From contig NZ_CP045529.1 of the NCBI RefSeq assembly GCF_009429125.1, positions 3,782,001 through 3,846,000 on the forward strand: DNA of 64,000 bases, in the 5' to 3' direction. Below the pieces are notes generated by a model, which saw only the letters and a list, made by a program, of their open reading frames with translations, had not been told where the DNA came from and did not search any database. This document shows positions 1-64,000 of the stretch, in pieces (positions within the stretch are counted from its first letter, which is position 1; every line of letters starts with the position of its first letter). Origin of the DNA: Luteimicrobium xylanilyticum. GTDB taxonomy: Bacteria; Actinomycetota; Actinomycetes; Actinomycetales; Cellulomonadaceae. The position numbers were made by a program, and so were the translations under genes.

Positions 1-319
1 CGCGATCATGAACGCGCTGCTGGAGGAGATCATCGTCGTCGGGTACCTGCACGAGCGCCTGACGGACCTGGGCTGGGGACGCGTGAAGTTCGTGGTGTCG
101 AGCTCGGTGCTGCGGGGCTCCTACCACCTGTACCAGGGCTGGGGGCCGTTCTTCGGCAACATGGCGATGGGCGTCCTGTTCTCGTGCTTCTACCTGTCCC
201 GGTGGGGGAGGCGACGGACCATGCCGCTCGTGGTCGCGCACACGATCCTCGACGTCGTGTCGTTCGTCGGGTACGCCCTCCTTCCCCAGAGCGTGAAGGA
301 CTCGCTCGGTCTCAGCTGA
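1..319 (+). CDS. CPBP family intramembrane metalloprotease, C-terminal part
   Basis: This is the 3' end of a gene that begins before the window; the frame is open back to base 2. CPBP (CAAX protease/Abi) enzymes are polytopic membrane proteases. The visible part starts just before the glutamate motif NALLEEII, which resembles the active-site EExxx region of the family. It continues through hydrophobic segments and a late VVAHTILDVV stretch that supplies the C-terminal histidine motif. Substrate and role cannot be read from this fragment. The next gene, an NADH dehydrogenase, lies 45 bases downstream and need not be related. Confidence 0.75.
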   Translation, partial: AIMNALLEEIIVVGYLHERLTDLGWGRVKFVVSSSVLRGSYHLYQGWGPFFGNMAMGVLFSCFYLSRWGRRRTMPLVVAHTILDVVSFVGYALLPQSVKDSLGLS

Positions 320-364
320 CGGGTCGGCTACGCACCGAGGCCCTGGTGGTCGTACCGTCGAGTC

Positions 365-1609
365 ATGGCAGCAGCGCACACCGAACCGGACGTCATCGTG
401 GTGGGAGGCGGCTTCGCGGGGGTCGCGGCCGCCCTGAAGCTCGGGCGGGCGGGGGTGCGCACGCTCCTGCTCGACACGAACGGGTACACCCAGTTCCAGC
501 CGCTGCTCTACCAGCTCGCGACGGCGCAGGTCGGGGAGTCGGCGATCGCGCGCCCGCTGCGCTCGATCTTCCGCCGGCTCCCGGCCGTCCGGGTGCTCCG
601 CACCGAGGTCACGAAGATCGACGCCGCCCAGCGCTCGGTGACGACCGCCGACGGCGAGACGTTCCAGGCGCCCTCGCTCGTGATCGCGTGCGGCGCGGTC
701 CCCAACTTCTTCAACACCCCCGGCGCCGAGGAGCTGGCCTACCCGCTGTACTCGGCGCACGACGCGCGGAAGCTCGGGAACGCGCTCGTCGACCTGTTCG
801 ACCGCGCCGACTCCGAGGGCAAGCCCGTGCGGGTCGCCGTCGTGGGCGCCGGGCCGACCGGTGTCGAGACCGCGGGGGCGATCGCGGAGAACATCCGCTA
901 CGTCATCCCCGAGCTCTACTCGAAGGAGCTCGCGGACCGCAGCTCGGTGGCGCTCGTCGACATGCTCCCCCACCCGCTCATGCCCTTCTCGGAGCGGTCG
1001 CAGCAGTACACGGCCGAGCAGCTCGAGCGGCGCGGCATCAAGCTCGCGCTCGGCTCCCCCGTCACGGCGGTGTCGCCCGAGGGTCTGACGCTCGGCGACG
1101 ACAAGCTCCCCGCGGACCTCGTCGTGTGGGCGGGCGGCCTCAAGGCCGGTGCCCTGCTGGCCGAGTCGGGGCTGCCGCAGGGGCGAGGGGGCCGCATCGA
1201 CGTCCGGCCCGACCTCACCGTCGAGGGCTTCGAAGGCGTGTACGTCCTCGGCGACGCCGCGAACATCACCGACGCCCGCGGCGACCACCTGCCGCAGCTC
1301 GGCTCGGTCGCCAAGCAGTCCGGGAAGTGGGCGGCGAAGAACATCCTCGCGACGCGCGCGGGCGGCGCGCCGGAGCCCTTCGGGTACGTCGACCGGGGGT
1401 ACATGGCGATGATCGGTCGCGGGGCGGCCGTCGCGGAGCTCGGGCGCAAGCGCGTGTTCCTCGGTGGGTTCCCGGCGTTCCTCGCGTGGCTCGGCGTGCA
1501 CCTCGTGCTGCTGTCCGGGTGGAACCAGCGGGTGCGCGCGGTCGCATCGTGGGTGCCGGACTACCTCACGCAGTCGCGGCCGCACGTCTTCATCGGCCAG
1601 AAGGACTGA
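365..1609 (+). CDS. NAD(P)/FAD-dependent oxidoreductase, type II NADH dehydrogenase (NDH-2)
   Basis: A 414-residue flavoprotein that probably passes electrons from NADH to quinone at the inner face of the membrane without pumping protons. The N-terminal FAD dinucleotide motif VVGGGFAG is at about residues 11-18. The second, NAD-binding, motif VVGAGPTGVE is near 160. The FAD-contact motif VYVLGDAANI is near 294. The last 60 residues are hydrophobic and aromatic (FLGGFPAFLAWLGVHL), the usual NDH-2 membrane anchor. Length is normal for the family. The ATG follows a short leader; the LacI gene begins 29 bases downstream. A ferredoxin reductase-like role is less likely because of the C-terminal anchor. 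Confidence 0.9.
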   Translation: MAAAHTEPDVIVVGGGFAGVAAALKLGRAGVRTLLLDTNGYTQFQPLLYQLATAQVGESAIARPLRSIFRRLPAVRVLRTEVTKIDAAQRSVTTADGETFQAPSLVIACGAVPNFFNTPGAEELAYPLYSAHDARKLGNALVDLFDRADSEGKPVRVAVVGAGPTGVETAGAIAENIRYVIPELYSKELADRSSVALVDMLPHPLMPFSERSQQYTAEQLERRGIKLALGSPVTAVSPEGLTLGDDKLPADLVVWAGGLKAGALLAESGLPQGRGGRIDVRPDLTVEGFEGVYVLGDAANITDARGDHLPQLGSVAKQSGKWAAKNILATRAGGAPEPFGYVDRGYMAMIGRGAAVAELGRKRVFLGGFPAFLAWLGVHLVLLSGWNQRVRAVASWVPDYLTQSRPHVFIGQKD

Positions 1610-1638
1610 CGCCGCCGCCCCGCGGCTACGCTCGGCTC

Positions 1639-2649
1639 ATGCCCACGATCGCCGACGTCGCGCGGCTCGCGGGCGTGTCCGTCTCCACGGTCAGCTACGC
1701 GCTGTCCGGCAAGCGCCCCATCTCCGAGGCGACCCGGGACCGGGTCGCCGACGCGATCCGGCAGCTCGGCTTCAGCCCGCACGCGGGCGCCCAGGCGCTC
1801 GCGAGCAACCGGACGGGCGTCGTCGGGCTCGTCGTCCCCCTCCGGGCCCTCGAGACGAACTCCGCGACCGTCATGGAGGTCGTGACCGGCGTCATCACCG
1901 CCGCGCGCACCCACGGCGACGACGTCCTCGTGATCACCGAGGACGACGTCGACGCCGTCCAGCGTCTCGCCGCCGGCTCACGCGTCGACGCGCTCGTGCT
2001 CATGGACGTCGAGCGCCACGACCCGCGCCTGCCGCTCCTGGAGGCGGTCCGTCAGCCCGCGGTCCTCATCGGCGTGCCCAGCGACACCCACGGGCTCGCG
2101 TGCGTGGACCTCGACTTCGCTGCGGCCGGTCGTCTCGCGGTCGAGCACCTCGCGGGCCACGGGCACACCGGGGTCGCCCTGCTCGGGGCGCCCGCGGCCG
2201 CGATCCGCCGCAACGCGAACTACGCCGTGCGGATCATCGGCGGCTTCCGGGCCGAAGCGGTGCGGTCGGGTGCCCGGCACACGGTCGTCCCGTGCGAGAC
2301 GTCGTACCCGGCCGCCGCCGCGGCTGTCGCGCAGGCGTTCGACGAGGTCGAGGGCCTCACCGCGCTCGTCGTGCACAACGAGGCCGCGCTGCCGGGCGTG
2401 CTCGATGCGCTGGCCCGCCGGGGGCTGTCCGTCCCCGACGACGTGTCCGTGCTCGCTGTCAGCCCGCGCGGCCTGGCCGAGCACCTCGCGGTCCCGCTGT
2501 CCGTGATCGACGTGCCGAGCGTCGAGATCGGACACATCGCGGTGCAGATGGCCGTCGAGCGCCAGGACGAGCCGCTGCCCGCCGAGACCCGCCTGCTCGC
2601 CCCGGTGCTCATCGAGAACGGGAGCTGCGCCGCGCCATCGGCGGGCTGA
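1639..2649 (+). CDS. LacI family transcriptional regulator
   Basis: A 336-residue LacI/GalR repressor. The N-terminal helix-turn-helix (IADVARLAGVSVSTVS, residues 4-19) and hinge helix (ALASNRTGVVGLVVP) are complete. A periplasmic-binding-protein-like sugar-binding domain follows to the end. The start was set at the ATG that puts the helix-turn-helix at the extreme N terminus, although the frame is open far upstream. No sugar transporter or glycosidase lies next to it, so its effector and targets are unknown; neighbours are NDH-2 upstream and a convergent DUF308 protein 7 bases away. Confidence 0.92.
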   Translation: MPTIADVARLAGVSVSTVSYALSGKRPISEATRDRVADAIRQLGFSPHAGAQALASNRTGVVGLVVPLRALETNSATVMEVVTGVITAARTHGDDVLVITEDDVDAVQRLAAGSRVDALVLMDVERHDPRLPLLEAVRQPAVLIGVPSDTHGLACVDLDFAAAGRLAVEHLAGHGHTGVALLGAPAAAIRRNANYAVRIIGGFRAEAVRSGARHTVVPCETSYPAAAAAVAQAFDEVEGLTALVVHNEAALPGVLDALARRGLSVPDDVSVLAVSPRGLAEHLAVPLSVIDVPSVEIGHIAVQMAVERQDEPLPAETRLLAPVLIENGSCAAPSAG

Positions 2650-2656
2650 GCCGCTC

Positions 2657-3544
2657 TCAGCTCCCGCTGCCCTCGCCGGGCTCGTGGCGCGGACGCTCGG
2701 TGGGCTCCGTCGTCGGAGGGGCCGTCGCCGCGCGCGGCGTCGTGCCCCTTTGCTCCTTCTCCGGGCCCGACGGCGCGGCCTTCTTCTCGTCCCTCGCCGC
2801 CGGCCCGTCCGGCCGCGACGGGCGGGAGGCCGGTCGCGGAGCACCCTCCCCCACGCCGCCGAGCACGAGGCGCGCCGGTGCGGCCGCGCCACCCCGCTCG
2901 GCGAGCTGTGCGCGCAACGACCGCAGCTCGAGCGCGAGCGTCCGGGTCGCGAACCCCGTCACCACGAAGATCGCGCCCATCACCCAGGCGAAGAACGCGA
3001 AGACGAGGGCCGTCGTCTGCTGGACGTCGCCGTCGGGCAGACGGAACACCAGGAGGATCCCGAACAGGAACGACACGACGCCCGCCGTGAGCTCCCACGA
3101 CCACTCGATGTCACGCGACCGCGCCAGCACGCCCGCGGTGACGATGAGCGTCACGCCGAGCGCGATCACCCACGCGGCGAGCACGTAGTAGAGGGCCTTG
3201 GCGGTCAGGTCGGGCCACACGAGCACCACCACGCCGAGGACGACGGCGACCGCGGTCTGCGTGAGCCACACCTGCCAGCTCGACTGGTTCCGGTGCCACA
3301 GTGCGGCGAGCGCGGCGACGAGGCCGTCGGCGATCATGAACGCGCCGAGCACCCAGCGCATGCGGTCGAGGTCGCTGCGCACGGGGTCGATGAGCAGCAG
3401 CAGCCCCAGCACGAGCAGCAGCACGCCGCGGACGATCGCCACGAGCCACACCCGCCGAAATTCGGGCGGTGCCTGGTTCTTCGTGCTCTTCGCCGCGCCG
3501 CGCTGCTCGTCGCGATCCGACCCCGAGGACGTCGTCGCTGTCAT
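2657..3544 (-). CDS. DUF308/HdeD-like integral membrane protein
   Basis: A 295-residue membrane protein. After about 35 polar residues there are roughly six alternating hydrophobic segments with basic turns (for example LLVLGLLLLIDP and ALIVTAGVL-like stretches), the pattern of DUF308/HdeD proteins. These are linked to acid or envelope stress in enterobacteria but are uncharacterised in actinobacteria. The C-terminal 80 residues are charged and rich in Pro, Ala, Glu and Arg, and probably cytoplasmic. The ATG at 3544 was preferred to longer alternatives because the upstream extension has no hydrophobic or conserved character. It converges on the LacI gene with a 7-base gap. Confidence 0.75.
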   Translation of the reverse strand: MTATTSSGSDRDEQRGAAKSTKNQAPPEFRRVWLVAIVRGVLLLVLGLLLLIDPVRSDLDRMRWVLGAFMIADGLVAALAALWHRNQSSWQVWLTQTAVAVVLGVVVLVWPDLTAKALYYVLAAWVIALGVTLIVTAGVLARSRDIEWSWELTAGVVSFLFGILLVFRLPDGDVQQTTALVFAFFAWVMGAIFVVTGFATRTLALELRSLRAQLAERGGAAAPARLVLGGVGEGAPRPASRPSRPDGPAARDEKKAAPSGPEKEQRGTTPRAATAPPTTEPTERPRHEPGEGSGS

Positions 3545-4260
3545 GCTCGCCACGCTACCGACGGGCCCCGTCGCTCGCCCGACGACACCCGTCCGGCAGC
3601 CTCCTACTCCCGAGCGATCCGTATGTGCTGATGCGCGAGCAGTCTCGCTGCGCCCTCGCAAGCCCCCGTGACGGCATCGCGCGGCGCACCACGCCTGACG
3701 ACGCCGCCGGCAGATGCGGACCCACCAGAGTCGGCATCCTTCGGCGCCGTAACGAGCCCGGCCACGTAGGTCGAGTTCCAGCAGGGCATCACCAACTACC
3801 GGCAGACTTCGGTGCGTGAATAGCAAGTACGTCGAAGCACATCTCGAGGTCGTCCGGGAGCTATCTCGCGGCGGTGGCCCGCTCGGACGTGTGAGCACCG
3901 ACGCGACGACCAACAACTCCCGGTCGTTCTTTGGCGGTCAGTCAGGACACCCAATCTCGGTCGTGAGAGCCTGCATCGTCGGCTGCTCGACGAGGCCCGC
4001 AACGACAATCGAACGTGCACGCCGACCGGCGCAAGATCGTCCTCGCGGGGCCGCCCGTTGCCGGCAAGTCCACGGCTCTGGCCAAGCTGCTCGAGGACGA
4101 ACGCGACGTCTGGCTGGTGACCTCGAGGGCGACCCACATCGACCTGTCACCCATCTCGGCAACAGTTCACCCTCGATCGGGCATGTCGTGCCCATCGGTC
4201 GGGAGCTGAGCCTGCCAGACTCCCTGGGTTCTTTCGGGCGCCGCCGGCGGGCTGGAGACT
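3545..4260. other. gene-poor stretch with decayed coding remnants
   Basis: About 700 bases without an intact gene. It contains the upstream region of the DUF308 gene, a GTG-started open frame from 3816 whose first 25 codons look protein-like but soon turn arginine-rich and low in sense, and the Walker A remnant at 4015-4209. The right end is the insertion point of the IS5-type element. I read it as decayed, horizontally acquired sequence at the left edge of the island. Confidence 0.5.
4015..4209 (+). pseudogene. P-loop ATPase/kinase fragment
   Basis: A 64-codon frame whose first 45 residues look real: a strand followed by LAGPPVAGKSTALAKLL, a good Walker A motif, then a second strand. After DLSPIS the frame loses protein character and stops, about 50 bases before the IS5-type element begins. 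No Walker B or the rest of an ATPase domain is present on either side of the element. It is probably the 5' stump of an AAA or nucleotide-kinase gene. The GTG start is uncertain. Confidence 0.4.
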
Positions 4261-4308
4261 AGGGCGTGTCTCCAAACCGTTTGGTCGGGCGCGCGGCATA
4301 CTCGCGGG

Positions 4309-4693
4309 GTGAGTTCGAGGACGTCGGTGTTGACCGATGAGCAGTGGGAGCGGATCGCACCGTTCATGCCGAAGGCGGGCCCGAAGGGCGGTCGCCCGCA
4401 CGCGGATCACCGTGTGGTGATGGAAGGGATCATCTACCGGTATCGGACGGGGATCCCCTGGCGGGACCTGCCCCGTGAGACCTTCGGCCCGTACCAGACG
4501 GTCTGGAAGCGGCATCACCGGTTCGTGGTGGACGGGACGTGGGACCAGATCTGGTCGGCGCTGCTCGCGCAGGCGGACGCGGACGGGCAGATCGACTGGG
4601 AGGTCGCGGTCGACTCCACGATCAACCGGGCCCACCAGCACGCGACGAACACGACCCGTCCCGAGCAGGACACGGGGGGCCGCGGCGAATCAC
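4309..4693 (+). pseudogene. IS5-family transposase, 5' part
   Basis: The first 128 codons of an IS427-type DDE transposase, from a GTG 36 bases inside the inverted repeat. The DUF4096-like N-terminal region is intact (LTDEQWERIAPFMP, GIPWRDLP, WKRHHRF), followed by the first catalytic aspartate in EVAVDSTINRAHQH. The ISL3 element follows at 4694. Even after removing ISL3 and one target copy, this part is one base out of frame with the 3' part at 6162. The shift falls near a run of six G at 4674-4679, so either a programmed frameshift or a one-base indel is needed. Confidence 0.88.
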
Positions 4694-6153
4694 GGCTCTT
4701 CGTCGATCCGGTGGGGATCAGGTCGTGAGGCCGCCGGCGGCGAGGAGCATGCGGAGGCGGTAGTTGTCGTAGTTGCGGTAGCCGCGGGCGAGGCGGCGGT
4801 GGAGCTCGATGAGCCCGTTGACGGCCTCGGTCGGCCCGTTGTTCTGGCGGCCGGTATCGAAGTAGGCGAGGAACGCGTCCCGCCAGCGCCTGAGGGTCCG
4901 CCCGAGCCGGGCGACCTCGGGGATCGGGCAGGTGTGGAACGAGTTCAGGACGTGCTCGGCCAGCTTGCGGCCGTCGGCGAGGTCGCGTGCGTGGTAGGCG
5001 GCGCGTAGGTCCTGGGCGCACTGCCAGGCGACGAACACTTCTTCGTGGGCGTCGTTGGCTTCGAGCGCCCGGGTCAGGCGCGCCCACTGCTTGTCGGTCA
5101 GGTGCTCCGCGCCGGCACGCAGGATGGTCTGGATCCCGAACAGGGGGTCGCCCTTGCGGCCGCGGTGCCCGGTGGTGTCTTGCTGGACGCGGCGTCTGAC
5201 CTCGTCGACCACGGCGGTGCCGAGCTTGACGACGTGGAACGCGTCCAGGACCGCGGTCGCGTCGGCGAGCTGGTCGTCGATCGCGGCCTTGTAGCCCCCG
5301 AACGGGTCGAGCGCCGCGACAGCGATCTTCGCCCGGAACGCTTCGCCGCGCTCATTGAGCCAGTCGGCGTAAGCCTTCTTCGACCGGCCAGGCACCAGGT
5401 CCAGCAGCCGGGCGCGCACGCGGCCCTTCTCGTCGCGGGTCAGGTCGACCATCCCGGTCAGCTCCTTGGGGCCGCGCACGTGCCGGTCGCCGTGGTGCCA
5501 GATGTGCTCGTCCACCCCCAGGGACCTGACGCCGGCGAACCGGGACTCGTCACCAGCGAGACGTTCGAGGACGGGCTTGATCGCACGCCACAGCGCCCAC
5601 CAGGACACCGCGAGGCGGCGTGCCAGTCCGGCGATCGTGGCGTGCTCACGGCGCAGCTGCCCGATCGCCCACGCCACCGCCCGGACCGTGATCGAGCCCC
5701 GCGCCGCGACCAGGGTCGGGACCTGCTCGGTGAACGTCCCGCGAGGACACCCAGCTTCCGGGCAGCGCCACATGCGTTGCCGCCACACGAGCCGGACCCG
5801 GACGTCACCGTGCGGCACGTCATGCAGGACGCGCCTGCGCCTGCCCCGGCTCGGCGCGACGACCCCGCAGTCCGGGCAGCCCATCCGGTGCCACGGCGTC
5901 GACACCGTGACCGTCATCGACGTTTCGGCCCGCTCGACCGACTCGACGCTGACCTCAGACAGGCCGAGCAGCACATCACAACGGGCACAAGGATCAGTAG
6001 TAGTGGGCGCGCCAGCGCACCCCGTAGCGTTGGACAACGTCGAGGTCCTCGAAGTCGATCAGTGGTTGGCGCTTCTGATCATCGGGGACCTCGACCCCTA
6101 CACCCAGCCCGTCACACCGCCGCCGTCACTCCCCACCAGATCGGCGAAGAGCC
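4694..6153. mobile_element. ISL3-family insertion sequence nested in the IS5-type element
   Basis: The 1,460-bp element has 23-bp imperfect terminal inverted repeats beginning GGCTCTTCG (4694-4716 and 6131-6153; two mismatches). It is flanked by a perfect 8-bp direct repeat, CGAATCAC, at 4686-4693 and 6154-6161. Eight-base target duplications are characteristic of the ISL3 family. The perfect duplication and complete transposase suggest a fairly recent insertion and possible activity. Confidence 0.95.
4718..6037 (-). CDS. ISL3 family transposase
   Basis: A complete DDE transposase of up to 439 residues, occupying nearly all of the ISL3 element. It has the family's N-terminal zinc-ribbon (GCPDCGVV ... 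CPEAGCPRGTF), a helix-turn-helix region, then catalytic motifs SLGVDEHIWHHG, DAFHVVKL and NNGPTEAVNGLI carrying the D, D and E residues. The longest frame starts at a TTG at 6037. A GTG codon about 20 residues later (VLLGLSEVSVESVE) is an equally plausible start. It is antisense to the host transposase gene. No stop codons or frameshifts are seen. Confidence 0.93.
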   Translation of the reverse strand: MSNATGCAGAPTTTDPCARCDVLLGLSEVSVESVERAETSMTVTVSTPWHRMGCPDCGVVAPSRGRRRRVLHDVPHGDVRVRLVWRQRMWRCPEAGCPRGTFTEQVPTLVAARGSITVRAVAWAIGQLRREHATIAGLARRLAVSWWALWRAIKPVLERLAGDESRFAGVRSLGVDEHIWHHGDRHVRGPKELTGMVDLTRDEKGRVRARLLDLVPGRSKKAYADWLNERGEAFRAKIAVAALDPFGGYKAAIDDQLADATAVLDAFHVVKLGTAVVDEVRRRVQQDTTGHRGRKGDPLFGIQTILRAGAEHLTDKQWARLTRALEANDAHEEVFVAWQCAQDLRAAYHARDLADGRKLAEHVLNSFHTCPIPEVARLGRTLRRWRDAFLAYFDTGRQNNGPTEAVNGLIELHRRLARGYRNYDNYRLRMLLAAGGLTT

Positions 6154-6161
6154 CGAATCAC

Positions 6162-6686
6162 AAGAACCGCGACCGTGAGCCTGTCCACAACGAACCTGCA
6201 GGTCACGGGATCGGAAGATCTCGTGGTGGGCTGACGACCAAGGTCCACCACGCGGTGGACGGTCGGGGCCGGCCCTTGGCCGCGGTCGTGACCGCTGGGC
6301 AGTGTCACGACGGCCAGCAGCTCAAGGCCGTCCTGGCCGACATCTGGGTACCCCGCGAGGTCGGTCGCCCACGCACGACGCCGGACGCGTTGCTCGCGGA
6401 CAAGGCCTACTCGTCCGCAGCCACCCGCGCCGACCTGCGCGCCCGGCGCATCCAGGCCGTGATCCCCGAACGCGCCGACCAGAAGGCCAACCGCAAGCGC
6501 AAGGGCTCCGCCGGCGGTCGGCCACCGGTGACTGACTTCGAGAAGTACAAGAAGCGCAACGTCGTCGAACGGTCCTTCAACCTGCTCAAACAGTGGCGCG
6601 CCCTGGCCACCCGTTACGACAAGCACGCCACGATCTACCGCGGCGCGGTCGTCCTGGCCGCCATCATCGTCTGGCTACGCAGTTAG
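6162..6686 (+). pseudogene. IS5-family transposase, 3' part
   Basis: The C-terminal half of the interrupted IS427-type transposase. It carries the typical GIGRSRGGLTTKVHHAVDG segment, the second aspartate region (ALLADKAYSS), the basic stretch QKANRKRKG and the terminal catalytic glutamate context NVVERSFNLLKQWRALATRYDK. The TAG stop touches the right inverted repeat. It has no start of its own and would be expressed only if ISL3 excised and the frame were restored. Confidence 0.88.
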
Positions 6687-6755
6687 GAGACACGCCCTAG
6701 CCCTCACCCATGCATGCTGCGGTCCGCTCGATCCATCGAGACGCAGGAGGCAGAT

Positions 6756-7217
6756 GTGAGGATCGGCAACGCGGTCATGGTCCGGGCAGTCGCGGCGGCG
6801 TTCGTTGGCGCGCTTGCGCTGACAGGCCTGTCAGGGTGTTCCGCCGCCGAAGTTGGCAAGCACTGTGACTTCAACGTCGCCAACCCCCACGAGTCAGCCG
6901 GCATGCTGAAGAAGGGTCACCCCGGGTATGTCGACGCCAAGGCCGGTGTGACGTGCTCGGTGGCTCTGACGAGCCTGACTGCGACGATCAAGATGCAGAA
7001 GAAGGTCAGCGGGAAGTGGAAGGATGTGGCCGGTACGAGCCACACCGAACACTGGACGAACACCAAGGCCAAGAAGAAGTACACGGTCATGACCGGTGAG
7101 ATGCACCAGTGCAAGGGAGAGTTCCGCGCGGCCGCCTCGGGCAATGGCGTCTACCAGGGCAAAACGAGCGGCTCGCTCGCCTGGCAGTACGGGAAGGCCG
7201 TCACGAACCCTTGTTGA
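6756..7217 (+). CDS. putative secreted lipoprotein
   Basis: A 153-residue protein with a lipoprotein signal peptide: a short basic N terminus, a hydrophobic alanine-rich core, and the lipobox LSGC at about residues 25-28. The mature part is lysine-rich with three further cysteines (HCDF, VTCSV, HQCKG), plus a terminal one, so disulfides are likely. No family was recognised. The GTG start is chosen because AGGAGG lies at 6745-6750, five bases upstream; an ATG at 6714 would include the flank of the IS. Its stop overlaps the proposed TTG start of the next gene. Codon use is less GC-rich than nearby housekeeping genes, consistent with transfer. Confidence 0.7.
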   Translation: MRIGNAVMVRAVAAAFVGALALTGLSGCSAAEVGKHCDFNVANPHESAGMLKKGHPGYVDAKAGVTCSVALTSLTATIKMQKKVSGKWKDVAGTSHTEHWTNTKAKKKYTVMTGEMHQCKGEFRAAASGNGVYQGKTSGSLAWQYGKAVTNPC

Positions 7218-7990
7218 GTGCTGATCCTTCACGCGACCGGCGCCTCGCGCTTACTGGAGCGAGCGCGCCGGTCGCTCTCGGCGTGGCACTCGGCGCCGGG
7301 GAGGCAAGCGTGCTCGCGCGCACGGCGGCTGTGGTTGCGGTGGCGCTGTGCTTGATCGCGGGGCGGGCAGGACCTCGTGCCTACACACTGCAGTGGTACG
7401 CGGCCGGCGTAGTTGCGGGAGTGACCGCCCTCTTCCCCAGCTGGCCCATCGTGCTCGTCGGTCTTGTGGTGCTCGTCGCCGTGCCCGGCTTGAGGGAACT
7501 GCTGCGACCGGCACCGATAGGGGCCCGGTTGGTCGCAACGTGGGGCGTCGTCACCGGGCTGAGTGCCGTGCTCGCGTACGCATGGTGGCGATGGGCGAAC
7601 AAGAGCGCGTCCTACGACTTCCTGCCCGCATGGGTGCCAGACCAGAAGGTGTGGATCGCGGTCGCGGTTGTCGTCGGTGCTCTCGCGAACTCCTTTTACG
7701 AGGAACTGCTGTGGCGCGGTGCGCTGCTCGTGGGACCGCGGCGCAGTTACGGGACGGTCTTGGCATCCTCGGTCGGCTTCGGCCTGGCTCACGCCAACGG
7801 CCTCCCCGACGGGCTCGCAGGAGTTCTGTTGACCTTTACCTTGGGTCTTGTACTTTGTTGGGTCGTCTCACATCAGAAGGGGCGGCTGCCGTTGGCGATC
7901 GCGACCCACGTCATCTGCGACATCGTTCTGCTCGGAGCGGTCTCCGGGCTCTTCACAGGCTCGGAGGCATCCACGTGGTCATGGGCTTAG
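7214..7990 (+). CDS. CPBP family intramembrane metalloprotease
   Basis: A roughly 258-residue polytopic membrane protein with about seven hydrophobic segments. The CPBP active-site motifs are all present: EELLWRGAL, FGLAHANG and a later HVICDIV. Members cleave prenylated or other membrane proteins and are often linked to bacteriocin immunity. No usual start codon fits well. TTG at 7214 overlaps the TGA of the lipoprotein gene and is my best guess, so the N terminus is uncertain. The 3' end overlaps the next gene by 10 bases, suggesting a three-gene translational unit. Confidence 0.8.
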   Translation: MSADPSRDRRLALTGASAPVALGVALGAGEASVLARTAAVVAVALCLIAGRAGPRAYTLQWYAAGVVAGVTALFPSWPIVLVGLVVLVAVPGLRELLRPAPIGARLVATWGVVTGLSAVLAYAWWRWANKSASYDFLPAWVPDQKVWIAVAVVVGALANSFYEELLWRGALLVGPRRSYGTVLASSVGFGLAHANGLPDGLAGVLLTFTLGLVLCWVVSHQKGRLPLAIATHVICDIVLLGAVSGLFTGSEASTWSWA

Positions 7991-8382
7991 GCACTCTCCT
8001 TGTCGGCAAGATCGACCAGACACTCGCCGGTGTTGCCCGTCCGGCCTCCGTCCTGGGCGGTGACACTGTCCTCGTCGTTCCCCTGGACGAGACCTCCACC
8101 GTGATCAGACTCGAGCTCGCGCCCGGCGAGTGCCACCTGTACTTCGGTGGAGGCGCGCATGTCCCACTCGCCCTTGAGGACGAAGAGGACGCCGATACGA
8201 TCGTCGACCGGGTCGTCGCAATCACAAGAGGCGACGCATTCGAGGGCTACTCGTATGTGGACGGCACGCTCGTGCGCACCGCCGAGATCTACGGGCATCG
8301 AGGCAACTCTTTGGTCGGTGAGACCGGCCAAGCGTCGGTGCGCCGCCGGGCTCGTGCCTGGGAGCCTCGGCCGACGAGCTAA
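7981..8382 (+). CDS. hypothetical protein
   Basis: A 133-residue protein of unknown function. It looks like a mixed alpha/beta cytoplasmic domain: beta-rich opening (TVLVVPLDETSTVIRLEL), an acidic helix (ALEDEEDADTIVDRVV), then a basic tail. There is no signal peptide or membrane segment. The ATG overlaps the end of the CPBP protease gene by 10 bases, which favours co-expression. A role as a partner or immunity factor for the protease/lipoprotein pair is possible but only inferred from position. Confidence 0.55.
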   Translation: MGLGTLLVGKIDQTLAGVARPASVLGGDTVLVVPLDETSTVIRLELAPGECHLYFGGGAHVPLALEDEEDADTIVDRVVAITRGDAFEGYSYVDGTLVRTAEIYGHRGNSLVGETGQASVRRRARAWEPRPTS

Positions 8383-8464
8383 CGGCGCTTCTCTGGGCCT
8401 GAGCGAGCGGTCACCGAGTGCACGAAACCACCGGCGGCCGCCGACACGGGAGACGAACACACCA

Positions 8465-9751
8465 TCAAGCGGGTTCAGCCGCTGGGCCGGAAGCGGACGC
8501 GGACGTGGACGGTTGCCACCGTGTCCGAGCCGCACGTAGCGAGGCACGCGCTTCCTGCTGTGTGGTTCGACCCTCCTGTACGTCACGCCACCCGGTGAAC
8601 AGGTCTCTCGTGTCGATCAGCGCGCCGCTGGCGGCAGTCAGCGGCTGGAGGTCGTTGACGTTCGCGATCGCGACCTCACGCGTCGCCGGGTCGGTCTGGC
8701 GCCACGCGTTGACGACGTGCCACACCGTCTCAGGGGCCCTGTGGGTCTCGGCCGCGAACGCGACGCTCGGCCTACCCGTGATCTTGACGACGTCGTTGAC
8801 CTTTGCGCCGTTGAGGTAGCCCTTGACCTCGATCAGGGCCGTCCAGCCCGGCGTGTCCGGGTCGGTTGCACGCAGATCTTCCAGTTTTGCTCCCGTGACT
8901 GCGTCGTGGTGTGCATCCATGTCCTGAACCTCGAAGCCGAGATCGGGCAGCACGTCAGCGACCGAGTCAACGAGCTCGCTGCCGTCGTAGGTCAGGATCC
9001 TCTGCGGACCGTCCGCAGCCGCGCGGGCGGCGTCCTCGAGGTCGAGCTTTGCCTGCGCTTCCTGCTGGGCGAATGCGGCGAGCGCGGCGACACGTTCGCT
9101 CTCGATCCGTTCGAGGTCGGCCGCGGCAGCGCGGACTTGCGGTGTGCCCCAGGTGGGCGAGGTCTGCCAGTCGGGCGCGCCCGGGAACCGGACGGGGTCA
9201 ACGTCGTTGAGCTTCTTCAAGAACGCGACGAGCCACGCCGCGTGGTCGGTCGTTGAGGCCGGAAGGCCGAGGGTCAGGGCTCCGCCCTGCGACGCGCTAT
9301 CCGTAGTCAGGAACGCGAAGGTGGCCCTTTCCTCACCGATCGTCGCCAACTGGGTTCGGGGACGCTTGTGGTCGTAGACGAACGCCGGCCGGGGCGGAGG
9401 AGAAGCGGTCTCGACGACGGATCGTGCGATCAGTGATTTCCACTCAGTGGGCGCACCCGGCGCAACTACGACCTGACGAGCGGGAAAGCTGGCGGCCGAG
9501 TAGTTCTCCGGAAACTGGCCCGGTCCCGTCTTCCAGATGCTCCGGAAGGTCGTTCCACCGAACGACAGGACATGCATGCGGTAGGGATGCCGCGGCGATG
9601 CGTCGAACGTGACGAGCAAGTCCCAGTCCGACTCGTGCAGAGCGGGGAGATCCTCGAGACGGCCCGCTGTGCCGGCGTACCTCGAGAGCTCGGCGTAGAG
9701 ATCGTCGGGTAAGCCCTCGAACACGATCCGAGGGTGCGGCGCGTCGTCCAT
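8465..9751 (-). CDS. protein with C-terminal PD-(D/E)XK nuclease-like domain
   Basis: A 428-residue protein. The first 210 residues look like an unknown mixed domain with Trp and Pro-rich strands. A central Ala/Glu/Gln-rich helix follows, probably coiled coil (ADLERIESERVAALAAF). The C-terminal 170 residues have the order expected of a restriction-endonuclease fold: a helix with glutamate (GSELVDSVADVL), a strand pair ending in LEDLRA, and TALIEVKGYLNG, giving the ExK motif. There is no methyltransferase or helicase beside it. ATG at 9751 is preferred to a longer basic extension. It may be a stand-alone defence or DNA-repair protein. Confidence 0.6.
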   Translation of the reverse strand: MDDAPHPRIVFEGLPDDLYAELSRYAGTAGRLEDLPALHESDWDLLVTFDASPRHPYRMHVLSFGGTTFRSIWKTGPGQFPENYSAASFPARQVVVAPGAPTEWKSLIARSVVETASPPPRPAFVYDHKRPRTQLATIGEERATFAFLTTDSASQGGALTLGLPASTTDHAAWLVAFLKKLNDVDPVRFPGAPDWQTSPTWGTPQVRAAAADLERIESERVAALAAFAQQEAQAKLDLEDAARAAADGPQRILTYDGSELVDSVADVLPDLGFEVQDMDAHHDAVTGAKLEDLRATDPDTPGWTALIEVKGYLNGAKVNDVVKITGRPSVAFAAETHRAPETVWHVVNAWRQTDPATREVAIANVNDLQPLTAASGALIDTRDLFTGWRDVQEGRTTQQEARASLRAARTRWQPSTSASASGPAAEPA

Positions 9752-9918
9752 AACTTTGGAGCCTACCGACGGCCACCCACGCCCATGGCGGGTGGCATGG
9801 CGTCCATCTTGACGAGACAGCAACACCCGCAACCGCAGTGCCGCTCCTGTCAGCACCGCCGCGAGACACGGCGCGCTCGTCCCGGGCGCGAAGACACCCC
9901 GCACCTAGACTCGGCCCC

Positions 9919-12498
9919 ATGCCCGGCCCCGCGAGCGACGACGAGGTGGTGCGCGTCGTCGACACGCCCGCCGTGCGCGTGCGTCACCCGAGCGACGCCG
10001 TCGGGGTCGTCGTGTCCGCGCTGGGGATCGTCGTCGTGCTGCTGCTCGCGGTGTACGCGCACGGCACGACGGAGGGCGTCGCGCAGGACGTGCACGGGTT
10101 CTCGAGGCTGCTGGCGCGCATCCTCGTGGTGCCGGTCGCGGTGCTCGAGGGACTGGTCACCGTCTTCGTGCCGCTGGCCGTCCTCACGGAGCTCGCGGTC
10201 CGGCGCCTGGGCCGGCAGATGCTCGAGTCGGTCGGCGCCGGCGTGGCGGGCCTGCTGCTCGCGGTGGCCGCAGCGGCCGCGATCCGGGCCTGGGGCTCGG
10301 ACGAGATGATCTCCGGTCTGAGCGTGTGGACGGGCAGCACGTACGGCGTCGTCCTGCCCGGGTACGTCGCGGGCATCGCGGGCCTCCTCACCGTGGCCGG
10401 CCCGCGCTCGCGCCGTCGCACCGTGAAGTGGTCGTGGAACCTGCTCTGGGTCGCGCTGGCCGTCGTCTTCGTGACGGGGCAGATCACGCTGCCCGGCGCG
10501 GTGATCGTCCTCCTGCTGGGCCGCATGGCGGGGCTGGGCGTGCGCTACGCGTCGGGGGTGCGCAGCGAGCGTGCGTACGGGCCGGAGCTCGTCGACGGGG
10601 TCCGCCGGGCCGGGTTCGCCCCGACCTACCTCGTCCGGGTGCGCGACGTCGCCGACCCGCAGGGCGTCCTGCGGCGCCAGCGCGTCACCAGCGTGGGCGA
10701 CGGCCACGTGACGGGCGAGGTCGACGTCGCCGACCTCCGCACCGGCGAGCACCCGTCGGTCGCGCAGACCGTCCGCCACCCGGCCGAGGCGATCGTCGCG
10801 ACCTGGGACCCCGCGGCCGTGGCGCTGACCCGTGCGGGCGACAACCGCGTCTACGCGCTCTTCACGTCCGACGGCGTCCGGCGGGACGTCGTCGTGCTCG
10901 ACGGCGACCGGCAGGTCGTCGGCTTCCTCACCCGGCTCTGGCGCTCCCTACGCCTGCGCGGGCTCGAGACGCGCACCGCGATCTCGCTGCGCGCGGCCGC
11001 CGAGCGCGCCGCCCTCCTGAGCTACGCCGCGACGTCGGCGGGCGTGCGGACACCGCGGCTGCTCGGCATCGCCGAGTCGGCCGACTCGATGCTCCTCGTC
11101 CAGGAGCACGTCGACGGCATCGTGTCGCTGCGCGACGTCGACCACGAGCTGCTCGACGACGACGTCCTCGCCGACGCGTGGAAGCAGCTCCGCAAGGCGC
11201 ACGACGCCGGGCTCACCCACCGGGCGCTCACGTCCGACGTCGTCCTCGTGGGCGCCGACCACGGCCGGACCCCGCGCGTGTGGCTGAGCGGGTGGGAGTC
11301 CGGCGAGGTCGCGTCGCCGGAGCTCGCGCGGCGGCTCGACCTCGCACAGATGCTCGCGCTGCTGGCCCTCGCCGTCGGGCCGCGGCGTGCCGTCGAGTCG
11401 GCGGCCCGGGCGCTCAGCGCCGACGACCTCGAGTCCGTCGGGCCGATCCTCCAGTCCATCGCGCTGCCGGCGTCGACGCGCGAGGAGGTCCGCAGCGACA
11501 AGGAGATCCTCAAGCAGCTCCGCGCGGAGATCGTCGACCGGATGCCCGAGGCGGACCTCGAGCCCGAGAACATCACGCGCTTCTCGGTCCGGACGATCAT
11601 CACGCTCACCCTGACGATCGTCGCCGTCGCGGTCATCATCACGACGATCAACGCGGACGAGATCACGTCCGCGATCGCCGACGCGAACCCGCTGTGGGCG
11701 GTCGGGACGTTCGCGCTCGGCATCCTCACGTGGATCGGCGCGGCCCTGACGCTGATCGCGTTCTCGCCCGTCAAGATCCCGTGGCTGCGCACGTTCCTCA
11801 CGCAGATCGCGGGCTCGTTCGTCGCGCTCGCCGCACCGGCGGGGATCGGGCCTGCCGCCCTCAACCTGCGCCTGCTCACCAAGCGCGGCGTCACCACGTC
11901 CCTCGCGCTCGCGACCGTGGCGCTCGTCCAGCTCACGCAGTTCGCGGTCACCGTCGCGATCCTGCTCGTCCTGTCGCTGGCGTCGGGTGACGGCGGCGGG
12001 CTGATCACGCTCCCGTCGACGACCGTGATGCTCGCGATCGGCGGCCTCGCGCTCGCCGCCGCCGCGACGCTCCTCGTGCCGTCCGTCCGCCGGTGGATCG
12101 TCAAGCGGATCGGCCCGACGCTCTCCCAGGTGTGGCCCCGCCTGTCCCAGATGCTGAGCCAGCCGTCGCGGCTCGCGCTGGGCGTCGGCGGCAACGTGCT
12201 GCTGTCGATGGGGTACGTGCTCGCCTTCGACGCCGCACTCGCCGCGTTCGGGCAGAGCCTCAACCTCGTCGACGTCGCGGTCATCTACCTCGTGGGCAAC
12301 GCGGCCGGTTCCGCCGTCCCGACGCCGGGCGGCATCGGCGCCATCGAGGCCGCGCTGATCCTCGGGCTCACGACGGCGGGGGTGTCGGCGCCGATCGCGA
12401 CGTCCGTCGTCGTGCTGTTCCGTGTCGCGACCTACTGGGCGCGGATCCCGATCGGCTGGGGTGTCATGCGGTGGCTGCAGCGTCAGGGCGACCTTTAG
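9919..12498 (+). CDS. flippase-like (LPG synthase TM region) protein with kinase-like middle domain
   Basis: An 859-residue membrane protein in three parts. Residues about 25-220 have several membrane segments. A cytosolic region of about 230-555 resembles a degenerate protein/aminoglycoside kinase: LLVQEHVDGI like a hinge, then KAHDAGLTHRALTSDVVLV where a catalytic loop HxDxxxxN would be, with the aspartate missing. Residues about 560-855 carry eight hydrophobic helices of the YbhN/UPF0104 type (ending TPGGIGAIEAALILGL), the domain shared with the MprF flippase. It probably moves or binds lipid-linked substrates. The ATG is chosen because it gives a normal short N terminus; the longer frame adds basic shadow sequence. 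Confidence 0.75.
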   Translation: MPGPASDDEVVRVVDTPAVRVRHPSDAVGVVVSALGIVVVLLLAVYAHGTTEGVAQDVHGFSRLLARILVVPVAVLEGLVTVFVPLAVLTELAVRRLGRQMLESVGAGVAGLLLAVAAAAAIRAWGSDEMISGLSVWTGSTYGVVLPGYVAGIAGLLTVAGPRSRRRTVKWSWNLLWVALAVVFVTGQITLPGAVIVLLLGRMAGLGVRYASGVRSERAYGPELVDGVRRAGFAPTYLVRVRDVADPQGVLRRQRVTSVGDGHVTGEVDVADLRTGEHPSVAQTVRHPAEAIVATWDPAAVALTRAGDNRVYALFTSDGVRRDVVVLDGDRQVVGFLTRLWRSLRLRGLETRTAISLRAAAERAALLSYAATSAGVRTPRLLGIAESADSMLLVQEHVDGIVSLRDVDHELLDDDVLADAWKQLRKAHDAGLTHRALTSDVVLVGADHGRTPRVWLSGWESGEVASPELARRLDLAQMLALLALAVGPRRAVESAARALSADDLESVGPILQSIALPASTREEVRSDKEILKQLRAEIVDRMPEADLEPENITRFSVRTIITLTLTIVAVAVIITTINADEITSAIADANPLWAVGTFALGILTWIGAALTLIAFSPVKIPWLRTFLTQIAGSFVALAAPAGIGPAALNLRLLTKRGVTTSLALATVALVQLTQFAVTVAILLVLSLASGDGGGLITLPSTTVMLAIGGLALAAAATLLVPSVRRWIVKRIGPTLSQVWPRLSQMLSQPSRLALGVGGNVLLSMGYVLAFDAALAAFGQSLNLVDVAVIYLVGNAAGSAVPTPGGIGAIEAALILGLTTAGVSAPIATSVVVLFRVATYWARIPIGWGVMRWLQRQGDL

Positions 12499-12511
12499 CA
12501 CCCCCAAGGGC

Positions 12512-12603
12512 CCACTGCAGAAGGTCGTCTGATCGCTATGCAAAAGGTCACCTGGCCGCTATGCAGAAGGTAGACCAAATGCTATGCAAAAGGTAGATTG
12601 ACA
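12512..12603 (+). repeat. four 23-bp tandem direct repeats abutting the DUF4143 ATPase gene
   Basis: Four units begin at 12512, 12535, 12558 and 12581, an exact 23-bp period. The core consensus is GCTATGCARAAGGTMGA; the first unit is the most diverged at its 5' end. The last unit ends two bases before the GTG start of the next gene, so each core places an AAGGT Shine-Dalgarno-like sequence near the start. Iteron-like operator, promoter repeat or recombination site are all possible. Confidence 0.85.
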
Positions 12604-12605
12604 CG

Positions 12606-13856
12606 GTGCCCAGCTACCTGCCCCGCGTGGCCGACGACGAGCTCGCGCGACGCCTCGGCACCGTCGGGGCCGTCCTGATCGAAGGGCCGAAGGCATGCGG
12701 AAAGACCGCCACCGCCAGTCGCGTCGCAAGGACCACCTTCCACCTCGACGAGGACGACGCCGCCCGCACGGCTGTGCAGCTCGCTCCCGGCAGACTCTTC
12801 GACAATCCGACCCCGATCCTGTTCGACGAGTGGCAGACAGAGCCGCGCATCTGGAACCGCGTGCGTCGACAGGTGGACGAGCGCCAGGGCCGCGGCCTCT
12901 ACGTCCTGACCGGGTCGGCGACCCCGACCGACGATGCACACCGACACTCCGGCGCAGGCAGGTTCGGCACGATCCACATGCGACCGATGAGTCTCTTCGA
13001 GTCCGGGCACTCGACGGGCGACGTGTCGCTCGGCGCCCTGCTCAACGGCGGCAGCGCGACCGGGGCGGGCGCAGACCTCGACTACGAAGCCCTCGTCCGA
13101 CGTATCGTCGTCGGCGGCTGGCCCAGCCTCCTCGGGGCCGACGAGTCCACGGCACGCCAGTGGCTCCGGGACTACCTCTCCCAGATCGTCGAGATCGACG
13201 TGCAGGCGCTCGGCACCCGGCGCGACCCACGCAACCTACGAAGGTTGCTCGCGTCGCTCGCACGCTCCGTCGGGCGGGCCGTCAAGGCCACCGGCCTGGC
13301 ACACGACGTCGGAGGGGACTCGGGCCCCGTGGCCAAACAGACCCTGACGGCCTATCTCGACGCTCTGCACCGGCTCCACCTCACGGACGACTCGGAAGCC
13401 TGGCAGCCGCACGTGCGGTCCAGAGCCCGGCTCCGCACCGCACCCGTCCGCTACTTCGTCGATCCTTCCCTCGGCCCCGCCGCATTGGACGTCGGGAGCG
13501 AGGAACTCATGGCCGATCCCCGCGCGCTCGGATTCCACTTCGAGGCCCTGGTGATCCGTGACCTGCGGATCTACGCCCAGCTCCACGACGGCACAGTCAG
13601 CTCGTGGCGCGACTCGAACGGGAACGAGGTCGATGCGGTCGTGACGGCCCCGGGACGACGTTGGGGCGCGTTCGAGATCAAGCTGAACCCGGACGCCGTC
13701 GACTCCGCAGCAGCCTCGCTTCTCCGCTTCGTCGACACCGTCGACACATCGGTCCACGGCGAACCGGCTGTGCTCGGCGTCATCACCAGCACGGGGTACG
13801 CCGGGCGTCGCCCCGACGGAGTGCACGTCATCCCCGTCACCGCGCTGGCACCATGA
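12606..13856 (+). CDS. AAA ATPase with DUF4143 domain
   Basis: A 416-residue ATP-binding protein of the AAA_14/DUF4143 type. It has a Walker A (LIEGPKACGKT, about residues 24-34), a Walker B (PILFDEWQTEP, near 75), a sensor-like VLTGSATPTDD and the DUF4143 helical region (WLRDYLSQIVEIDVQ). The C terminus carries a PD-(D/E)XK-like arrangement (GNEVDAVV and AFEIKLNP). Members are common in accessory DNA and have no settled function. The GTG is supported by the conserved opening YLPRVADDELARRL; no independent Shine-Dalgarno exists other than the AAGGTAGA of the adjacent repeats. It stands alone between unrelated genes. Confidence 0.85.
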   Translation: MPSYLPRVADDELARRLGTVGAVLIEGPKACGKTATASRVARTTFHLDEDDAARTAVQLAPGRLFDNPTPILFDEWQTEPRIWNRVRRQVDERQGRGLYVLTGSATPTDDAHRHSGAGRFGTIHMRPMSLFESGHSTGDVSLGALLNGGSATGAGADLDYEALVRRIVVGGWPSLLGADESTARQWLRDYLSQIVEIDVQALGTRRDPRNLRRLLASLARSVGRAVKATGLAHDVGGDSGPVAKQTLTAYLDALHRLHLTDDSEAWQPHVRSRARLRTAPVRYFVDPSLGPAALDVGSEELMADPRALGFHFEALVIRDLRIYAQLHDGTVSSWRDSNGNEVDAVVTAPGRRWGAFEIKLNPDAVDSAAASLLRFVDTVDTSVHGEPAVLGVITSTGYAGRRPDGVHVIPVTALAP

Positions 13857-14046
13857 ACGCCTACCGCATTCCTTCCAGCAGGAGCCGGACCCGAGCGGCG
13901 ACCACCGGGATGTGGACAGAGGACCGGCCTGAGCAGCCTGAGCGAGCGTACGTCTCGCGCTCCTGCACCTGGGCGTCGGACAGACCACGCAGGTCCGAGC
14001 CCCAGTGCGAGATCAGGCGCGAGCGAGACACGCGCCCAGTGTCCCA

Positions 14047-14814
14047 TCAGCGCACGGCTGTCGTCGGGGCCGCGAATGGCGCGATCGTGTCGGCGAGCAG
14101 CTCGGGGGTCTCGAGCTGCGGGAGGTGGCCCGTGCGCGGCAGGACCTGGAGCGTCGCGCCGGGGATCGCACCCGCGAGCGCCCGGCCGTACTCGGGGTCG
14201 GCGATGCGGTCGTCCTCGCCCCAGACGACGAGCGTCGGGACCTCGACCCCGCGCAGCCGCGCGAACAGCGTCGGGTCGGTCATGCCGGCGCCCGCGTACA
14301 CGCTCAGCGCCGCCCGGTTGGCGGCCAGGACGGCCTGCGCCTCGTCCGTCATCGAGGCGGGGTCGAGGACGAACCGTTCGGGGTCGTGGTAGCTGAGCTG
14401 CGCGAGCTCGGGGAACGTCAGCGCGAAGAAGTCGGCGACGGGGTGGCCAGCGACCTCGACGCCCACGGAGTCGACGAGCACCATCCGGCCGACCCGCGGC
14501 GTGCCGAGGAGCGCGAGCTCCTGCGCGACCCACCCGCCGATCGAGTTCCCGACGACGGTGACGTCGTCGAGGTCGAGCTCGTCGAGCAGGCGGGCGTACA
14601 GCACGGCGAGCCCGCGGGTCGTCGTGAGGTGGTCGGGGCGCTCGGTGCCGGCGAACCCGGGATGGGTCGGGACGAGGACGCGCGCGCCGAGCCGCTCGGC
14701 GAGGAGCGGGGCGAACGGCGCGACCGTGCCCGGCCCTCCCCCGCCGTGGAGCAGGAGGACGGGCGCACCGGCGCCGTCGTCGGACAGGGTCAGCGGAACG
14801 GAGTCGATGATCAT
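14047..14814 (-). CDS. alpha/beta hydrolase
   Basis: A 255-residue alpha/beta-hydrolase-fold enzyme with a complete catalytic set: oxyanion motif LLHGGGGPG (about residue 21), nucleophile elbow VGNSIGGW (about 90), acid in VVWGEDDRIADP and histidine in RTGHLPQLETP. Esterase or C-C hydrolase activity on a small substrate is likely; the substrate is unknown. It is divergent from a MarR regulator, and the 52 bases between them hold palindromic repeats, so the regulator probably controls this gene. Confidence 0.9.
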   Translation of the reverse strand: MIIDSVPLTLSDDGAGAPVLLLHGGGGPGTVAPFAPLLAERLGARVLVPTHPGFAGTERPDHLTTTRGLAVLYARLLDELDLDDVTVVGNSIGGWVAQELALLGTPRVGRMVLVDSVGVEVAGHPVADFFALTFPELAQLSYHDPERFVLDPASMTDEAQAVLAANRAALSVYAGAGMTDPTLFARLRGVEVPTLVVWGEDDRIADPEYGRALAGAIPGATLQVLPRTGHLPQLETPELLADTIAPFAAPTTAVR

Positions 14815-14824
14815 GACGCGACGC

Positions 14825-14862
14825 TATATCAACATCCTTATATCAACAACCTGATATGTTGA
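14825..14862. promoter_or_regulatory. probable MarR operator in the divergent hydrolase/marR promoter
   Basis: This AT-rich patch in GC-rich DNA contains TATATCAACA twice (14825-14834 and 14839-14848). It also contains the palindromes TATCA-N6-TGATA (14841-14856) and TCAACA-N8-TGTTGA (14843-14862). The last lies four bases before the marR ATG. Such dyads between a MarR gene and its divergent target are the usual arrangement of an autoregulated operator. Confidence 0.65.
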
Positions 14863-14866
14863 GCCC

Positions 14867-15304
14867 ATGGCACGAGGGACCATCCACGACGCCGCCCGGC
14901 TCGGGCTCGCGGTCAAACGCCTCCAGGTGCGCCACCATCGCGCCATGGAGGGGCGGCTCGCCCCCCTCGGGCTGTCCGTCGCCCAGTGGGACGCCCTGCG
15001 TCACCTGCACGCGCACCCCGAGGCCTCGCTGCACGAGCTCGCCGTGCTCACGTTCCAGACCGACCAGTCGATGGGCACGCTCGCGGCCCGCATGGTCGCG
15101 CGCGGCCTCGTCGAGCGCGTCAGCGGACCCGGTCGCGCCGTCCGGCACCGCATCACCGCGACCGGCGAGCACCTGCGCACCGAGGCGCAGAAGGAGGTCG
15201 ACGCCGTGCTGGACGCCTCGTTCGACGTCCTCGACGACGCGGACCGCGAGCGCCTGGGCGACCTGCTCGCCTCGCTCCTCGGCCCGGACATGCCGACCGG
15301 CTGA
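14867..15304 (+). CDS. MarR family transcriptional regulator
   Basis: A 145-residue winged-helix regulator. An N-terminal helix is followed by the MarR DNA-binding domain: QWDALRHLHAHPEASLHELAVLTFQTDQS for helices 3-4, and a wing region around VSGPGRAVRHRITATGEHL. It probably represses the divergent alpha/beta hydrolase and itself in response to a phenolic or other lipophilic compound; that is family knowledge, not seen here. The ATG overlaps no alternative start with better context. The gene converges on a fluoride-channel gene 27 bases downstream. Confidence 0.92.
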   Translation: MARGTIHDAARLGLAVKRLQVRHHRAMEGRLAPLGLSVAQWDALRHLHAHPEASLHELAVLTFQTDQSMGTLAARMVARGLVERVSGPGRAVRHRITATGEHLRTEAQKEVDAVLDASFDVLDDADRERLGDLLASLLGPDMPTG

Positions 15305-15331
15305 GCCAGCCCGGGTCCTCGGGCTCGACCG

Positions 15332-15715
15332 TCACCAGACGAGCGACGCCAGCCCCACCCCGAGCGCGGCCACACCGACGCACACGAACAGCGTGCCGAA
15401 CCCGCTCCCGACGGCGCGCAGCACGTCGCCGGCCTGGACGAGGCGGACGGTCTCGACCATCGCCGTCGAGAAGGTCGTGTACCCGCCGCAGAAGCCCGTG
15501 GCCAGCAGGAGGTACCCGTTCGCCGTGAGGGGGCCGTAGGCCAGGGACCCGGCCAGGACGCCGATCACGAACGACCCGGTCACGTTGATGACGAACGTCG
15601 CGACCGGGAAGGCACGGGTCCAGCGACCCTTGATCGTGCCGTCGACGACGAACCTCGCCACCGCGCCCACGCCGCCCATCACGCAGACCAGCACCCATGC
15701 GAGCCCGCCGCTCAC
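15332..15715 (-). CDS. crcB: fluoride efflux channel FluC/CrcB, second subunit
   Basis: A 127-residue four-helix membrane protein of the Fluc family. It has the characteristic motifs GAVARFVVD, TFVINVTGSFVIG (with the pore asparagine) and GFCGGYTTFSTAM (with the FSTF-like phenylalanine track, here TTFST). Fluc channels export fluoride as dual-topology dimers. The GTG start overlaps the stop of the upstream crcB by four bases, implying translational coupling and probably a heterodimer. Longer in-frame starts would add a proline/arginine-rich tail that looks like shadow sequence. Confidence 0.93.
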   Translation of the reverse strand: MSGGLAWVLVCVMGGVGAVARFVVDGTIKGRWTRAFPVATFVINVTGSFVIGVLAGSLAYGPLTANGYLLLATGFCGGYTTFSTAMVETVRLVQAGDVLRAVGSGFGTLFVCVGVAALGVGLASLVW

Positions 15716-16182
15716 AGCCCGAGCTCCGGGGCGTCGGGGTCGCGCGGCAGCAGCACGACGAGGCGGCGGTGGTGTCGGGCGGCCAACAGGACCCCGACGA
15801 GGCACAGGGCGAAGCCGAGGACGACGGACCCCAGCCCGTACGTGAGGGCGAGCCCTACCCGGCCGTCCTGCAGCAGTCGCTCGACCTCGAGCGCGAGGCT
15901 CGAGAACGTCGTGAAGCCGCCCATGAAGCCCGTGCCGATGCCGAGCCGCACGACCCGCCGACCGTGCGTCTCACGCCCCGCCCGGACGAGCAGCTCGAGC
16001 AGGACGCCGAGCAGGAACGCGCCGGCCATGTTGGCGACGAACGTCGGGAGCGGGAAGCCGTGCTCGACATGCAGGACCTTCGTGAGCCCGTAGCGGGCGC
16101 ACGTGCCCACTGCACCGCCGACGGCGACGACGAGCAGCAGCAGCGGGTCCAGGTGGTGGGGACGACGCCTGGTGGCGGGCAC
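15712..16182 (-). CDS. crcB: fluoride efflux channel FluC/CrcB, first subunit
   Basis: A 156-residue Fluc-family membrane protein, first gene of a crcB-crcB pair. Motifs include GGAVGTCARYG, TFVANMAGAFLLG and GFMGGFTTFSSLALE, with the last carrying the FTTF phenylalanine ladder of the fluoride pore. It has a basic cytoplasmic N terminus and a longer C-terminal tail than its partner. Paired crcB genes usually encode opposite-topology halves of one channel. The start is a GTG with GGAGAG just upstream. It follows the YibE/F gene by 56 bases in the same direction. Confidence 0.93.
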   Translation of the reverse strand: MPATRRRPHHLDPLLLLVVAVGGAVGTCARYGLTKVLHVEHGFPLPTFVANMAGAFLLGVLLELLVRAGRETHGRRVVRLGIGTGFMGGFTTFSSLALEVERLLQDGRVGLALTYGLGSVVLGFALCLVGVLLAARHHRRLVVLLPRDPDAPELGL

Positions 16183-16238
16183 AGCTCTCCTATCCGCGCG
16201 GAACGATGCAGACAGGAACCATCAGCCGGGACGGCGGT

Positions 16239-17768
16239 TCAGGCGCGACCGCGCCGGTCGGACCAGAACTCGCTGTCGCTCATCTGGCCGGTACCGGCGA
16301 AGGTGACCTCGGCGGGATCCATCGCCGCGGCCGAGTCTACCGGGACGGCGGCTCCGTCAGCGGACGTCTCGGCCCCGGCCGCTCGGTTCGCCGGCGAGCG
16401 CTCCGTGGCGGGTCCGCCGGGCACACAGGCGGCTGCGATCGCGGTCGTCAGCGGCACGGCGAGCACGAGCCCGATCATGCCGACGAGCGTGCGCACGATC
16501 TCCTCGACCACCGACCCGGTGGTGAGGGACAGCGAGAGCGGCTGTTCCTGGAGCCACACCGCCAGCAGGAGCGGCAACGACGCCCCCAGGTAGGCGAACG
16601 CGATCGTGTAGACGGTCGACGCGATGTGGTCGCGCCCGATCCGCAGCGCGGACGTGAACAGCGAGCGTCGGCTGGCGTCCGGCGCGAGCGCCCGCAGCTC
16701 CCACACCGACGACGCCTGAGTGATCGTCACGTCGTTGAGCGCGCCCAGCCCGGCGAGGAGCATCCCGCACAGCGCGACGCCCGCGAGACTGACGTGATGA
16801 GCCTGGCTCGGCAGCCAGTAGGACTCCTCGCTGGTCGCTCCGGTCACCTGGGCCGCGCCCGACGCCCACCAGGCCACCACCCCCGTGATGGCGATCCCGG
16901 CGAGCGTGCCGAGGAGCGCGGTGGACGTGCGGACCGAGAACCCGTGCGCGAGGTAGAGGGTCGCGAACATGACGGCGACCGCGGTCACGAGGGCGACACC
17001 CAGCGCGGACCGGCCCTCGAGCAGCGCCGGCACGGTGAAGAACGCCACCGCGAGCAGCGTGATGCCCAGCCCGGCGAGGGCCGCGAGGCCCCGCCACCGC
17101 GCGACGACGACGACGAGCACGGCGAACGTGAGCGCGAGCAGGCCCACGGGGAAGGACCGGTCGAAGTCCACGATGCTGTAGGCGCTCTGGTCGGCGAGGT
17201 CGACCGAGCCGTCGGCGGGAGACGTTGCCGAGCCGTCGCCGTCGCTGCCGGCGGTGCCGCCCGAGCCTGCGGAGGTCCCGGCGTCGCCCGAGGCCGCGGC
17301 GCCGGCCGGGAGGTACATCACGGTGACCTTCTGCCCGGCCTTGAAGCCGTACTGCACGAGCTCGGTCGGCGCGTTCGCGGAGACCTTCTGCCCGGTCTTC
17401 ACCGGGGGCTTCGCCACCCGGGTCTTCGCCGTCGGGTCGGGCGAGGGAGCCCCGACCTCGGTGACCCGGACCGGGACGTTGCCGTCGGAGTCCGCCGGAC
17501 CGAGCACCGTGGCGTGCAGCACCGCCGCGCCGGGCACGGCGGCCTCGATCTTGTGGGGCAGCTTGTCGCCCTGCGGCCACAGCAGGGCCGCCCCGAGCAC
17601 GGTGGCGAGGAGGACGGGGACGAGGCAGACGAGCACGACGAGGCTCGAACGGGTCGTCGTCGGCACGCTGGCGGCGAGCGCCGGGTCGTGCGAGTGTCCG
17701 TGGCCGTGCGCGTGTCCCTCAGGACGGGAGGCGGGACGCGGACGCTCGGCGTGCCGGGGGCTGCTCAC
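16239..17768 (-). CDS. YibE/F family membrane protein
   Basis: A 509-residue membrane protein. A histidine-rich N terminus (HAHGHGHSHD, about residues 20-29) precedes one membrane helix. A soluble extracytoplasmic region of roughly 150 residues with Gly/Ser-rich linkers follows, then about seven helices typical of YibE/F proteins (for example VAVMFATLYLAHGFS and SLAGVALCGMLLAGLGALNDVTI). The family has no proven function; transport has been suggested. The histidine cluster may bind a divalent metal. Start is a GTG; HU lies 144 bases upstream in the same direction with a terminator between. Confidence 0.85.
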   Translation of the reverse strand: MSSPRHAERPRPASRPEGHAHGHGHSHDPALAASVPTTTRSSLVVLVCLVPVLLATVLGAALLWPQGDKLPHKIEAAVPGAAVLHATVLGPADSDGNVPVRVTEVGAPSPDPTAKTRVAKPPVKTGQKVSANAPTELVQYGFKAGQKVTVMYLPAGAAASGDAGTSAGSGGTAGSDGDGSATSPADGSVDLADQSAYSIVDFDRSFPVGLLALTFAVLVVVVARWRGLAALAGLGITLLAVAFFTVPALLEGRSALGVALVTAVAVMFATLYLAHGFSVRTSTALLGTLAGIAITGVVAWWASGAAQVTGATSEESYWLPSQAHHVSLAGVALCGMLLAGLGALNDVTITQASSVWELRALAPDASRRSLFTSALRIGRDHIASTVYTIAFAYLGASLPLLLAVWLQEQPLSLSLTTGSVVEEIVRTLVGMIGLVLAVPLTTAIAAACVPGGPATERSPANRAAGAETSADGAAVPVDSAAAMDPAEVTFAGTGQMSDSEFWSDRRGRA

Positions 17769-17838
17769 GGGGGCGATGCTCGCACTCCTGCCTGGGACCG
17801 GGCACCACGACGCGCCCGAGGACGCCGGAGAACACAGC

Positions 17839-17868
17839 GAGGGGCCGCACGCGGACGTGCGACCCCTC
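17839..17868 (-). terminator. terminator hairpin downstream of the HU gene
   Basis: A 13-bp stem with one mismatch (GAGGGGCCGCACG at 17839-17851 against 17856-17868, loop of 4) lies 45 bases after the HU stop and before the YibE/F gene. A second GC hairpin follows next to it. There is no long U tract, as is common in actinobacteria. Confidence 0.65.
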
Positions 17869-17912
17869 GGGCGGGCGCCGCCCGGTCAGGGGCGGCGCCG
17901 GTGGTGCTGGTC

Positions 17913-18194
17913 TCAGGCGGAGACGGCCTTCTTCAGGAGGCTGCCGGCCGAGAGCTTCACGCCGTAGCCGGCGGGGATGGCGATCTCCTCGCCGGTGCGC
18001 GGGTTGCGGCCGGTGCGAGCGGCACGCTCGACACGCTCGACCGAGAGCAGGCCCGTGAGCTTGACGGCCTCGCCCTTGCCCAGCGACTCGATCAGCACCT
18101 CCTGGAAGGCGTTGAGCGCGTCCTCGGCCTGCGCCTTCGTGAGGTCGGACTTCTCCGCGATGGCCGAGACGAGCTCGGACTTGTTGAGCGACAT
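17913..18194 (-). CDS. HU family DNA-binding protein
   Basis: A 93-residue histone-like protein. The HU fold is complete: N-terminal helices MSLNKSELVSAIAEKSDLTK, the beta-hairpin arm with the conserved RTGRNPRTGEEI that contacts the DNA minor groove, and the C-terminal helix ending SLLKKAVSA. It is the short HU form without the lysine/alanine-rich actinobacterial tail. The ATG at 18194 has AAGGGA nine bases upstream. It is divergent from znuA. Confidence 0.95.
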   Translation of the reverse strand: MSLNKSELVSAIAEKSDLTKAQAEDALNAFQEVLIESLGKGEAVKLTGLLSVERVERAARTGRNPRTGEEIAIPAGYGVKLSAGSLLKKAVSA

Positions 18195-18347
18195 GCCATT
18201 CCCTTCATCGTGTGGACCAGAGCGGTCGGTGGCACGAGGGCCCCCGTGCCGGCTCTGCGGCCCGTCCGGACCGCCGGACGTCGGCCCAACTCTAGGGAAT
18301 CCGCGGCTCCGATGCGCACTCGACAGGCCGATGAGGCGTCTCGCGGT

Positions 18348-18381
18348 TTGCTTCCCGAGAAGGATTCTCATTATGGTTATC
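18348..18381 (+). promoter_or_regulatory. znuA promoter with Zur-like operator
   Basis: TTGCTT (18348-18353) and TATGGT (18372-18377) are spaced by 18 bases, a fair sigma-A promoter. The imperfect 9-1-9 dyad GATTCTCAT-T-ATGGTTATC (18363-18381) covers the -10 box and resembles actinobacterial Zur sites. The expected start of transcription falls at about 18384-18385, on the znuA ATG, so the message may be leaderless. Confidence 0.6.
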
Positions 18382-18384
18382 GAC

Positions 18385-19353
18385 ATGAGCTTCCTCGCCT
18401 CCCCCGCACGTCGCCGCCGCGCCACCCTCGCCGCGACCGCGGCGCTCGCCACCGCCACGACCCTTGCCCTCGCCGCGTGCTCCTCGTCGTCGGACGGCGC
18501 GACGTCGACCGACGGCACCACCGGCGCCTCGGGCAGCTGCCCCACCAAGCCCGTCGACGTCGTCGTGAGCGTCGACCAGTGGGGCGACCTCGTGAGCCAG
18601 CTCGGCGGCGACTGCACGAACGTGACCACCGTGCTTGCGAGCTCGTCGGTCGACCCCCACGACTACGAGCCCTCCCCCGCGGACGCGGTGAAGTTCACCA
18701 AGGCGAAGCTCGTCGTCGTCAACGGCGCCGACTACGACCCGTGGGCCTCCAAGCTCGCGGCGTCGTCCGCGAAGAGCGCGCCCGTCGTCGACGCCGGCAA
18801 GGTCGTGGGCGCCGCCGACGGCGCGAACCCGCACCTGTGGTACTCGCCCGACTACGTCACCAAGGTCTCCGACGCCGTCACCCAGGAGCTCGAGACCCTG
18901 GCGCCCGACGCGAAGAGCTACTTCGAGCAGCAGCGCAGCAAGCTCACCCAGACGCTGCAGCCCTACACGGATCTCGTGGCGAAGCTCAAGAAGGAGGCCG
19001 CCGGCAAGACCTACGGCGCGACCGAGAGCGTGTTCGACTACATGGCGCAGGCCATCGGGCTCGTCGACAAGACGCCCGCCGGCTTCGCCCGGGCCGCGGC
19101 CAACGAGAGCGACCCGTCGCCCGCCGACCTCAAGGACTTCCAGAACGTCCTGGCGGACAAGTCGGTCGACGTCCTGATCTACAACACGCAGACCGAGGGC
19201 TCGATCCCCGAGCAGGTCCACCAGGCCGCCGAGAAGGCGGGCGTGCCGATCGTCGACGTCACCGAGACGGTGGCGCCCGGGGCCTCGTCGTTCGAGGATT
19301 GGCAGGTGTCCCAGCTCACCGCGCTCGCGAAGGCCCTCGGTGTCGACGCCTGA
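18385..19353 (+). CDS. znuA: zinc ABC transporter substrate-binding lipoprotein
   Basis: A 322-residue cluster 9 (ZnuA/TroA) solute-binding protein. The signal peptide has several arginines, a hydrophobic core and the lipobox LAAC. Metal-ligand histidines are in SSVDPHDYEPS and GANPHLWYSP; later ligands lie in YGATESVFDYM and the C-terminal IYNTQTE region. It delivers zinc (or manganese) to the ZnuBC transporter. I start it at the second ATG because the Zur-like operator and -10 box cover the first one at 18373. It overlaps znuC by 14 bases, forming znuA-znuC-znuB. Confidence 0.9.
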   Translation: MSFLASPARRRRATLAATAALATATTLALAACSSSSDGATSTDGTTGASGSCPTKPVDVVVSVDQWGDLVSQLGGDCTNVTTVLASSSVDPHDYEPSPADAVKFTKAKLVVVNGADYDPWASKLAASSAKSAPVVDAGKVVGAADGANPHLWYSPDYVTKVSDAVTQELETLAPDAKSYFEQQRSKLTQTLQPYTDLVAKLKKEAAGKTYGATESVFDYMAQAIGLVDKTPAGFARAAANESDPSPADLKDFQNVLADKSVDVLIYNTQTEGSIPEQVHQAAEKAGVPIVDVTETVAPGASSFEDWQVSQLTALAKALGVDA

Positions 19354-20191
19354 CCCCACCCCGACCACGAGCACGCCGACGGGGGCGAGCGCCGAGACCG
19401 GCGCCGCCCCCGTCGGCGCGCCGCCCGCGCTCGTCTTCGACGACGTGAGCGTGGTGCGCGGCGGCCACCTCGTCTGGTCCGAGGGCACGTTCGAGATCCC
19501 GGCCGGCTCCGTCACCGCGATCATCGGGTCCAACGGCTCCGGCAAGACGACCATGCTCAAGGTCATCCTCGGGCTCGTCCCGACGGCGTCCGGCCGGGTC
19601 CGGGTGCTCGGCCACGCCCCGGGCGACGGGCCGTCGTCGGGCCGGGACGACATCGGCTACGTGCCGCAGGACTACACGTCGACGGCGGGCGACGCGATCC
19701 GGGCCTTCGACGCCGTCCTCCTCGGGCTCACCGGGAACCGGTGGGCGTTCTCGCGGATCACGCGCGAGCAGCGCGACCGCGTCGACCAGGCGCTCGCCGC
19801 CGTCGACGCCACCGGGTTCGCGAACCGTCGCGTGTCCCAGCTCTCCGGCGGGCAGCGGCAGCGCGTCGCCATCGCCCAGGCCATCGTGTCGAGACCGCGC
19901 CTGGTCGTCCTGGACGAGCCGCTCGCCGCGCTCGACCTGCGCAACCAGCGCGAGATCGTCGACCTGCTCGGACGCCTCAACAGGGACCTCGGCGTCACCA
20001 TCCTGGTCGTCGCGCACGACCTCAACCCCCTGCTGTCGGTGCTCGACGGCGCCGTCTACCTGCTCGACGGGCACGCGCACCACGCGCCCCTGTCGGGCGT
20101 CGTCGACGAGAACCTGCTCAGCCACCTGTACGGGACGCGCATCGAGGTCGTCCGCACCCCGCAGGGCGAGCTGTTCATGAGGAGCGTGTGA
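19340..20191 (+). CDS. znuC: zinc ABC transporter ATP-binding protein
   Basis: A 283-residue ABC ATPase. It has Walker A GSNGSGKTT (about residues 64-72), a Q-loop in YVPQDYT, the signature LSGGQRQRVAIAQA, Walker B LVVLDEPLAALD and the switch histidine in VVAHDLN. An N-terminal Pro/Thr/Ala linker of about 30 residues is not part of the fold. The end HAHHAPL is histidine-rich, often seen in zinc transporters. GTG start inside the znuA end gives a 14-base overlap; its stop overlaps the znuB start by four bases. Confidence 0.93.
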   Translation: MSTPDPTPTTSTPTGASAETGAAPVGAPPALVFDDVSVVRGGHLVWSEGTFEIPAGSVTAIIGSNGSGKTTMLKVILGLVPTASGRVRVLGHAPGDGPSSGRDDIGYVPQDYTSTAGDAIRAFDAVLLGLTGNRWAFSRITREQRDRVDQALAAVDATGFANRRVSQLSGGQRQRVAIAQAIVSRPRLVVLDEPLAALDLRNQREIVDLLGRLNRDLGVTILVVAHDLNPLLSVLDGAVYLLDGHAHHAPLSGVVDENLLSHLYGTRIEVVRTPQGELFMRSV

Positions 20192-21093
20192 CCGTGCGGA
20201 CCGTCGACCTCGTCACCTACCAGGACAACTGGTGGGAGATCCTCACCTCCGAGTTCATGCGCAACGCGCTGCTCGGCGGGACCATCGTGGCGCTCGCCGC
20301 CGGACTCATCGGCTACTTCGTGATCGTGCGGAACACCGCGTTCGCCGCGCACGCGCTCGCCCACATCGGGCTGCCGGGCGCCACGGGCGCCGTCCTGGTC
20401 GGGATCCCCGTGAGCCTCGGGCTCGGGATCTTCGCCGTCGGGGGCGCCCTCGTGATCGGGGCGCTCGGCAAGAAGGCCGCCGACCGGGAGGTCGCGACCG
20501 GCACCGTCCTCGCCATGGCGACCGGGCTGGGGCTGTACTTCAACTCGCTCGCGACCAAGTCGTCGTCGACCATGACGAACGTCCTGTTCGGCAACCTGCT
20601 CGCCATCACGAACGAACAGCTCGTCGTGTTCGCGATCATGCTGGTCGCGCTGGCTCTCGCCGTCGCGCTCATCTACCGGCCGCTGCTCTTCGCCTCCGTC
20701 GACTCCGAGGTCGCCGAGGCGCGCGGCGTGCCCGTCCGGACGCTGTCCGTCGTGTTCATGGCGCTGCTCGGGATCGTGGTGACCATGGCCGTGCAGGTCG
20801 TCGGGACGCTGCTGCTGTTCGCGCTCGTCGTGACGCCTGCCGCCACCGGGATCCAGCTCACGCCGCGCCCGCGCCGCGCGATGGCGGTGTCGGCCGTGAT
20901 CTCGCTCGTGTCCGTGTGGGCCGGGCTCGCGTTCTCCGCGATGCTCAATCTGCCGCCGAGCTTCGTGATCGTCACGATCGCCTGCGTCGTCTGGTTCGTC
21001 GTCTGGGTGGCCGCGCGCGCGTCGCACCGGGCCGGCGGGGCGATCGTCGGGGCACCCTCGCGCGCCACCGACGAGCACCCGGCCCACGTCTGA
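20188..21093 (+). CDS. znuB: zinc ABC transporter permease
   Basis: A 301-residue ABC-3 family permease with about eight membrane helices. Typical features are FMRNALLGGTIVALAAGLIGYFVI at the start, AAHALAHIGLPGA, and the coupling region SEVAEARGVPVRTLS where ABC-3 permeases contact the ATPase. It imports zinc together with ZnuA and ZnuC. The GTG at 20188 overlaps the TGA of znuC (GTGA). A short in-frame GTG two codons later is also possible. A GC-rich hairpin follows directly after the stop. Confidence 0.92.
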   Translation: MTVRTVDLVTYQDNWWEILTSEFMRNALLGGTIVALAAGLIGYFVIVRNTAFAAHALAHIGLPGATGAVLVGIPVSLGLGIFAVGGALVIGALGKKAADREVATGTVLAMATGLGLYFNSLATKSSSTMTNVLFGNLLAITNEQLVVFAIMLVALALAVALIYRPLLFASVDSEVAEARGVPVRTLSVVFMALLGIVVTMAVQVVGTLLLFALVVTPAATGIQLTPRPRRAMAVSAVISLVSVWAGLAFSAMLNLPPSFVIVTIACVVWFVVWVAARASHRAGGAIVGAPSRATDEHPAHV

Positions 21094-21122
21094 CCGCCGC
21101 GGCCTGCGAGACAGGCCGGCGG
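21094..21122. terminator. bidirectional terminator between znuB and the CobW-type gene
   Basis: An imperfect hairpin immediately after the znuB stop: CCGCCGCGGCCTG, a 5-base loop, then CAGGCCGGCGG. It sits between convergent genes and can serve both strands. Confidence 0.55.
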
Positions 21123-21167
21123 CCCTCCCACCCCGCGAGTTAGGCCTCCAGGACGACTACGTCACCG

Positions 21168-22265
21168 TCAGGCGCTGAGGCGGCGGTGGCGGACGAGGCG
21201 ACGCAGCCCGTCGCTCCTGCCCGACGGCGCCCGGCCGGCGTCCGGGCGCAGGGCGGCGGCGAGGCGTCGGTGCACCTCTCCCTCGTCGAGGCCCGTCCCG
21301 ATCGCGACCAGACCGTCCGGACCCCGAGGGCCGCCGTCGTGCGCAGCGATGTACACCTGCCGCCCGACGACATGTACCACGTACCGGCGCAGGGTCCGAC
21401 CGGTGTCGACGACGACCGTCCCCTTGAGCCGGTAGACGCCGCCGGGCGGGTCCTCAAGCACGTCGACGAGCGCGCCGGCGTCGACCGGTCCGGGGGCGAG
21501 CACGGTGACGGTGTCGGCATGGGTGTGGTCCGCGTGCCCCGCCGCACCGGCGCGGACGAGGGAGCCGAGAGGGAGCTCGTCGTCGGGGTCGGTCGCCTCC
21601 GCCGCATCGAACACGAGCGCCGGGTCGAGGTGCCCACCGGGCGCGACGACGACGGGCGCGTCCGCGTTCTTGGCGCGCACGGCAGCCGTGAGGTCACGGA
21701 GCCTCACTCCTCGCTCGCTCGCGGCGAGGTGCTCCGTCTTCGTCACGACGACGAGCGACGCCGCGGCGAACCGCGAGTCCCGCAACGTCCCGTCCGCCAG
21801 GAGACCGGGCGCCGCGAGCGCGTCGACGACCTCGACGACGCCGCCGGGCCGCACCCGCTCGGCGCCGCTGAACCGCACGAGCCGGCGCAGGACGGCGGGG
21901 TCCGCGACGCCGCTGGCCTCCACGACCACCACGTCGAGCCGCAGCCGGGGCTGCGTCAGACGCTCGAGCGCGTCGTCGAGACCGCCGGCGTCGGGCAGGC
22001 AGCACAGGCACCCGCCCGAGATCGACGCCGGCTCGTCGACCTGGCCGCGCACGAGCGCGGCGTCGACGCCGATCGCGCCGAAGTCGTTGACCACGACCCC
22101 GACCCGCGCCCCGGGCGAGCGCAGCAGGTGGTTGAGGACCGTCGTCTTCCCGGCCCCCAGGTACCCGGACAGCACGACGACCGGCACCTGAGCGGTGCCG
22201 GTCGTCGGTGTGCCGGTCATGGGTGCGCCGGTCGTCGGTGTGCCCGACGGCGGACGGAGGCTCAT
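21168..22265 (-). CDS. COG0523 (CobW/ZNG1-type) GTP-binding metallochaperone
   Basis: A 365-residue G3E GTPase. Walker A is SGYLGAGKTT (about residues 33-42). The metal motif GGCLCC (CXCC) is near 83-88, followed by VVVEASGVADP and a TKTE guanine-specificity motif. A CobW C-terminal domain ends the protein, and GHADHTHADT may bind metal. Members next to C-minus ribosomal genes are thought to deliver zinc to client proteins during starvation. It is the last gene of the rpmB-rpmG-rpsN-rpmE2-rpmJ-rpmF set, four bases after the rpmF stop. The N-terminal Thr/Pro/Gly extension comes from a 15-bp tandem repeat, so the true start could be nearer the P-loop. Confidence 0.9.
   Translation of the reverse strand: MSLRPPSGTPTTGAPMTGTPTTGTAQVPVVVLSGYLGAGKTTVLNHLLRSPGARVGVVVNDFGAIGVDAALVRGQVDEPASISGGCLCCLPDAGGLDDALERLTQPRLRLDVVVVEASGVADPAVLRRLVRFSGAERVRPGGVVEVVDALAAPGLLADGTLRDSRFAAASLVVVTKTEHLAASERGVRLRDLTAAVRAKNADAPVVVAPGGHLDPALVFDAAEATDPDDELPLGSLVRAGAAGHADHTHADTVTVLAPGPVDAGALVDVLEDPPGGVYRLKGTVVVDTGRTLRRYVVHVVGRQVYIAAHDGGPRGPDGLVAIGTGLDEGEVHRRLAAALRPDAGRAPSGRSDGLRRLVRHRRLSA
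22197..22241 (-). repeat. three 15-bp in-frame tandem repeats
   Basis: Units at 22197-22211, 22212-22226 and 22227-22241 share GCCGGTCRTSGGTGY. They encode the Thr/Pro/Gly-rich N-terminal tail of the CobW-type GTPase; copy number can change without shifting frame. Confidence 0.75.
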
Positions 22266-22269
22266 GGCC

Positions 22270-22431
22270 TCAGAGCAGGCCGCGCCTGGCCGCGTTCGCG
22301 AGCCGCGGCGGGACCTGCGTCGTCTCGCCCGACGGCGTCCGCACCGTCACGAGCTCGGGCAGCGTCGTCTTCCACTGCGCCCGACGGCTGCGGGTCCGGC
22401 TGCGGGACATCTTCCGCTTGGGGACCGCCAT
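22270..22431 (-). CDS. rpmF: 50S ribosomal protein L32, zinc-independent form
   Basis: A 53-residue L32. The N terminus [20 protein letters not shown] is diagnostic. The zinc-ribbon cysteines present in C-plus L32 are absent: there are none. It is part of the C-minus ribosomal operon, probably expressed in zinc starvation so that zinc-containing paralogues can be replaced. The ATG shares one base with the TGA of rpmJ. Confidence 0.93.
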
Positions 22432-22553
22432 CAGCCCTGACGGCCCTTCCAGTGCGGGTTCTGCTTGTTGATCACGAACGTCTTGCCCCGGCGCCGGACG
22501 ACCTTCGAGCCCGGCTTGTCCTTGAGCGAGCGCAGCGACGCGCGAACCTTCAT
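22431..22553 (-). CDS. rpmJ: 50S ribosomal protein L36, zinc-independent form
   Basis: A 40-residue L36 beginning [19 protein letters not shown] and ending NPHWKGRQG. The CX2C...CX4H zinc site of the standard L36 is replaced throughout; there is no cysteine. It overlaps rpmE2 upstream by four bases (ATGA) and rpmF downstream by one base. Confidence 0.93.
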
Positions 22554-22837
22554 CGGGTGCTCCTGTCCTGCCGGCCGTACCGGCGGTTGAACTTCTCGAC
22601 GCGGCCCGCGGTGTCGACGACGCGCGCGTTGCCCGTGTAGAAGGGGTGGCTGGCCGAGGAGATCTCGACGTCGACCACCGGATAGGTGTTGCCGTCGGCC
22701 CACGCGACGGTCTTCTCGGGGCGCCCGGGGTTGCCCGGGTTGTCGGCCGCGAGCGTCGAGCGGGTGAGGAACGCGACGTCGGCCGACGCGTCCCGGAACA
22801 CGACCCAGCCGTAGCCGGGGTGGATGTCCTGCTTCAT
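22550..22837 (-). CDS. rpmE2: 50S ribosomal protein L31 type B (first copy)
   Basis: A 95-residue type B L31. It opens with [20 protein letters not shown] and has the conserved [21 protein letters not shown] and RRYGR end. No cysteines are present, the mark of the zinc-independent form. The ATG at 22837 has a GAAGA purine stretch upstream. Its C terminus overlaps rpmJ by four bases. A second type B L31 with about 80 % similar sequence lies at 24840-25115. Confidence 0.95.
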
Positions 22838-22875
22838 GTCTTCTCCTCGGGGCGTGGGGTGGCCGGTGGGACCGG

Positions 22876-23181
22876 TCACCAGCTCGACTTGGTGACGCCG
22901 GGCAGCTCGCCGCGGTGCGCCATCTCGCGCAGCCGGATGCGACTCAGCCCGAACTTCCCGACGTAGCCGCGGGGGCGTCCGTCGACGACGTCGCGGTGCC
23001 GCAGCCGCGTGCGGCTCGCGTCGCGGGGCTGCTTCTGCAGCTCGACGACGGCGGCGTGCTTGGCCTCGGCGCTCGCGTCCGGCGAGGCGATCACGCGCTT
23101 GAGTTCCGCGCGTCGCTCGGCGTACCGCTCGACGACCGCGCGGCGCTGCTCGTTGCGCACGACCTTCGACGCCTTCGCCAT
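22876..23181 (-). CDS. rpsN: 30S ribosomal protein S14, zinc-independent form
   Basis: A 101-residue S14 of the long, cysteine-free type; the zinc form is 61 residues with a CXXC pair. It has the [12 protein letters not shown] start, [24 protein letters not shown] core and SSW end typical of the family. It sits third in the rpmB-rpmG-rpsN operon; its ATG shares a base with the TGA of rpmG. Confidence 0.95.
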
Positions 23182-23351
23182 CAGCGCTCCTCGCGGAAGT
23201 CGACGTGCTGGCGGACGACGGGGTCGAACTTGCGCAGCACGAGCCGGTCGGGGTCGTTGCGACGGTTCTTCCGCGTGACGTAGGTGAACCCGGTCCCCGC
23301 GGTCGAACGGAGCTTGACGACGGGGCGCAGGTCGGTGTGCTTGGTGGCCAT
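23181..23351 (-). CDS. rpmG: 50S ribosomal protein L33, zinc-independent form
   Basis: A 56-residue L33: opening [20 protein letters not shown], then [22 protein letters not shown] and [12 protein letters not shown] at the end. The two CXXC pairs of the C-plus form are absent. It overlaps rpmB upstream and rpsN downstream by a single base each, so the three are translationally linked. Confidence 0.95.
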
Positions 23352-23587
23352 CAGAGCCTCTCTCCTCGTGCGAGCATCTCCGCCACGACGACGTCGATCC
23401 CGCGCTTGTCGATGATCTTGATCCCCTCGGTGGAGACCCGGAGCCGGACGTGACGGCCCAGCGACGGCACCCAGTACCGCTTGCGCTGGACGTTCACGTC
23501 GAACCGGCGCTTGGTGCGCACGTGCGAGTGCGAGATCGCGTGGCCGAACCCGGGGCGCTTGCCCGTGACCTGGCAGACGGCGGACAT
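23351..23587 (-). CDS. rpmB: 50S ribosomal protein L28, zinc-independent form
   Basis: A 78-residue L28. It has [25 protein letters not shown] and the [16 protein letters not shown] region. Only one cysteine (residue 5) remains, so it cannot form the four-cysteine zinc site of C-plus L28. It is the first gene of the operon, directly downstream of the Zur-like palindrome. A GGAGCGGCC stretch precedes the ATG. Confidence 0.95.
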
Positions 23588-23611
23588 GGCCGCTCCTTCC
23601 GTGGTGGTTCG

Positions 23612-23655
23612 ATCACACTAGCGAATGATTATCGTTCTCAGCAACGCGCTAGCAT
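23612..23655. promoter_or_regulatory. Zur-like operator between divergent rpmB and CobW-like promoters
   Basis: The 7-1-7 palindrome GAATGAT-T-ATCGTTC (23623-23637, one mismatch) matches the actinobacterial Zur-box pattern. Leftward, TTGCTG (complement of 23639-23644) and TAGTGT (complement of 23615-23620) form a promoter with an 18-base spacer that contains the palindrome. Rightward, TAGCAT at 23650-23655 is a possible -10. One bound Zur could thus repress both directions. Confidence 0.7.
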
Positions 23656-23687
23656 GGTCCGCAATTCCCGACCCGGAGAGGAACCTC

Positions 23688-24818
23688 ATGACCCGTCTCC
23701 CCCGCCCCGACCGACCCGGACGCGTGCCCGTGAGCGTCCTCGCGACGACCGACCCGGTCCTGCGCGAGCTCGCGATCCTCGACCTCCTGGTCGACGCGCC
23801 CCGGACCGTCGTGCTCCGCCACGACCTGCACGTCGACGACGGCGAGCTGCACCGCGTCGTCCTCGACGGCACCGCGGTGCTCGCCGACGAACGGATCCCC
23901 CTCGCGCACGCGTGCCTGAGCTGCTCCGTGCGCGAGGACGCGATCCCGACGATCGACCGGCTCACGCGCGACGGCCGGTGGGACGCCGTCGTCCTCGCCC
24001 TGCCGGTCACGGCCGAGTCGCTCCCGGCGGCCCGTGCGCTCGCCTGGGCCACCCGGCCCGCCGGCGGCGAGCTGCGCCGCGCCCGGCTCGCGTCCGTCGC
24101 GTGCGTCGCCGAGGCGGCGCGCCTCGAGCACGACCTCCTCGACGACGACACCCTCGACGAGCGCGGCCTCGCGCTCCACGCGGACGACGACCGGTCGCTC
24201 GGCGAAGCGGTCGCCGCCCAGGTCGAGCACGCGGACGTCGTCGTCCTCGCCGAGCCCGTCGAGGACGACGCGACCCGGGCCGAGGTGCGGGGCTCCCAGC
24301 TTGTCGACCACCTGCGCGGGCCGGGTACCGCGCGGATCGACGGACTGACCCACCTGACGTCGTCGGCGCTCGCGTCACGCCGGCACGACGCACGCCTCGC
24401 CGACCACCGCTCGGACCCGCTGCACGCCCACGTCCACCCCGGCCAGGGCGACGTCTGGTCCCTCGAGCTCACCAGCGACCGCCCGTTCCATCCCGAGCGG
24501 CTCGTCGAGCAGATCGAGCAGCTCGGCGCCGGGCGGATCCGCGGGCGGGGCGTGTTCTGGGTGCCGAACCGGCCCGACACCGTCTGCGTCTGGGACGGCG
24601 CGGGCGGTCAGCTCCACGTCGGCACGAACGGGCGCTGGGGACGCCGCGCGCGGCGCACCCGGCTCGTCCTCACGGGCGTCGGGGACGAGCGCACGGCGCT
24701 CGCTCAGGCGTTCGACGAGGTGCTCGCGACCCCGGCCGAGGCGGCCGACGGCGGCCTCGCGTGGCTCGGACGCGACGACGTGCTCGCGCCGTGGCTCGGC
24801 GACCGGGCCGACGCGTGA
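23688..24818 (+). CDS. CobW C-terminal domain protein without a P-loop (COG0523-like)
   Basis: A 376-residue protein related to CobW/COG0523 proteins but degenerate as a GTPase. Where the P-loop should follow the first strand it reads VPVSVLATTDPVLRELA, with no GxxGxGK. It keeps a strand-CLSC segment in place of CXCC (AHACLSCSVREDA) and a C-terminal CobW domain (GDVWSLELTSDRPFHPERL, GRIRGRGVFWVPNRP). Histidines cluster in PLHAHVHPG. It may bind zinc or partner the true GTPase at 21168. ATG at 23688 with GGAGAGGA upstream is preferred to an ATG inside the operator. Confidence 0.8.
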   Translation: MTRLPRPDRPGRVPVSVLATTDPVLRELAILDLLVDAPRTVVLRHDLHVDDGELHRVVLDGTAVLADERIPLAHACLSCSVREDAIPTIDRLTRDGRWDAVVLALPVTAESLPAARALAWATRPAGGELRRARLASVACVAEAARLEHDLLDDDTLDERGLALHADDDRSLGEAVAAQVEHADVVVLAEPVEDDATRAEVRGSQLVDHLRGPGTARIDGLTHLTSSALASRRHDARLADHRSDPLHAHVHPGQGDVWSLELTSDRPFHPERLVEQIEQLGAGRIRGRGVFWVPNRPDTVCVWDGAGGQLHVGTNGRWGRRARRTRLVLTGVGDERTALAQAFDEVLATPAEAADGGLAWLGRDDVLAPWLGDRADA

Positions 24819-24839
24819 GCGCCGCCCGTCGCCCGGGCC

Positions 24840-25115
24840 TCAGCTCTTGCGGCCGTACCGGCGGTTGAACTTCTCCACGCGACCGGCGGTGTCCACGACG
24901 CGCGCGGTGCCCGTGTAGAACGGGTGGCTCGCCGACGAGATCTCCACGTCGATCACGGGGTACGACTTGCCGTCGGTCCACTCGACGGTCTTCTCGGGGC
25001 GGCCCGGCCCGCCGGCGTTGTCCGCCGAGAGCGTCGATCGGGTCAGGAACGCGAAGTCCGCCGAGGCGTCCCGGAACACGACCCAGCCGTACTCGGGGTG
25101 GATGTCGTTCTTCAT
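24840..25115 (-). CDS. rpmE2: 50S ribosomal protein L31 type B (second copy)
   Basis: A 91-residue cysteine-free L31 type B, beginning [20 protein letters not shown] and ending FNRRYGRKS. It is a close paralogue of the copy at 22550-22837, differing mainly in charged residues and at the C terminus. It lies 82 bases downstream of the PatB-type lyase in the same direction, so it may be read from that promoter. No clear Zur-like palindrome is seen in its own upstream region. GAGGGAGC precedes the ATG. Confidence 0.95.
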
Positions 25116-25197
25116 GGTCGCTCCCTCGGTCGGTCGTGGCGCTCCTTCGAGCGTCCCTCGCACGAACGGCTCAGGCAACCCCGGCATTCCCGTGCGG

Positions 25198-26379
25198 TCA
25201 CACGACGGACGCCATCCGGTCCACGGCCTCGGCGAGGATCGCGCGCGACGTGCCGAGGTTGAGGCGCACGTGCCCCGTCCCTCCGGGACCGAAGCTCACC
25301 CCCGGGTTGAGCGCGACCCGGGCCCGCTCGAGGAACGTCTGCGCCGGGTCGTCGCCGAGGCCGAGCCCACGGCAGTCCAGCCACGCCAGGTAGGTCGAGT
25401 GGTCGCGGCGGTAGCCGACGTCCGGCAGCCGGTCACCGAGCAGCCCGGCCAGCAGCGCGCGGTTCGTGTCGAGCGCCGTGAGCACCTCGTCCAGCCACCC
25501 GCGCCCCGTCTCGAGCGCCGCGGTCTGGGCGATCACTCCCACGTGGTTGACGCCGTCGAGCGCACGCTCCGGGACCCGCGCCAGGTCCGCGGCCGCGCCG
25601 GGCCCCGCGACGAGGAGCGCCGCCCGGAGCCCTGCGAGGTTCCAGGCCTTCGACGGCGACACCAGCGCGAGCGCCCGCTCCCCGCCGTCGACCTGCAGCA
25701 CCGACGTGAACGTCGGCACCTCGTCGACGCCGGGCCGGCCGCTCAGGGGCGCGTGGATCTCGTCCGACAGCACCCGCACGCCGTGCCGCTCCGCGAGCGC
25801 GCACAGTCGCTCGAGCTCGTCCGCCGTGTGTGCGGTGCCGGTCGGGTTGTGCGGGTTCGCGAGCAGATACGCCGCGGCCCGGCCGTCCGCCCGGGCGACC
25901 TCGAACGCCCGGTCGAGGGCGCCGTCGTCGGCCAGGTCGAGCCGTCCCTCCGGCGTGAGGGGCGCGTCGAGGGTCCGACGGCCCGCCCCCGGCACGAAGC
26001 TGTAGAAGGGCGGGTACACGGGCGGGCTCACGACGACGGCGTCCCCGGGCTCCGTGAGCACGCCCAGCGCGTGCACGACGCCCGTCATGACGTCGGGCAC
26101 CGTCATCGTCAGGGCCGGGTCGACGTGCCAGGCCCACCGGTCCGACGCGTACGAGGCCCACGCCTCCGCGTACCGGAAGCCGTGGTCGTAGCCGGTGTCG
26201 CCGTCGCGCAGCGCCCGGGTGACCGCCTCGACGACCCCCGGCGCGAGGACCACGTCCATCTCGGCGACCCACAGCGGCAGCACGTCGGGCTCGTACTCGC
26301 GCCACTTGACGCTCGTGCGGGTCCGGAGCTGGTCGAGGGTCAGCGTGTTGAGCGGGTCGGGCGGCAGCGCGGCAGTCAC
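25198..26379 (-). CDS. PLP-dependent aminotransferase/cystathionine beta-lyase (MalY/PatB type)
   Basis: A 393-residue fold-type I PLP enzyme. MalY/PatB signatures are [11 protein letters not shown] near the N terminus, [19 protein letters not shown] and the substrate/PLP motif NPHNPTG. The aspartate is in [10 protein letters not shown], the Schiff-base lysine in [12 protein letters not shown], and the carboxylate-binding arginine near [12 protein letters not shown] beta-lyase activity producing homocysteine or thiols is the usual role. Start is GTG. A strong hairpin between it and the upstream gene separates their transcripts. Confidence 0.9.
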
Positions 26380-26401
26380 AGGACGAGGCTAGCGACGCGC
26401 C

Positions 26402-26435
26402 GGACGGGCGCATCCCCGCGAGGATGCGCCCGTCC
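26402..26435 (-). terminator. rho-independent-like terminator
   Basis: A perfect 14-bp stem (GGACGGGCGCATCC and its complement) with a 6-base loop, 36 bases after the stop of the gene ending at 26471. It lies before the PatB-type gene start, so it ends the upstream transcript. Confidence 0.8.
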
Positions 26436-26470
26436 TGGACCGAGGTGCGGCGTCGGCCGCGGGGACGGAG

Positions 26471-27169
26471 TCAGACCGCCGTGGCCGGCACCGCACGGAC
26501 GACGTCGCCCCAGACCTCCGGCGCGAGGGTGCGCGGCTCGTCGCCGTCCACGTCGGCCCACGCGCGGCACCGCGTGACGGTCGACTCGAGGAGACGACGC
26601 AGACGCGCGTCGACGTCGGCGCTGGCGGACTCCGCGATCGCGAGGACCGCCGACCCGACGATGCTCGGCGCGGCGTCACGCACGAACCGTGCGGGCTTCG
26701 CGATCGAGCCACGGCAGAACTCCTCGGCCCACGCCGTCGTCGCCGGGGCCTCCGCGAGCGCGGACCGCGACTCGAGGGACCGCGTGCCCGGCTCGCGGGC
26801 GTCGAGGTCGTCGAGGATCCGCTCGCAGGCGATGATCGCGACCGCGAGCGTGCGCTGGCGGTACTCGGGGGCGTCGGGCAGCGCGGCGACCGCGGCGTCG
26901 AGCGCGATCTGGATGTCCCAGTGCGGGTCGTCGCTGTTCACCCCGATCACCGACGGGATCAGCGGGGCGAGCTGCGGGCGACCGGCGTCGGACGTCAGGT
27001 CGTTCACGGCGCGCGCCAGCATCGCGAGCAGCGGATGCGTGCAGGCCGGGTGGTCCGACCACTTCTCCCCCGCCAGGTACGACGCCAGCTCCATGAAGCA
27101 GGCGCCCTTGCGCGGGTTGCGGTGCTTGCCACGTCCCAGCATCGGCAGGACGTCGTACGCGGTAGCCAT
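26471..27169 (-). CDS. conserved hypothetical protein
   Basis: A 232-residue, mostly helical cytoplasmic protein with no signal or membrane segment. The N-terminal 45 residues look highly constrained: LGRGKHRNPRKGACFMELAS followed by GEKWSDHPACTHPLLA, with cysteines and histidines that might bind metal. The rest is alanine-rich helix. I recall this N-terminal block from other actinobacterial hypothetical proteins but know no function. The ATG at 27169 has GAGGGGGTGG upstream; the frame is open further back, but that extension looks like noise. Confidence 0.8.
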   Translation of the reverse strand: MATAYDVLPMLGRGKHRNPRKGACFMELASYLAGEKWSDHPACTHPLLAMLARAVNDLTSDAGRPQLAPLIPSVIGVNSDDPHWDIQIALDAAVAALPDAPEYRQRTLAVAIIACERILDDLDAREPGTRSLESRSALAEAPATTAWAEEFCRGSIAKPARFVRDAAPSIVGSAVLAIAESASADVDARLRRLLESTVTRCRAWADVDGDEPRTLAPEVWGDVVRAVPATAV

Positions 27170-27317
27170 GAGGGCCACCCCCTCGGGTCGGTCAGCACGG
27201 TTCGAGAGCCAACACCCGGCGTCGTCGCCGGTGGTTCCAGTGTCGCGCGGGTCACACCCGGTCGCAACGGGTCGCCCCGCACGGGATTCGCGCAAGGAGT
27301 GCACGCCGGCACGGTCG

Positions 27318-28160
27318 CTAGGACGCCGTGCGCGACCAGTGCTCCAGCACGAGCTCCACCGCCGCTTCCGGCTCCTCCAACGGGACGAGCTCGAACACGT
27401 GCTCCACGATCACGAGGCGAGCGTGCGGAGCCGCCTCCACCAACCGCTCCGCGTACGCGAGCGCGGGCCGTGGGCTCTCCTCGCCCACGACGACGAGGGC
27501 GGGAGCGGTCACGAGCGGACCGACCTCGTCCGCGGGCCGCACGGGCTGCAGCTCGCTCATGCCTACGCGGCTGGCCCCGCGACGCGAGATCTTCCGCAAC
27601 GCGCTGCTCACCGTGACCGCGGCCTCGGGGTCGATCCGGCGACGGCGGTCCCCCAGCGTCGACCGCATCAGGAACTCCGCCAGGGGCGCGACCGCACCGA
27701 CGACCGCGTGCACGCTCAGCGCGGCCCGGATTGCCGCGCGCTTCCACCACGGCCGCCACATGTCCAGGGCGCCGAACAGCACGGCGGAACGGATCCGGTC
27801 CGGCGAGCCGACCGCTGCAGCGAGTCCGACGCGGGCACCCCAGCCGGTCCCGACCCAGTCGACGGTCCCATATCCCAGCGTGTCGAGGATCTGCAGCGCC
27901 GCGATGGCGCAGTCGGACGTCCCGAACCGACGGGGCGGCAAGCCGCTGGCACCGTGGCCCGGACCGTCGACGAGCACGAGCGTGCGGTGACGTGCGAGCT
28001 CCGGCTCGACACGCTGCCACACGCTGCTGTCCGTCACGAGGCTGTGCCAGAGCAGGGCCGGCGGCCCCTGTCCGGTCACGCGCACGTGGAGCCTGCCCAC
28101 GACCGTAGGGACGACCCGCCCGGACGGCGGCTCGTCACGCTCAGGGACGCCGTAGATCAC
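27318..28160 (-). CDS. alpha/beta-hydrolase-fold protein lacking the nucleophile serine
   Basis: A 280-residue protein with an obvious alpha/beta-hydrolase fold: PALLWHSLVTDSSVW oxyanion region and VLVDGPGHGASG. At the nucleophile elbow it reads VGTGWGARVG, so the serine of GxSxG is glycine. A histidine is kept in VIVEHVFELVPLEEP. It is probably not a standard serine hydrolase. Its start overlaps the stop of the paralogue upstream by four bases (28157-28160); the two clearly arose by duplication. Its role is unknown; signalling or a non-hydrolytic reaction is possible. Confidence 0.75.
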   Translation of the reverse strand: MIYGVPERDEPPSGRVVPTVVGRLHVRVTGQGPPALLWHSLVTDSSVWQRVEPELARHRTLVLVDGPGHGASGLPPRRFGTSDCAIAALQILDTLGYGTVDWVGTGWGARVGLAAAVGSPDRIRSAVLFGALDMWRPWWKRAAIRAALSVHAVVGAVAPLAEFLMRSTLGDRRRRIDPEAAVTVSSALRKISRRGASRVGMSELQPVRPADEVGPLVTAPALVVVGEESPRPALAYAERLVEAAPHARLVIVEHVFELVPLEEPEAAVELVLEHWSRTAS

Positions 28161-28987
28161 ACCCAGGCCGACTCGTCCCAGTGCTCGAGCACGAGCTTGA
28201 CCGTCTCGTGCGGCCGCTCGACGGGTGCGAGACGGAAGACGGACTCGAGGACGTCGCTGCGCGCACGCGGCATGGACCGCGCGACGAGGGCGGCGTCCTC
28301 GGCGGTGAACGTCTCGTCCGCACCGCCCGCGACCACGAGGGTGGGCACGGCGACCCGATCGAGGATGCCGCTCAGGTCCTCGGGGTGCAGGAGCGTGTTC
28401 CGGACGCTGCGGGCCAACCCGGCACGCTCGGCGCCGAGGAACGCGCGGCTCACGAGGATCGCAGCGTCGACGTCCGTCCGCCGCGCGCGCTCACCGAGGA
28501 GCGACGTCATCGCCGCCTCGGTCACGGGTGCGAGCGGCCCCACCGCACGGTAGGGCAGCAGCAGGGACGCGGTGACGTGCCGCCAGACGGCGGGCAGGCA
28601 GTACGGCGGTGCACTGAAGGTCGTGAGCGACCGGACCCGCTCGCCGTACGCCGCGGCGAACGCCAGACCGACCCGGCCGCCCCACGCGACGCCGAGCCAG
28701 TCGGCGACGCCGACGTCGAGCGCGTCCATCACGTCCAGGGCGGCCGCGGCACAGTCGTGGATGCTGAAGCGTCGCGGCGGGCACGCGCTCCCACCATGAC
28801 CGGGTGCGTCGACCATGACGAGCGTCCGACGCTCCGCCAGGTCGGCCTCGACCCGGCACCACGACGACGAGTCGACGAGGAGGCTGTGCCAGAGGAGCGC
28901 CGGCGGGCCGCTGCCGACGACGCGCACCGTCAGGTCGCCGAGGCAGGTCGGCACCTGCGTCGTCGAGTCCTGCCGCGCGTCGGTCAC
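28157..28987 (-). CDS. alpha/beta-hydrolase-fold protein lacking nucleophile and histidine
   Basis: A 276-residue paralogue of the next gene, sharing PPALLWHSLLVDSSSW, VDAPGHGGSACPPRRFS and the ending LVLEHW. The nucleophile elbow is LGVAWGGRVG, with alanine for serine. The usual catalytic histidine position reads LESVFRLAPVERP, with serine. The acid strand (VVAGGADETF) is kept. Both catalytic positions being lost suggests a pseudoenzyme. GTG at 28987 gives an N terminus like the paralogue; an ATG at 29038 would add 17 residues. Confidence 0.72.
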   Translation of the reverse strand: MTDARQDSTTQVPTCLGDLTVRVVGSGPPALLWHSLLVDSSSWCRVEADLAERRTLVMVDAPGHGGSACPPRRFSIHDCAAAALDVMDALDVGVADWLGVAWGGRVGLAFAAAYGERVRSLTTFSAPPYCLPAVWRHVTASLLLPYRAVGPLAPVTEAAMTSLLGERARRTDVDAAILVSRAFLGAERAGLARSVRNTLLHPEDLSGILDRVAVPTLVVAGGADETFTAEDAALVARSMPRARSDVLESVFRLAPVERPHETVKLVLEHWDESAWV

Positions 28988-29216
28988 GTCGCTGCACTCC
29001 GTCGTCCGGGGCTGTCGGGAGCCGCGCCCATGCCGCACGGGTCCGTCCTTGGGGAGGGGAGCGCCCCGACGACGGATCGTGACGCGGGTCGGACGTGTTT
29101 CACCCGCTCGCCGGGCTCGTCCACCCCGCGAGCCAGCGGGACTCGCCGCCGGCTCGCGACCTTCCCGCTGAGCGGGCGACGGGCGGACCGGCCCGGTGCC
29201 GACGGATGATCGGAGG

Positions 29217-29579
29217 ATGGACGAAGCACGGGTGCGTGCGCGGCTCGACGAGCTCCGGCGGGAAGCCGCGGCACGCCTCGCTGCCCTCGACGGTCAGCTC
29301 TCCGACATCGCCGACGCCCGGCGCGACGCCAACTCCGACGACGAGCACGACCCCGAGGGGTCGACGCTCGCCTTCGACCGCGCGCAGGTGTCGACGCTCG
29401 CCGCAGGTGCGCACCGCCGGCTCGACGAGATCGATGCCGCCATCGCCCGGCTCGACGACGGCACGTACGGCAGGTGCGAGCGCTGCGGGCAGCCTGTCCC
29501 CGAGGCGCGCCTCGCTGCCCGCCCGACGGCACGCTTCTGCGTCGGGTGCCAGGCACGGGTCGATGCGAACGACCGCTGA
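29217..29579 (+). CDS. TraR/DksA family zinc-finger protein
   Basis: A 120-residue protein. It has an N-terminal alanine/arginine-rich helical hairpin (MDEARVRARLDELRREAAAR) and a central linker with DDEHDPEGSTLAFDR. The C-terminal C4 zinc finger is CERCGQPVPEARLAARPTAR with the second pair in FCVGCQ. DksA-like proteins act on RNA polymerase through the secondary channel; short actinobacterial forms are poorly studied. GGAGG directly precedes the ATG at 29217. It converges on the SDR gene. Confidence 0.9.
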   Translation: MDEARVRARLDELRREAAARLAALDGQLSDIADARRDANSDDEHDPEGSTLAFDRAQVSTLAAGAHRRLDEIDAAIARLDDGTYGRCERCGQPVPEARLAARPTARFCVGCQARVDANDR

Positions 29580-29619
29580 CAGCCCGATCCGGTCGAGCGC
29601 AGGCGGGCGCGAGCGCGCG

Positions 29620-30363
29620 TCAGTGGTGGGCGCGCGCCGGGACGCCGGCGACGAGGCCGCCGTCGACGACGAACTCCGCACCGGTGGAGTAGCTCGACTC
29701 GTCGCTCGCGAGGAACAGGACGAGCTGCGAGACCTCTTCGGGCTTGGCGGCCCGACCGAGCGGGATCATCAGGTCGTCGGGGTTGAGCGACGCGGTCATG
29801 GGCGTCTCGATGAACCCGGGGTGGATCGAGTTGACGCGCACGCCGCGCGGGCCGAGGTCGAGCGCGACGGACTTGGTCAGCCCGCGGACGCCGAACTTCG
29901 AGGCGACGTACCCGTGCAGCCCGGGGCTGCCACGCAGGCCCTCGACGGACGACACGTTGATGATGGACCCGGAGCCGGCCTCGGCCATGATCCCGGCGAC
30001 CGCGTGGATGCCGAGGAAGGTGCCGGTGAGGTTGATGTCGATGATCTTGCGCCACATCTCGGGCGTGAAGTCGGTGATGGCGGCACCGTTGGCGATGCCG
30101 GCGTTGTTGACGAGCACGTCGACGGTCCCGAACGCCTCGACGGTCGCTGCGACGGCCTTCGCCCAGTCGTCCTCGCTCGTGACGTCGAGGTGGACGTAGC
30201 GGGCGTTCTCGCCCAGCTCGGCGGCGAGCGCGGCGCCCTTCGCGTCGTCGAGGTCGGCGATGACGACCTTCGCGCCCTCCGCGATCAACGCGGTCGCGTG
30301 CGTGGTGCCCATGCCGCCCGTCCCTCCGGTGACGATGGCGACTTTGTCCTGTACTCGGCCCAT
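29620..30363 (-). CDS. short-chain dehydrogenase/reductase (classical, NAD-type)
   Basis: A 247-residue classical SDR. The nucleotide motif TGGTGGMG is at residues 12-19; an acidic residue after strand 2 (VVIADLDD) predicts NAD preference. It has NNAGIANG, the catalytic Ser-Tyr-Lys set (NVSSVEG, YVASKFGVR) and HPGFIETPM. It resembles 3-alpha/20-beta-hydroxysteroid dehydrogenases and cyclohexanol-type dehydrogenases. The substrate is unknown. It is 64 bases downstream of a TetR gene in the same direction and likely in one operon with it. Confidence 0.92.
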   Translation of the reverse strand: MGRVQDKVAIVTGGTGGMGTTHATALIAEGAKVVIADLDDAKGAALAAELGENARYVHLDVTSEDDWAKAVAATVEAFGTVDVLVNNAGIANGAAITDFTPEMWRKIIDINLTGTFLGIHAVAGIMAEAGSGSIINVSSVEGLRGSPGLHGYVASKFGVRGLTKSVALDLGPRGVRVNSIHPGFIETPMTASLNPDDLMIPLGRAAKPEEVSQLVLFLASDESSYSTGAEFVVDGGLVAGVPARAHH

Positions 30364-30427
30364 GGTGGGGCTCCTCTCGTCGGACACCTCGTGGGTGTCG
30401 GTGTGGTCCCGCGGTCCGCGGGTGGTC

Positions 30428-31213
30428 TCAGTCGGTGACCGGGTCCGGTGGGGACGCGGTCCACCACGCGGGCAGCGCGGCGCACGCCACGCGTGGGAAG
30501 AAGTCGGGGTCGCGCGGGGCGGGCGAAGCGAGCCACGTCTCGAGAGCCCCGACCGACCCGAGGGCGACGTAGCGCGCGTACGCCCGTACCTCGCGTGCTT
30601 CCGTCGCGTCGCCGACGACGGCGCTCGCCCCGGTGGGGTCGCTCGCCTGCGTGCCGGGTCGCGCGGGGGCCGGGTGGCCGGTCTCCGCGGGGGCGACACC
30701 AGGCGCCGTCGGGCGGAGCGCAGCGGGCGGGCGCAGCCCCGGGTGCCGGGCCAGGAAGGTCTCGAGCGTGCGCGTGAAGTGGTCGGCGAGCAGCGTGGAC
30801 AGGGGGGCGCTGAGGGTCGCGCCGGACGTGGAGGACGTCTCGCGGACGAGTGCCCGCTCGTACACGGCTGCGTGCCGCTCGACGTGGTCGGCGACGGCGC
30901 GCGCGACCCGGTCGACGACCTCGAGCGGGTCGGACGGGTCATCGGCTCCGGGGGCGTCGCCCGCGCCGTCCGCGCCGGGCACAGCGGCGACGCCGGGCTC
31001 GAGGAGCCGGGAGCGGATCTCGTCGAGCTCCTCGGCGAGGGCAGCGACCAGGAGCGCCGCGGGGCTGGGCGCGTGGTCGTAGAAGGTGACGCGGTTGATC
31101 CCGGCACGGCGGGCGACCTCGACCACGGAGAGGTCGCCGACGTCGCGCTGCGCGGCGAGCTCGAGGACGGCCGCGCGCAGTGCCGCGCGGGTGCGGACGG
31201 TTCGGCGGTCCAC
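30428..31213 (-). CDS. TetR family transcriptional regulator
   Basis: A 261-residue regulator with an N-terminal TetR helix-turn-helix (residues about 8-50: LSVVEVARRAGINRVTFYDH) and a variable effector domain. The effector domain holds a long Ala/Pro/Gly/Asp loop (residues about 150-190) and an aromatic end (ALPAWWTAS). The start is a GTG. Palindromes at 31252-31313, just upstream of the gene, are its likely operator. It probably controls the SDR downstream. Confidence 0.9.
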   Translation of the reverse strand: MDRRTVRTRAALRAAVLELAAQRDVGDLSVVEVARRAGINRVTFYDHAPSPAALLVAALAEELDEIRSRLLEPGVAAVPGADGAGDAPGADDPSDPLEVVDRVARAVADHVERHAAVYERALVRETSSTSGATLSAPLSTLLADHFTRTLETFLARHPGLRPPAALRPTAPGVAPAETGHPAPARPGTQASDPTGASAVVGDATEAREVRAYARYVALGSVGALETWLASPAPRDPDFFPRVACAALPAWWTASPPDPVTD

Positions 31214-31251
31214 GACACCTCCTGGAAGTCCCTCCCACCGTACGTCGCAGG

Positions 31252-31313
31252 CGTTCCGTTTGGCAACAGGTGTCGCCTAAAGTTCGGAACGTTTCGTCTC
31301 CCTGAGTGAGACG
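31252..31313. promoter_or_regulatory. candidate TetR operator palindromes
   Basis: Two dyads lie upstream of the TetR gene: CGTTCCG (31252-31258) with CGGAACG (31285-31291), and CGTCTC-N7-GAGACG (31295-31313). The second has the 19-bp size of a TetR-type site. A weak rightward promoter (TTTGTC at 31314, TAAGGT at 31339) for the leader/symporter lies next to it. Confidence 0.45.
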
Positions 31314-31393
31314 TTTGTCCGGGCGGTGGACCCGTTGTTAAGGTTCCTCCTCGTACCCACCGGTACCCGCCTCCCACCCGCAGGAGATCCCCC

Positions 31394-31465
31394 GTGCTCG
31401 AGCGCCTGTTCACCGTGCGCCGCGACGTCGACTACCGACGCGTCGCCAGCGCGCTGTGTCGCTGA
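31394..31465 (+). CDS. putative leader peptide upstream of the cation symporter
   Basis: A 23-codon reading frame with AGGAG (31382-31386) seven bases before its GTG. The product begins MLERLFTVRRDVDYRR and ends VASALCR, with cysteine then arginine just before the stop. It resembles the short actinobacterial leader peptides with an RR-H/D-VD core and a terminal Ala-x-Cys found before sulfur-related genes; this is recalled, not searched. A GC hairpin (GCCGGC arms near 31495-31515) follows. Stalling at the scarce Cys codon could regulate the symporter 181 bases downstream. Confidence 0.65.
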   Translation: MLERLFTVRRDVDYRRVASALCR

Positions 31466-31645
31466 ACAGGTAGCGCTCCCTCCGAGCACACGGCCGCCGG
31501 CACCGACGCCGGCAGCACCGAGCGGCTCCCGCCCACCCGACCCCGCACCACCTCCTTCGCCGCGCCCACGCGCGCGGTCGTCGTGTCGTCGTCGTCGTGC
31601 GACGGGTCGACCCCGTCACGCCCCACCACCAGACAAGGAACCCCT

Positions 31646-33082
31646 GTGTCCGCGCCCTCCCCCCAGCGCCGCCTACGCTGGCCGTCGTTCAGCGTCCAGA
31701 TCATCGCGGGCCTCGTGCTCGGCCTCCTCCTCGGCTGGGTCGCCCGCTCCATGGGCGAGGTCGGCCCCGCAGGCCACGAGACGCCGAACTGGCTCACCAC
31801 GACCCTCGGCACCATCGGCTCCGACTTCGTGACGCTCCTCAAGGCCGTCGTCCCGCCGCTCGTGTTCCTCGCGATCGTCGTGTCGATCGCGAACCTCAAG
31901 GGCGTCGCCAACGCCGCGCGCCTCGCGTGGAAGACGTTGCTCTGGTTCGCGATCACGTCGCTCGTCGCGGTGTCGATCGGCATCGCGCTCGGCCTGGTCT
32001 TCCAGCCGGGCAAGCACACGTCGCTCGACATCTCCCAGGGCAGCGCGCCGAGCCACACCGGCACCTGGATCGACTTCCTCACCGGCCTGATCCCCGGCAA
32101 CTTCCTCGGCCTGGGCGCCTCGACGCAGATCACCGACGGTGCCGCCGAGACGAACGTCAGCTTCAACGTGCTGCAGATCGTCGTGATCGCGATCGTCGTG
32201 GGGATCGCCGCGTACAAGTCCGGCAAGAAGGCCGACCCGTTCATCGCCTTCAGCCGTTCCGCGCTCGCGATCGTCCAGAAGGTGCTGTGGTGGATCATCC
32301 GCCTCGCGCCGCTGGGCACGCTCGGCCTCATCGGCAACGCCGTCGCCTCGTACGGCTGGGACCTGCTGTCCCCGCTCGCGCGCTTCGCGATCGCGATCTA
32401 CGTGGGCCTCGCGCTCGTGCTGTTCGTCGTGTACCCGGTGATCCTGCGCTCCAACGGGCTCAAGGTCTCGAGCTACTTCCGCGGTGCCTGGCCGGCGATC
32501 CAGCTCGGCTTCGTCTCGCGCTCCTCGATCGGGACCCTGCCCGTCACCGAGCGGGTCACCGAGCGCAACCTCGGCGTCCCGAAGTCCTACGCGTCGTTCG
32601 CCGTGCCGCTCGGTGCGACCACCAAGATGGACGGCTGCGCCTCGATCTACCCGGCCGTCGCCGCGATCTTCATCGCGCAGCTCTTCGGCATCCACCTGTC
32701 GCTCACGGACTACCTGCTCATCGCGTTCGTGTCCGTGGTCGGGTCCGCCGCGACCGCCGGCCTCACCGGGGCGCTCGTCATGCTGACGCTCACCGTCTCG
32801 ACCCTCGGTCTCCCGCTCGCGGGCGTCGGGCTGCTCCTCGCGATCGACCCGATCCTCGACATGGGCCGCACCGCGACCAACGTCGCCGGGCAGGTGCTCG
32901 TGCCGGTGGTCGTCGCCAAGCGTGAGGGCATCCTCGACATCGAGCAGTACCAGTCGGCCACCGCGGACGACCTGTTCAGCGACGATGACGCCGACGTGAC
33001 CAGCGCCGGTGCGCCGGCCGCGGCGCCCGGAGCCGACGACGCGACCGAGGCGGAAGGCGAGCTGGTGGGCTCGGCGCGCTGA
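31646..33082 (+). CDS. dicarboxylate/amino acid:cation symporter (DAACS)
   Basis: A 478-residue glutamate-transporter-family protein with eight membrane helices and two hairpins. It shows the serine-rich hairpin 1 (FVSRSSIGTLPVTERV), the cation-site motif GATTKMDGCA, hairpin 2 (VVGSAATAGLTGA) and helix 8 with LLAIDPILDMGRTATNV. The substrate could be a dicarboxylate or, given the Cys-ending leader, cystine (TcyP-like). GTG at 31646 has AAGGAA upstream. The C-terminal 40 residues are acidic and disordered. Confidence 0.9.
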   Translation: MSAPSPQRRLRWPSFSVQIIAGLVLGLLLGWVARSMGEVGPAGHETPNWLTTTLGTIGSDFVTLLKAVVPPLVFLAIVVSIANLKGVANAARLAWKTLLWFAITSLVAVSIGIALGLVFQPGKHTSLDISQGSAPSHTGTWIDFLTGLIPGNFLGLGASTQITDGAAETNVSFNVLQIVVIAIVVGIAAYKSGKKADPFIAFSRSALAIVQKVLWWIIRLAPLGTLGLIGNAVASYGWDLLSPLARFAIAIYVGLALVLFVVYPVILRSNGLKVSSYFRGAWPAIQLGFVSRSSIGTLPVTERVTERNLGVPKSYASFAVPLGATTKMDGCASIYPAVAAIFIAQLFGIHLSLTDYLLIAFVSVVGSAATAGLTGALVMLTLTVSTLGLPLAGVGLLLAIDPILDMGRTATNVAGQVLVPVVVAKREGILDIEQYQSATADDLFSDDDADVTSAGAPAAAPGADDATEAEGELVGSAR

Positions 33083-33110
33083 CGTCGTCGGCTCGGGCCA
33101 CGATGGGGCG

Positions 33111-33464
33111 ATGGGGACCGTGGACGACTACCTCGCCGGCCTGCCCGACGACGACCGGGACGTCGTCGGGCACGTATACGAAGTCGCGCAGGCCCGCGTG
33201 CCCGACGCCGAGCAGGGCACGAGCTACGGCATGGCGGCGCTCGTGCTCGACGGCAAGCCCCTGCTCGCCGTGGTCCGATCCAAGGCCCACGTCGGGATCT
33301 ACCCGTTCAGCCCCGCAGCGGTCGAGGCCGTCGTAGGGCAGGTCGACGCGGTCGAGGGCAGCGGGCGCGCGAAGGGAACCATCCGGTTCGACCCCGCGCA
33401 CCCGCTGCCCGACGACGTCGTCACCGCCCTCGTGGACGCGCGCGTCGCGCAGATCCGGGGCTGA
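33111..33464 (+). CDS. DUF1801/YdhG-like protein
   Basis: A 117-residue protein of the YdhG/DUF1801 fold. It opens MGTVDDYLAGLPDDDRDVV, keeps the SYGMAALVLDGKPLLAV block and YPFSPAAVEAV, and ends in a helix. Bacillus YdhG (Fra) has been proposed as an iron chaperone; most members are uncharacterised. It begins 28 bases after the symporter stop and may share its message. Confidence 0.85.
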   Translation: MGTVDDYLAGLPDDDRDVVGHVYEVAQARVPDAEQGTSYGMAALVLDGKPLLAVVRSKAHVGIYPFSPAAVEAVVGQVDAVEGSGRAKGTIRFDPAHPLPDDVVTALVDARVAQIRG

Positions 33465-33481
33465 GCGCGCCGTCGAACGGC

Positions 33482-34765
33482 TCAGGCGGTGAAGCGCTCC
33501 GAGCGCTCCGTCACCACGCCCGCGCCGCGACCGCCGTTCGCGGCCCCGTCCCAGCGGTAGACCTCGGCGCCGGTCACGAAGACCTGCTCCGCCCGGCTGT
33601 TCACGTCGAGCGGGTCGCCCGACCAGACGACGACGTCGCCGTCCAGCCCCGGGGCGAGCGCGCCCACGCGGTCGTCGAGCCGCAGGAACGACGCCGGGTT
33701 CACGGTCAGCGCCTGCAGCGCGACGTCGCGGTCGAGCCCCTCCTTGACCGCGAGCGACGCCTGGTGGACGAGGAAGTTGATCGGCACGACGGGGTGGTCG
33801 GTCGTGATCGCGACGCGGACGCCGGCCCGCGCGAGGCGGCCGAGGTTCGCGATCGCCCGCTGCCGCAGCTCGACCTTCGACCGGCTCGTGAACATCGGGC
33901 CGAAGATCACCGGGACGTCGCGCTCCGCGAGCACGTCGGCGAGCTCGGCGCCCTCGGTGCCGTGGTTCACCACGAGCCGGTACCCGAACTCGTCGGCGAG
34001 GCGGAGGGCCGTCGCGATGTCGTCGGCCCGGTGCGTGTGCTGGTCCCACGCGAGCTCGCCCTCGAGCACGCGGACCAGCGTCTCCTTGCCGAGGTCGCGG
34101 TCGAACGGCTCGCCCTTCTTCTCGGCCGCGTCGCGCTTCGCGGCGTAGTTCTGCGCGTCGACGAACGCCTTGCGGATCACGGCGGCGACACCGAGGCGGG
34201 TCGCGGGCGTCTTCTTCTGGTCGCCGTACACGCGCTTCGGGTTCTCGCCGAGAGCCGACTTCACGGAGACGGCGTCGGACACGATCTGCTCGTCGACGGT
34301 CCGGCCGCCCCACGTCTTGATCGCGACGGTCTGGCCGCCGATCGGGTTGCCCGAGCCGGGCTTCACGACGACCGTCGTGACGCCGCCCGCGAGCGCGTCG
34401 CGGAAGCCCTCCTCCTCGACGTTGATGCCGTCGAGCGCACGCAGGTGCGAGCCGTTCGGGTCCGTCATCTCGTTGGTGTCGTTGCCGGCCCAGCCCTCGC
34501 CCTCCTCGTGGACGCCGACGTGCCCGTGCGACTCGACGAAGCCCGGAAGGACCCAGCGTCCGCCCGCGTCGACGACCTCCACGCCGTCGGGCACGCTCAC
34601 CTCCGACGCCGCCCCCACGGCCTCGATCACGCCATCCGTCACGAGGACGGTGCCTCCCTCGATCGGGGGCGAGGCCACGGGCACGACGTACGCGTTCGTG
34701 ATCGCGACGCTGCCGCGGGTGGTGGTGATCGGTCGGGTGGTCGGGTTCTCGTGAGGGTTGCTCAT
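33482..34765 (-). CDS. amidohydrolase (imidazolonepropionase-like)
   Basis: A 427-residue metal-dependent hydrolase of the amidohydrolase superfamily. The metal motif VLPGFVESHGHVGVHEEG has HxH. Further ligands are a histidine in WDQHTHRADD, one in VVNHGTEG, and the catalytic aspartate in AITTDHPVVP; a second glutamate-rich insert GEGWAGNDTNEM is typical of this subgroup. Substrates may be cyclic amides or peptides. The first beta-sandwich (ITNAYVVPVASPPIEGG) and the last (GDVVVWSGDPLDVNSR) frame the barrel. An ATG three codons upstream (34774) has a better GGGGTG site and is an equal choice. Confidence 0.88.
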   Translation of the reverse strand: MSNPHENPTTRPITTTRGSVAITNAYVVPVASPPIEGGTVLVTDGVIEAVGAASEVSVPDGVEVVDAGGRWVLPGFVESHGHVGVHEEGEGWAGNDTNEMTDPNGSHLRALDGINVEEEGFRDALAGGVTTVVVKPGSGNPIGGQTVAIKTWGGRTVDEQIVSDAVSVKSALGENPKRVYGDQKKTPATRLGVAAVIRKAFVDAQNYAAKRDAAEKKGEPFDRDLGKETLVRVLEGELAWDQHTHRADDIATALRLADEFGYRLVVNHGTEGAELADVLAERDVPVIFGPMFTSRSKVELRQRAIANLGRLARAGVRVAITTDHPVVPINFLVHQASLAVKEGLDRDVALQALTVNPASFLRLDDRVGALAPGLDGDVVVWSGDPLDVNSRAEQVFVTGAEVYRWDGAANGGRGAGVVTERSERFTA

Positions 34766-34872
34766 GGGATCCATCTTCACCCCGCTGTCGATCCGGCCCA
34801 TCCCCGTCCGACGTCTGGGTGCAGGGAGAACCGAACCGACCGACATCCGACGACGAGTGGAGACTGAACACC

Positions 34873-35217
34873 ATGGCCCAGTACGCGATCCTGATCTTCG
34901 ACGACCCGACCGCGGGCGACTACACCCCCGAGCAGCGGGAGGCGAGCAAGCGCTACGCCGACGACCTGGTCGCGTCGGGCGCGATGGTCACCGCGTTCGC
35001 GCTCCACGGCGCGGACACCGCGACGTCACTGCGCAGCGACCTCGTGACCGACGGGCCGTTCGTCGACACCAAGGAGGTCGTCGCCGGCTTCTACGTCGTC
35101 GAGGCGGCCGACCTCGACGCGGCCCTCGGCCTGGCCCGCGCCAACCCCGCCGTCGCGTGGGGCCGCGGCGGGCTCGAGGTGCGGCCCGTCGGCGGCAGCT
35201 TCACGCCGGCTCGATGA
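34873..35217 (+). CDS. YciI family protein (DGPF domain)
   Basis: A 114-residue YCII/DGPF-domain protein. It has MAQYAILIFDD, the name-giving LVTDGPFVDTKEVVAGFYVV block and a final strand LEVRPVGGSF. Such proteins are regularly encoded next to ECF42 sigma factors, and here its stop overlaps the sigma gene start by four bases (ATGA). Function is unknown; the conserved His/Asp suggest small-molecule binding. Confidence 0.92.
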   Translation: MAQYAILIFDDPTAGDYTPEQREASKRYADDLVASGAMVTAFALHGADTATSLRSDLVTDGPFVDTKEVVAGFYVVEAADLDAALGLARANPAVAWGRGGLEVRPVGGSFTPAR

Positions 35218-36542
35218 CCGGCGTCTCGGGCGGTTCGGCTGCCACGCCCGGCTCGGCCGCCGACGACGACGCACGCGCCGCCGTCGACCGGGCGCACCGG
35301 GACGACTGGGCCGCGGTCCTCGCGACGACGGTGCGGACCGCCCGGGACCTCGACCTCGCCGAGGAGTGCGTCCAGGAGGCGTACGCGGCAGCGCTCGACA
35401 GCTGGCCGCGCGACGGCGTCCCCCGAAATCCGGCGGCGTGGCTCACGACCGTGGCGCGCCGTCGGGCGCTCGACGCGATCCGCCGCGAGCAGGCGTTCCG
35501 GGTCCGGGTGCCGCTGCTCGTCGAGGCGCCGGACGGCGTCCACCCGAACGACCCGGCCGAGCTCGCGGCGGCCGAGCCGGACGCCCTGGCCGATGTCGGC
35601 GCGCCCGACGACCTGCTCCGGCTCGTCTTCCTGTGCTGCCACCCGGCGCTCGCCCAGGAGGCGCAGCTCGCGCTCACGCTCCGCCTCGTGTGCGGTCTCG
35701 CCACCCCGGACGTCGCGCGGACGCTGCTGGTCTCCGAGACGACCATGGCCGCGCGCATCACCCGGGCCAAGAAGAAGATCGCGACGGCGCGGATCCCGTT
35801 CCGCACCCCGCGCACGGCCGACCTGCCCGAGCGGCTACCGGCGGTGCTCGGCGTCGTGCACCTGCTGTTCACCGCGGGGCACACCGCACCCTCGGGCCCG
35901 ACGCTCGTCCGCGGGGACGTCGCCGAGCGTGCGCTCCGGCTCGCACGTCGGCTGCACCGACTGATGCCGGACGAGCCCGAGGTCGGCGGGCTGCTCGCCC
36001 TGGCCCTGGCCACCGACGCGCGGCGCGCGACCCGCGTCGACGACGCCGGCCGCCTGGTCCGGCTCGAGGACCAGGACCGCTCCCGCTGGGACCGCGCTGC
36101 GCTGGCCGAGGCCGACGCGCTCGTCGTGGCCGCCCTGCGGTCCGGGCGCGCGGGTCGGTACACGCTGCAGGCGGCGATCGCGTCGCTCTACGCGGGTGCC
36201 CCGACCTACGCCGAGACCGACTGGCCGCAGCTCGTGACGCTCTACGACCGGCTGCTCGAGCTGTGGCCCTCGCCGGTGGTCGCGCTCAACCGGGCCGTGC
36301 CGCTCGCCGAGGTGCGCGGACCTGCCGTCGCGCTCGCGGAGGTCGAAGCGCTCGCCCTCGACCCGCAGCTCGAGCGGTACCCGTACCTGCCCGCCGTCCG
36401 CGCCGACCTGCTGCGCCGGCTCGACCGCCCCGACGACGCTGCCGCGGCCTACCGCGAGGCCCTCGCACTCACGGCCAACGAGACCGAGCGGACGTTCCTC
36501 GCCGAACGGCTCAGCCAGTGCGAGCCGACGCGCCGGAACTAG
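35214..36542 (+). CDS. ECF sigma factor, ECF42-type with C-terminal TPR-like region
   Basis: A 442-residue sigma-70-family protein. Region 2 occupies about residues 25-90 (DLDLAEECVQEAYAAAL, AWLTTVARRRALDAIRRE). Region 4 is about 130-190 (ALTLRLVCGLATPDVARTLL, TMAARITRAKKKIA). A long C-terminal helical-repeat region of about 230 residues replaces an anti-sigma partner, as in ECF42. The pairing with a DGPF gene is the standard genomic context. ECF42 members are linked to antibiotic or oxidative stress in some actinobacteria; here the trigger is unknown. Confidence 0.92.
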   Translation: MTGVSGGSAATPGSAADDDARAAVDRAHRDDWAAVLATTVRTARDLDLAEECVQEAYAAALDSWPRDGVPRNPAAWLTTVARRRALDAIRREQAFRVRVPLLVEAPDGVHPNDPAELAAAEPDALADVGAPDDLLRLVFLCCHPALAQEAQLALTLRLVCGLATPDVARTLLVSETTMAARITRAKKKIATARIPFRTPRTADLPERLPAVLGVVHLLFTAGHTAPSGPTLVRGDVAERALRLARRLHRLMPDEPEVGGLLALALATDARRATRVDDAGRLVRLEDQDRSRWDRAALAEADALVVAALRSGRAGRYTLQAAIASLYAGAPTYAETDWPQLVTLYDRLLELWPSPVVALNRAVPLAEVRGPAVALAEVEALALDPQLERYPYLPAVRADLLRRLDRPDDAAAAYREALALTANETERTFLAERLSQCEPTRRN

Positions 36543-36841
36543 GAGCCACGAACCACCTCGATGAGGCGGTCGGCGAGGACGTCGTCGACGAAGTCGGCCA
36601 CGGCCACGTAGTCCCTCGCGTCCTTGAACCGGTCGAGCCTGATCGACTCGCGGCTCCCGTCGAGGGCGCGCTGTGACACCAGCCGCAGCGCGTCCGGGTC
36701 GAGATCCCCCCACGACACACGGTCCGGCGAGGGCACCAGGTGAAACTGCCGAGAGACCGATTCCTGAACGATGCCGACCAGCTCGTCGAGCCGTCGTCGC
36801 GCACTTCGGGACAGCTCGGTCTCAGGATCCAGGATCCTCAC
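36539..36841 (-). CDS. hypothetical protein
   Basis: A 100-residue, charged, probably helical protein with no signal or membrane segment and no family I recognise. It contains a conserved-looking VSWGDLDPDALRLVSQRAL and ADFVDDVLADRLIEV. It is convergent with the sigma gene, overlapping its stop by four bases. The start is a GTG with modest support. It may be a real small gene, as the opposite strand offers nothing better. Confidence 0.5.
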   Translation of the reverse strand: MRILDPETELSRSARRRLDELVGIVQESVSRQFHLVPSPDRVSWGDLDPDALRLVSQRALDGSRESIRLDRFKDARDYVAVADFVDDVLADRLIEVVRGS

Positions 36842-36927
36842 TCACCGCGAAACACCGTCCTCTTGTGTCGTCCGAGCGTCGCTCCTGGGCCGGCGACGGT
36901 CGACAGGGTAGACGCACGCTCTGCGCG

Positions 36928-37788
36928 TCAACCGGCGACGCGCTGCGTCCCGAGGACGATCGCGAGCGCCAGCCGCTCGGCGTCGTAGGTCCCGGGCTCG
37001 GCGGTGTACACGGTGATGAGCAGGTCGTCGCGCGCGACGCTCAGGTTGTCGCAGTCGAGCGTGATGAGCCCGACGGCGGGGTGGTCGACGACCTTGTGCC
37101 GTGAACGGTCGGGGTCGGCGTCGAGGTCGGCGGTGTCCCAGAGCTCGCGGAACCGGGGGCTCGCGGCCTCGAGCTCGCCGATCAGCCTGCGCAGCGCGGG
37201 GTCGGCCGGGTAGCGGCTCGCCGTCAGCCGCAGCCTCGCGACGAGGCTCTCCTCGAAGACGGCGCGCTCCTCGGGCGCGTGGACGGCCCGCGTCCCGGGA
37301 CCGACGAGGTTGCGCCAGACACCGTTGCGCTCGTTGCCGCGCCAGGCGGACGTGTCACCCATGAGCGCGTCGTACGGGGCGTTGGCGGTGACGAAGTTGA
37401 ACGCCGCGTCCTGCACGATCACCGGCGTGTGGTCGAAGCGGTCGAGCAGGCGCTGGATGCTCGGCGTGACTCGGCCCGGCACGAGCCCGGACCCGGGCGC
37501 GACCAGCCCGGCGAGCTCGAACAGGACGTCCCGTTCGCCGTCGGACAGCCGCAGCGCCCGAGCGAGCGCCTCCACGACCTGACCCGACGGGGACACCGCG
37601 CGCCCCTGCTCGAGCCGCGTCAGGTAGTCGACCGAGATGCCCGCCAGGCCCGCGAGCTCCTCGCGTCGCAGCCCGGCCGCGCGGCGGCGGCGCCCGGCAG
37701 GCACGCCGACCGCCTCCGGGGCCGCCCGGTCGCGCCACCGGCGCACGGCGGTGCCGAAGTCCCATGCTTGTACGCCGCCGTCCTCCAT
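36928..37788 (-). CDS. XRE-family regulator with MmyB-like ligand-binding domain
   Basis: A 286-residue regulator. The N-terminal helix-turn-helix is preceded by a basic stretch (RRRRAAGLRREELAGLAGISVDYLTRLEQGR, read as two parts split at REE). The MmyB-like PAS domain follows, with FDHTPVIVQDAAFNFVTAN, NLVGPGTRAVH and a C-terminal LITVYTAEPGT. MmyB-type regulators bind fatty-acid-like ligands. It is divergent from an SDR gene 101 bases away, the usual arrangement, and probably represses it. Confidence 0.92.
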   Translation of the reverse strand: MEDGGVQAWDFGTAVRRWRDRAAPEAVGVPAGRRRRAAGLRREELAGLAGISVDYLTRLEQGRAVSPSGQVVEALARALRLSDGERDVLFELAGLVAPGSGLVPGRVTPSIQRLLDRFDHTPVIVQDAAFNFVTANAPYDALMGDTSAWRGNERNGVWRNLVGPGTRAVHAPEERAVFEESLVARLRLTASRYPADPALRRLIGELEAASPRFRELWDTADLDADPDRSRHKVVDHPAVGLITLDCDNLSVARDDLLITVYTAEPGTYDAERLALAIVLGTQRVAG

Positions 37789-37889
37789 GGACCCAGTCTG
37801 CGCGCCGGTATCCCAGCCGTCCTGGCCCTGTCAGTCCTACGACAACGGGACGACTGCCTGTCGCGCGGCGCCCGGCCCACGCTGGAGGC

Positions 37890-38600
37890 ATGACAACGAC
37901 ACTCATCACCGGGGCCAACAAGGGCCTCGGCAAGGAGACCGCCCGCCTGCTCCTGGCCGCGGGCCACACCGTCTACGTCGGCTCGCGGGACGAGGCCCGC
38001 GGCCGCGCCACCGCCGACGAGCTCGGCGCCCGCTCCGTCCAGCTCGACGTGACCGACGACGCCTCAGTCACCGCCGCGCTCGCGCAGATCGAGGCGGAGG
38101 GCGGGCTCGACGTCCTCGTCAACAACGCCGGCATCGCGCTGCGCACGGGCGACGGCGGCGCCGAGGCGCTCGACGGCCCGAGCGTCCTCGCGGTCTTCGA
38201 CACGAACGCCGCGGGGATCGTCCGGGTCACCGAGGCCGCGCTGCCACTGCTGCGCCGGTCCGCCAACCCCGTGGTCGTGAACGTGTCGAGCGCGCTCGGG
38301 TCGTTCTGGGCGGTGCACGAGCCGTCCCGGCCGGCGTCGCGCTTCCCGTCGATCGTCTACGGGTCGAGCAAGGCCGCGGTCTCGATGATCACCGTGCAGT
38401 ACTCGCGCGCCGTCCCGGAGGTGAAGTTCAACGCAGTCGAGCCGGGCATCACCGCGACCGAGCTCGGCGGGGGCGGCGTCGAGAGCCACCCCGGCCGCCC
38501 CGCCGCGGAGAGCGCCGAGGTCGTGGCACGCCTCGCGACGATCGGCCCCGACGGCCCGACCGGCACCTTCCAGGAGGACGCCGGCGAGCTCGGCTGGTGA
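37890..38600 (+). CDS. short-chain dehydrogenase/reductase
   Basis: A 236-residue classical SDR. The dinucleotide motif TGANKGLGKE is at residues 7-16; the arginine in VGSRDEARG favours NADP. It has NNAGIAL, serine in NVSSALGSFW, and the YGSSKAAVSM catalytic Tyr/Lys. It resembles carbonyl reductase-like NADPH enzymes. GGAGG lies five bases before the ATG. The MmyB-type regulator divergent from it is the likely controller. Confidence 0.92.
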   Translation: MTTTLITGANKGLGKETARLLLAAGHTVYVGSRDEARGRATADELGARSVQLDVTDDASVTAALAQIEAEGGLDVLVNNAGIALRTGDGGAEALDGPSVLAVFDTNAAGIVRVTEAALPLLRRSANPVVVNVSSALGSFWAVHEPSRPASRFPSIVYGSSKAAVSMITVQYSRAVPEVKFNAVEPGITATELGGGGVESHPGRPAAESAEVVARLATIGPDGPTGTFQEDAGELGW

Positions 38601-38619
38601 GCCTCGCGCGCGGCGTACG

Positions 38620-39462
38620 TCAGCGGCTGCACGCCGCGCGCAGCGCGTCACCGTTCGCCTCGAGCCACGCCCGACGGCGCAGGATCGAATCCCCGACACC
38701 CTCGGCCCACATCCGGGCCCAGCCGCCGCCGAGGGTGGCCGCGCGGTGTCGCATGAGGTGCCACGAGCGCGCCGTCCGCAGCAGGGCGGCGTCGACGATC
38801 TTCGCGCGGTCCGCGTCGGTCGCGCCGTAGGCATCGAGCGCGAGCCGCACCCGGCGCTCCACGTCGACGTCGCGCAGCAGGACGTCCCGGTCGGCGGGGT
38901 CGAACAGCGGCGCCCACCACACGAGCAGGTTGACGAGCTCGTCGACCCTGGTCGCCGGCCCCGCGAGGTCGAAGTCGATGAGCGCGACGGCCGCACCGTC
39001 CCGGAACACGACGTTCTCGGGCGTGATGTCGAGGTGCCCGACGATCTCGGGTTCCTCGACGGGCGCGGTCGGCGTGCCCGGCGGCTCGTCCGCCACACCG
39101 CGGTCGGGGCGCACGCCGTCGGGTGGGACGAAGGACGCCGTGGCGTCGTCGTACCGGCGGACCAGCCGCGCGAGCGAGACGAGCCGATCCTCGTCCGCGA
39201 TCCAGTCGGGACGCGGGCGCCCCGCGACCTCCCCCTCGACGAAGGTCAAGGTCTCGCGGCCCCGGGCATCCAGCCCGAGAAACCGGGGGGCACCGTCGAA
39301 CCCGACGGCCTCCAGGTGGCGCAGCAGCGCGTGCACGAACGGCGAGTTCGGGTTCGTCGGGCGACGCACGGTCGCCCCGACCCGCACCACCCCGACCGTC
39401 ACGTCCCCGCCGGGCAGCAGGATCTCGGGCTCGTCGTCGGGGGTGGTCGGCTCGATGGTCAC
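38620..39462 (-). CDS. aminoglycoside phosphotransferase-like kinase (APH family)
   Basis: A 280-residue protein with the APH/choline-kinase fold. The catalytic loop is GHLDITPENVVF (HxDxxxxN) and the metal-binding DFD lies in ALIDFDLAGPA. The N-lobe is short (VRRPTNPNSPFVHALL, FVEGEV hinge). Actual substrates of such environmental APH homologues are usually unknown; resistance should not be assumed. GTG start. It converges on the SDR gene, with 19 bases between. Confidence 0.88.
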   Translation of the reverse strand: MTIEPTTPDDEPEILLPGGDVTVGVVRVGATVRRPTNPNSPFVHALLRHLEAVGFDGAPRFLGLDARGRETLTFVEGEVAGRPRPDWIADEDRLVSLARLVRRYDDATASFVPPDGVRPDRGVADEPPGTPTAPVEEPEIVGHLDITPENVVFRDGAAVALIDFDLAGPATRVDELVNLLVWWAPLFDPADRDVLLRDVDVERRVRLALDAYGATDADRAKIVDAALLRTARSWHLMRHRAATLGGGWARMWAEGVGDSILRRRAWLEANGDALRAACSR

Positions 39463-39496
39463 GAGGTGACCCTACGCATCGCTCGGTGCGCCCCGC

Positions 39497-39991
39497 TCAG
39501 CCCTCGCCTTGGTCGTACACGAGCCACCGCGACGACGCGTCGGCACGCTCCAGCAGGATTCCCCACGTCAACGACCCCTCGCCCAGGGTCGGGTCACTGG
39601 TCTCGGGATCGAACGACACGACGACCGTCGCCGCCTGGTCCGGGTCGAGGTCGGTGCCCGCGACGGCGTCCTCGCCCGTCAGCACGTCCGTGATCGTCGG
39701 GTGCCCGTACCTCGACCGCGATCCCAGCCCGTACAGACTGCGCTTCAGCCACGTGTCGCGGACGCCGTCGAACATCCCTGGCGTCGTGACCGCGCGGAGC
39801 ACGCGCTCGTCGTCGGCGTTCACCGCGTCCAGGTAGGCCTGCGCGACCTGGCCGGGCGTGGCGTCGTCGGGCGGGAGAGCGACGTCGGACCCGTGGTCCG
39901 AGGACCACCGCATTCCGAGACCGAACGCCACGGCCAGCGCCAGCACACCGGCGCCCGACAGCCCGACGACGCGCCGCACCCCTCGTGTCAT
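39497..39991 (-). CDS. hypothetical membrane-anchored protein
   Basis: A 164-residue protein with one N-terminal membrane helix (VVGLSGAGVLALAVAFGLGM) and no lipobox cysteine. The extracytoplasmic part has an NTF2-like look: GQVAQAYLDAVNADDERVLRAVTTPGMF then late beta strands TVVVSFDP and RWLVYDQG. Function unknown. The ATG at 39991 gives a short basic N terminus before the helix. It is flanked by a SHOCT-domain gene upstream and the APH gene downstream, all on the same strand. Confidence 0.7.
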   Translation of the reverse strand: MTRGVRRVVGLSGAGVLALAVAFGLGMRWSSDHGSDVALPPDDATPGQVAQAYLDAVNADDERVLRAVTTPGMFDGVRDTWLKRSLYGLGSRSRYGHPTITDVLTGEDAVAGTDLDPDQAATVVVSFDPETSDPTLGEGSLTWGILLERADASSRWLVYDQGEG

Positions 39992-40034
39992 GTCGCGCAA
40001 TCTATCCGACCCTGACCGGCCCGGGTCGGCGCGC

Positions 40035-40343
40035 TCACGGCTGGCGCGTGAGCACCTCGAGCCGGGCGCGGTACTCGGCCTCGTCGATCTCCCCGCGGGC
40101 GTACCGCTCGCCGAGGACGCCGATCGCGGTCTGGTTCCCGCGGGCCCACGGGGGACCGTAGGCCGCGCCGGACTGCCAGCGCCGCCGGGCGCCACGCGCC
40201 ACGAGGAACACGATCGACGCGAACAGCAGGAACCACAGGATCGGGAAGACGACCCACCAGCCGAAGCCGGGGCCACCGCCCCCGTGCCAGTAGGGGTGCG
40301 TGACGACGGTCGTCGCCGTGGCCGGGACGAGTGCGCTGAGCAT
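40035..40343 (-). CDS. SHOCT domain membrane protein
   Basis: A 102-residue protein: a His/Gly-rich periplasmic stretch (HPYWHGGGGPGFGW), one membrane helix (VVFPILWFLLFASIVFLVA), a basic turn and a C-terminal SHOCT motif (AIGVLGERYARGEIDEAEYRARL). SHOCT domains are short two-helix modules of unknown binding role. GGAGG lies five bases before the ATG at 40343, which is therefore preferred to the ATG six codons upstream. Confidence 0.88.
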   Translation of the reverse strand: MLSALVPATATTVVTHPYWHGGGGPGFGWWVVFPILWFLLFASIVFLVARGARRRWQSGAAYGPPWARGNQTAIGVLGERYARGEIDEAEYRARLEVLTRQP

Positions 40344-40481
40344 AATGACCTCCTCCGTCACGCCGGCGCCCGTTCTCCGGGCCCGACGACGGCCGCTTCA
40401 GCCGCACCCTCACGGTCGCCCGCCGGGGGTGGCCGGGTCGTCCCCCGAGGGTTGGCGGTCGGGTACCGCGTTGGTGCCGGA

Positions 40482-40598
40482 TTCGCGCGCCACACAACAC
40501 ACAGCCCGGCGCTCAGGGCCGAGAGTCGGCAGTTCGCGCCGATATGCCCGATATCGCTCCGCCGATCGAGCGCTCCAGCGTTGCGTGGCGTCGAAACG
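40482..40598. repeat. dispersed repeat, copy A
   Basis: This 117-bp unit ends in inverted sequences CGCCACACAACA at left and GTTGCGTGGCG-N2-GAAAC at right. It shares the internal core CCGATATGCCCG (40539-40550) with copy B at 63341-63468. It ends six bases before the stop of the response-regulator gene, on the 3' side of that gene. No coding potential is seen. A 3'-UTR element, terminator or non-autonomous mobile element are possible. Confidence 0.75.
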
Positions 40599-40604
40599 GG
40601 AGGG

Positions 40605-41303
40605 TCAGTCGGCCCAGCCCGGCCGCACGAGCCCCGCCTCGTACGCCAGCACGACGAGCTGCGCGCGGTCCCGGGCCCCGACCTTGCTCATGGTCCGGGA
40701 CACGTGCGTCTTGACCGTCGACTCCGACAGGTACAGCGTCCGGGCGATCTCGTCGTTCGACAGCCCACGCGCCACCTCGACGAGCACCTCACGCTCGCGG
40801 GGTGTGAGGTCGTCGAGGCCGGCCGGCGAGGCGACGGGCCGGGTCGCGTCGGCCACGCGCGCGAGCAGGCGTCGCGTCACCGTCGGCGAGAGCAGCGCGT
40901 CGCCGCGCGCGGCAACGCGGACGGCGCGGACGAGGTCAGCTGGCTCCGTGTCCTTGACGAGGAACCCGCTCGCCCCCGACCGGATCGCCTCGGCCACGTA
41001 CTCGTCGAGCTCGAACGTCGTCACGACGACCACGTGCGTGCCCGACGCCGCCGGGTCGGCCACGATCCGACGCGTCGCCTCGAGCCCGTCGAGCCCCGGC
41101 ATGCGGATGTCCATGAGCACGACGTCGGGCCGCAGGTCGTGCGTGAGCCGCACCGCGTCGTCACCGGTCGACGCCTCCCCGACGACCGTCAGGTCCGGCT
41201 CCGAGTCGACCAGCGCCCGGAACCCGCCCCGGACCAGGACCTGGTCGTCGGCCAGCAGGACCCGGATCGCGCCGTCGTCGGGCATGCTCGTTCCTCCGCT
41301 CAT
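40605..41303 (-). CDS. two-component response regulator, NarL/LuxR type
   Basis: A 232-residue response regulator. The receiver domain has the acidic pocket VLLADDQ, the phospho-acceptor aspartate in VVLMDIRMPG, the switch threonine in VVVTTFE and the lysine in FLVKDTEPA. The C-terminal LuxR helix-turn-helix is LTPREREVLVEVARGLSNDE...STVKTHVSR. It is the partner of the kinase whose stop it overlaps by four bases. The downstream repeat at 40482-40598 may end the transcript. Confidence 0.95.
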   Translation of the reverse strand: MSGGTSMPDDGAIRVLLADDQVLVRGGFRALVDSEPDLTVVGEASTGDDAVRLTHDLRPDVVLMDIRMPGLDGLEATRRIVADPAASGTHVVVVTTFELDEYVAEAIRSGASGFLVKDTEPADLVRAVRVAARGDALLSPTVTRRLLARVADATRPVASPAGLDDLTPREREVLVEVARGLSNDEIARTLYLSESTVKTHVSRTMSKVGARDRAQLVVLAYEAGLVRPGWAD

Positions 41304-42697
41304 CGGTCCTCCCCTCCCGAACTGTCAGGCGCTCGCGGGGGCAGGGGCCGGCCAGCGCCTGACAGCTTCGGGGACGCGAGGGGGAGGCGGGCCTCGACCT
41401 CGAAACCCTGCCTGCCGTCGACCCGCGGGCCCCTCCGCACGACGCCGCCCACAGCCTTCACCCGCTCACGCATCCCCCGCAGCCCGTACCCCGACGACGG
41501 CGCAGCCCCGCCCACGGCGGCTCCCGGTCCGTCGTCGCTCACCCGGACGAGGACCGCACCGCCACCGGAGGGGTCCGCCCCGACCCGCACGTCGACGCGC
41601 GACGCCCCGGTCGCGTGCCGGCGGGCGTTGGTCAGCGCCTCCTGCACCACCCGGTACACGACGCCCGCCACGTGCGGCGGGACCTGGGCCCGGGTCGCGG
41701 GGTCGAGGGAGTCGTCGAGCGTCGCGACGGGCCCTCCCGGGACGGTGAACTCGTCGACGAGGCGCGGGAGCGCGTCGAGGGTCCAGGTCGGTGCGCGAGG
41801 CGCGGGGCCGGCGCCCTCGGGGTCGTCGGTGTCGCCCGCTCGGGGGCCGGCCACCGTCGCCGCATCCCGCCCCGCACCTGGTGCCACGGGTCCGCCCGCG
41901 GGAGCGCCGTCGTCGGACCGGACGATCCCCAGGACGGACCGCACCTCGTCGAGGGCGTCGCGGCTGGTCGACCGGATCTGGGTCAGCGCGGACCGCGCCT
42001 GCTCGACGTCGCGGTCCAGGAGGTGCAGCCCGACGCCCGCCTGCACGGAGATCGCGGAGAGCGAGTGGGCGAGGACGTCGTGGAGCTCGCGGGCGATGCG
42101 GAGGCGCTCGGCGGTGACGGCGTCGTGCTCGCGACGGTCGGCGGCCTCGCGGGCACGGGCCCGGCGCTCGGCGAGCCGGTCGAACCGGCCCCGCAGGGCC
42201 CCCGCCAGGAGCAGCAGCACGCACGACCAGGCAAGCCCGCCCGCGACGGCCGCCGGTGACGGGAACGGCTCGTCGCGGGCCGTGAACGCCGACGGCACGA
42301 CGACCGCGAGCGCCCCCAAGCCCGACCAGGCGGCGATCCGGCCTGACCGGGCCGACCCGCTGAGCACGAGCGCGACGAGCACGCCCTCGGTCGAGCCGAA
42401 CACCGGCCCGAGCGGGTAGCCCGCGAGCACATACACGCCGAGCGCCGCGACGGTCACGACGACCGCGGTCACGCGGCGGCGCAGGCTGAACGCGACCACG
42501 AACGGCGCCACGAGGAGCAGGAGGACGCCCCCGACGTCGAGGGCGCGGGCGTCGTGCGGGAACCGGTGCGACGCCCCGACGGTCCCGGCGAGCGCCACGA
42601 AGGCGAGCCCGCTCGCGAGGAAGAGGCGCGGGCGGCGGCGGTCGAGGGGGCCGGGCGTCGTCGGCACGCCCGGGCTGGTCGTGCCCGCCGCGGTCAT
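41300..42697 (-). CDS. sensor histidine kinase, HisKA_3 type
   Basis: A 465-residue NarX-like kinase. Six hydrophobic segments fill the first 190 residues, with no separate sensor domain. The phospho-acceptor helix is RIARELHDVLAHSLS with the modified histidine. A Gly/Pro/Asp-rich insert precedes the ATPase domain, which has EALTNARRHA (N box), SDDGPG (G1) and GYGLRGMRERV (G2). It probably senses membrane or envelope state and phosphorylates the next gene's product. A GTG three codons earlier (42706) is the alternative start. Confidence 0.94.
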   Translation of the reverse strand: MTAAGTTSPGVPTTPGPLDRRRPRLFLASGLAFVALAGTVGASHRFPHDARALDVGGVLLLLVAPFVVAFSLRRRVTAVVVTVAALGVYVLAGYPLGPVFGSTEGVLVALVLSGSARSGRIAAWSGLGALAVVVPSAFTARDEPFPSPAAVAGGLAWSCVLLLLAGALRGRFDRLAERRARAREAADRREHDAVTAERLRIARELHDVLAHSLSAISVQAGVGLHLLDRDVEQARSALTQIRSTSRDALDEVRSVLGIVRSDDGAPAGGPVAPGAGRDAATVAGPRAGDTDDPEGAGPAPRAPTWTLDALPRLVDEFTVPGGPVATLDDSLDPATRAQVPPHVAGVVYRVVQEALTNARRHATGASRVDVRVGADPSGGGAVLVRVSDDGPGAAVGGAAPSSGYGLRGMRERVKAVGGVVRRGPRVDGRQGFEVEARLPLASPKLSGAGRPLPPRAPDSSGGEDR

Positions 42698-42808
42698 GCT
42701 CTCCACGGTATTCGCGGGCGGTGCGCCGCGCGTCGGACCGGGGGGCTACCGCGACCGGTACCCCGGTGCCGGGCGGTGCTGTCGGTACCCACCGGGCAGG
42801 ATGGGCCC

Positions 42809-43822
42809 ATGTCGTCCCAGCCGTCCGGCCGTCTGCTCCTGCTCGACACCGCGAGCCTGTACTTCCGCGCGTTCTTCGGGGTCCCGGACTCCCTCCGCGC
42901 CCCCGACGGCACGCCCGTCAACGCGGTGCGCGGGCTGCTCGACATGATCGCCACGCTCGTCACGGACCACCGGCCGACGCGCCTCGTGGCGTGCTGGGAC
43001 GAGGACTGGCGGCCGGAGTTCCGGGTCGCGGCGATCCCGTCGTACAAGGCGCACCGGGTCGCGTCGGAGGTCGCGCCCGAGGACGTCGGCCCAGGTGACG
43101 CGCACTGGGTCGAGGAGGTCCCGCCGACGCTGGTCGCGCAGGTGCCGGTGATCGTCGAGGTGCTGGCGGCGCTGGGGATCGCGCGCGTCGGGGCGCCGGG
43201 GTTCGAGGCCGACGACGTCATCGGGACCCTGACGGCCCGCGAGGTCGCCCGTCCTGCGGGCGAGCGGGACAGCGTCGACGTCGTCACGGGCGACCGCGAC
43301 CTGTTCCAGCTCGTCGACGACGACGCCGGCGTCCGCATCCTCTACCCCGTCAAGGGCATCAAGAACCTCCTGACGGTCGACCAGGCGGTGCTGCGCGAGA
43401 AGTACGCCGTGCCGACCGGGGCCGCGTACGCGGACATGGCGATCCTGCGCGGGGACCCGTCCGACGGGCTGCCCGGGGTCGCCGGCATCGGCGAGAAGAC
43501 CGCCGCGGCGCTCATCGAGAGGTACGGCACGCTCGACGGCATCCTCGCCGCGCGCGACTCGACCGATCCCGGGCTCACCGCGACGCAACGCCGCCGGCTC
43601 ACGGAGGCGTCCGACTACCTCGACGTCGCGCCCGGCGTGGTGCGGGTCGTGCGGAGCGCGCCCGTCGTGCTCCCCGCGCCTTCGGCCACCCGCCCCGTGC
43701 CCGACGACGTCCCTGCCGCACCCGTGGACCCGGACGCTCTCGCGGCGCTCGTCGAGCGGTGGGGGCTGGCGTCGAGCGTGCGTCGCGTGACGGACGCGTT
43801 CGCTCAGCACGCCGTGAGCTGA
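42809..43822 (+). CDS. 5'-3' exonuclease (FEN/PolI N-terminal type)
   Basis: A 337-residue nuclease with the fold of the polymerase I 5' exonuclease. Acidic motifs are RLLLLDTASLYFRAFFG, ACWDEDWRPEFR, PGFEADDVIGTLT and VVTGDRDLFQLVDDD. The helix-hairpin-helix region GDPSDGLPGVAGIGEKTAA binds DNA. It is a stand-alone enzyme for removing flaps or RNA primers. The ATG was chosen since the alignment to the family starts there; the open frame upstream is shadow sequence of the divergent kinase region. Confidence 0.94.
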   Translation: MSSQPSGRLLLLDTASLYFRAFFGVPDSLRAPDGTPVNAVRGLLDMIATLVTDHRPTRLVACWDEDWRPEFRVAAIPSYKAHRVASEVAPEDVGPGDAHWVEEVPPTLVAQVPVIVEVLAALGIARVGAPGFEADDVIGTLTAREVARPAGERDSVDVVTGDRDLFQLVDDDAGVRILYPVKGIKNLLTVDQAVLREKYAVPTGAAYADMAILRGDPSDGLPGVAGIGEKTAAALIERYGTLDGILAARDSTDPGLTATQRRRLTEASDYLDVAPGVVRVVRSAPVVLPAPSATRPVPDDVPAAPVDPDALAALVERWGLASSVRRVTDAFAQHAVS

Positions 43823-43853
43823 GGCGCCGAGGGGCTGACGCGTCGGGCGGCCC

Positions 43854-44303
43854 TCACCCCACGAACACGCAGAAGGGGTGCCCGTCGGGGTCGGCGTAGA
43901 CGCACAGCGGCTCGTCGGGGTCGTCGGTGCGGTCGAGGAGCAGGGTCGCGCCCAGCGCGAGCGCCCGCTCGTGCTGCACGTCGAGCGCGGCGGCGTCGGG
44001 CACGGTCGTGTCGAGGTGGAGCTGCTGGGGAACTTCGGGATCGGGCCACGTCGACCGGGGCAGCGCGTCGACCTGCTGGAACGCGAGCCCGAAGTCCTCG
44101 CCCGGTTGCCGCAGCACGAGCCAGTCCGCGCCGTTCGGGTCGGGCTCGCCGGGCGCCGGCGCCTCGTCGCCGCGCCGGTACTCGAGCCCGAAGAACTGGC
44201 GGTAGAACTCGGCCAGCCGCCGGGCGTCCGTGGTGTCGAGGACGACCTGCCGGATCCGGGGGACGGCCGCGGGCGCCGTCGTCGGTGTGCTGCTCTCGCT
44301 CAT
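43854..44303 (-). CDS. VOC family protein (glyoxalase-like)
   Basis: A 149-residue single-module vicinal oxygen chelate protein: RIRQVVLDTTDARRLAEFY at the start, QQLHLDTTVPD in the middle and CVYADPDGHPFCVF at the end. The H/E metal positions are partly kept. Roles range from glyoxalase and resistance to simple binding; none can be assigned. It converges on the exonuclease gene and is divergent from another VOC gene. Confidence 0.9.
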   Translation of the reverse strand: MSESSTPTTAPAAVPRIRQVVLDTTDARRLAEFYRQFFGLEYRRGDEAPAPGEPDPNGADWLVLRQPGEDFGLAFQQVDALPRSTWPDPEVPQQLHLDTTVPDAAALDVQHERALALGATLLLDRTDDPDEPLCVYADPDGHPFCVFVG

Positions 44304-44403
44304 GGGTGCCACCTCCTCGTCGAGCCTCGCACCGACGCGCGATGAGTTCCACGCAGGCGCACAGTCGATACAGGCACCCCATCGACACCGATCAGGAGAA
44401 GCC

Positions 44404-45174
44404 ATGCCTGCACGTGGAGAGGTGCCCGCGGGCGCCCCGATCTGGAACGACCTCACCACCGACGACCTCGACGCGACGGTCGCCTTCTACTCCGGGCTGT
44501 TCGGCTGGACCCACGAGGGTCACGGCGAGGAGTACGGCAACTACGGGACGTTCTCCCTCGACGGCAAGCCCGTCGCGGGCGTCATGCCACCCATGGGCCC
44601 CGGGCAGCCGCTCGTCTGGTCCGTGCACCTGCACGCACCCGACGTGAGCGCCGCCGTGGACGCCGCCCGAGCCGCCGGCGGCACGGTCCTCGTCGACGCC
44701 ATGGACGTCATGGACCTCGGCAGGCAGGCCGTCGTCGTGGACCCGGCGGGTGCGGCCTTCTCGCTGTGGCAGCCGGGGACGCACCGGGGCTTCGAGGTCG
44801 TCGAGGAGCACGGCGCCCCCGGCTGGCACGAGCTGCACACGCAGGGCTTCGACACCGTCCTGCCGTTCTACGACGCGCTCGGCTGGACCACGCGCGTCAT
44901 GTCCGACGAACCGCAGTTCCGATACGCCGTCGACGAGGTCGACGACCACCAGCTCGCCGGGATCATGGATGACCCGCGCTCCGGCATCTCCGGCCCGTCG
45001 TACTGGCTCACGTACTTCACCACCGACGACGCCGACGCGACCGCCGCCCGCATCACCGAGCTCGGCGGGGCGGTCGTCCAGGGGCCCGAGGACACCCCCT
45101 ACGGTCGGCTCGTCAACGCGAAGGACCCCCGCGGCTCGGAGTTCTCCGCGATCGGCCCCAACACCGGCGCCTGA
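44404..45174 (+). CDS. VOC family protein with two glyoxalase modules
   Basis: A 256-residue protein with two VOC modules. Module 1 (residues about 12-120) has IWNDLTTDDLDATVAFYSGLF and ends VVVDPAGAAFSLWQP. Module 2 (about 140-255) has GWHELHTQGFDTVLPFYDAL and YGRLVNAKDPRGSEFSAI. It resembles the actinobacterial hydroxylase/27-kDa antigen-type VOC proteins of unknown substrate. AGGAGAAGCC precedes the ATG. Confidence 0.9.
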   Translation: MPARGEVPAGAPIWNDLTTDDLDATVAFYSGLFGWTHEGHGEEYGNYGTFSLDGKPVAGVMPPMGPGQPLVWSVHLHAPDVSAAVDAARAAGGTVLVDAMDVMDLGRQAVVVDPAGAAFSLWQPGTHRGFEVVEEHGAPGWHELHTQGFDTVLPFYDALGWTTRVMSDEPQFRYAVDEVDDHQLAGIMDDPRSGISGPSYWLTYFTTDDADATAARITELGGAVVQGPEDTPYGRLVNAKDPRGSEFSAIGPNTGA

Positions 45175-45281
45175 CACCGGCGCCTGACACTGCCACGACC
45201 CATCCGCAGGTCCCACCGCTCCGAACCCCGGTCGAGCGGCAGCGAGGAACCGCCTCGCTGCCCGACCGGAAGGTGGAACCG

Positions 45282-45698
45282 ATGCACGGCATGACCTCCT
45301 CCCCGAACCGCGCGCTGGCCGCGGTCTTCGGCGCCGTCTACCTGCTCGTGGGGCTCGTGGGCTTCGCGATCACCCCGGGCGTGGGCTTCGCCGCGACCGA
45401 GGGCAAGGACCTCATCGTGTTCGAGGTCAACCCGCTGCACAACATCGTGCACGTGGCGATCGGGCTGACCCTGGTCCTCGCGTCGCGGACCGTCCGCTCG
45501 GCCCGGGCGGTGAACACCACGATCGGCGCCGTCTACCTGCTCGTCGGAGTCGTCGGGCTCTTCCTCATCGGGTCGTCGGCAAACATCATCGCGCTCAACG
45601 GCGCGGACAACGTGCTCCACCTGGCGAGCGCCGTCCTGCTCCTGGCGGTGGGCCTCGCCGCGGACCGCGAGTACGACCCCGAGCGGCTCCCGGCCTGA
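45282..45698 (+). CDS. DUF4383 membrane protein
   Basis: A 138-residue membrane protein with four helices: VFGAVYLLVGLVGFAI, LHNIVHVAIGLTLVLAS, IGAVYLLVGVVGLFLI and VLHLASAVLLLAVGLA. The NxxHxxxG and DNxLH motifs of DUF4383 are present (NPLHNIVHV, ADNVLHL). Function is unknown. GGAAGGTGG precedes the ATG. The next gene begins two bases after its stop. Confidence 0.9.
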   Translation: MHGMTSSPNRALAAVFGAVYLLVGLVGFAITPGVGFAATEGKDLIVFEVNPLHNIVHVAIGLTLVLASRTVRSARAVNTTIGAVYLLVGVVGLFLIGSSANIIALNGADNVLHLASAVLLLAVGLAADREYDPERLPA

Positions 45699-45699
45699 C

Positions 45700-46338
45700 A
45701 TGGCCACGGACACGACAGGCGGCCGCCCCGTGACGACGGCGCCCCTGGCCGCCCGCTCCGCCGTGCCGCTCGGCCGGGCCGGCCGGGCCGGCCGGCCGGG
45801 CTGGACCACGACGACGGCCGTCGGCATCGTCGTGCTGGGCGCCGCGCTCGTGAACCTGTCGCTCGTGCGCAGCCTCGACGGGCGCCCGGCTCTGGTGGTG
45901 CCGCTCGGCGTGGGGCTCGCCGAGCTCGGCTGGGCGCTCGGCACGCTCCGGGCCCGGGCCCTTCCAGCGGCACGCCTCGCGGGCCCGGCGCTCGTCGTCG
46001 CCGGCGCGGGCTGGCTGCTCGTGGCTGCCTGGACGCACGGCACGGTCGGCACCGGCGACGCGACCGCGAGCGTGCTGCAGGTCGCGGGCGGCTTCGCGGT
46101 CACGGTGCTCGCGCGCCTCGCCGACACCCACCCGCGCGACGACCGTCGAGCGGCACAAGACGACGAACGGACCGGTCGACGCACGCTGGGGCGGCTCGCC
46201 GTCCTGCTCCTGACGGCCGTCGTCGTCTCCGCGGTCGCGGCCACCGGGATGGCCGCGTCACCGGCCGGCGTGGACGCGCACATGCCGGGCATGCCGTCGA
46301 TGCACCACGGCATGCAGGACATGCCGGGTCACGGCTGA
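45700..46338 (+). CDS. hypothetical membrane protein with Met/His-rich tail
   Basis: A 212-residue protein with about five hydrophobic segments and a Gly/Ala/Arg-rich N terminus. After the last helix the C terminus is rich in methionine and histidine (HMPGMPSMHHGMQDMPGHG), a composition seen in copper-binding periplasmic proteins. No family was recognised. It starts two bases after the DUF4383 gene and is probably co-transcribed. It converges on the glycoside hydrolase gene nine bases away. Confidence 0.7.
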   Translation: MATDTTGGRPVTTAPLAARSAVPLGRAGRAGRPGWTTTTAVGIVVLGAALVNLSLVRSLDGRPALVVPLGVGLAELGWALGTLRARALPAARLAGPALVVAGAGWLLVAAWTHGTVGTGDATASVLQVAGGFAVTVLARLADTHPRDDRRAAQDDERTGRRTLGRLAVLLLTAVVVSAVAATGMAASPAGVDAHMPGMPSMHHGMQDMPGHG

Positions 46339-46347
46339 CACCGACGG

Positions 46348-47673
46348 TCAGCGCGCGTCGAGCGTGACGAGCGTCAGCAGCACCGTCGCGCTCGTCCACA
46401 CCAGCGGGGCGGTGCCGGCCGGACTGCCGTCGTGCAGCACCTTCTCGGGGAACGAGCCGGCCGGTGTGCGGTGCTGGTCGAGCCAGTCGAGCAGCCGGGT
46501 CGCGAGCCCCCGGCCCGCGGCATCCGTCCCGGACGCGGCACCGAGCGCGACGAGCGCCGTCTCAGGCGTCCAGCTCACGCCGTCCTCGGCCCAGTGCGCC
46601 CCGGGCGCCAGCCCCCCGGCCGGCCGTTCCATCTGCCCGACGGCGGCGCGCAGGGCCGCGCGCACGTCGCCGTCGTCGGACGCGGCGTCGGGCTGGAACG
46701 GCGGCAGCAGGAAGGCGACGGCCGCGTCGCGGCCGCTGCTCCCGGGGTAGCGCCCGTACGACGGCGCGAACCCGGCGTCGATCCCCGCGGACAGCCGCTG
46801 GGCGGCGGACCCTGCCGCCTGCACGCCGTCGGCGTCGCCGAGCAGGCCGTAGAGGTGGGTCGCGGCACGGAGCCCGGCCAGGAGCGGGGCGGCGGTGCCG
46901 AGCGTGACCGTGTCCTCGCGCTTCTCCCAGTAGTCGGGCGACGGCGCGGGGAGGCCCGTGGCCCCGAGCGCGCGGACGGCGGCGTTCGTCCCCCGGTCGA
47001 GCAGGGGCTGGAACTGCGCGAGGACGGCGGCGCGCTGGGCCGCGGGTGCGGCGTCGACCGTCTCGCCGAGCGCCCACAACAGCCAGCCGACGCCGTCGGT
47101 CTGGGGGGTGCGGTCGTCGGGCGGGCCGCTGCCGTCGGGCAGGTAGCGGGCCTGGACGGTGCCGTCGGCCGCCTGTGCCCGCTGGTAGAAGGCGAGGACA
47201 CGGCGGGCGTCGCCGACGTGGCCGGTGCGGGCGTACGCGACCGCGACGAACGCGCCGTCCCGCGGCCACGCGTAGCGCCACGGCCCGGACCCGGCGGCGA
47301 GGACGGCGCCGTCCTCGAGCGTCATCGTGTGCAGGTCCAGAAGCGCATCGCGGGCCATGCCCTGCCAGCGGGTCCCGGCACCCGGTACTTCGCCGGACGC
47401 GAGCCACGTGCGCTGCGCCGCGGCCTCCGCGGTGGCGCCGGCGACAGCACGGGTCCCGGGCTCGAGCCCGGCGCCGTCGGGCTCGACGCGGGTCAGGTTC
47501 CCGGCGGCGTCGCGGGCCATCGTGGCGAGGTAGAGGGGCTTGTCGGAGTACGCCGTGCGGCCGAGGTGGTTGGTCGCGGCGACGCCCAGCGTCGCGACGA
47601 GCGCGGCGCTGACGAGCAGCGCGAGCTGCCGGCGCCACCGCCGGCGTTCGCCCGCTCGTCGTCGCACGTTCAT
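46348..47673 (-). CDS. GH15-like glycoside hydrolase (glucoamylase-related), membrane-anchored or secreted
   Basis: A 441-residue protein. An N-terminal basic stretch and one hydrophobic helix ([17 protein letters not shown]) suggest an uncleaved anchor or signal peptide. The catalytic (alpha/alpha)6 barrel shows GH15 features: [30 protein letters not shown], a general-acid glutamate context DYWEKRED and a late [13 protein letters not shown]. It probably cleaves alpha-glucans from the non-reducing end. It is divergent from pgi, linking glucose release with glycolysis, but the two genes need not be co-regulated. Confidence 0.82.
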
Positions 47674-47770
47674 CGAGGCACTGTACGTCCCGACCGTCGA
47701 CGGCCACGACCGGGTCGGCTCCGCGGTAGGCAGGGACGCGTACGAATCCACACGCGACTATCGTCGAACC

Positions 47771-49498
47771 GTGACCGAGAACTCCTCTGCCAGCGCCCCT
47801 GTGGACCCCACGACGACGGCCGCCTGGGCGGCCCTCAACAGCCTGCGCGACGGCCTCGAGCCGGACCTGCGCGGCTGGTTCGCCGCCGACCCGGGCCGCG
47901 CCGAGCGGCTCACGCTCGAGGCCGGTGACCTCACCGTCGACCTGTCGAAGAACCTCGTGACCGACGACGTCCTCGCGCGCCTCGTCGAGCTCGCGCGCGA
48001 CGTCGACGTGCCCGGCCGGTACGACGCGATGCTGCGCGGCGACCACATCAACGTGACGGAGGACCGCGCCGTCCTGCACACCGCGCTGCGCCGCCCCGAC
48101 GGTGCCGAGCCCGAGCTGGTCGTGGACGGCCAGCACGTCGACGACGACGTCCACGAGGTCCTCGGCCGCGTCTACGAGTTCGCCGACAAGGTCCGCTCGG
48201 GCGAGTGGACGGGCGTCACGGGCAAGCGCGTCGAGACCGTCGTGAACATCGGCATCGGCGGGTCGGACCTCGGCCCGGTCATGGTCTACGAGGCGCTCAA
48301 GCCGTACGTGCAGCCGGGCCTCGAGGCGCGGTTCGTCTCCAACATCGACCCGTCGGACGTGTACGAGAAGACCGCCGACCTCGACCCCGAGACGACGCTG
48401 TTCATCGTCGCGTCCAAGACGTTCGGGACGCTCGAGACCCTGACCAACGCCCGCCTGGCCCGCCAGTGGCTGTGGGAGCGCCTGGTCGCGAACGGTGCGA
48501 TCGAGGACACCGACGAGGCCCGCACCGCCGCCGTCGGGAAGCACTTCGTCGCCGTCTCCACCGCGCTCGACAAGGTCGCGGCGTTCGGCATCGACCCGGC
48601 GAACGCGTTCGGGTTCTGGGACTGGGTCGGTGGCCGCTACTCGGTGGACTCGGCGATCGGCACGTCCGTCGCGATCGCCGTCGGGCCGGACGCCTTCGAG
48701 GAGTTCCTCGCCGGGTTCCACGCGATCGACGAGCACGTCCGCACCACGCCGCTCGAGCAGAACGTGCCCGTCCTCATGGGACTGCTCAACGTCTGGTACA
48801 CGAACTTCCTCGACGCCCACACGCACGCCGTCCTGCCGTACGCGCAGTACCTGCACCGCTTCCCGGCGTACCTGCAGCAGCTCACCATGGAGTCCAACGG
48901 CAAGTCGGTCCGCTGGGACGGCACGCCCGTGGTGACCGAGACCGGCGAGGTCTTCTGGGGCGAGCCCGGGACGAACGGCCAGCACGCCTTCTACCAGCTC
49001 ATCCACCAGGGCACGCGCCTGATCCCGGCCGACTTCATCGCCGTCGCGAACCCGGCGCGCCCGCTGAAGGACGGCACCGGTGATGGCGGGGCGGTCGCCG
49101 CGGGCGCGGACGTGCACGCCCTGTTCCTCGCGAACTTCTTCGCGCAGACCAAGGCCCTCGCGTTCGGCAAGACCGCCGACGAGGTCCGCGCCGAGGGCAC
49201 CCCCGAGGCGATCGTCCCGGCCCGCGTGTTCTCCGGGAACCGCCCGACGACGTCGATCCTCGCCCCCGCGCTGACCCCGTCCGTGGTGGGTCAGCTCATC
49301 GCGCTGTACGAGCACATCACGTTCGTCGAGGGCACGGTCTGGGGCATCGACTCGTTCGACCAGTGGGGCGTCGAGCTCGGCAAGAAGCTCGCGCTCGAGA
49401 TCGCCCCGGCGGTCGAGGGCGACGCCGCGGCGCTCGAGGCGCAGGACCCGTCGACCCAGGCCCTCATCGCGAAGTACCTGGAGCTGCGCGAGTCCTGA
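47771..49498 (+). CDS. pgi: glucose-6-phosphate isomerase
   Basis: A 575-residue PGI interconverting glucose 6-phosphate and fructose 6-phosphate. Signature motifs are [14 protein letters not shown], the phosphate loop [41 protein letters not shown], and the catalytic glutamate/histidine segment [17 protein letters not shown] lysine is in the C-terminal [11 protein letters not shown]. The length is that of the long bacterial form. GTG at 47771 is chosen as the frame before it runs through the divergent promoter. Confidence 0.97.
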
Positions 49499-49628
49499 CG
49501 ACGGCGAAGGGCGTGGCGGGCAGACCCAGCCACGACTCAGGTCCACCCCGTAGAGTGCGGGTGATCCGCACGACGAGCGCCCGCTCACCTCCAGGCTGGG
49601 AAGTCGACCCGAGCACCTGCGAGGCAGC

Positions 49629-50726
49629 GTGACCACACTCACCCCGACCGTCCCGGCGTCCAGGACGTCGCCTCGCGACGCCGCGACGGGCACGTACGCG
49701 GCTCTCCTCCGGACCGTCCGCGACGCGGGCCTCCTGCGTCGCACGCTCGGCTTCTACGGCACCACGGCAGGCGTCCTCGGCGCCGTCTTCCTCGGGGTCT
49801 TCGTCGGGATGGTCCTGCTCGGCGACACGTGGTGGCAGCTCGCGCTCGCGGGCGTGCTCGGCGTGGTGCTCACGCAGTTCGCGTTCCTCGGGCACGAGGC
49901 GTCGCACCGGCAGATCTTCACGTCCGGCCCGGTCAACGACCGGGTGGGACGCTGGCTCGCGAACGGCGTCGTCGGCATCTCGTACTCGTGGTGGATGAAC
50001 AAGCACACGCGCCACCACGCGAACCCGAACAAGGTCAGCAAGGACCCGGACATCGAGTTCGACACGATCTCGTTCACCGAGGAGCAGGCGGCGAGGCAGA
50101 CCGGGTGGCGCGCCGTGATCATCCGCCGCCAGGGCTGGCTGTTCTTCCCCCTGCTGACCCTCGAGGGGCTCAACCTGCACGTGGCGTCGATCCGCACCCT
50201 CGTCACGGACCGGCGCGAGGGCTGGGTCCGCGAGATCGTGACGATCACCGCCCGTCTGGCCGTCTACCTGGGCCTCGTCTTCTGGCTGCTGCCGCCCGGC
50301 ATCGCCGCCGCGTTCGTGGGCGTCCACCTCGCCGTCTTCGGCGTGTACATGGGAGCGTCGTTCGCGCCGAACCACAAGGGCATGGCGATCATCCCCCACG
50401 ACTCGAAGCTCGACTTCCTCTCCCGCCAGGTGCTGACCTCCCGCAACATCGTGGGCGGCCGGATCGTCTCCGACCGTGGCCTGACGCAGGTCTACGGCGG
50501 CCTCAACTACCAGGTCGAGCACCACCTGTTCCCGAGCATGCCGCGCCCGCACCTCGCGAAGGCCCGCGAGATCGTCCGCGAGCACTGCGCGCGGATCGGC
50601 GTGCCGTACACGGAGACGACGACGTTGCGGTCCTACGGGATCGTCGTGAAGTACCTCAACCGGGTGGGCCTCGCCGCGCGCGACCCGTTCGACTGCCCGA
50701 CGTTCAGGACCCTGCGGCGCCAGTGA
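49629..50726 (+). CDS. membrane fatty acid desaturase
   Basis: A 365-residue acyl desaturase with three histidine boxes: HEASHR (about residue 97), HTRHH (about 130) and NYQVEHHLF (about 295). It has four membrane helices in pairs, as in the delta-5/delta-9 acyl-CoA or lipid desaturases. It introduces double bonds into membrane lipids using a di-iron centre. GTG start. No electron-donor gene is beside it. Confidence 0.94.
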   Translation: MTTLTPTVPASRTSPRDAATGTYAALLRTVRDAGLLRRTLGFYGTTAGVLGAVFLGVFVGMVLLGDTWWQLALAGVLGVVLTQFAFLGHEASHRQIFTSGPVNDRVGRWLANGVVGISYSWWMNKHTRHHANPNKVSKDPDIEFDTISFTEEQAARQTGWRAVIIRRQGWLFFPLLTLEGLNLHVASIRTLVTDRREGWVREIVTITARLAVYLGLVFWLLPPGIAAAFVGVHLAVFGVYMGASFAPNHKGMAIIPHDSKLDFLSRQVLTSRNIVGGRIVSDRGLTQVYGGLNYQVEHHLFPSMPRPHLAKAREIVREHCARIGVPYTETTTLRSYGIVVKYLNRVGLAARDPFDCPTFRTLRRQ

Positions 50727-50817
50727 GAGGCCCCGGCGCCGTGGCGCCGGCGTTGTGCGCCCGCGCGTCGCGCGCGAGGATCGAACCTGCGCACCCGACG
50801 GAGGGCAGGGAGACGAC

Positions 50818-51258
50818 ATGAGGTTCCGCGCGACGCTCGAGCTCAACGGGAAGACGGCCACCGGGATCGAGGTGCCGCCCGACGTCGTCGAGGCGCTGGG
50901 CGGCGGGAAGCGCCCGGCGGTCACCGTGACGATCGGCGGCCACTCCTACCGCTCGACGGTCGGGGTCATGGGCGGGCGCACGCTCATCCCGGTGAGCGCG
51001 GAGAACCGCGCGCGGGCGGGGATCGCCGCGGGCGACGTCGTCGACGTGGAGGTCGAGCGCGACGACGCCCCGCGCGAGCTCGAGGTGCCCGACGACCTGG
51101 CCCGCGCGCTCGACGCCGTCCCGGCGGCGCGGGCCGCCTTCGACGCGCTGTCGTTCAGCGGGAAGCAGCGCTACGTGGACCCGGTCGTGCAGACCAAGGC
51201 CCCCGAGACCCGCGAGCGCCGGATCGCCAAGGCCGTCGCGGACCTCACGCCCGCCTGA
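50818..51258 (+). CDS. DUF1905/YdeI (OmdA) family protein
   Basis: A 146-residue protein: an N-terminal DUF1905 beta-barrel (MRFRATLELNGKTATGIEVP, TIGGHSYRSTVGVMGGRTLIPVS) and a C-terminal YdeI helix pair (RAAFDALSFSGKQRYVDPV, RERRIAKAV). Function is not established. ATG with GGGAG about eight bases upstream. Ends 104 bases before the AAA ATPase gene, where base composition drops sharply. Confidence 0.88.
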   Translation: MRFRATLELNGKTATGIEVPPDVVEALGGGKRPAVTVTIGGHSYRSTVGVMGGRTLIPVSAENRARAGIAAGDVVDVEVERDDAPRELEVPDDLARALDAVPAARAAFDALSFSGKQRYVDPVVQTKAPETRERRIAKAVADLTPA

Positions 51259-51313
51259 GGGCCAGTCCCGCGTCGCAACAAGACTAGGGAAATCTTGGCG
51301 AGTGTAGGAAAGT

Positions 51314-51342
51314 GCTATACATAAGTAGTCTTTGGTAGACCC
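51314..51342 (+). promoter_or_regulatory. AT-rich promoter region resembling the DUF4143 repeat unit
   Basis: GCTATACATAAG (51314-51325) differs at two positions from GCTATGCAAAAG of the 23-bp repeats at 12512-12603. TTTGGTAGACCC (51331-51342) resembles their AGGTAGACC. It lies 21 bases upstream of another P-loop ATPase gene. A shared operator is possible, but a single weak match could be chance. Confidence 0.35.
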
Positions 51343-51362
51343 GACCGAGAGCGACGACGCTG

Positions 51363-52532
51363 ATGGACCCTGTCAGAAATCCGTACTCTCCGGGGGCAGG
51401 CCGGCCTCCTGCAGCCCTGGTCGGCCGCGACGACGCCATAGCTGCGTGGCGGGTCGCTCTCGAGCGGAGCGCGCTCGGCCGGACAGACCAGCCATTCGTG
51501 CTCTACGGCCTCCGTGGCGTCGGCAAGACGGTCCTGCTCTCGGAGTTCGGTCGGGGCGCCCAGAGCCGCGAGTGGATCGTCGCCAAGATCGAGGCCGGGG
51601 CAGGCAAGTCGCTTCGAGAACTCCTCGGAGAGAGTCTCTACCCGGTCCTGTCGGATCTCGCCCGCCCTTCAGCGGGCAAGCGACTCCTCAAGGCACTCAA
51701 GACCGCGCTGAGCTTCAAGGCGTCCTACGACACGAGTGGGACGTGGACGTTCGGTCTCGACCTGACCTCGTCCGCCGGCGGCGGGGCGGATACGGGCATG
51801 CTCGACACCGACGTCAAGAAGCTCGTCCGTGATCTCAGCGAAGGTGCTCACGAGGAGGGGGTCGGCCTCGCCATACTGGTCGACGAGGCTCAGGACCTCG
51901 AGCCCGCAGAGCTGGCGACCTTGTGCGTCGTCGCACACGTTGCCGCGCAGGAGCGGTGGCCCGTTCTGTTCTCGTTCGCCGGGCTGCCGAGCCTGCCGCG
52001 GATTCTGACCGAGGCCAAGTCCTACGCCGAACGGTTCACCTACTTGCCGATCGGCCCGATCAGCAACGACGTCGTCGGCGAGGCGCTGACGATCCCGGCC
52101 GAGCAGGAGGACGCTTCCTGGAACGACGACGCCGTCGCCCTGGTGGTCGAGGCATCCGGCAGCTATCCCTACTTCTTGCAACAGTTCGGCCAGACGACCT
52201 GGACGGTCGCCGACGGGCCCCGAATCACCCTGCCCGACGCGCGTCTCGGTGTCGCACAGGGAACCGCACAGCTCGACAACGGGTTCTTCCGCGTTCGATG
52301 GGACCGCGCGACGAACGCGGAGCAGAAGTACCTTCGAGCGATGGCCGAGGACGGTGACGAGGGAAGCTCGTCGGGAACGGTCGCCGCTCGGCTGCAGCGC
52401 AAGCCGACAAGCTTGGGACCTACGCGGGCCGGGCTCATTGCGAAAGGACTGGTCTACGCGCCCGAGCACGGCATCGTGGCGTTCACCGTTCCTGGGATGG
52501 CCGCCTTCATCGGGAGGCAGGTCGAGGTCTGA
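51363..52532 (+). CDS. AAA family ATPase (ORC/STAND-like)
   Basis: A 389-residue P-loop ATPase. Motifs: Walker A VLYGLRGVGKTVLL (about residues 47-60), Walker B GLAILVDEAQDLEP (about 170-183), a sensor region VLFSFAGLPSLP, and a C-terminal winged-helix-like part (TVAARLQRKPTSLGPTRAGLIAKGLV). It resembles ORC1/CDC6-like ATPases found in mobile and defence contexts. Codon use is less GC-biased than the neighbours, and its promoter is AT-rich, suggesting horizontal gain. It is a single gene with no effector partner beside it. Confidence 0.85.
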   Translation: MDPVRNPYSPGAGRPPAALVGRDDAIAAWRVALERSALGRTDQPFVLYGLRGVGKTVLLSEFGRGAQSREWIVAKIEAGAGKSLRELLGESLYPVLSDLARPSAGKRLLKALKTALSFKASYDTSGTWTFGLDLTSSAGGGADTGMLDTDVKKLVRDLSEGAHEEGVGLAILVDEAQDLEPAELATLCVVAHVAAQERWPVLFSFAGLPSLPRILTEAKSYAERFTYLPIGPISNDVVGEALTIPAEQEDASWNDDAVALVVEASGSYPYFLQQFGQTTWTVADGPRITLPDARLGVAQGTAQLDNGFFRVRWDRATNAEQKYLRAMAEDGDEGSSSGTVAARLQRKPTSLGPTRAGLIAKGLVYAPEHGIVAFTVPGMAAFIGRQVEV

Positions 52533-52600
52533 TCGCCGCCGACCCACCAGGACCGCAAACCCCGTCATCGAGGCCGGCGCTACCGATCTGTGGAGAGCCT

Positions 52601-53392
52601 TCAGTCCCGCGTCGCGACGACGAACGCCCGCCGGAACGGGAGCACCGTCCCGTACGCGCGCTCGGGGTAGGCCGCGCGCAGCCGCGCCTTGTACTCCGCC
52701 ACGAAGGCCGGCCGGACGTCGTCGGGCAGGGCGGCGAGCACCGGCCGCGCACCGGTCGCGGAGATCCAGGTGAAGACCGCGTCGGCGCCCTGGAGGACGT
52801 GCAGGTACGTCGTCTCCCAGGCGTCGACGGTCCAGCCGGGCTGGGCGAGGACGTCGAGGTACTCCTCGGCACGGTGCACGTGCGGGCGCGCGGTCCCCTC
52901 GGTCCATCGCGCGTAGGACGGCGCGGCGGCCAGCTCGCGCAGGAGCACGTGGCTCGGGGCGTCCTGGTTGCCCGGCACCTGGACCGCGAGGGCCCGACCC
53001 GCGCCGTCGTCCGCCGCCGCGAGGAGGTCCCGCCAGCGCGCGAGCACGTCCAGGTGCCCGGGCACCCACTGCAGGGCGGCGTTGCTGACCACGAGGTCCG
53101 GGACGCCGTCGGGCACGTAGTCGGCGAGGTCCGCGAGGACGAACTCCGCGTCGTCCCCGTGCTCCGCCCGCGCCTGCTCGACCATCGCGGGCGACGAGTC
53201 GACCCCGGTCACGACGGCGTCCGGCCAGCGGGCGTGGAGCGCGGCGACGAGATGGCCGGGCCCGACGCCGAGGTCGAGCACCGTGCGCGGTGTGCCGGGC
53301 ACACGAGCGAGCAGGTCGACGAACGGGCGGCTGCGCTCGTCGGAGAACCGCAGGTAGTGGCTGGGATCCCAGTCGGCGGTCCGGGCGGTCAT
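52601..53392 (-). CDS. tam: trans-aconitate 2-methyltransferase-like SAM methyltransferase
   Basis: A 263-residue class I methyltransferase. It opens WDPSHYLRFSDERSRPFVDLL, as in Tam, and has SAM motif I VLDLGVGPGHLVAAL, the acidic residue in VTGVDSSPAMVEQA and DLVVSNAALQWV. Tam methylates trans-aconitate, which otherwise inhibits aconitase. Its ATG overlaps the metI stop by four bases, making it the last gene of the methionine-import operon; methionine is the precursor of its cofactor. Confidence 0.82.
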   Translation of the reverse strand: MTARTADWDPSHYLRFSDERSRPFVDLLARVPGTPRTVLDLGVGPGHLVAALHARWPDAVVTGVDSSPAMVEQARAEHGDDAEFVLADLADYVPDGVPDLVVSNAALQWVPGHLDVLARWRDLLAAADDGAGRALAVQVPGNQDAPSHVLLRELAAAPSYARWTEGTARPHVHRAEEYLDVLAQPGWTVDAWETTYLHVLQGADAVFTWISATGARPVLAALPDDVRPAFVAEYKARLRAAYPERAYGTVLPFRRAFVVATRD

Positions 53393-54069
53393 CGGTGCAG
53401 CACCCGGCGCGCGAGCGTGTTCCCGAGCATCTGGGCGAGCTGCACGAGGACGATGATCACGGCGACGGCGACCCACGTCACGACGTCGTTGTAGCGGTTG
53501 TAGCCGTACTGGATCGCGAAGTTCCCGAGGCCACCGGCGCCGACCGCGCCCGCGACCGCGGACATGTCGAGGATGCCGACGAACAGGAACGCGTACCCGA
53601 GGATCAGCGGCGCGAGCGCCTCGGGGACCAGGACCCGGACGAGCGCGTTGACCTTCGACGCCCCCATGGCGCGCGCCGCCTCGATCACACCCGGGTCCGC
53701 GGACACGAGGTTCTGCTCGACGAGCCGCGCGGTCGCGACGATCGTCACGACCGTCATCGGGAAGATCGCGGCCTGGACGCCGAGCGTCGTCCCGGTGATC
53801 GCGAGCGTCGCGGGCCGCACGGCCGTGAGGAAGATGATGAACGGGATCGGCCGGATCAGGTTGACGACGAAGCTCAGCACCCCGTACGCCCACCGGCTCT
53901 GGTAGAGGCCGCCGCGGCGCGTCGAGTAGAGCGCGAGGCCGTAGACGAGGCCGATGATGCCGCCGATGACGAGCGCGGCGAGGACCATCTGCAGCGTCTC
54001 GCCGATGGCCTGGCGCAGCAGCGGACCGTCGTAGTCCCAGGTCCACTCGTTGGTCGCGTGGACGATCAT
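53389..54069 (-). CDS. metI: methionine ABC transporter permease
   Basis: A 226-residue MetI with five membrane helices. The EAA coupling loop with AARAMGASKVNALVRVLVPEALAP is clear, and ALVIGGIIGLVYGLALY and PFIIFLTAVRP are family-typical. It moves methionine with MetN and MetQ. The ATG shares a base with the TGA of metN; a GTG one codon earlier gives a GTGA overlap and is also possible. Confidence 0.93.
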   Translation of the reverse strand: MIVHATNEWTWDYDGPLLRQAIGETLQMVLAALVIGGIIGLVYGLALYSTRRGGLYQSRWAYGVLSFVVNLIRPIPFIIFLTAVRPATLAITGTTLGVQAAIFPMTVVTIVATARLVEQNLVSADPGVIEAARAMGASKVNALVRVLVPEALAPLILGYAFLFVGILDMSAVAGAVGAGGLGNFAIQYGYNRYNDVVTWVAVAVIIVLVQLAQMLGNTLARRVLHR

Positions 54070-55196
54070 CACGCGCCCTCCTTCCGGGCGATCGACTCGA
54101 CCCAGCGGGCGTCGTCGAGCGGGTCGGCGGCGGTGCCGAGGTCGACGACGGGCGCCGCGTCACGCAGGCGCGTCACGGCGTCCTCGGTCTGCGGTCCCGT
54201 CAGCTCGAGGGTGAGGCTGCCGAAGGGCCGGTCCCCGACCTCCGTGACCCCGCCGTAGACGACGGCGGCCCGCGCGTCGAGCCCGGTCGTGAAGGCGGTG
54301 ACGTCGAAGCCGCGTCCGGTGTCGGGCAGCGTCACGACGACGAGGCGACCCGGGTGCCGCTCGCGCAGCCGTGCCACGACGTCGGGGGCGGGCCGGTCCT
54401 TGAGGGCGGTCTGGATGAACCGGCAGGTGGCCTGCGTCTGCGGGTCCGCGAAGATCTGGTAGACGTCCCCGTGCTCGACGACCTTCCCGTCCTCCATGAC
54501 CGCGACCTTGTGGCACACGTACTGGACGACGCTCATCTCGTGCGTGATGACGACGATCGTCACGCCGAGCTCACGGTTGACGCGGCGCAGCAGGTCGAGG
54601 ACGTCGCGCGTGGTCTCGGGGTCGAGCGCGCTCGTGGCCTCGTCGGCGAGGAGGATGTGCGGCGACGTCGCGAGCGCCCGGGCGATCCCGACGCGCTGCT
54701 TCTGGCCGCCCGAGAGCTGCGCCGGGTAGGAGCGCGCCTTGTCGGACAGCCCGACGAACTCGAGCAGCTCCGCCACCCGCGCGCGGCGCCTGTCGCGGGA
54801 CCAGCCCGCGAGCCGCAGCGGGTACTCGACGTTGCGCGCGACCGTCCGGGCTCCGAACAGGTTGAACTGCTGGAAGACCATGCCGATGTCGGCCCGCAGG
54901 TCGCGCAGCCCGCGCTCCCCGAGCTCGGTGACGCGGCGGCCGTCGACGTCGATGGTCCCGGCGTCGGCGCGTTCGAGCGCGTTGATGAGCCGCACGAGCG
55001 TCGACTTCCCCGCCCCCGAGTAGCCGACGACGCCGAAGACCTCGCCCCGCGCGATCCGGAGGCTGACGTCGTCGACGGCGCGCACGCCGCGCGCGACGCT
55101 CGCCTCGCCCCGGCCCCGCCCGGCGAAGAACTTGGACACGCCGTCGAGCACGATGATCGGGTCGGCTCCTGTGCTCGTTCCTGGTGCTGCACTCAT
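54069..55196 (-). CDS. metN: methionine ABC transporter ATP-binding protein
   Basis: A 375-residue ABC ATPase. Walker A is GYSGAGKST (about residues 60-68), the Q-loop is FQQFNLFGARTV, the signature LSGGQKQRVGIARAL, Walker B ILLADEATSALD and switch VITHEMS. The C-terminal 100 residues form the NIL domain (GRLVVVTLPDTGRGFDVTAF, VVYGGVTEV), which binds methionine and inhibits transport when it is abundant. A 215-base gap with a very strong hairpin separates it from metQ upstream. Confidence 0.94.
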   Translation of the reverse strand: MSAAPGTSTGADPIIVLDGVSKFFAGRGRGEASVARGVRAVDDVSLRIARGEVFGVVGYSGAGKSTLVRLINALERADAGTIDVDGRRVTELGERGLRDLRADIGMVFQQFNLFGARTVARNVEYPLRLAGWSRDRRRARVAELLEFVGLSDKARSYPAQLSGGQKQRVGIARALATSPHILLADEATSALDPETTRDVLDLLRRVNRELGVTIVVITHEMSVVQYVCHKVAVMEDGKVVEHGDVYQIFADPQTQATCRFIQTALKDRPAPDVVARLRERHPGRLVVVTLPDTGRGFDVTAFTTGLDARAAVVYGGVTEVGDRPFGSLTLELTGPQTEDAVTRLRDAAPVVDLGTAADPLDDARWVESIARKEGA

Positions 55197-55323
55197 GCGG
55201 CCTCCGCTGCCTCCTCGGCTCGCCTGCCCACGTCTCGCCTTCACGGCTGCGCCTGCTCACGCCCCCGCGCACGATCACACCACTCCGCGCGCGCACCCGC
55301 TCGCGAAGTGGCCGCTCCCTGCT

Positions 55324-55387
55324 CCGCGAAGTAGTACGGCCGCCGGTATACCTCGCGATGTATACCGGCGGCCGTACTACTTCGCGG
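55324..55387. repeat. perfect 28-bp inverted repeat between metQ and metN
   Basis: The arms 55324-55351 and 55360-55387 are perfect complements, beginning CCGCGAAGTAGTACGG, with an 8-base loop CTCGCGAT. The hairpin begins 25 bases after the metQ stop. On the metQ strand it could end part of the transcripts or protect the metQ 3' end. No U tract follows. A similar CGCGAAGT...GGCCGC string at 55303-55317 suggests partial duplication of the left arm. Confidence 0.9.
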
Positions 55388-55411
55388 CCTGTTTGTTCTC
55401 GGGGGAAGCGG

Positions 55412-56338
55412 TCAGCCCTGCTTGAGCTGGCCCTCGACGTCGGTCAGATACTTCTGCAGGTTGGCGGGCGTCTCGTGGACGATGACCGCGGTACCGCCCG
55501 AGTTCTTCTTGAGCGCGTCCTCGACCTCGGCGGTCTGCGCGAGCTTCACGAGCTTCGCGTAGACGGGGTTGTCCTTGTCCTTGGCGCGCGTGGCCCAGAT
55601 GTTGATGTAGGGCTTGGCGGCGTCGCTCGACGGGTCGTCCTGCGCGATCGCGTCGGTCGGCTCGAGGCCCGTGTCCTTGATGTAGTCGTTGTTCACGACG
55701 GCGCCCGCGACGGACTTGTCCTGCAGCGACCGGGCGGTCTGGTTCGCGGCGACCGAGGTGACCTTGACCTTCGACTTCGACGTGTCGACGTCGGCCGGGG
55801 CGGCCGAGAGCGACTGGGTGCCGTCCTTGAGCGTGACGAGCCCGGCCGAGGCGAGGACGCCGAGCGCACGCGCCTGGTTCGTGCCGTCGTTCGGGATGGC
55901 GATCTGCGAGCCGGCGGGGATCTCGTCGACGCTCTTGTACTGCTTCGAGTAGAGGGCGAGCGGGTAGATCGCCGTCGAGCCGATCGGCACCAGGCCGCCG
56001 TCGCTGTTGTTGTTGTAGTCCGCCAGGAACAGGATGTGCTGGAACTGGTTGAGGTCCAGCTCGCCCGAGCTCGTGGCCGGGTTGGGCTGCTGGTAGTCGC
56101 TGAAGTCGACGAGCTTCACGTGGATGCCCTGCTTCTCGGCGAGGTCGGTGAAGACCTTCCACTGGTCGCCGTCCGAGCCGACGACGCCGATCTTGACCGG
56201 GTCGGACGCGGAGCCCTTGGTCGCGTCGCCGCCGCTGCCGGAGTCACCGGACGAGCAGGCAGCGAGGACGAGGGCGGTCGCGGCGGCGACGGCCGTGGCG
56301 ACGAGCGAGCCGCGGAACCGGCGGCGGGTGCGGGACAT
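55412..56338 (-). CDS. metQ: methionine-binding lipoprotein MetQ/NlpA
   Basis: A 308-residue NlpA-family lipoprotein. An arginine-rich signal peptide (MSRTRRRFRGSLVATAVAAA) leads to the lipobox LAAC at about residue 28. The binding domain has VKIGVVGSDGDQWKVF, DLNQFQHILFL (the usual N-QH motif), IAIPNDGTNQARAL and VNNDYIKDTGL. It captures methionine for MetNI. An untranslated leader of roughly 300 bases, holding a possible Cys-rich peptide, precedes it. Confidence 0.94.
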   Translation of the reverse strand: MSRTRRRFRGSLVATAVAAATALVLAACSSGDSGSGGDATKGSASDPVKIGVVGSDGDQWKVFTDLAEKQGIHVKLVDFSDYQQPNPATSSGELDLNQFQHILFLADYNNNSDGGLVPIGSTAIYPLALYSKQYKSVDEIPAGSQIAIPNDGTNQARALGVLASAGLVTLKDGTQSLSAAPADVDTSKSKVKVTSVAANQTARSLQDKSVAGAVVNNDYIKDTGLEPTDAIAQDDPSSDAAKPYINIWATRAKDKDNPVYAKLVKLAQTAEVEDALKKNSGGTAVIVHETPANLQKYLTDVEGQLKQG

Positions 56339-56522
56339 GTGGTTCTCCAGGGGTCGGGGCGCGGGGTCGCGCCCGGTGGGGTGGCCCGTGGTGCGGGCCG
56401 AGCGTGGCTCCGGCTTCGTCGACGACGTCCGGAGGGCGGGTGGGCACGCGGGGTGCCGCGGGGGTGACGACGGCGCTCACCGGGGACGTGGACCACGGTG
56501 CCGCGTCCCGGCCGACCAGGGG

Positions 56523-56615
56523 TCAGCGCACGGAGCGACAGCACCGACAGCCCGCGGCGCGCACGGCGGGCGCCTGGGGCATTCGCTCGCAGCAGCGGGC
56601 GGCGGTCGGGGTCAT
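56523..56615 (-). CDS. candidate cysteine-rich leader peptide upstream of metQ
   Basis: A 30-codon frame in the long metQ leader. It starts MTPTAARCCER and ends GCRCCRSVR, so five of its residues are cysteine, three of them clustered near the end. Such clusters are used in attenuation by cysteinyl-tRNA. The ribosome-binding site is weak and the frame could be chance in GC-rich DNA. Its position on the leader of a sulfur amino-acid transporter is the main reason to note it. Confidence 0.35.
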   Translation of the reverse strand: MTPTAARCCERMPQAPAVRAAGCRCCRSVR

Positions 56616-56708
56616 GACGACAAGCCTGTGCTGGATCCGCGTCCGAGTCCAATCGACCGCGCTTATATCTCACTCTACGAGACACGGAAATGAGATGCGC
56701 GCCACCCG

Positions 56709-56738
56709 TTGACGTCCGTCGCCACCTCTGTTTATGGT
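56709..56738 (+). promoter_or_regulatory. promoter of the ABC exporter operon
   Basis: TTGACG (56709-56714) and TATGGT (56733-56738) with an 18-base spacer form a good vegetative promoter, 79 bases before the ABC ATPase ATG. The transcribed leader contains CTACACACTGCGTACGAGAT with partial dyad symmetry, a possible repressor site. The remaining bases from 56339 to 56816 hold only the metQ leader and its leftward promoter (TATAAG-like box near 56652). Confidence 0.6.
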
Positions 56739-56816
56739 CTACACACTGCGTACGAGATACACGCCGCGTGCGACGCACACGGTGGATGGAGCATCAGGAA
56801 CGACAGGAGACAGGCC

Positions 56817-57787
<971 letters not shown>

Positions 57788-57791
<4 letters not shown>

Positions 57792-58624
57792 CCACGCTCG
57801 CCCCCTCCGCGCCCACCGGGCGCCGCCCCGCCGTCCCCGCCGTGACAGCCACTCCCGCCGCGCCGTCGGCGCTGACCGGGATCCGCGACATCGGCACCAT
57901 GACGGCGCGGGAGATCCGACGCACGCTCCGCAGCGTCGACGGCCTCATCACCGCCTTCGCGATCCCCGTCTCGATCATGCTCGTGTTCGTCGTGATCTTC
58001 GGCGGAGCCCTCGACAGCAGCGGTGACTACATCAACTACGTCGTCCCCGGCACGCTCGTCCTGTGCCTCGGCTTCGGCTCGGCCGCCACCGCGACCGCCG
58101 TCGCCCAGGACATGACCAGCGGCACCATCGACCGCTTCAAGACCCTCCCGATCCTCGGTCCGGCGCCCCTGTGGGGGCACGTGATCGCGAGCGTCGTGCG
58201 GAACCTCGCGTCCGCGGCCGTCGTCCTCGGGGTCGCGGTCGCACTCGGGTTCCGGCCCGACGCCGACGTCCTCGGCTGGGTCGCCGTGGTCGGGTACGTG
58301 ATCCTGACCGTCCTCGCGTTCACCTGGATCTGCGCGGCCGCGGGCCTCGTCCTCAGCGTCGACGCCACGCAGGCGCTCAACACGGTCTTCCTCTTCCTGC
58401 CGTACCTGTCCAGCGGGTTCGTGGCGGTCGGCACCATGCCCACCTGGCTCCACGGGTTCGCCGACAACCAGCCGTTCACCCCGATCATCGAGTCGCTCCG
58501 GGGGCTCATGGCAGGGAGCGTCGACACGTCGACCCTCTGGACCGCCGTCGCCTGGCTCGTCGGCTTCCTCGCGGTCTCGATCGCGCTCGGCTCGCTGGCC
58601 TACCGGCGCCGGACGGCGCGCTGA
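57788..58624 (+). CDS. ABC-2 type transporter permease (DrrB-like)
   Basis: A 278-residue ABC-2 permease with six membrane helices. It has the N-terminal RSVDGLITAFAIPVSIMLVF region, GSAATATAVAQDMTSGTIDRFKTLPI (family-typical amphipathic segment, quoted in two parts by position around residue 105) and FLFLPYLSSGFVAVGTMP. It pairs with the upstream ATPase as an exporter. A compound hairpin after the stop ends the operon. Confidence 0.9.
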
Positions 58625-58668
58625 GCCGGCGCACCCGCGGCCGGGACAGCGGGACCCGGTGCACCGAG

Positions 58669-58715
58669 GGGCGGGGCTGGAAGGGTGCGGCACGACACCC
58701 TCCTCAGCCCCGCCC
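58669..58715 (+). terminator. terminator of the ABC exporter operon
   Basis: An 11-bp perfect outer stem (GGGCGGGGCTG with CAGCCCCGCCC) encloses an inner AGGGTG/CACCCT stem. It is 45 bases after the permease stop. Confidence 0.7.
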
Positions 58716-58771
58716 GGCCGCGGGACCGCCCGTGTCACGCCGGATGGACAGCGTGCAGGAGGATGGACGAC

Positions 58772-59857
58772 GTGACTGAGCCCGACCCGACCGACGCGAC
58801 CACCCCCGCCGAGGCGCCCGAGCTGCCCCGCGGGCTCGCACTCGCCTGGGGTGTCGCCGCGAGCCCGAACCGGGGGCCGCGGCGCGAGCTGAGCATCGAA
58901 CGGATCGTCGACGCCGCGATCGAGCTCGCCGACGCCGACGGCCTCGAGGGCGTCTCCATGGCAAAGGTCGCAGCCCGGCTCGGGTACACCACGATGTCGC
59001 TGTACCGGTACGTGACCAGCAAGGACGACCTGCTGCTCCTCATGCAGGAACAGGTGCTCGACGTCGAGGCGCCGCCCGCGCACGAGCCACCCGACTGGCG
59101 GGCCGAGCTCCGCGAGTGGGTGCTGTTCGCCAAGGCCGTCCTGGGTGCGCACCCCTGGTACCTCGACATCCCGGTCCAGAGCGCGCCGCTCACGCCGAAC
59201 AACCTGCGGATCGTCGAGAGCGGGCTGCGCGCGCTGCGGAACACGCCGCTCGACCAGGAGGAGAAGATGTCCGTCATCCTCCTCGCGTCGAACTACGGCA
59301 AGTCGGCGGCGCAGCTCGAACGGGACCTCGCGCGCGCCGTCGAGGCCGCCGGCGGGAACGACGAGGTGCTCGGCGGCGCCTACGAGACGGTGCTGCGCGA
59401 GCTCGTCGACGCCGAACGCTTCCCCTACCTGCGGCCCCTCGTCGAGACCGGCGCGTACGTGGGCGAGGGGCAGATCGACGACGGCGCCTTCGGGCTGGAG
59501 CGTCTCCTCGACGGGATCCAGGCCTACATCGACGCACGGCGGGCCGGCCTGCCCGGGGCGGGACGCGACTTCGCGGGCGGCGCGGTCCGCGCGGAGAGCC
59601 CCGCCCACGCCGGGTCGCTCACGGGTTCCGACGACGACGTCCGCGCAGCCGAGGCGGTCGCGTCGCACTATGCGCGCGACCCCAAGGTGAAGAAGGCCGC
59701 CGAGAAGCGCAAGGACGCCGAGAAGCGGGTGCGCGAGCTGCAGAAGGCGCTGCACGAGGCGGAGAAGAAGGTCCGGGAGGCCGAGAAAGGCGCCCGTGAG
59801 GCCCGGAAGGCCGAGGCGGAGGCGGCGAAGGCTGCCGCGGAGCGCGACCGGTCCTGA
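58772..59857 (+). CDS. TetR family regulator with C-terminal coiled-coil extension
   Basis: A 361-residue regulator. The helix-turn-helix (IVDAAIELADADGLEGVSMAKVAARLG, then YTTMSLYRYVTSKDDLL; each shorter than the full domain) is at about residues 45-95. A TetR_C effector domain follows to about 270. The last 70 residues are a Lys/Glu/Ala-rich heptad helix (KKAAEKRKDAEKRVRELQKA), unusual for the family. GTG at 58772 is chosen because AGGAGG lies nine bases upstream; the ATG at 58763 directly touches that site. It follows the ABC exporter and may regulate it. Confidence 0.88.
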   Translation: MTEPDPTDATTPAEAPELPRGLALAWGVAASPNRGPRRELSIERIVDAAIELADADGLEGVSMAKVAARLGYTTMSLYRYVTSKDDLLLLMQEQVLDVEAPPAHEPPDWRAELREWVLFAKAVLGAHPWYLDIPVQSAPLTPNNLRIVESGLRALRNTPLDQEEKMSVILLASNYGKSAAQLERDLARAVEAAGGNDEVLGGAYETVLRELVDAERFPYLRPLVETGAYVGEGQIDDGAFGLERLLDGIQAYIDARRAGLPGAGRDFAGGAVRAESPAHAGSLTGSDDDVRAAEAVASHYARDPKVKKAAEKRKDAEKRVRELQKALHEAEKKVREAEKGAREARKAEAEAAKAAAERDRS

Positions 59858-59868
59858 CCCCGCGCCGA

Positions 59869-60762
59869 TCAGACGGCGAGGTGGAGGCGGCGGGGCCCGA
59901 GGCCGATGCGGATCTCCTGCCCCCACGACGCGATCAGCCGGTCCGACTCCATCCCGTCGCCGAACACGACGAGCTCGTCCGAGGCGACGACCACCACGAG
60001 CTCGTCGTCGCCTCCGAGCGTGCCCTCCGTGAGCTCGACGCCCGTCGACGGCGACGGCCACGCCTCCCGGACGAACCACGCCAGGCGCTCGTCGGTCGGG
60101 CCCGGCAGCGCCCGGCCGCCGCGGTCGTGCGCGATCGACGCGCACCAGCCGGTCGCGCCGGTGCCCGTCGAGACGATCAGGCCCGACGACGACTGCCGCT
60201 CGCTGCGTCCGCCGTCCCGCCCGCCCAGCTCGAGCCGGTACCGCGCCGACTGGTGCGACGGGTGCCCCACGAACACCTCGTTGAGGGCCGTGAGCTCCTG
60301 CCCGTCGTCGAGGGCGGCACGGACGGTGGTCAGGTGCGCGACGTGCGCCCGCTCGGGCGCGGCGAGCAGCCGGGCCGCCGACCGCGCGTCGTGCCGGACG
60401 AGCACCCCCGGGTTCGCACCGGGCTCGGGGTCGACCCCGATCACGGGCTGACCGTCGAGGTACTTCGCGACGTTCGCGACGAGGCCGTCCTGTCCGACGA
60501 CCACGACGACGTCCTCGGGCGCCCACAGGAACCGTCCCAGGTCGGCGCGCTCGACCTCGGCGAACGCCCAGTCCCCCGGCACCGCGGAGGCGACCGACGC
60601 CCGCGCGGAGGCGACGGCGTCGTGCCGGCGCTGGACGTCGTCGAGCGTGCGGCCACGGGTCCGGAGGAAGAACTCCGCCTGCCCGCGGGTGCCGTGCCGG
60701 TCGAGGAGCTCGTCGAGCTCCGTCCGCCGGTGCACGACGACGGCCCGTCGCCGCAGGCTCAC
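59869..60762 (-). CDS. NAD kinase-like protein
   Basis: A 297-residue protein of the ATP-NAD kinase/diacylglycerol kinase fold. The GGDGT motif is altered to VVGQDGLVANVAKYL (about residues 89-103). The substrate motif is ALNEVFVGHPSHQSARY, and STGTGATGWCASI matches the conserved SxGTGxT region. The N-terminal 80 residues are helical and specific. The altered first glycine may change phosphate-donor use. Its GTG overlaps the SPFH gene stop by four bases. It is not the housekeeping NAD kinase by sequence. Confidence 0.8.
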   Translation of the reverse strand: MSLRRRAVVVHRRTELDELLDRHGTRGQAEFFLRTRGRTLDDVQRRHDAVASARASVASAVPGDWAFAEVERADLGRFLWAPEDVVVVVGQDGLVANVAKYLDGQPVIGVDPEPGANPGVLVRHDARSAARLLAAPERAHVAHLTTVRAALDDGQELTALNEVFVGHPSHQSARYRLELGGRDGGRSERQSSSGLIVSTGTGATGWCASIAHDRGGRALPGPTDERLAWFVREAWPSPSTGVELTEGTLGGDDELVVVVASDELVVFGDGMESDRLIASWGQEIRIGLGPRRLHLAV

Positions 60763-61775
60763 CGCGCACCGCCGGCGGCCTGGGCGAACGCGGCGAGGGC
60801 GCCGGTCAGCAGGTCGGGCGTGATGGTGAGGTTGTCGACCTTGGGCAGGGTGCCGGCGGCGTCGCGCAGGGCGAGCGCCAGGAGCGTGCCGCGGTCGACG
60901 TCCGCGTAGACGGCCATCGCGGCCGCGTCCTTGGCGGCCTCGGCCTCGCCGACGACGCGCGTCTCCTGCGCGCGGGCGGTCGCCTCGACGTCGCGGCGCT
61001 CGGCGGCTGCCCGAGCCTCGATCAGCGCGGCGGCCGCGGCCTCCTCGGCCTCGCGCCGCGCGTTGGTGCCCTCCTGGGCCACGAGGTCCTCGCGGCGTCG
61101 GGCGAGCTCGATGCGGCTCGCCAGCTCGTTCTCCGAGATCGTGCGCTCGCGCTCGACGGCGAGCGCCCGCCGCTCGTAGGTCGCGCGGTCGGCCTCGGCC
61201 TGGACGCGTTCACGGACCGGCGTCTGGAGGGCCTTCTCGACGTCGGCCTCGGGGCGGACCGCGAGCACGTGCACGCCGAGCACCTCGATGCCGGTCGAGG
61301 TGAGGCGCGGGTCGGCCGCGAGAGCGTCCGTGAGGACCTGTCGCACCTGCCCGACGCCGACCTCGAGCGCCTCCGTGAGCGGGAGGGTCGCGACGTGGTC
61401 GACGGCGCGGCTCTGGGCGAGCTGGCCGATGATCGTCGCGACCTGCTGGCGCCCGGCGGCTGCCCCGGTCCCCTCGGGCCGGGGCGGGAAGATCCCGAAG
61501 TCGAGGCGCTGCGCGACGATGACGGGGTCCGCGAAGCGGAACGTGACGTTCGTCTGGACCGTGACGTCCTGGTGGTCGCGCGTGGTCGCGTGGAAGAGGA
61601 CCGGCAGCTCCTGGTCGGTCGCGGGGACCTCGCTCAGCACCGACGTCGTGGGCTTGAACCAGAACGCCTGCCCGACGCCTTCGTGCCGCACGTGGCCCTT
61701 GGTCAGGTGCACGACGTAGTCCGTCGGGGTGCCGAGGAAGCGGCGTCGGGCGGGGTAGTGCTTGATGGTGGCCAT
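60759..61775 (-). CDS. SPFH domain/Band 7 family protein
   Basis: A 338-residue Band 7 protein without an obvious N-terminal membrane helix. The SPFH domain spans about residues 25-200 (HATTRDHQDVTVQTNVTFRF, IGIEVLGVHVLAVRPE-like strands). A long Ala/Glu/Arg coiled coil follows (ERERTISENELASRIELARR, GEAEAAKDAAAMAVYAD), and a terminal hydrophobic helix. Such proteins form oligomeric scaffolds. It is the first gene of a pair with the NAD kinase-like protein, divergent from an NrtR-type regulator. The ATG at 61775 has AAGGAGGACC upstream. Confidence 0.9.
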   Translation of the reverse strand: MATIKHYPARRRFLGTPTDYVVHLTKGHVRHEGVGQAFWFKPTTSVLSEVPATDQELPVLFHATTRDHQDVTVQTNVTFRFADPVIVAQRLDFGIFPPRPEGTGAAAGRQQVATIIGQLAQSRAVDHVATLPLTEALEVGVGQVRQVLTDALAADPRLTSTGIEVLGVHVLAVRPEADVEKALQTPVRERVQAEADRATYERRALAVERERTISENELASRIELARRREDLVAQEGTNARREAEEAAAAALIEARAAAERRDVEATARAQETRVVGEAEAAKDAAAMAVYADVDRGTLLALALRDAAGTLPKVDNLTITPDLLTGALAAFAQAAGGAR

Positions 61776-61800
61776 CGTGGTCCTCCTTGTTCGGTCTTTG

Positions 61801-61855
61801 TTGTCGTCGTAGTGACGATAAACCGCCTCGGGGGTTCTCGTCAACTCGACGACAA
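61801..61855. promoter_or_regulatory. two 21-bp palindromes, probable NrtR-type operators
   Basis: TTGTCGTC-N5-GACGATAA (61801-61821) and TTCTCGTC-N5-GACGACAA (61835-61855) share the form TTNTCGTC-N5-GACGAYAA. Their starts are 34 bases apart. They lie 26 bases upstream of the SPFH gene ATG and 18 bases upstream of the NUDIX regulator ATG. This fits a regulator binding both sites and controlling both directions. Confidence 0.8.
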
Positions 61856-61873
61856 GAGGTTAGGCTGGAGGGC

Positions 61874-62620
61874 ATGAGCCGCACCGACGCCGCACCAGGC
61901 CTGCCGCCCACCGCCGCGCTCCTGCCCGTGACCGTCGACGTCGTCGGGCTCACCGTGCGCGCAGGCGTCCTGCAGGTGCTCCTCGTCCGGCGCCTGCTCG
62001 AGCCCTTCGCCGGCGCGCTCGCCCTGCCGGGCGGATTCGTCCTCCCCGACGAGACCCTCGAGGCGGCCGCCGCGCGCGAGCTCGCCGAGGAGACCGGTGT
62101 CGCGCCGCCCGGGCACCTCGAGCAGCTGCGCACCTACGGGCCGCTCGACCGCGACCCCCGCGGCCCCGTCGTGTCGGTCGCGCACCTGCTGCTCGCCCCC
62201 GCGTTCGGACTGCCCGCCGCCGGGGGCGACGCCGTCGAGGTCGCGTGGCACGACGTCGGGCCGCTGCTCTCCCGGGGCGGCGGCGGGCGGACGCTCGCCT
62301 TCGACCACGAGCGCATCCTCGCCGACGGCGTCGAACGCGCCCGGGCGAAGCTCGAGTACTCGGCGCTCGCGACCGCGTTCTGCGGGCCGGAGTTCACGGT
62401 CGCGGACCTCCGCGCCGTGTACGAGGCGGTCTGGGACGTCCAGCTCGACCCCCGCAACTTCCACCGCAAGGCCACCGGCACGCCGGGCTTCCTCGAGGAG
62501 ACCGGCCGGACGACGTCGGGCGGCACGGGGCGCCCGGCCGCGCTCTACCGGCTTGCCGCGGCCGCCCAGGATCCGGGCGCCGTCGTCCTCAACCCGCCGC
62601 TCATGCGTCCGGACGCCTGA
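61874..62620 (+). CDS. NrtR-type NUDIX/winged-helix regulator with intact NUDIX box
   Basis: A 248-residue protein: an N-terminal Nudix domain and a C-terminal winged helix (LEYSALATAFCGPEFTVADL, VQLDPRNFHRKATGTPGFLE). NrtR proteins bind ADP-ribose and repress NAD genes. The Nudix box is complete, G-x5-E-x7-REUxEExGU: GFVLPDE then RELAEETGV at about residues 57-78. So hydrolase activity may be kept, unlike classic NrtR proteins where the box is often degraded. ATG with GGAGGGC directly upstream. It probably regulates the divergent SPFH/NAD kinase-like pair. Confidence 0.9.
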   Translation: MSRTDAAPGLPPTAALLPVTVDVVGLTVRAGVLQVLLVRRLLEPFAGALALPGGFVLPDETLEAAAARELAEETGVAPPGHLEQLRTYGPLDRDPRGPVVSVAHLLLAPAFGLPAAGGDAVEVAWHDVGPLLSRGGGGRTLAFDHERILADGVERARAKLEYSALATAFCGPEFTVADLRAVYEAVWDVQLDPRNFHRKATGTPGFLEETGRTTSGGTGRPAALYRLAAAAQDPGAVVLNPPLMRPDA

Positions 62621-62670
62621 CCCGACGACGCGGGCCACCCCACCCGCCGCGCTGGTGCAAGACTCTCGAC

Positions 62671-63315
62671 GTGCCCCGACCCCCCCGGAACAGTCCACCC
62701 GGGCCACACCGTGACCCGTCACGCTGGCCCGCGTACAACGCGCGACAGGCCGGCCGCCCGCCGCGCGCGCTCCTGGCCCGCGTCCTCGAGCTCGCCGGCC
62801 CCGGCGACGGGCGGCACGCACTCGACCTCGGCTGCGGGGCGGGGATCGAGACCGTCGCGCTGCTCGCGGCGGGCTGGCGGGTCACCGCGGTCGACGCCTC
62901 CCCCGGCACGGCGGAACTCGTGCGCGCCACGATCCACGACGCCGACCTCCTGCCTGGCGACGGGGAGCTCACCGTCCTCGAGGCAGACCTCACCGACACG
63001 CCGCTTCCGCCCGTGGACCTCGTGTACTCGGGCTGCGCACTGCCGCACCTGCCGCCGACGGCGTTCGCCCGGGCCTGGACGCGCGTCCGGTCCGCACTGG
63101 CGCCTGGTGCGTGGCTCGCCGTCGACCTCTTCGGCGACCGCGACTCGTGGGCGATCGACGGCGCCGAGACCTACCTGACCCGGAACGACGTCGAGCGCCT
63201 GCTCGACGGGCTCGACGTCGTCGCGCTCGATGAGTCCGAGCACGACGGTCCCGCGTTCAGCGGCCCGAAGCACTGGCACGAGTTCGGTGTCGTCGCCCGG
63301 CATCCGCACAGCTGA
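62671..63315 (+). CDS. class I SAM-dependent methyltransferase
   Basis: A 214-residue methyltransferase. SAM motif I is ALDLGCGAGIETVALL (about residues 46-61), the ribose-binding acid is in VTAVDASPGTAEL, and motif IV is VDLVYSGCALPHLPP. The end GPKHWHEFGVVARHP resembles TehB-like or small-molecule methyltransferases. Substrate unknown. GTG at 62671 starts 50 bases after the Nudix gene; co-transcription is plausible. The downstream repeat copy B begins 26 bases after its stop. Confidence 0.88.
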   Translation: MPRPPRNSPPGPHRDPSRWPAYNARQAGRPPRALLARVLELAGPGDGRHALDLGCGAGIETVALLAAGWRVTAVDASPGTAELVRATIHDADLLPGDGELTVLEADLTDTPLPPVDLVYSGCALPHLPPTAFARAWTRVRSALAPGAWLAVDLFGDRDSWAIDGAETYLTRNDVERLLDGLDVVALDESEHDGPAFSGPKHWHEFGVVARHPHS

Positions 63316-63340
63316 CCGACTCGGCGTCTGGCGCGGTCGA

Positions 63341-63468
63341 GTTTTCACGCCACGCAACACGCAGATTCCCAGCCGTGTTGCGGCGACGGCCGATATGCCC
63401 GGAATGCCCTGCGCTGGGCGCTCGCCGCGGGGGTCGCGGCCGCGGAATCTGTTGCGTGGCGCGGAAAC
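63341..63468. repeat. dispersed repeat, copy B
   Basis: This 128-bp unit has long terminal inverted sequences: GTTTTCACGCCACGCAACA at left and the complement-like TGTTGCGTGGCGCGGAAAC at right, with 17 of 19 positions matching. It shares the core CCGATATGCCCG and the ends with copy A at 40482-40598. It ends nine bases before the thiC stop and starts 26 bases after the methyltransferase stop. Confidence 0.8.
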
Positions 63469-63477
63469 TCCGCGCTC

Positions 63478-64000
<523 letters not shown>

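What the first reader, a model, noticed from the sequence alone, without database searches (positions are those of the whole stretch)
59869..62620. NrtR-type NUDIX regulator divergent from an SPFH/NAD kinase-like pair, with twin operators
The sequence shows a winged-helix regulator with a complete Nudix box (G-x5-E-x7-REUxEExGU), two matching 21-bp palindromes, and on the other side an SPFH scaffold gene overlapping by four bases with an NAD kinase-like gene whose GGDG is GQDG. Known NrtR proteins bind ADP-ribose and control NAD synthesis. The inference is a nucleotide-sensing module in which an NAD(P)-related metabolite controls a scaffold and a kinase-like enzyme. I know no described system with this set.
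Basis: partly seen in the sequence, partly recalled or inferred. Interest (0 to 1): 0.75.

Follow-up and report, generated by a model that had tools for sequence, protein, structure and literature searches.

The report
NAD-sensor-controlled SPFH and NAD-kinase-like module
A small regulator of the NAD-sensing NrtR family sits back to back with a two-gene unit (a scaffold-type protein and a relative of NAD kinase with an altered active site); the same trio occurs in Actinobacteria and Proteobacteria, the two-gene unit also in a spirochaete, and in Actinobacteria the paired DNA switches are kept too, so it is a real, apparently undescribed system tied to NAD metabolism.

Summary
The trio is nrtR (61874-62620 +), spfh (60759-61775 -) and a NAD-kinase-like gene (59869-60762 -, 4-bp overlap), with two 21-bp palindromes (61801-61821, 61835-61855). 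In 297 genomes of the class, SPFH and the NADK-like protein occur in exactly the same 51 genomes, next to each other. 77 of 80 database loci carry all three genes. 90 of 97 loci (some duplicates) have twin palindromes spaced 33-34 or 42-46 bp. The trio recurs in Rhizobium, Cupriavidus, Methylomonas, Acinetobacter and Proteus. In a sister actinobacterial family without the pair, the same palindrome precedes nadE, nadBC and pnuC-nadR. This ties the operator, and by inference the effector, to NAD metabolism. In the window's own genome the two sites are the only ones (up to 3 mismatches). The spfh -35 and -10 hexamers lie inside the operators, which suggests repression. GQDG is not decay: G[QP]DGLVAN is a family hallmark on an NADK2-like fold. 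Effector and enzyme activity are untested. Best reading: NrtR represses a scaffold plus an NADK2-derived enzyme or sensor until an NAD metabolite rises. No held paper describes it; the founding NrtR paper could not be read.

The parts
59869..60762 (-). NAD-kinase-like gene (297 aa, GTG start), GQDGLVAN loop, LNE motif, TGTGATGW
   Evidence: Weak Pfam NAD_kinase match below cut-off; profile hits human NADK2 at 3.6e-16; AF2 model pLDDT 94.7 matches NADK2 structure 7r4l at 5e-18
60759..61775 (-). SPFH/Band 7 gene (338 aa), no transmembrane segment by hydropathy; overlaps the NADK-like gene by 4 bp
   Evidence: Pfam Band_7 6.3e-14; AF2 model matches HflK/C, stomatin, erlin, vault; hydropathy of relatives
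61801..61821 (.). Operator 1, TTGTCGTCGTAGTGACGATAA
61835..61855 (.). Operator 2, TTCTCGTCAACTCGACGACAA, 34 bp from operator 1
61815..61844 (-). Predicted spfh promoter: -35 TTGACG (61844-61839) in operator 2, -10 TATCGT (61820-61815) in operator 1, 18-bp spacer
   Evidence: Consensus scan, 1 found, mean 0.0 in shuffles; not evidence of function alone
61874..62620 (+). nrtR, Nudix domain plus NrtR winged helix (248 aa)
   Evidence: Pfam NUDIX and NrtR_WHD; PDB hits include NrtR-like Nudix proteins, AraR and NadQ; only NrtR_WHD in the genome

Best explanation
An NrtR repressor binds two palindromes that cover the spfh promoter and lie just upstream of its own gene, and so holds down spfh-nadkL and itself. 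When an NAD-derived metabolite rises (ADP-ribose most likely, NAD+ possible), NrtR lets go and the cell makes a soluble SPFH assembly together with a NADK2-like protein. The NADK-like protein binds NAD(P) or a related nucleotide and is organised by the SPFH scaffold, as an altered kinase or as a nucleotide sensor; the purpose is to handle NAD(P) imbalance or damage. Shown by computation: gene set, co-conservation, operators, fold, retained catalytic Asp and NE motif. Inferred: repression, effector, scaffold-partner contact, physiological purpose.
For: SPFH and NADK-like occur in the same 51 of 297 genomes, adjacent. NrtR is present beside them in 77 of 80 loci. Twin sites in 90 of 97 loci against 15 hits in 911,886 background positions. 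Streptomyces-type genomes keep the twin sites at spfh although nrtR lies elsewhere, and that nrtR often carries one such site itself. In family f81 the same sites precede nadE, nadB-nadC and pnuC-nadR, and the recognition helix LDPRNFHRK is shared. Promoter hexamers lie within the operators. Trio in Rhizobium, Cupriavidus, Methylomonas, Acinetobacter, Proteus, with different recognition helices where the actinobacterial operator is absent. NADK fold. The three protein distance matrices agree, r 0.88-0.91.
Against: No binding, expression or enzyme data. Distance agreement is also expected from shared species history. Some genomes keep spfh-nadkL with neither an adjacent NrtR nor sites (L101-L103), so NrtR control is not obligatory. 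NrtR-family proteins can bind non-NAD ligands (AraR, PMC4666351). The Nudix box is intact in 85 of 88 actinobacterial relatives but impaired in Rhizobium and Cupriavidus. No direct evidence that SPFH and the NADK-like protein touch.
Confidence: 0.62

Rival explanations
1. The NADK-like protein is a working NAD (or NADH) kinase with an unusual phosphate donor, an inducible second NAD kinase that raises NADP under stress.
For: Catalytic Asp (D92) invariant, N161 invariant, E/D162, NADK2-like fold. The genome has a canonical GGDGT NAD kinase elsewhere, so a second, inducible one is plausible.
Against: The second Gly and the Thr of GGDGT are never present in 42 actinobacterial relatives (Q/P/S and L), and full-length proteobacterial and spirochaete copies keep GQDGLVAN.
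Confidence: 0.3
2. The NADK-like protein is catalytically inactive and works as an NAD(P)(H) sensor that gates the SPFH assembly.
For: Altered phosphate-binding loop; obligate gene partnership with SPFH (51 of 51 genomes).
Against: Very strong conservation of D92, G93, K100, Y101, H170, Q171, D269, E272, D274 suits an active site; the loop is kept in Rhizobium, Cupriavidus, Methylomonas and Treponema.
Confidence: 0.33
3. The operator and regulator are real but the effector is not an NAD metabolite; the operon serves an unrelated envelope-stress or sugar function.
For: AraR of the same family responds to arabinose (PMC4666351); 'sugar kinase' names in Rhizobium records.
Against: Same operator on nadE, nadBC and pnuC-nadR in a related family; NADK fold rather than sugar kinase.
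Confidence: 0.2
4. A phage-defence module.
For: NAD-linked sensing and patchy distribution.
Against: No PADLOC match for the pair, no shared neighbours at all, defence or other, absent from phages and viral contigs.
Confidence: 0.05

Closest known systems
NrtR regulators of NAD synthesis (e.g. MsNrtR of M. smegmatis, PMC6800001; PDB 3gz5/3gz6)
   Same: Nudix plus NrtR winged helix, palindromic operator between divergent nrtR and target, autoregulatory layout
   Different: Target is spfh-nadkL; two operators, TTNTCGTCA-N3-TGACGATAA, instead of GTTTTCGA-N7-TCGAAAAC; intact Nudix box, reported as impaired in NAD-metabolism NrtRs (PMC4666351)
Mitochondrial NAD kinase 2 (7r4l, 7n29)
   Same: Fold, catalytic Asp position, NE motif, TGTG(S/A)xxW region
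   Different: GGDGT replaced by G[QP]DGL; about 18 percent identity; shorter
SPFH proteins HflK/C, stomatin, flotillin, major vault protein
   Same: SPFH domain followed by a long helix
   Different: No transmembrane segment or hairpin by hydropathy; fixed partner of a NADK-like protein
NadQ (COG4111) NAD regulator (PMC5343134)
   Same: Related winged helix and NAD control; a palindrome of similar layout, ttATRCTCannntGAGYATaa
   Different: Unrelated N-terminal domain

Membership tests
NrtR family | Nudix domain fused to NrtR winged helix | tested here: met
NrtR family | Palindromic operators at its own promoter and at a target | tested here: met
   (computational only)
NrtR family | Controls NAD biosynthesis genes | tested here: not met
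   No further site in the window's genome with up to 3 mismatches; met by relatives with the same operator in f81
NrtR family | ADP-ribose (or NAD) releases DNA | not testable with these tools
   needs gel shift
NCBIfam NF050029 (ADPR responsive repressor) equivalog | Curated cut-off 400 bits | tested here: not met
   102.9 bits
NAD kinase (PF01513/PF20143) | Family score above gathering cut-off | tested here: not met
   12.6 against 25.5 and 11.5 against 23.7 bits
NAD kinase (PF01513/PF20143) | GGDGT motif | tested here: not met
   G[QPS]DGL in 42 of 42
NAD kinase (PF01513/PF20143) | Catalytic Asp and NE motif | tested here: met
   D92 and N161 invariant, E/D at 162
NAD kinase (PF01513/PF20143) | NAD kinase fold | tested here: met
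   Foldseek 5e-18 to 7r4l
NAD kinase (PF01513/PF20143) | NAD phosphorylation | not testable with these tools
   needs assay
SPFH/Band 7 | SPFH domain | tested here: met
SPFH/Band 7 | N-terminal membrane anchor or hairpin (many members) | tested here: not met
   Maximum 19-residue hydropathy 1.61 among 97 relatives, median 1.21; hydropathy only
Known anti-phage defence systems | PADLOC model match | tested here: not met
   None for SPFH or NADK-like

The most novel reading that the evidence does not exclude
A cross-phylum NAD(P)-stress module in which an NAD-metabolite-released repressor induces a soluble, vault- or HflK-like SPFH shell that houses a NADK2-derived enzyme with a new chemistry (for example acting on ADP-ribose or damaged NAD(P)), a new enzyme family with the G[QP]DGLVAN signature.
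Probability: 0.25. Interest if true: 0.9.

Novelty: new variant of a known kind. Interest (0 to 1): 0.74.

Why it matters
It gives bacterial SPFH proteins a fixed metabolic partner and a defined switch, which is rare for this largely unexplained superfamily. It extends the NrtR regulator family from NAD synthesis to a scaffold and a NADK2-like protein family that current Pfam and NCBIfam cut-offs do not recognise. Because regulator, operators and genes are compact and widespread, the question of what SPFH scaffolds do with nucleotides becomes directly testable.

Tried and rejected
Mechanical TTG start of nrtR at 61787: rejected, it would place both operators inside the coding region; ATG 61874 with a GGAGG ahead is better. 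Defence system: no PADLOC match for the pair, no shared neighbours, none in phages or viral contigs. A fourth conserved gene: none beyond close relatives. Sugar kinase (name in Rhizobium records): NADK fold instead. NrtR tree: backbone unresolved, so it cannot say whether NrtR was joined to the pair once or several times. Literature: no held paper joins NrtR or Nudix with SPFH, or SPFH with NAD kinase; Rodionov 2008 is not held, so an earlier listing of this regulon there or in RegPrecise is not excluded. Two sites in a Streptomyces-type genome without the NADK-like gene (L150, L151) remain unexplained.

Full report
Observation. The window holds three genes and two operators: nrtR (61874-62620 +), spfh (60759-61775 -) and a NAD-kinase-like gene (59869-60762 -, GTG start, 4-bp overlap with spfh). 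Pfam finds NUDIX and NrtR_WHD, Band_7, and only a sub-threshold NAD_kinase match. The palindromes TTGTCGTCGTAGTGACGATAA (61801-61821) and TTCTCGTCAACTCGACGACAA (61835-61855) are the only matches in the 4.2-Mb genome, also with up to 3 mismatches to the refined consensus. In the window 4 strand matches stand against 0.09 expected. The genome has one NrtR_WHD protein, this one, and a separate canonical NAD kinase with GGDGT.

Co-conservation. A search with the NADK-like protein returned 80 loci, actinobacterial by title except one labelled Sporosarcina (possibly a mislabelled record). SPFH is upstream in all 80 and NrtR in 77, nearly always divergent and close (the exceptions are L034, cut by its contig end, L043 and L068; in L032 the gap is 818 bp). 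No fourth gene is shared beyond close relatives, so the trio is a unit in changing surroundings. In a sample of 297 genomes of the class the NADK-like protein and SPFH are found in exactly the same 51 genomes. By match coordinates they are same-strand neighbours within 250 bp in 46 of 50, and within about 300 bp in the other four, whose SPFH match is partial. A divergent NrtR within 2 kb is seen in at least 25 of the 50 (the match table was truncated); most of the rest are Streptomyces-type. In a phylum sample the module is patchy, 10 of 247.

Operators. Of 97 loci (about ten are the same genomes fetched twice), 90 have two sites with at most 4 mismatches in the 170 bp before spfh; 911,886 background positions of the same loci give 15. 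Spacing is 33-34 bp in 59 and 42-46 bp in 29, which differ by about one helical turn. In the window the only promoter-like site has its -35 (TTGACG) in operator 2 and its -10 (TATCGT) in operator 1, on the spfh strand, spacer 18. This is the geometry of a repressor; it is inference, not proof.

Operator and regulator belong together. In Streptomyces-type genomes (family f6; named Streptomyces and Kitasatospora records carry the pair, and the Kitasatospora one has twin sites without an adjacent NUDIX gene) nrtR has left the unit, lying about 90-240 kb away where both are on one contig, yet spfh keeps its twin sites, and four of five examined nrtR loci carry one site of the same kind. Loci without NrtR next to spfh in family f9 have no sites. 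In a pattern search of 198 genomes, 25 have a site with at most 1 mismatch and none matches the reversed control pattern; 17 of the 25 lie before spfh. Seven belong to family f81, where no NADK-like gene was found: there the sites precede nadE, a nadB-nadC fusion, and pnuC-nadR. NrtRs of both settings share the recognition helix LDPRNFHRK (another f81 copy has LDPSNFRRK). So this DNA word is, by position, an NrtR operator of NAD biosynthesis in a sister group. That is the strongest link between the trio and NAD metabolism.

Beyond Actinobacteria. The same divergent trio is in Rhizobium (named NUDIX, SPFH, 'sugar kinase'), Cupriavidus, Methylomonas, Acinetobacter and Proteus mirabilis; Treponema and Roseomonas have the SPFH-NADK-like pair without an adjacent NrtR. 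The actinobacterial operator is absent in the ones scanned, and the recognition helix differs (KKSFRRR and others). Other paired palindromes are visible upstream of spfh in Acinetobacter, Cupriavidus and Treponema (read from the sequences; not tested statistically). In the Acinetobacter plasmid the spfh gene reads in two pieces.

The NADK-like protein. Its AF2 model (pLDDT 94.7) best matches human mitochondrial NAD kinase 2 (E 5e-18); the family profile finds the same protein by sequence (3.6e-16). GGDGT is replaced by G-[Q 35, P 6, S 1]-D-G-L-V-A-N in 42 relatives, with D, G, L, V, A, N invariant, and GQDGLVAN is kept in Rhizobium, Cupriavidus, Methylomonas, Acinetobacter, Proteus and Treponema. 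The catalytic Asp and the Asn of the NE motif are invariant. This looks like a distinct, selected active site, not a decayed kinase; what it does is open.

The SPFH protein. AF2 (pLDDT 87.8) gives an SPFH domain and a long helix, matching HflK/C, stomatin, erlin, flotillin and vault. No transmembrane-grade stretch by hydropathy in 97 relatives.

The regulator. The Nudix box is intact in 85 of 88 actinobacterial relatives (some duplicates), but impaired in Rhizobium and Cupriavidus; PMC4666351 reports it impaired in NrtRs of NAD metabolism. An active Nudix domain that removes its own signal is therefore possible here.

Mechanism, with status. Shown by computation: gene unit, operators, fold, signature, NAD-gene operators in relatives. 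Inferred: repression, release by ADP-ribose or NAD, SPFH-NADK-like contact, role in NAD(P) imbalance. Confidence is about 0.9 for the regulator-operator link, 0.75 for an NAD-type effector, 0.3 for plain NAD kinase activity.

Novelty. The regulator kind is known; the target pair and the NADK-like family appear undescribed in the held library, with the caveat that Rodionov 2008 could not be read.

Noticed in passing
L161 (A. lwoffii 4992-5936), L164 (P. mirabilis 4998-5897), L165, L166: The NADK-like gene, whole or as a 3' remnant, lies directly beside tetR(H)-tet(H) or tet(J), also on small Pasteurellaceae and Psychrobacter plasmids; this resistance region may have been mobilised from a chromosome that carried the trio.
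   Followed up: partly
L109-L112, L115: Streptomyces-type nrtR sits away from spfh, in several loci near a gene resembling the major sigma factor HrdB (by eye), and mostly keeps one operator of the same kind upstream.
   Followed up: partly
L114:4822-7052: An NrtR gene followed by an overlapping ORF that looks like an ADP-ribosylglycohydrolase by eye.
   Followed up: no
L150:3952, L151:3825: NrtR-type sites in a Streptomyces-type genome without the NADK-like gene; target genes not identified.
   Followed up: no
L167:2677-3917: Leptospira plasmid: distant NAD kinase relative followed by an overlapping STAS-domain gene.
   Followed up: no
window 63478-63999 -: Cut-off ORF at the window edge that looks like ThiC (thiamine synthesis) by eye; not searched.
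   Followed up: no
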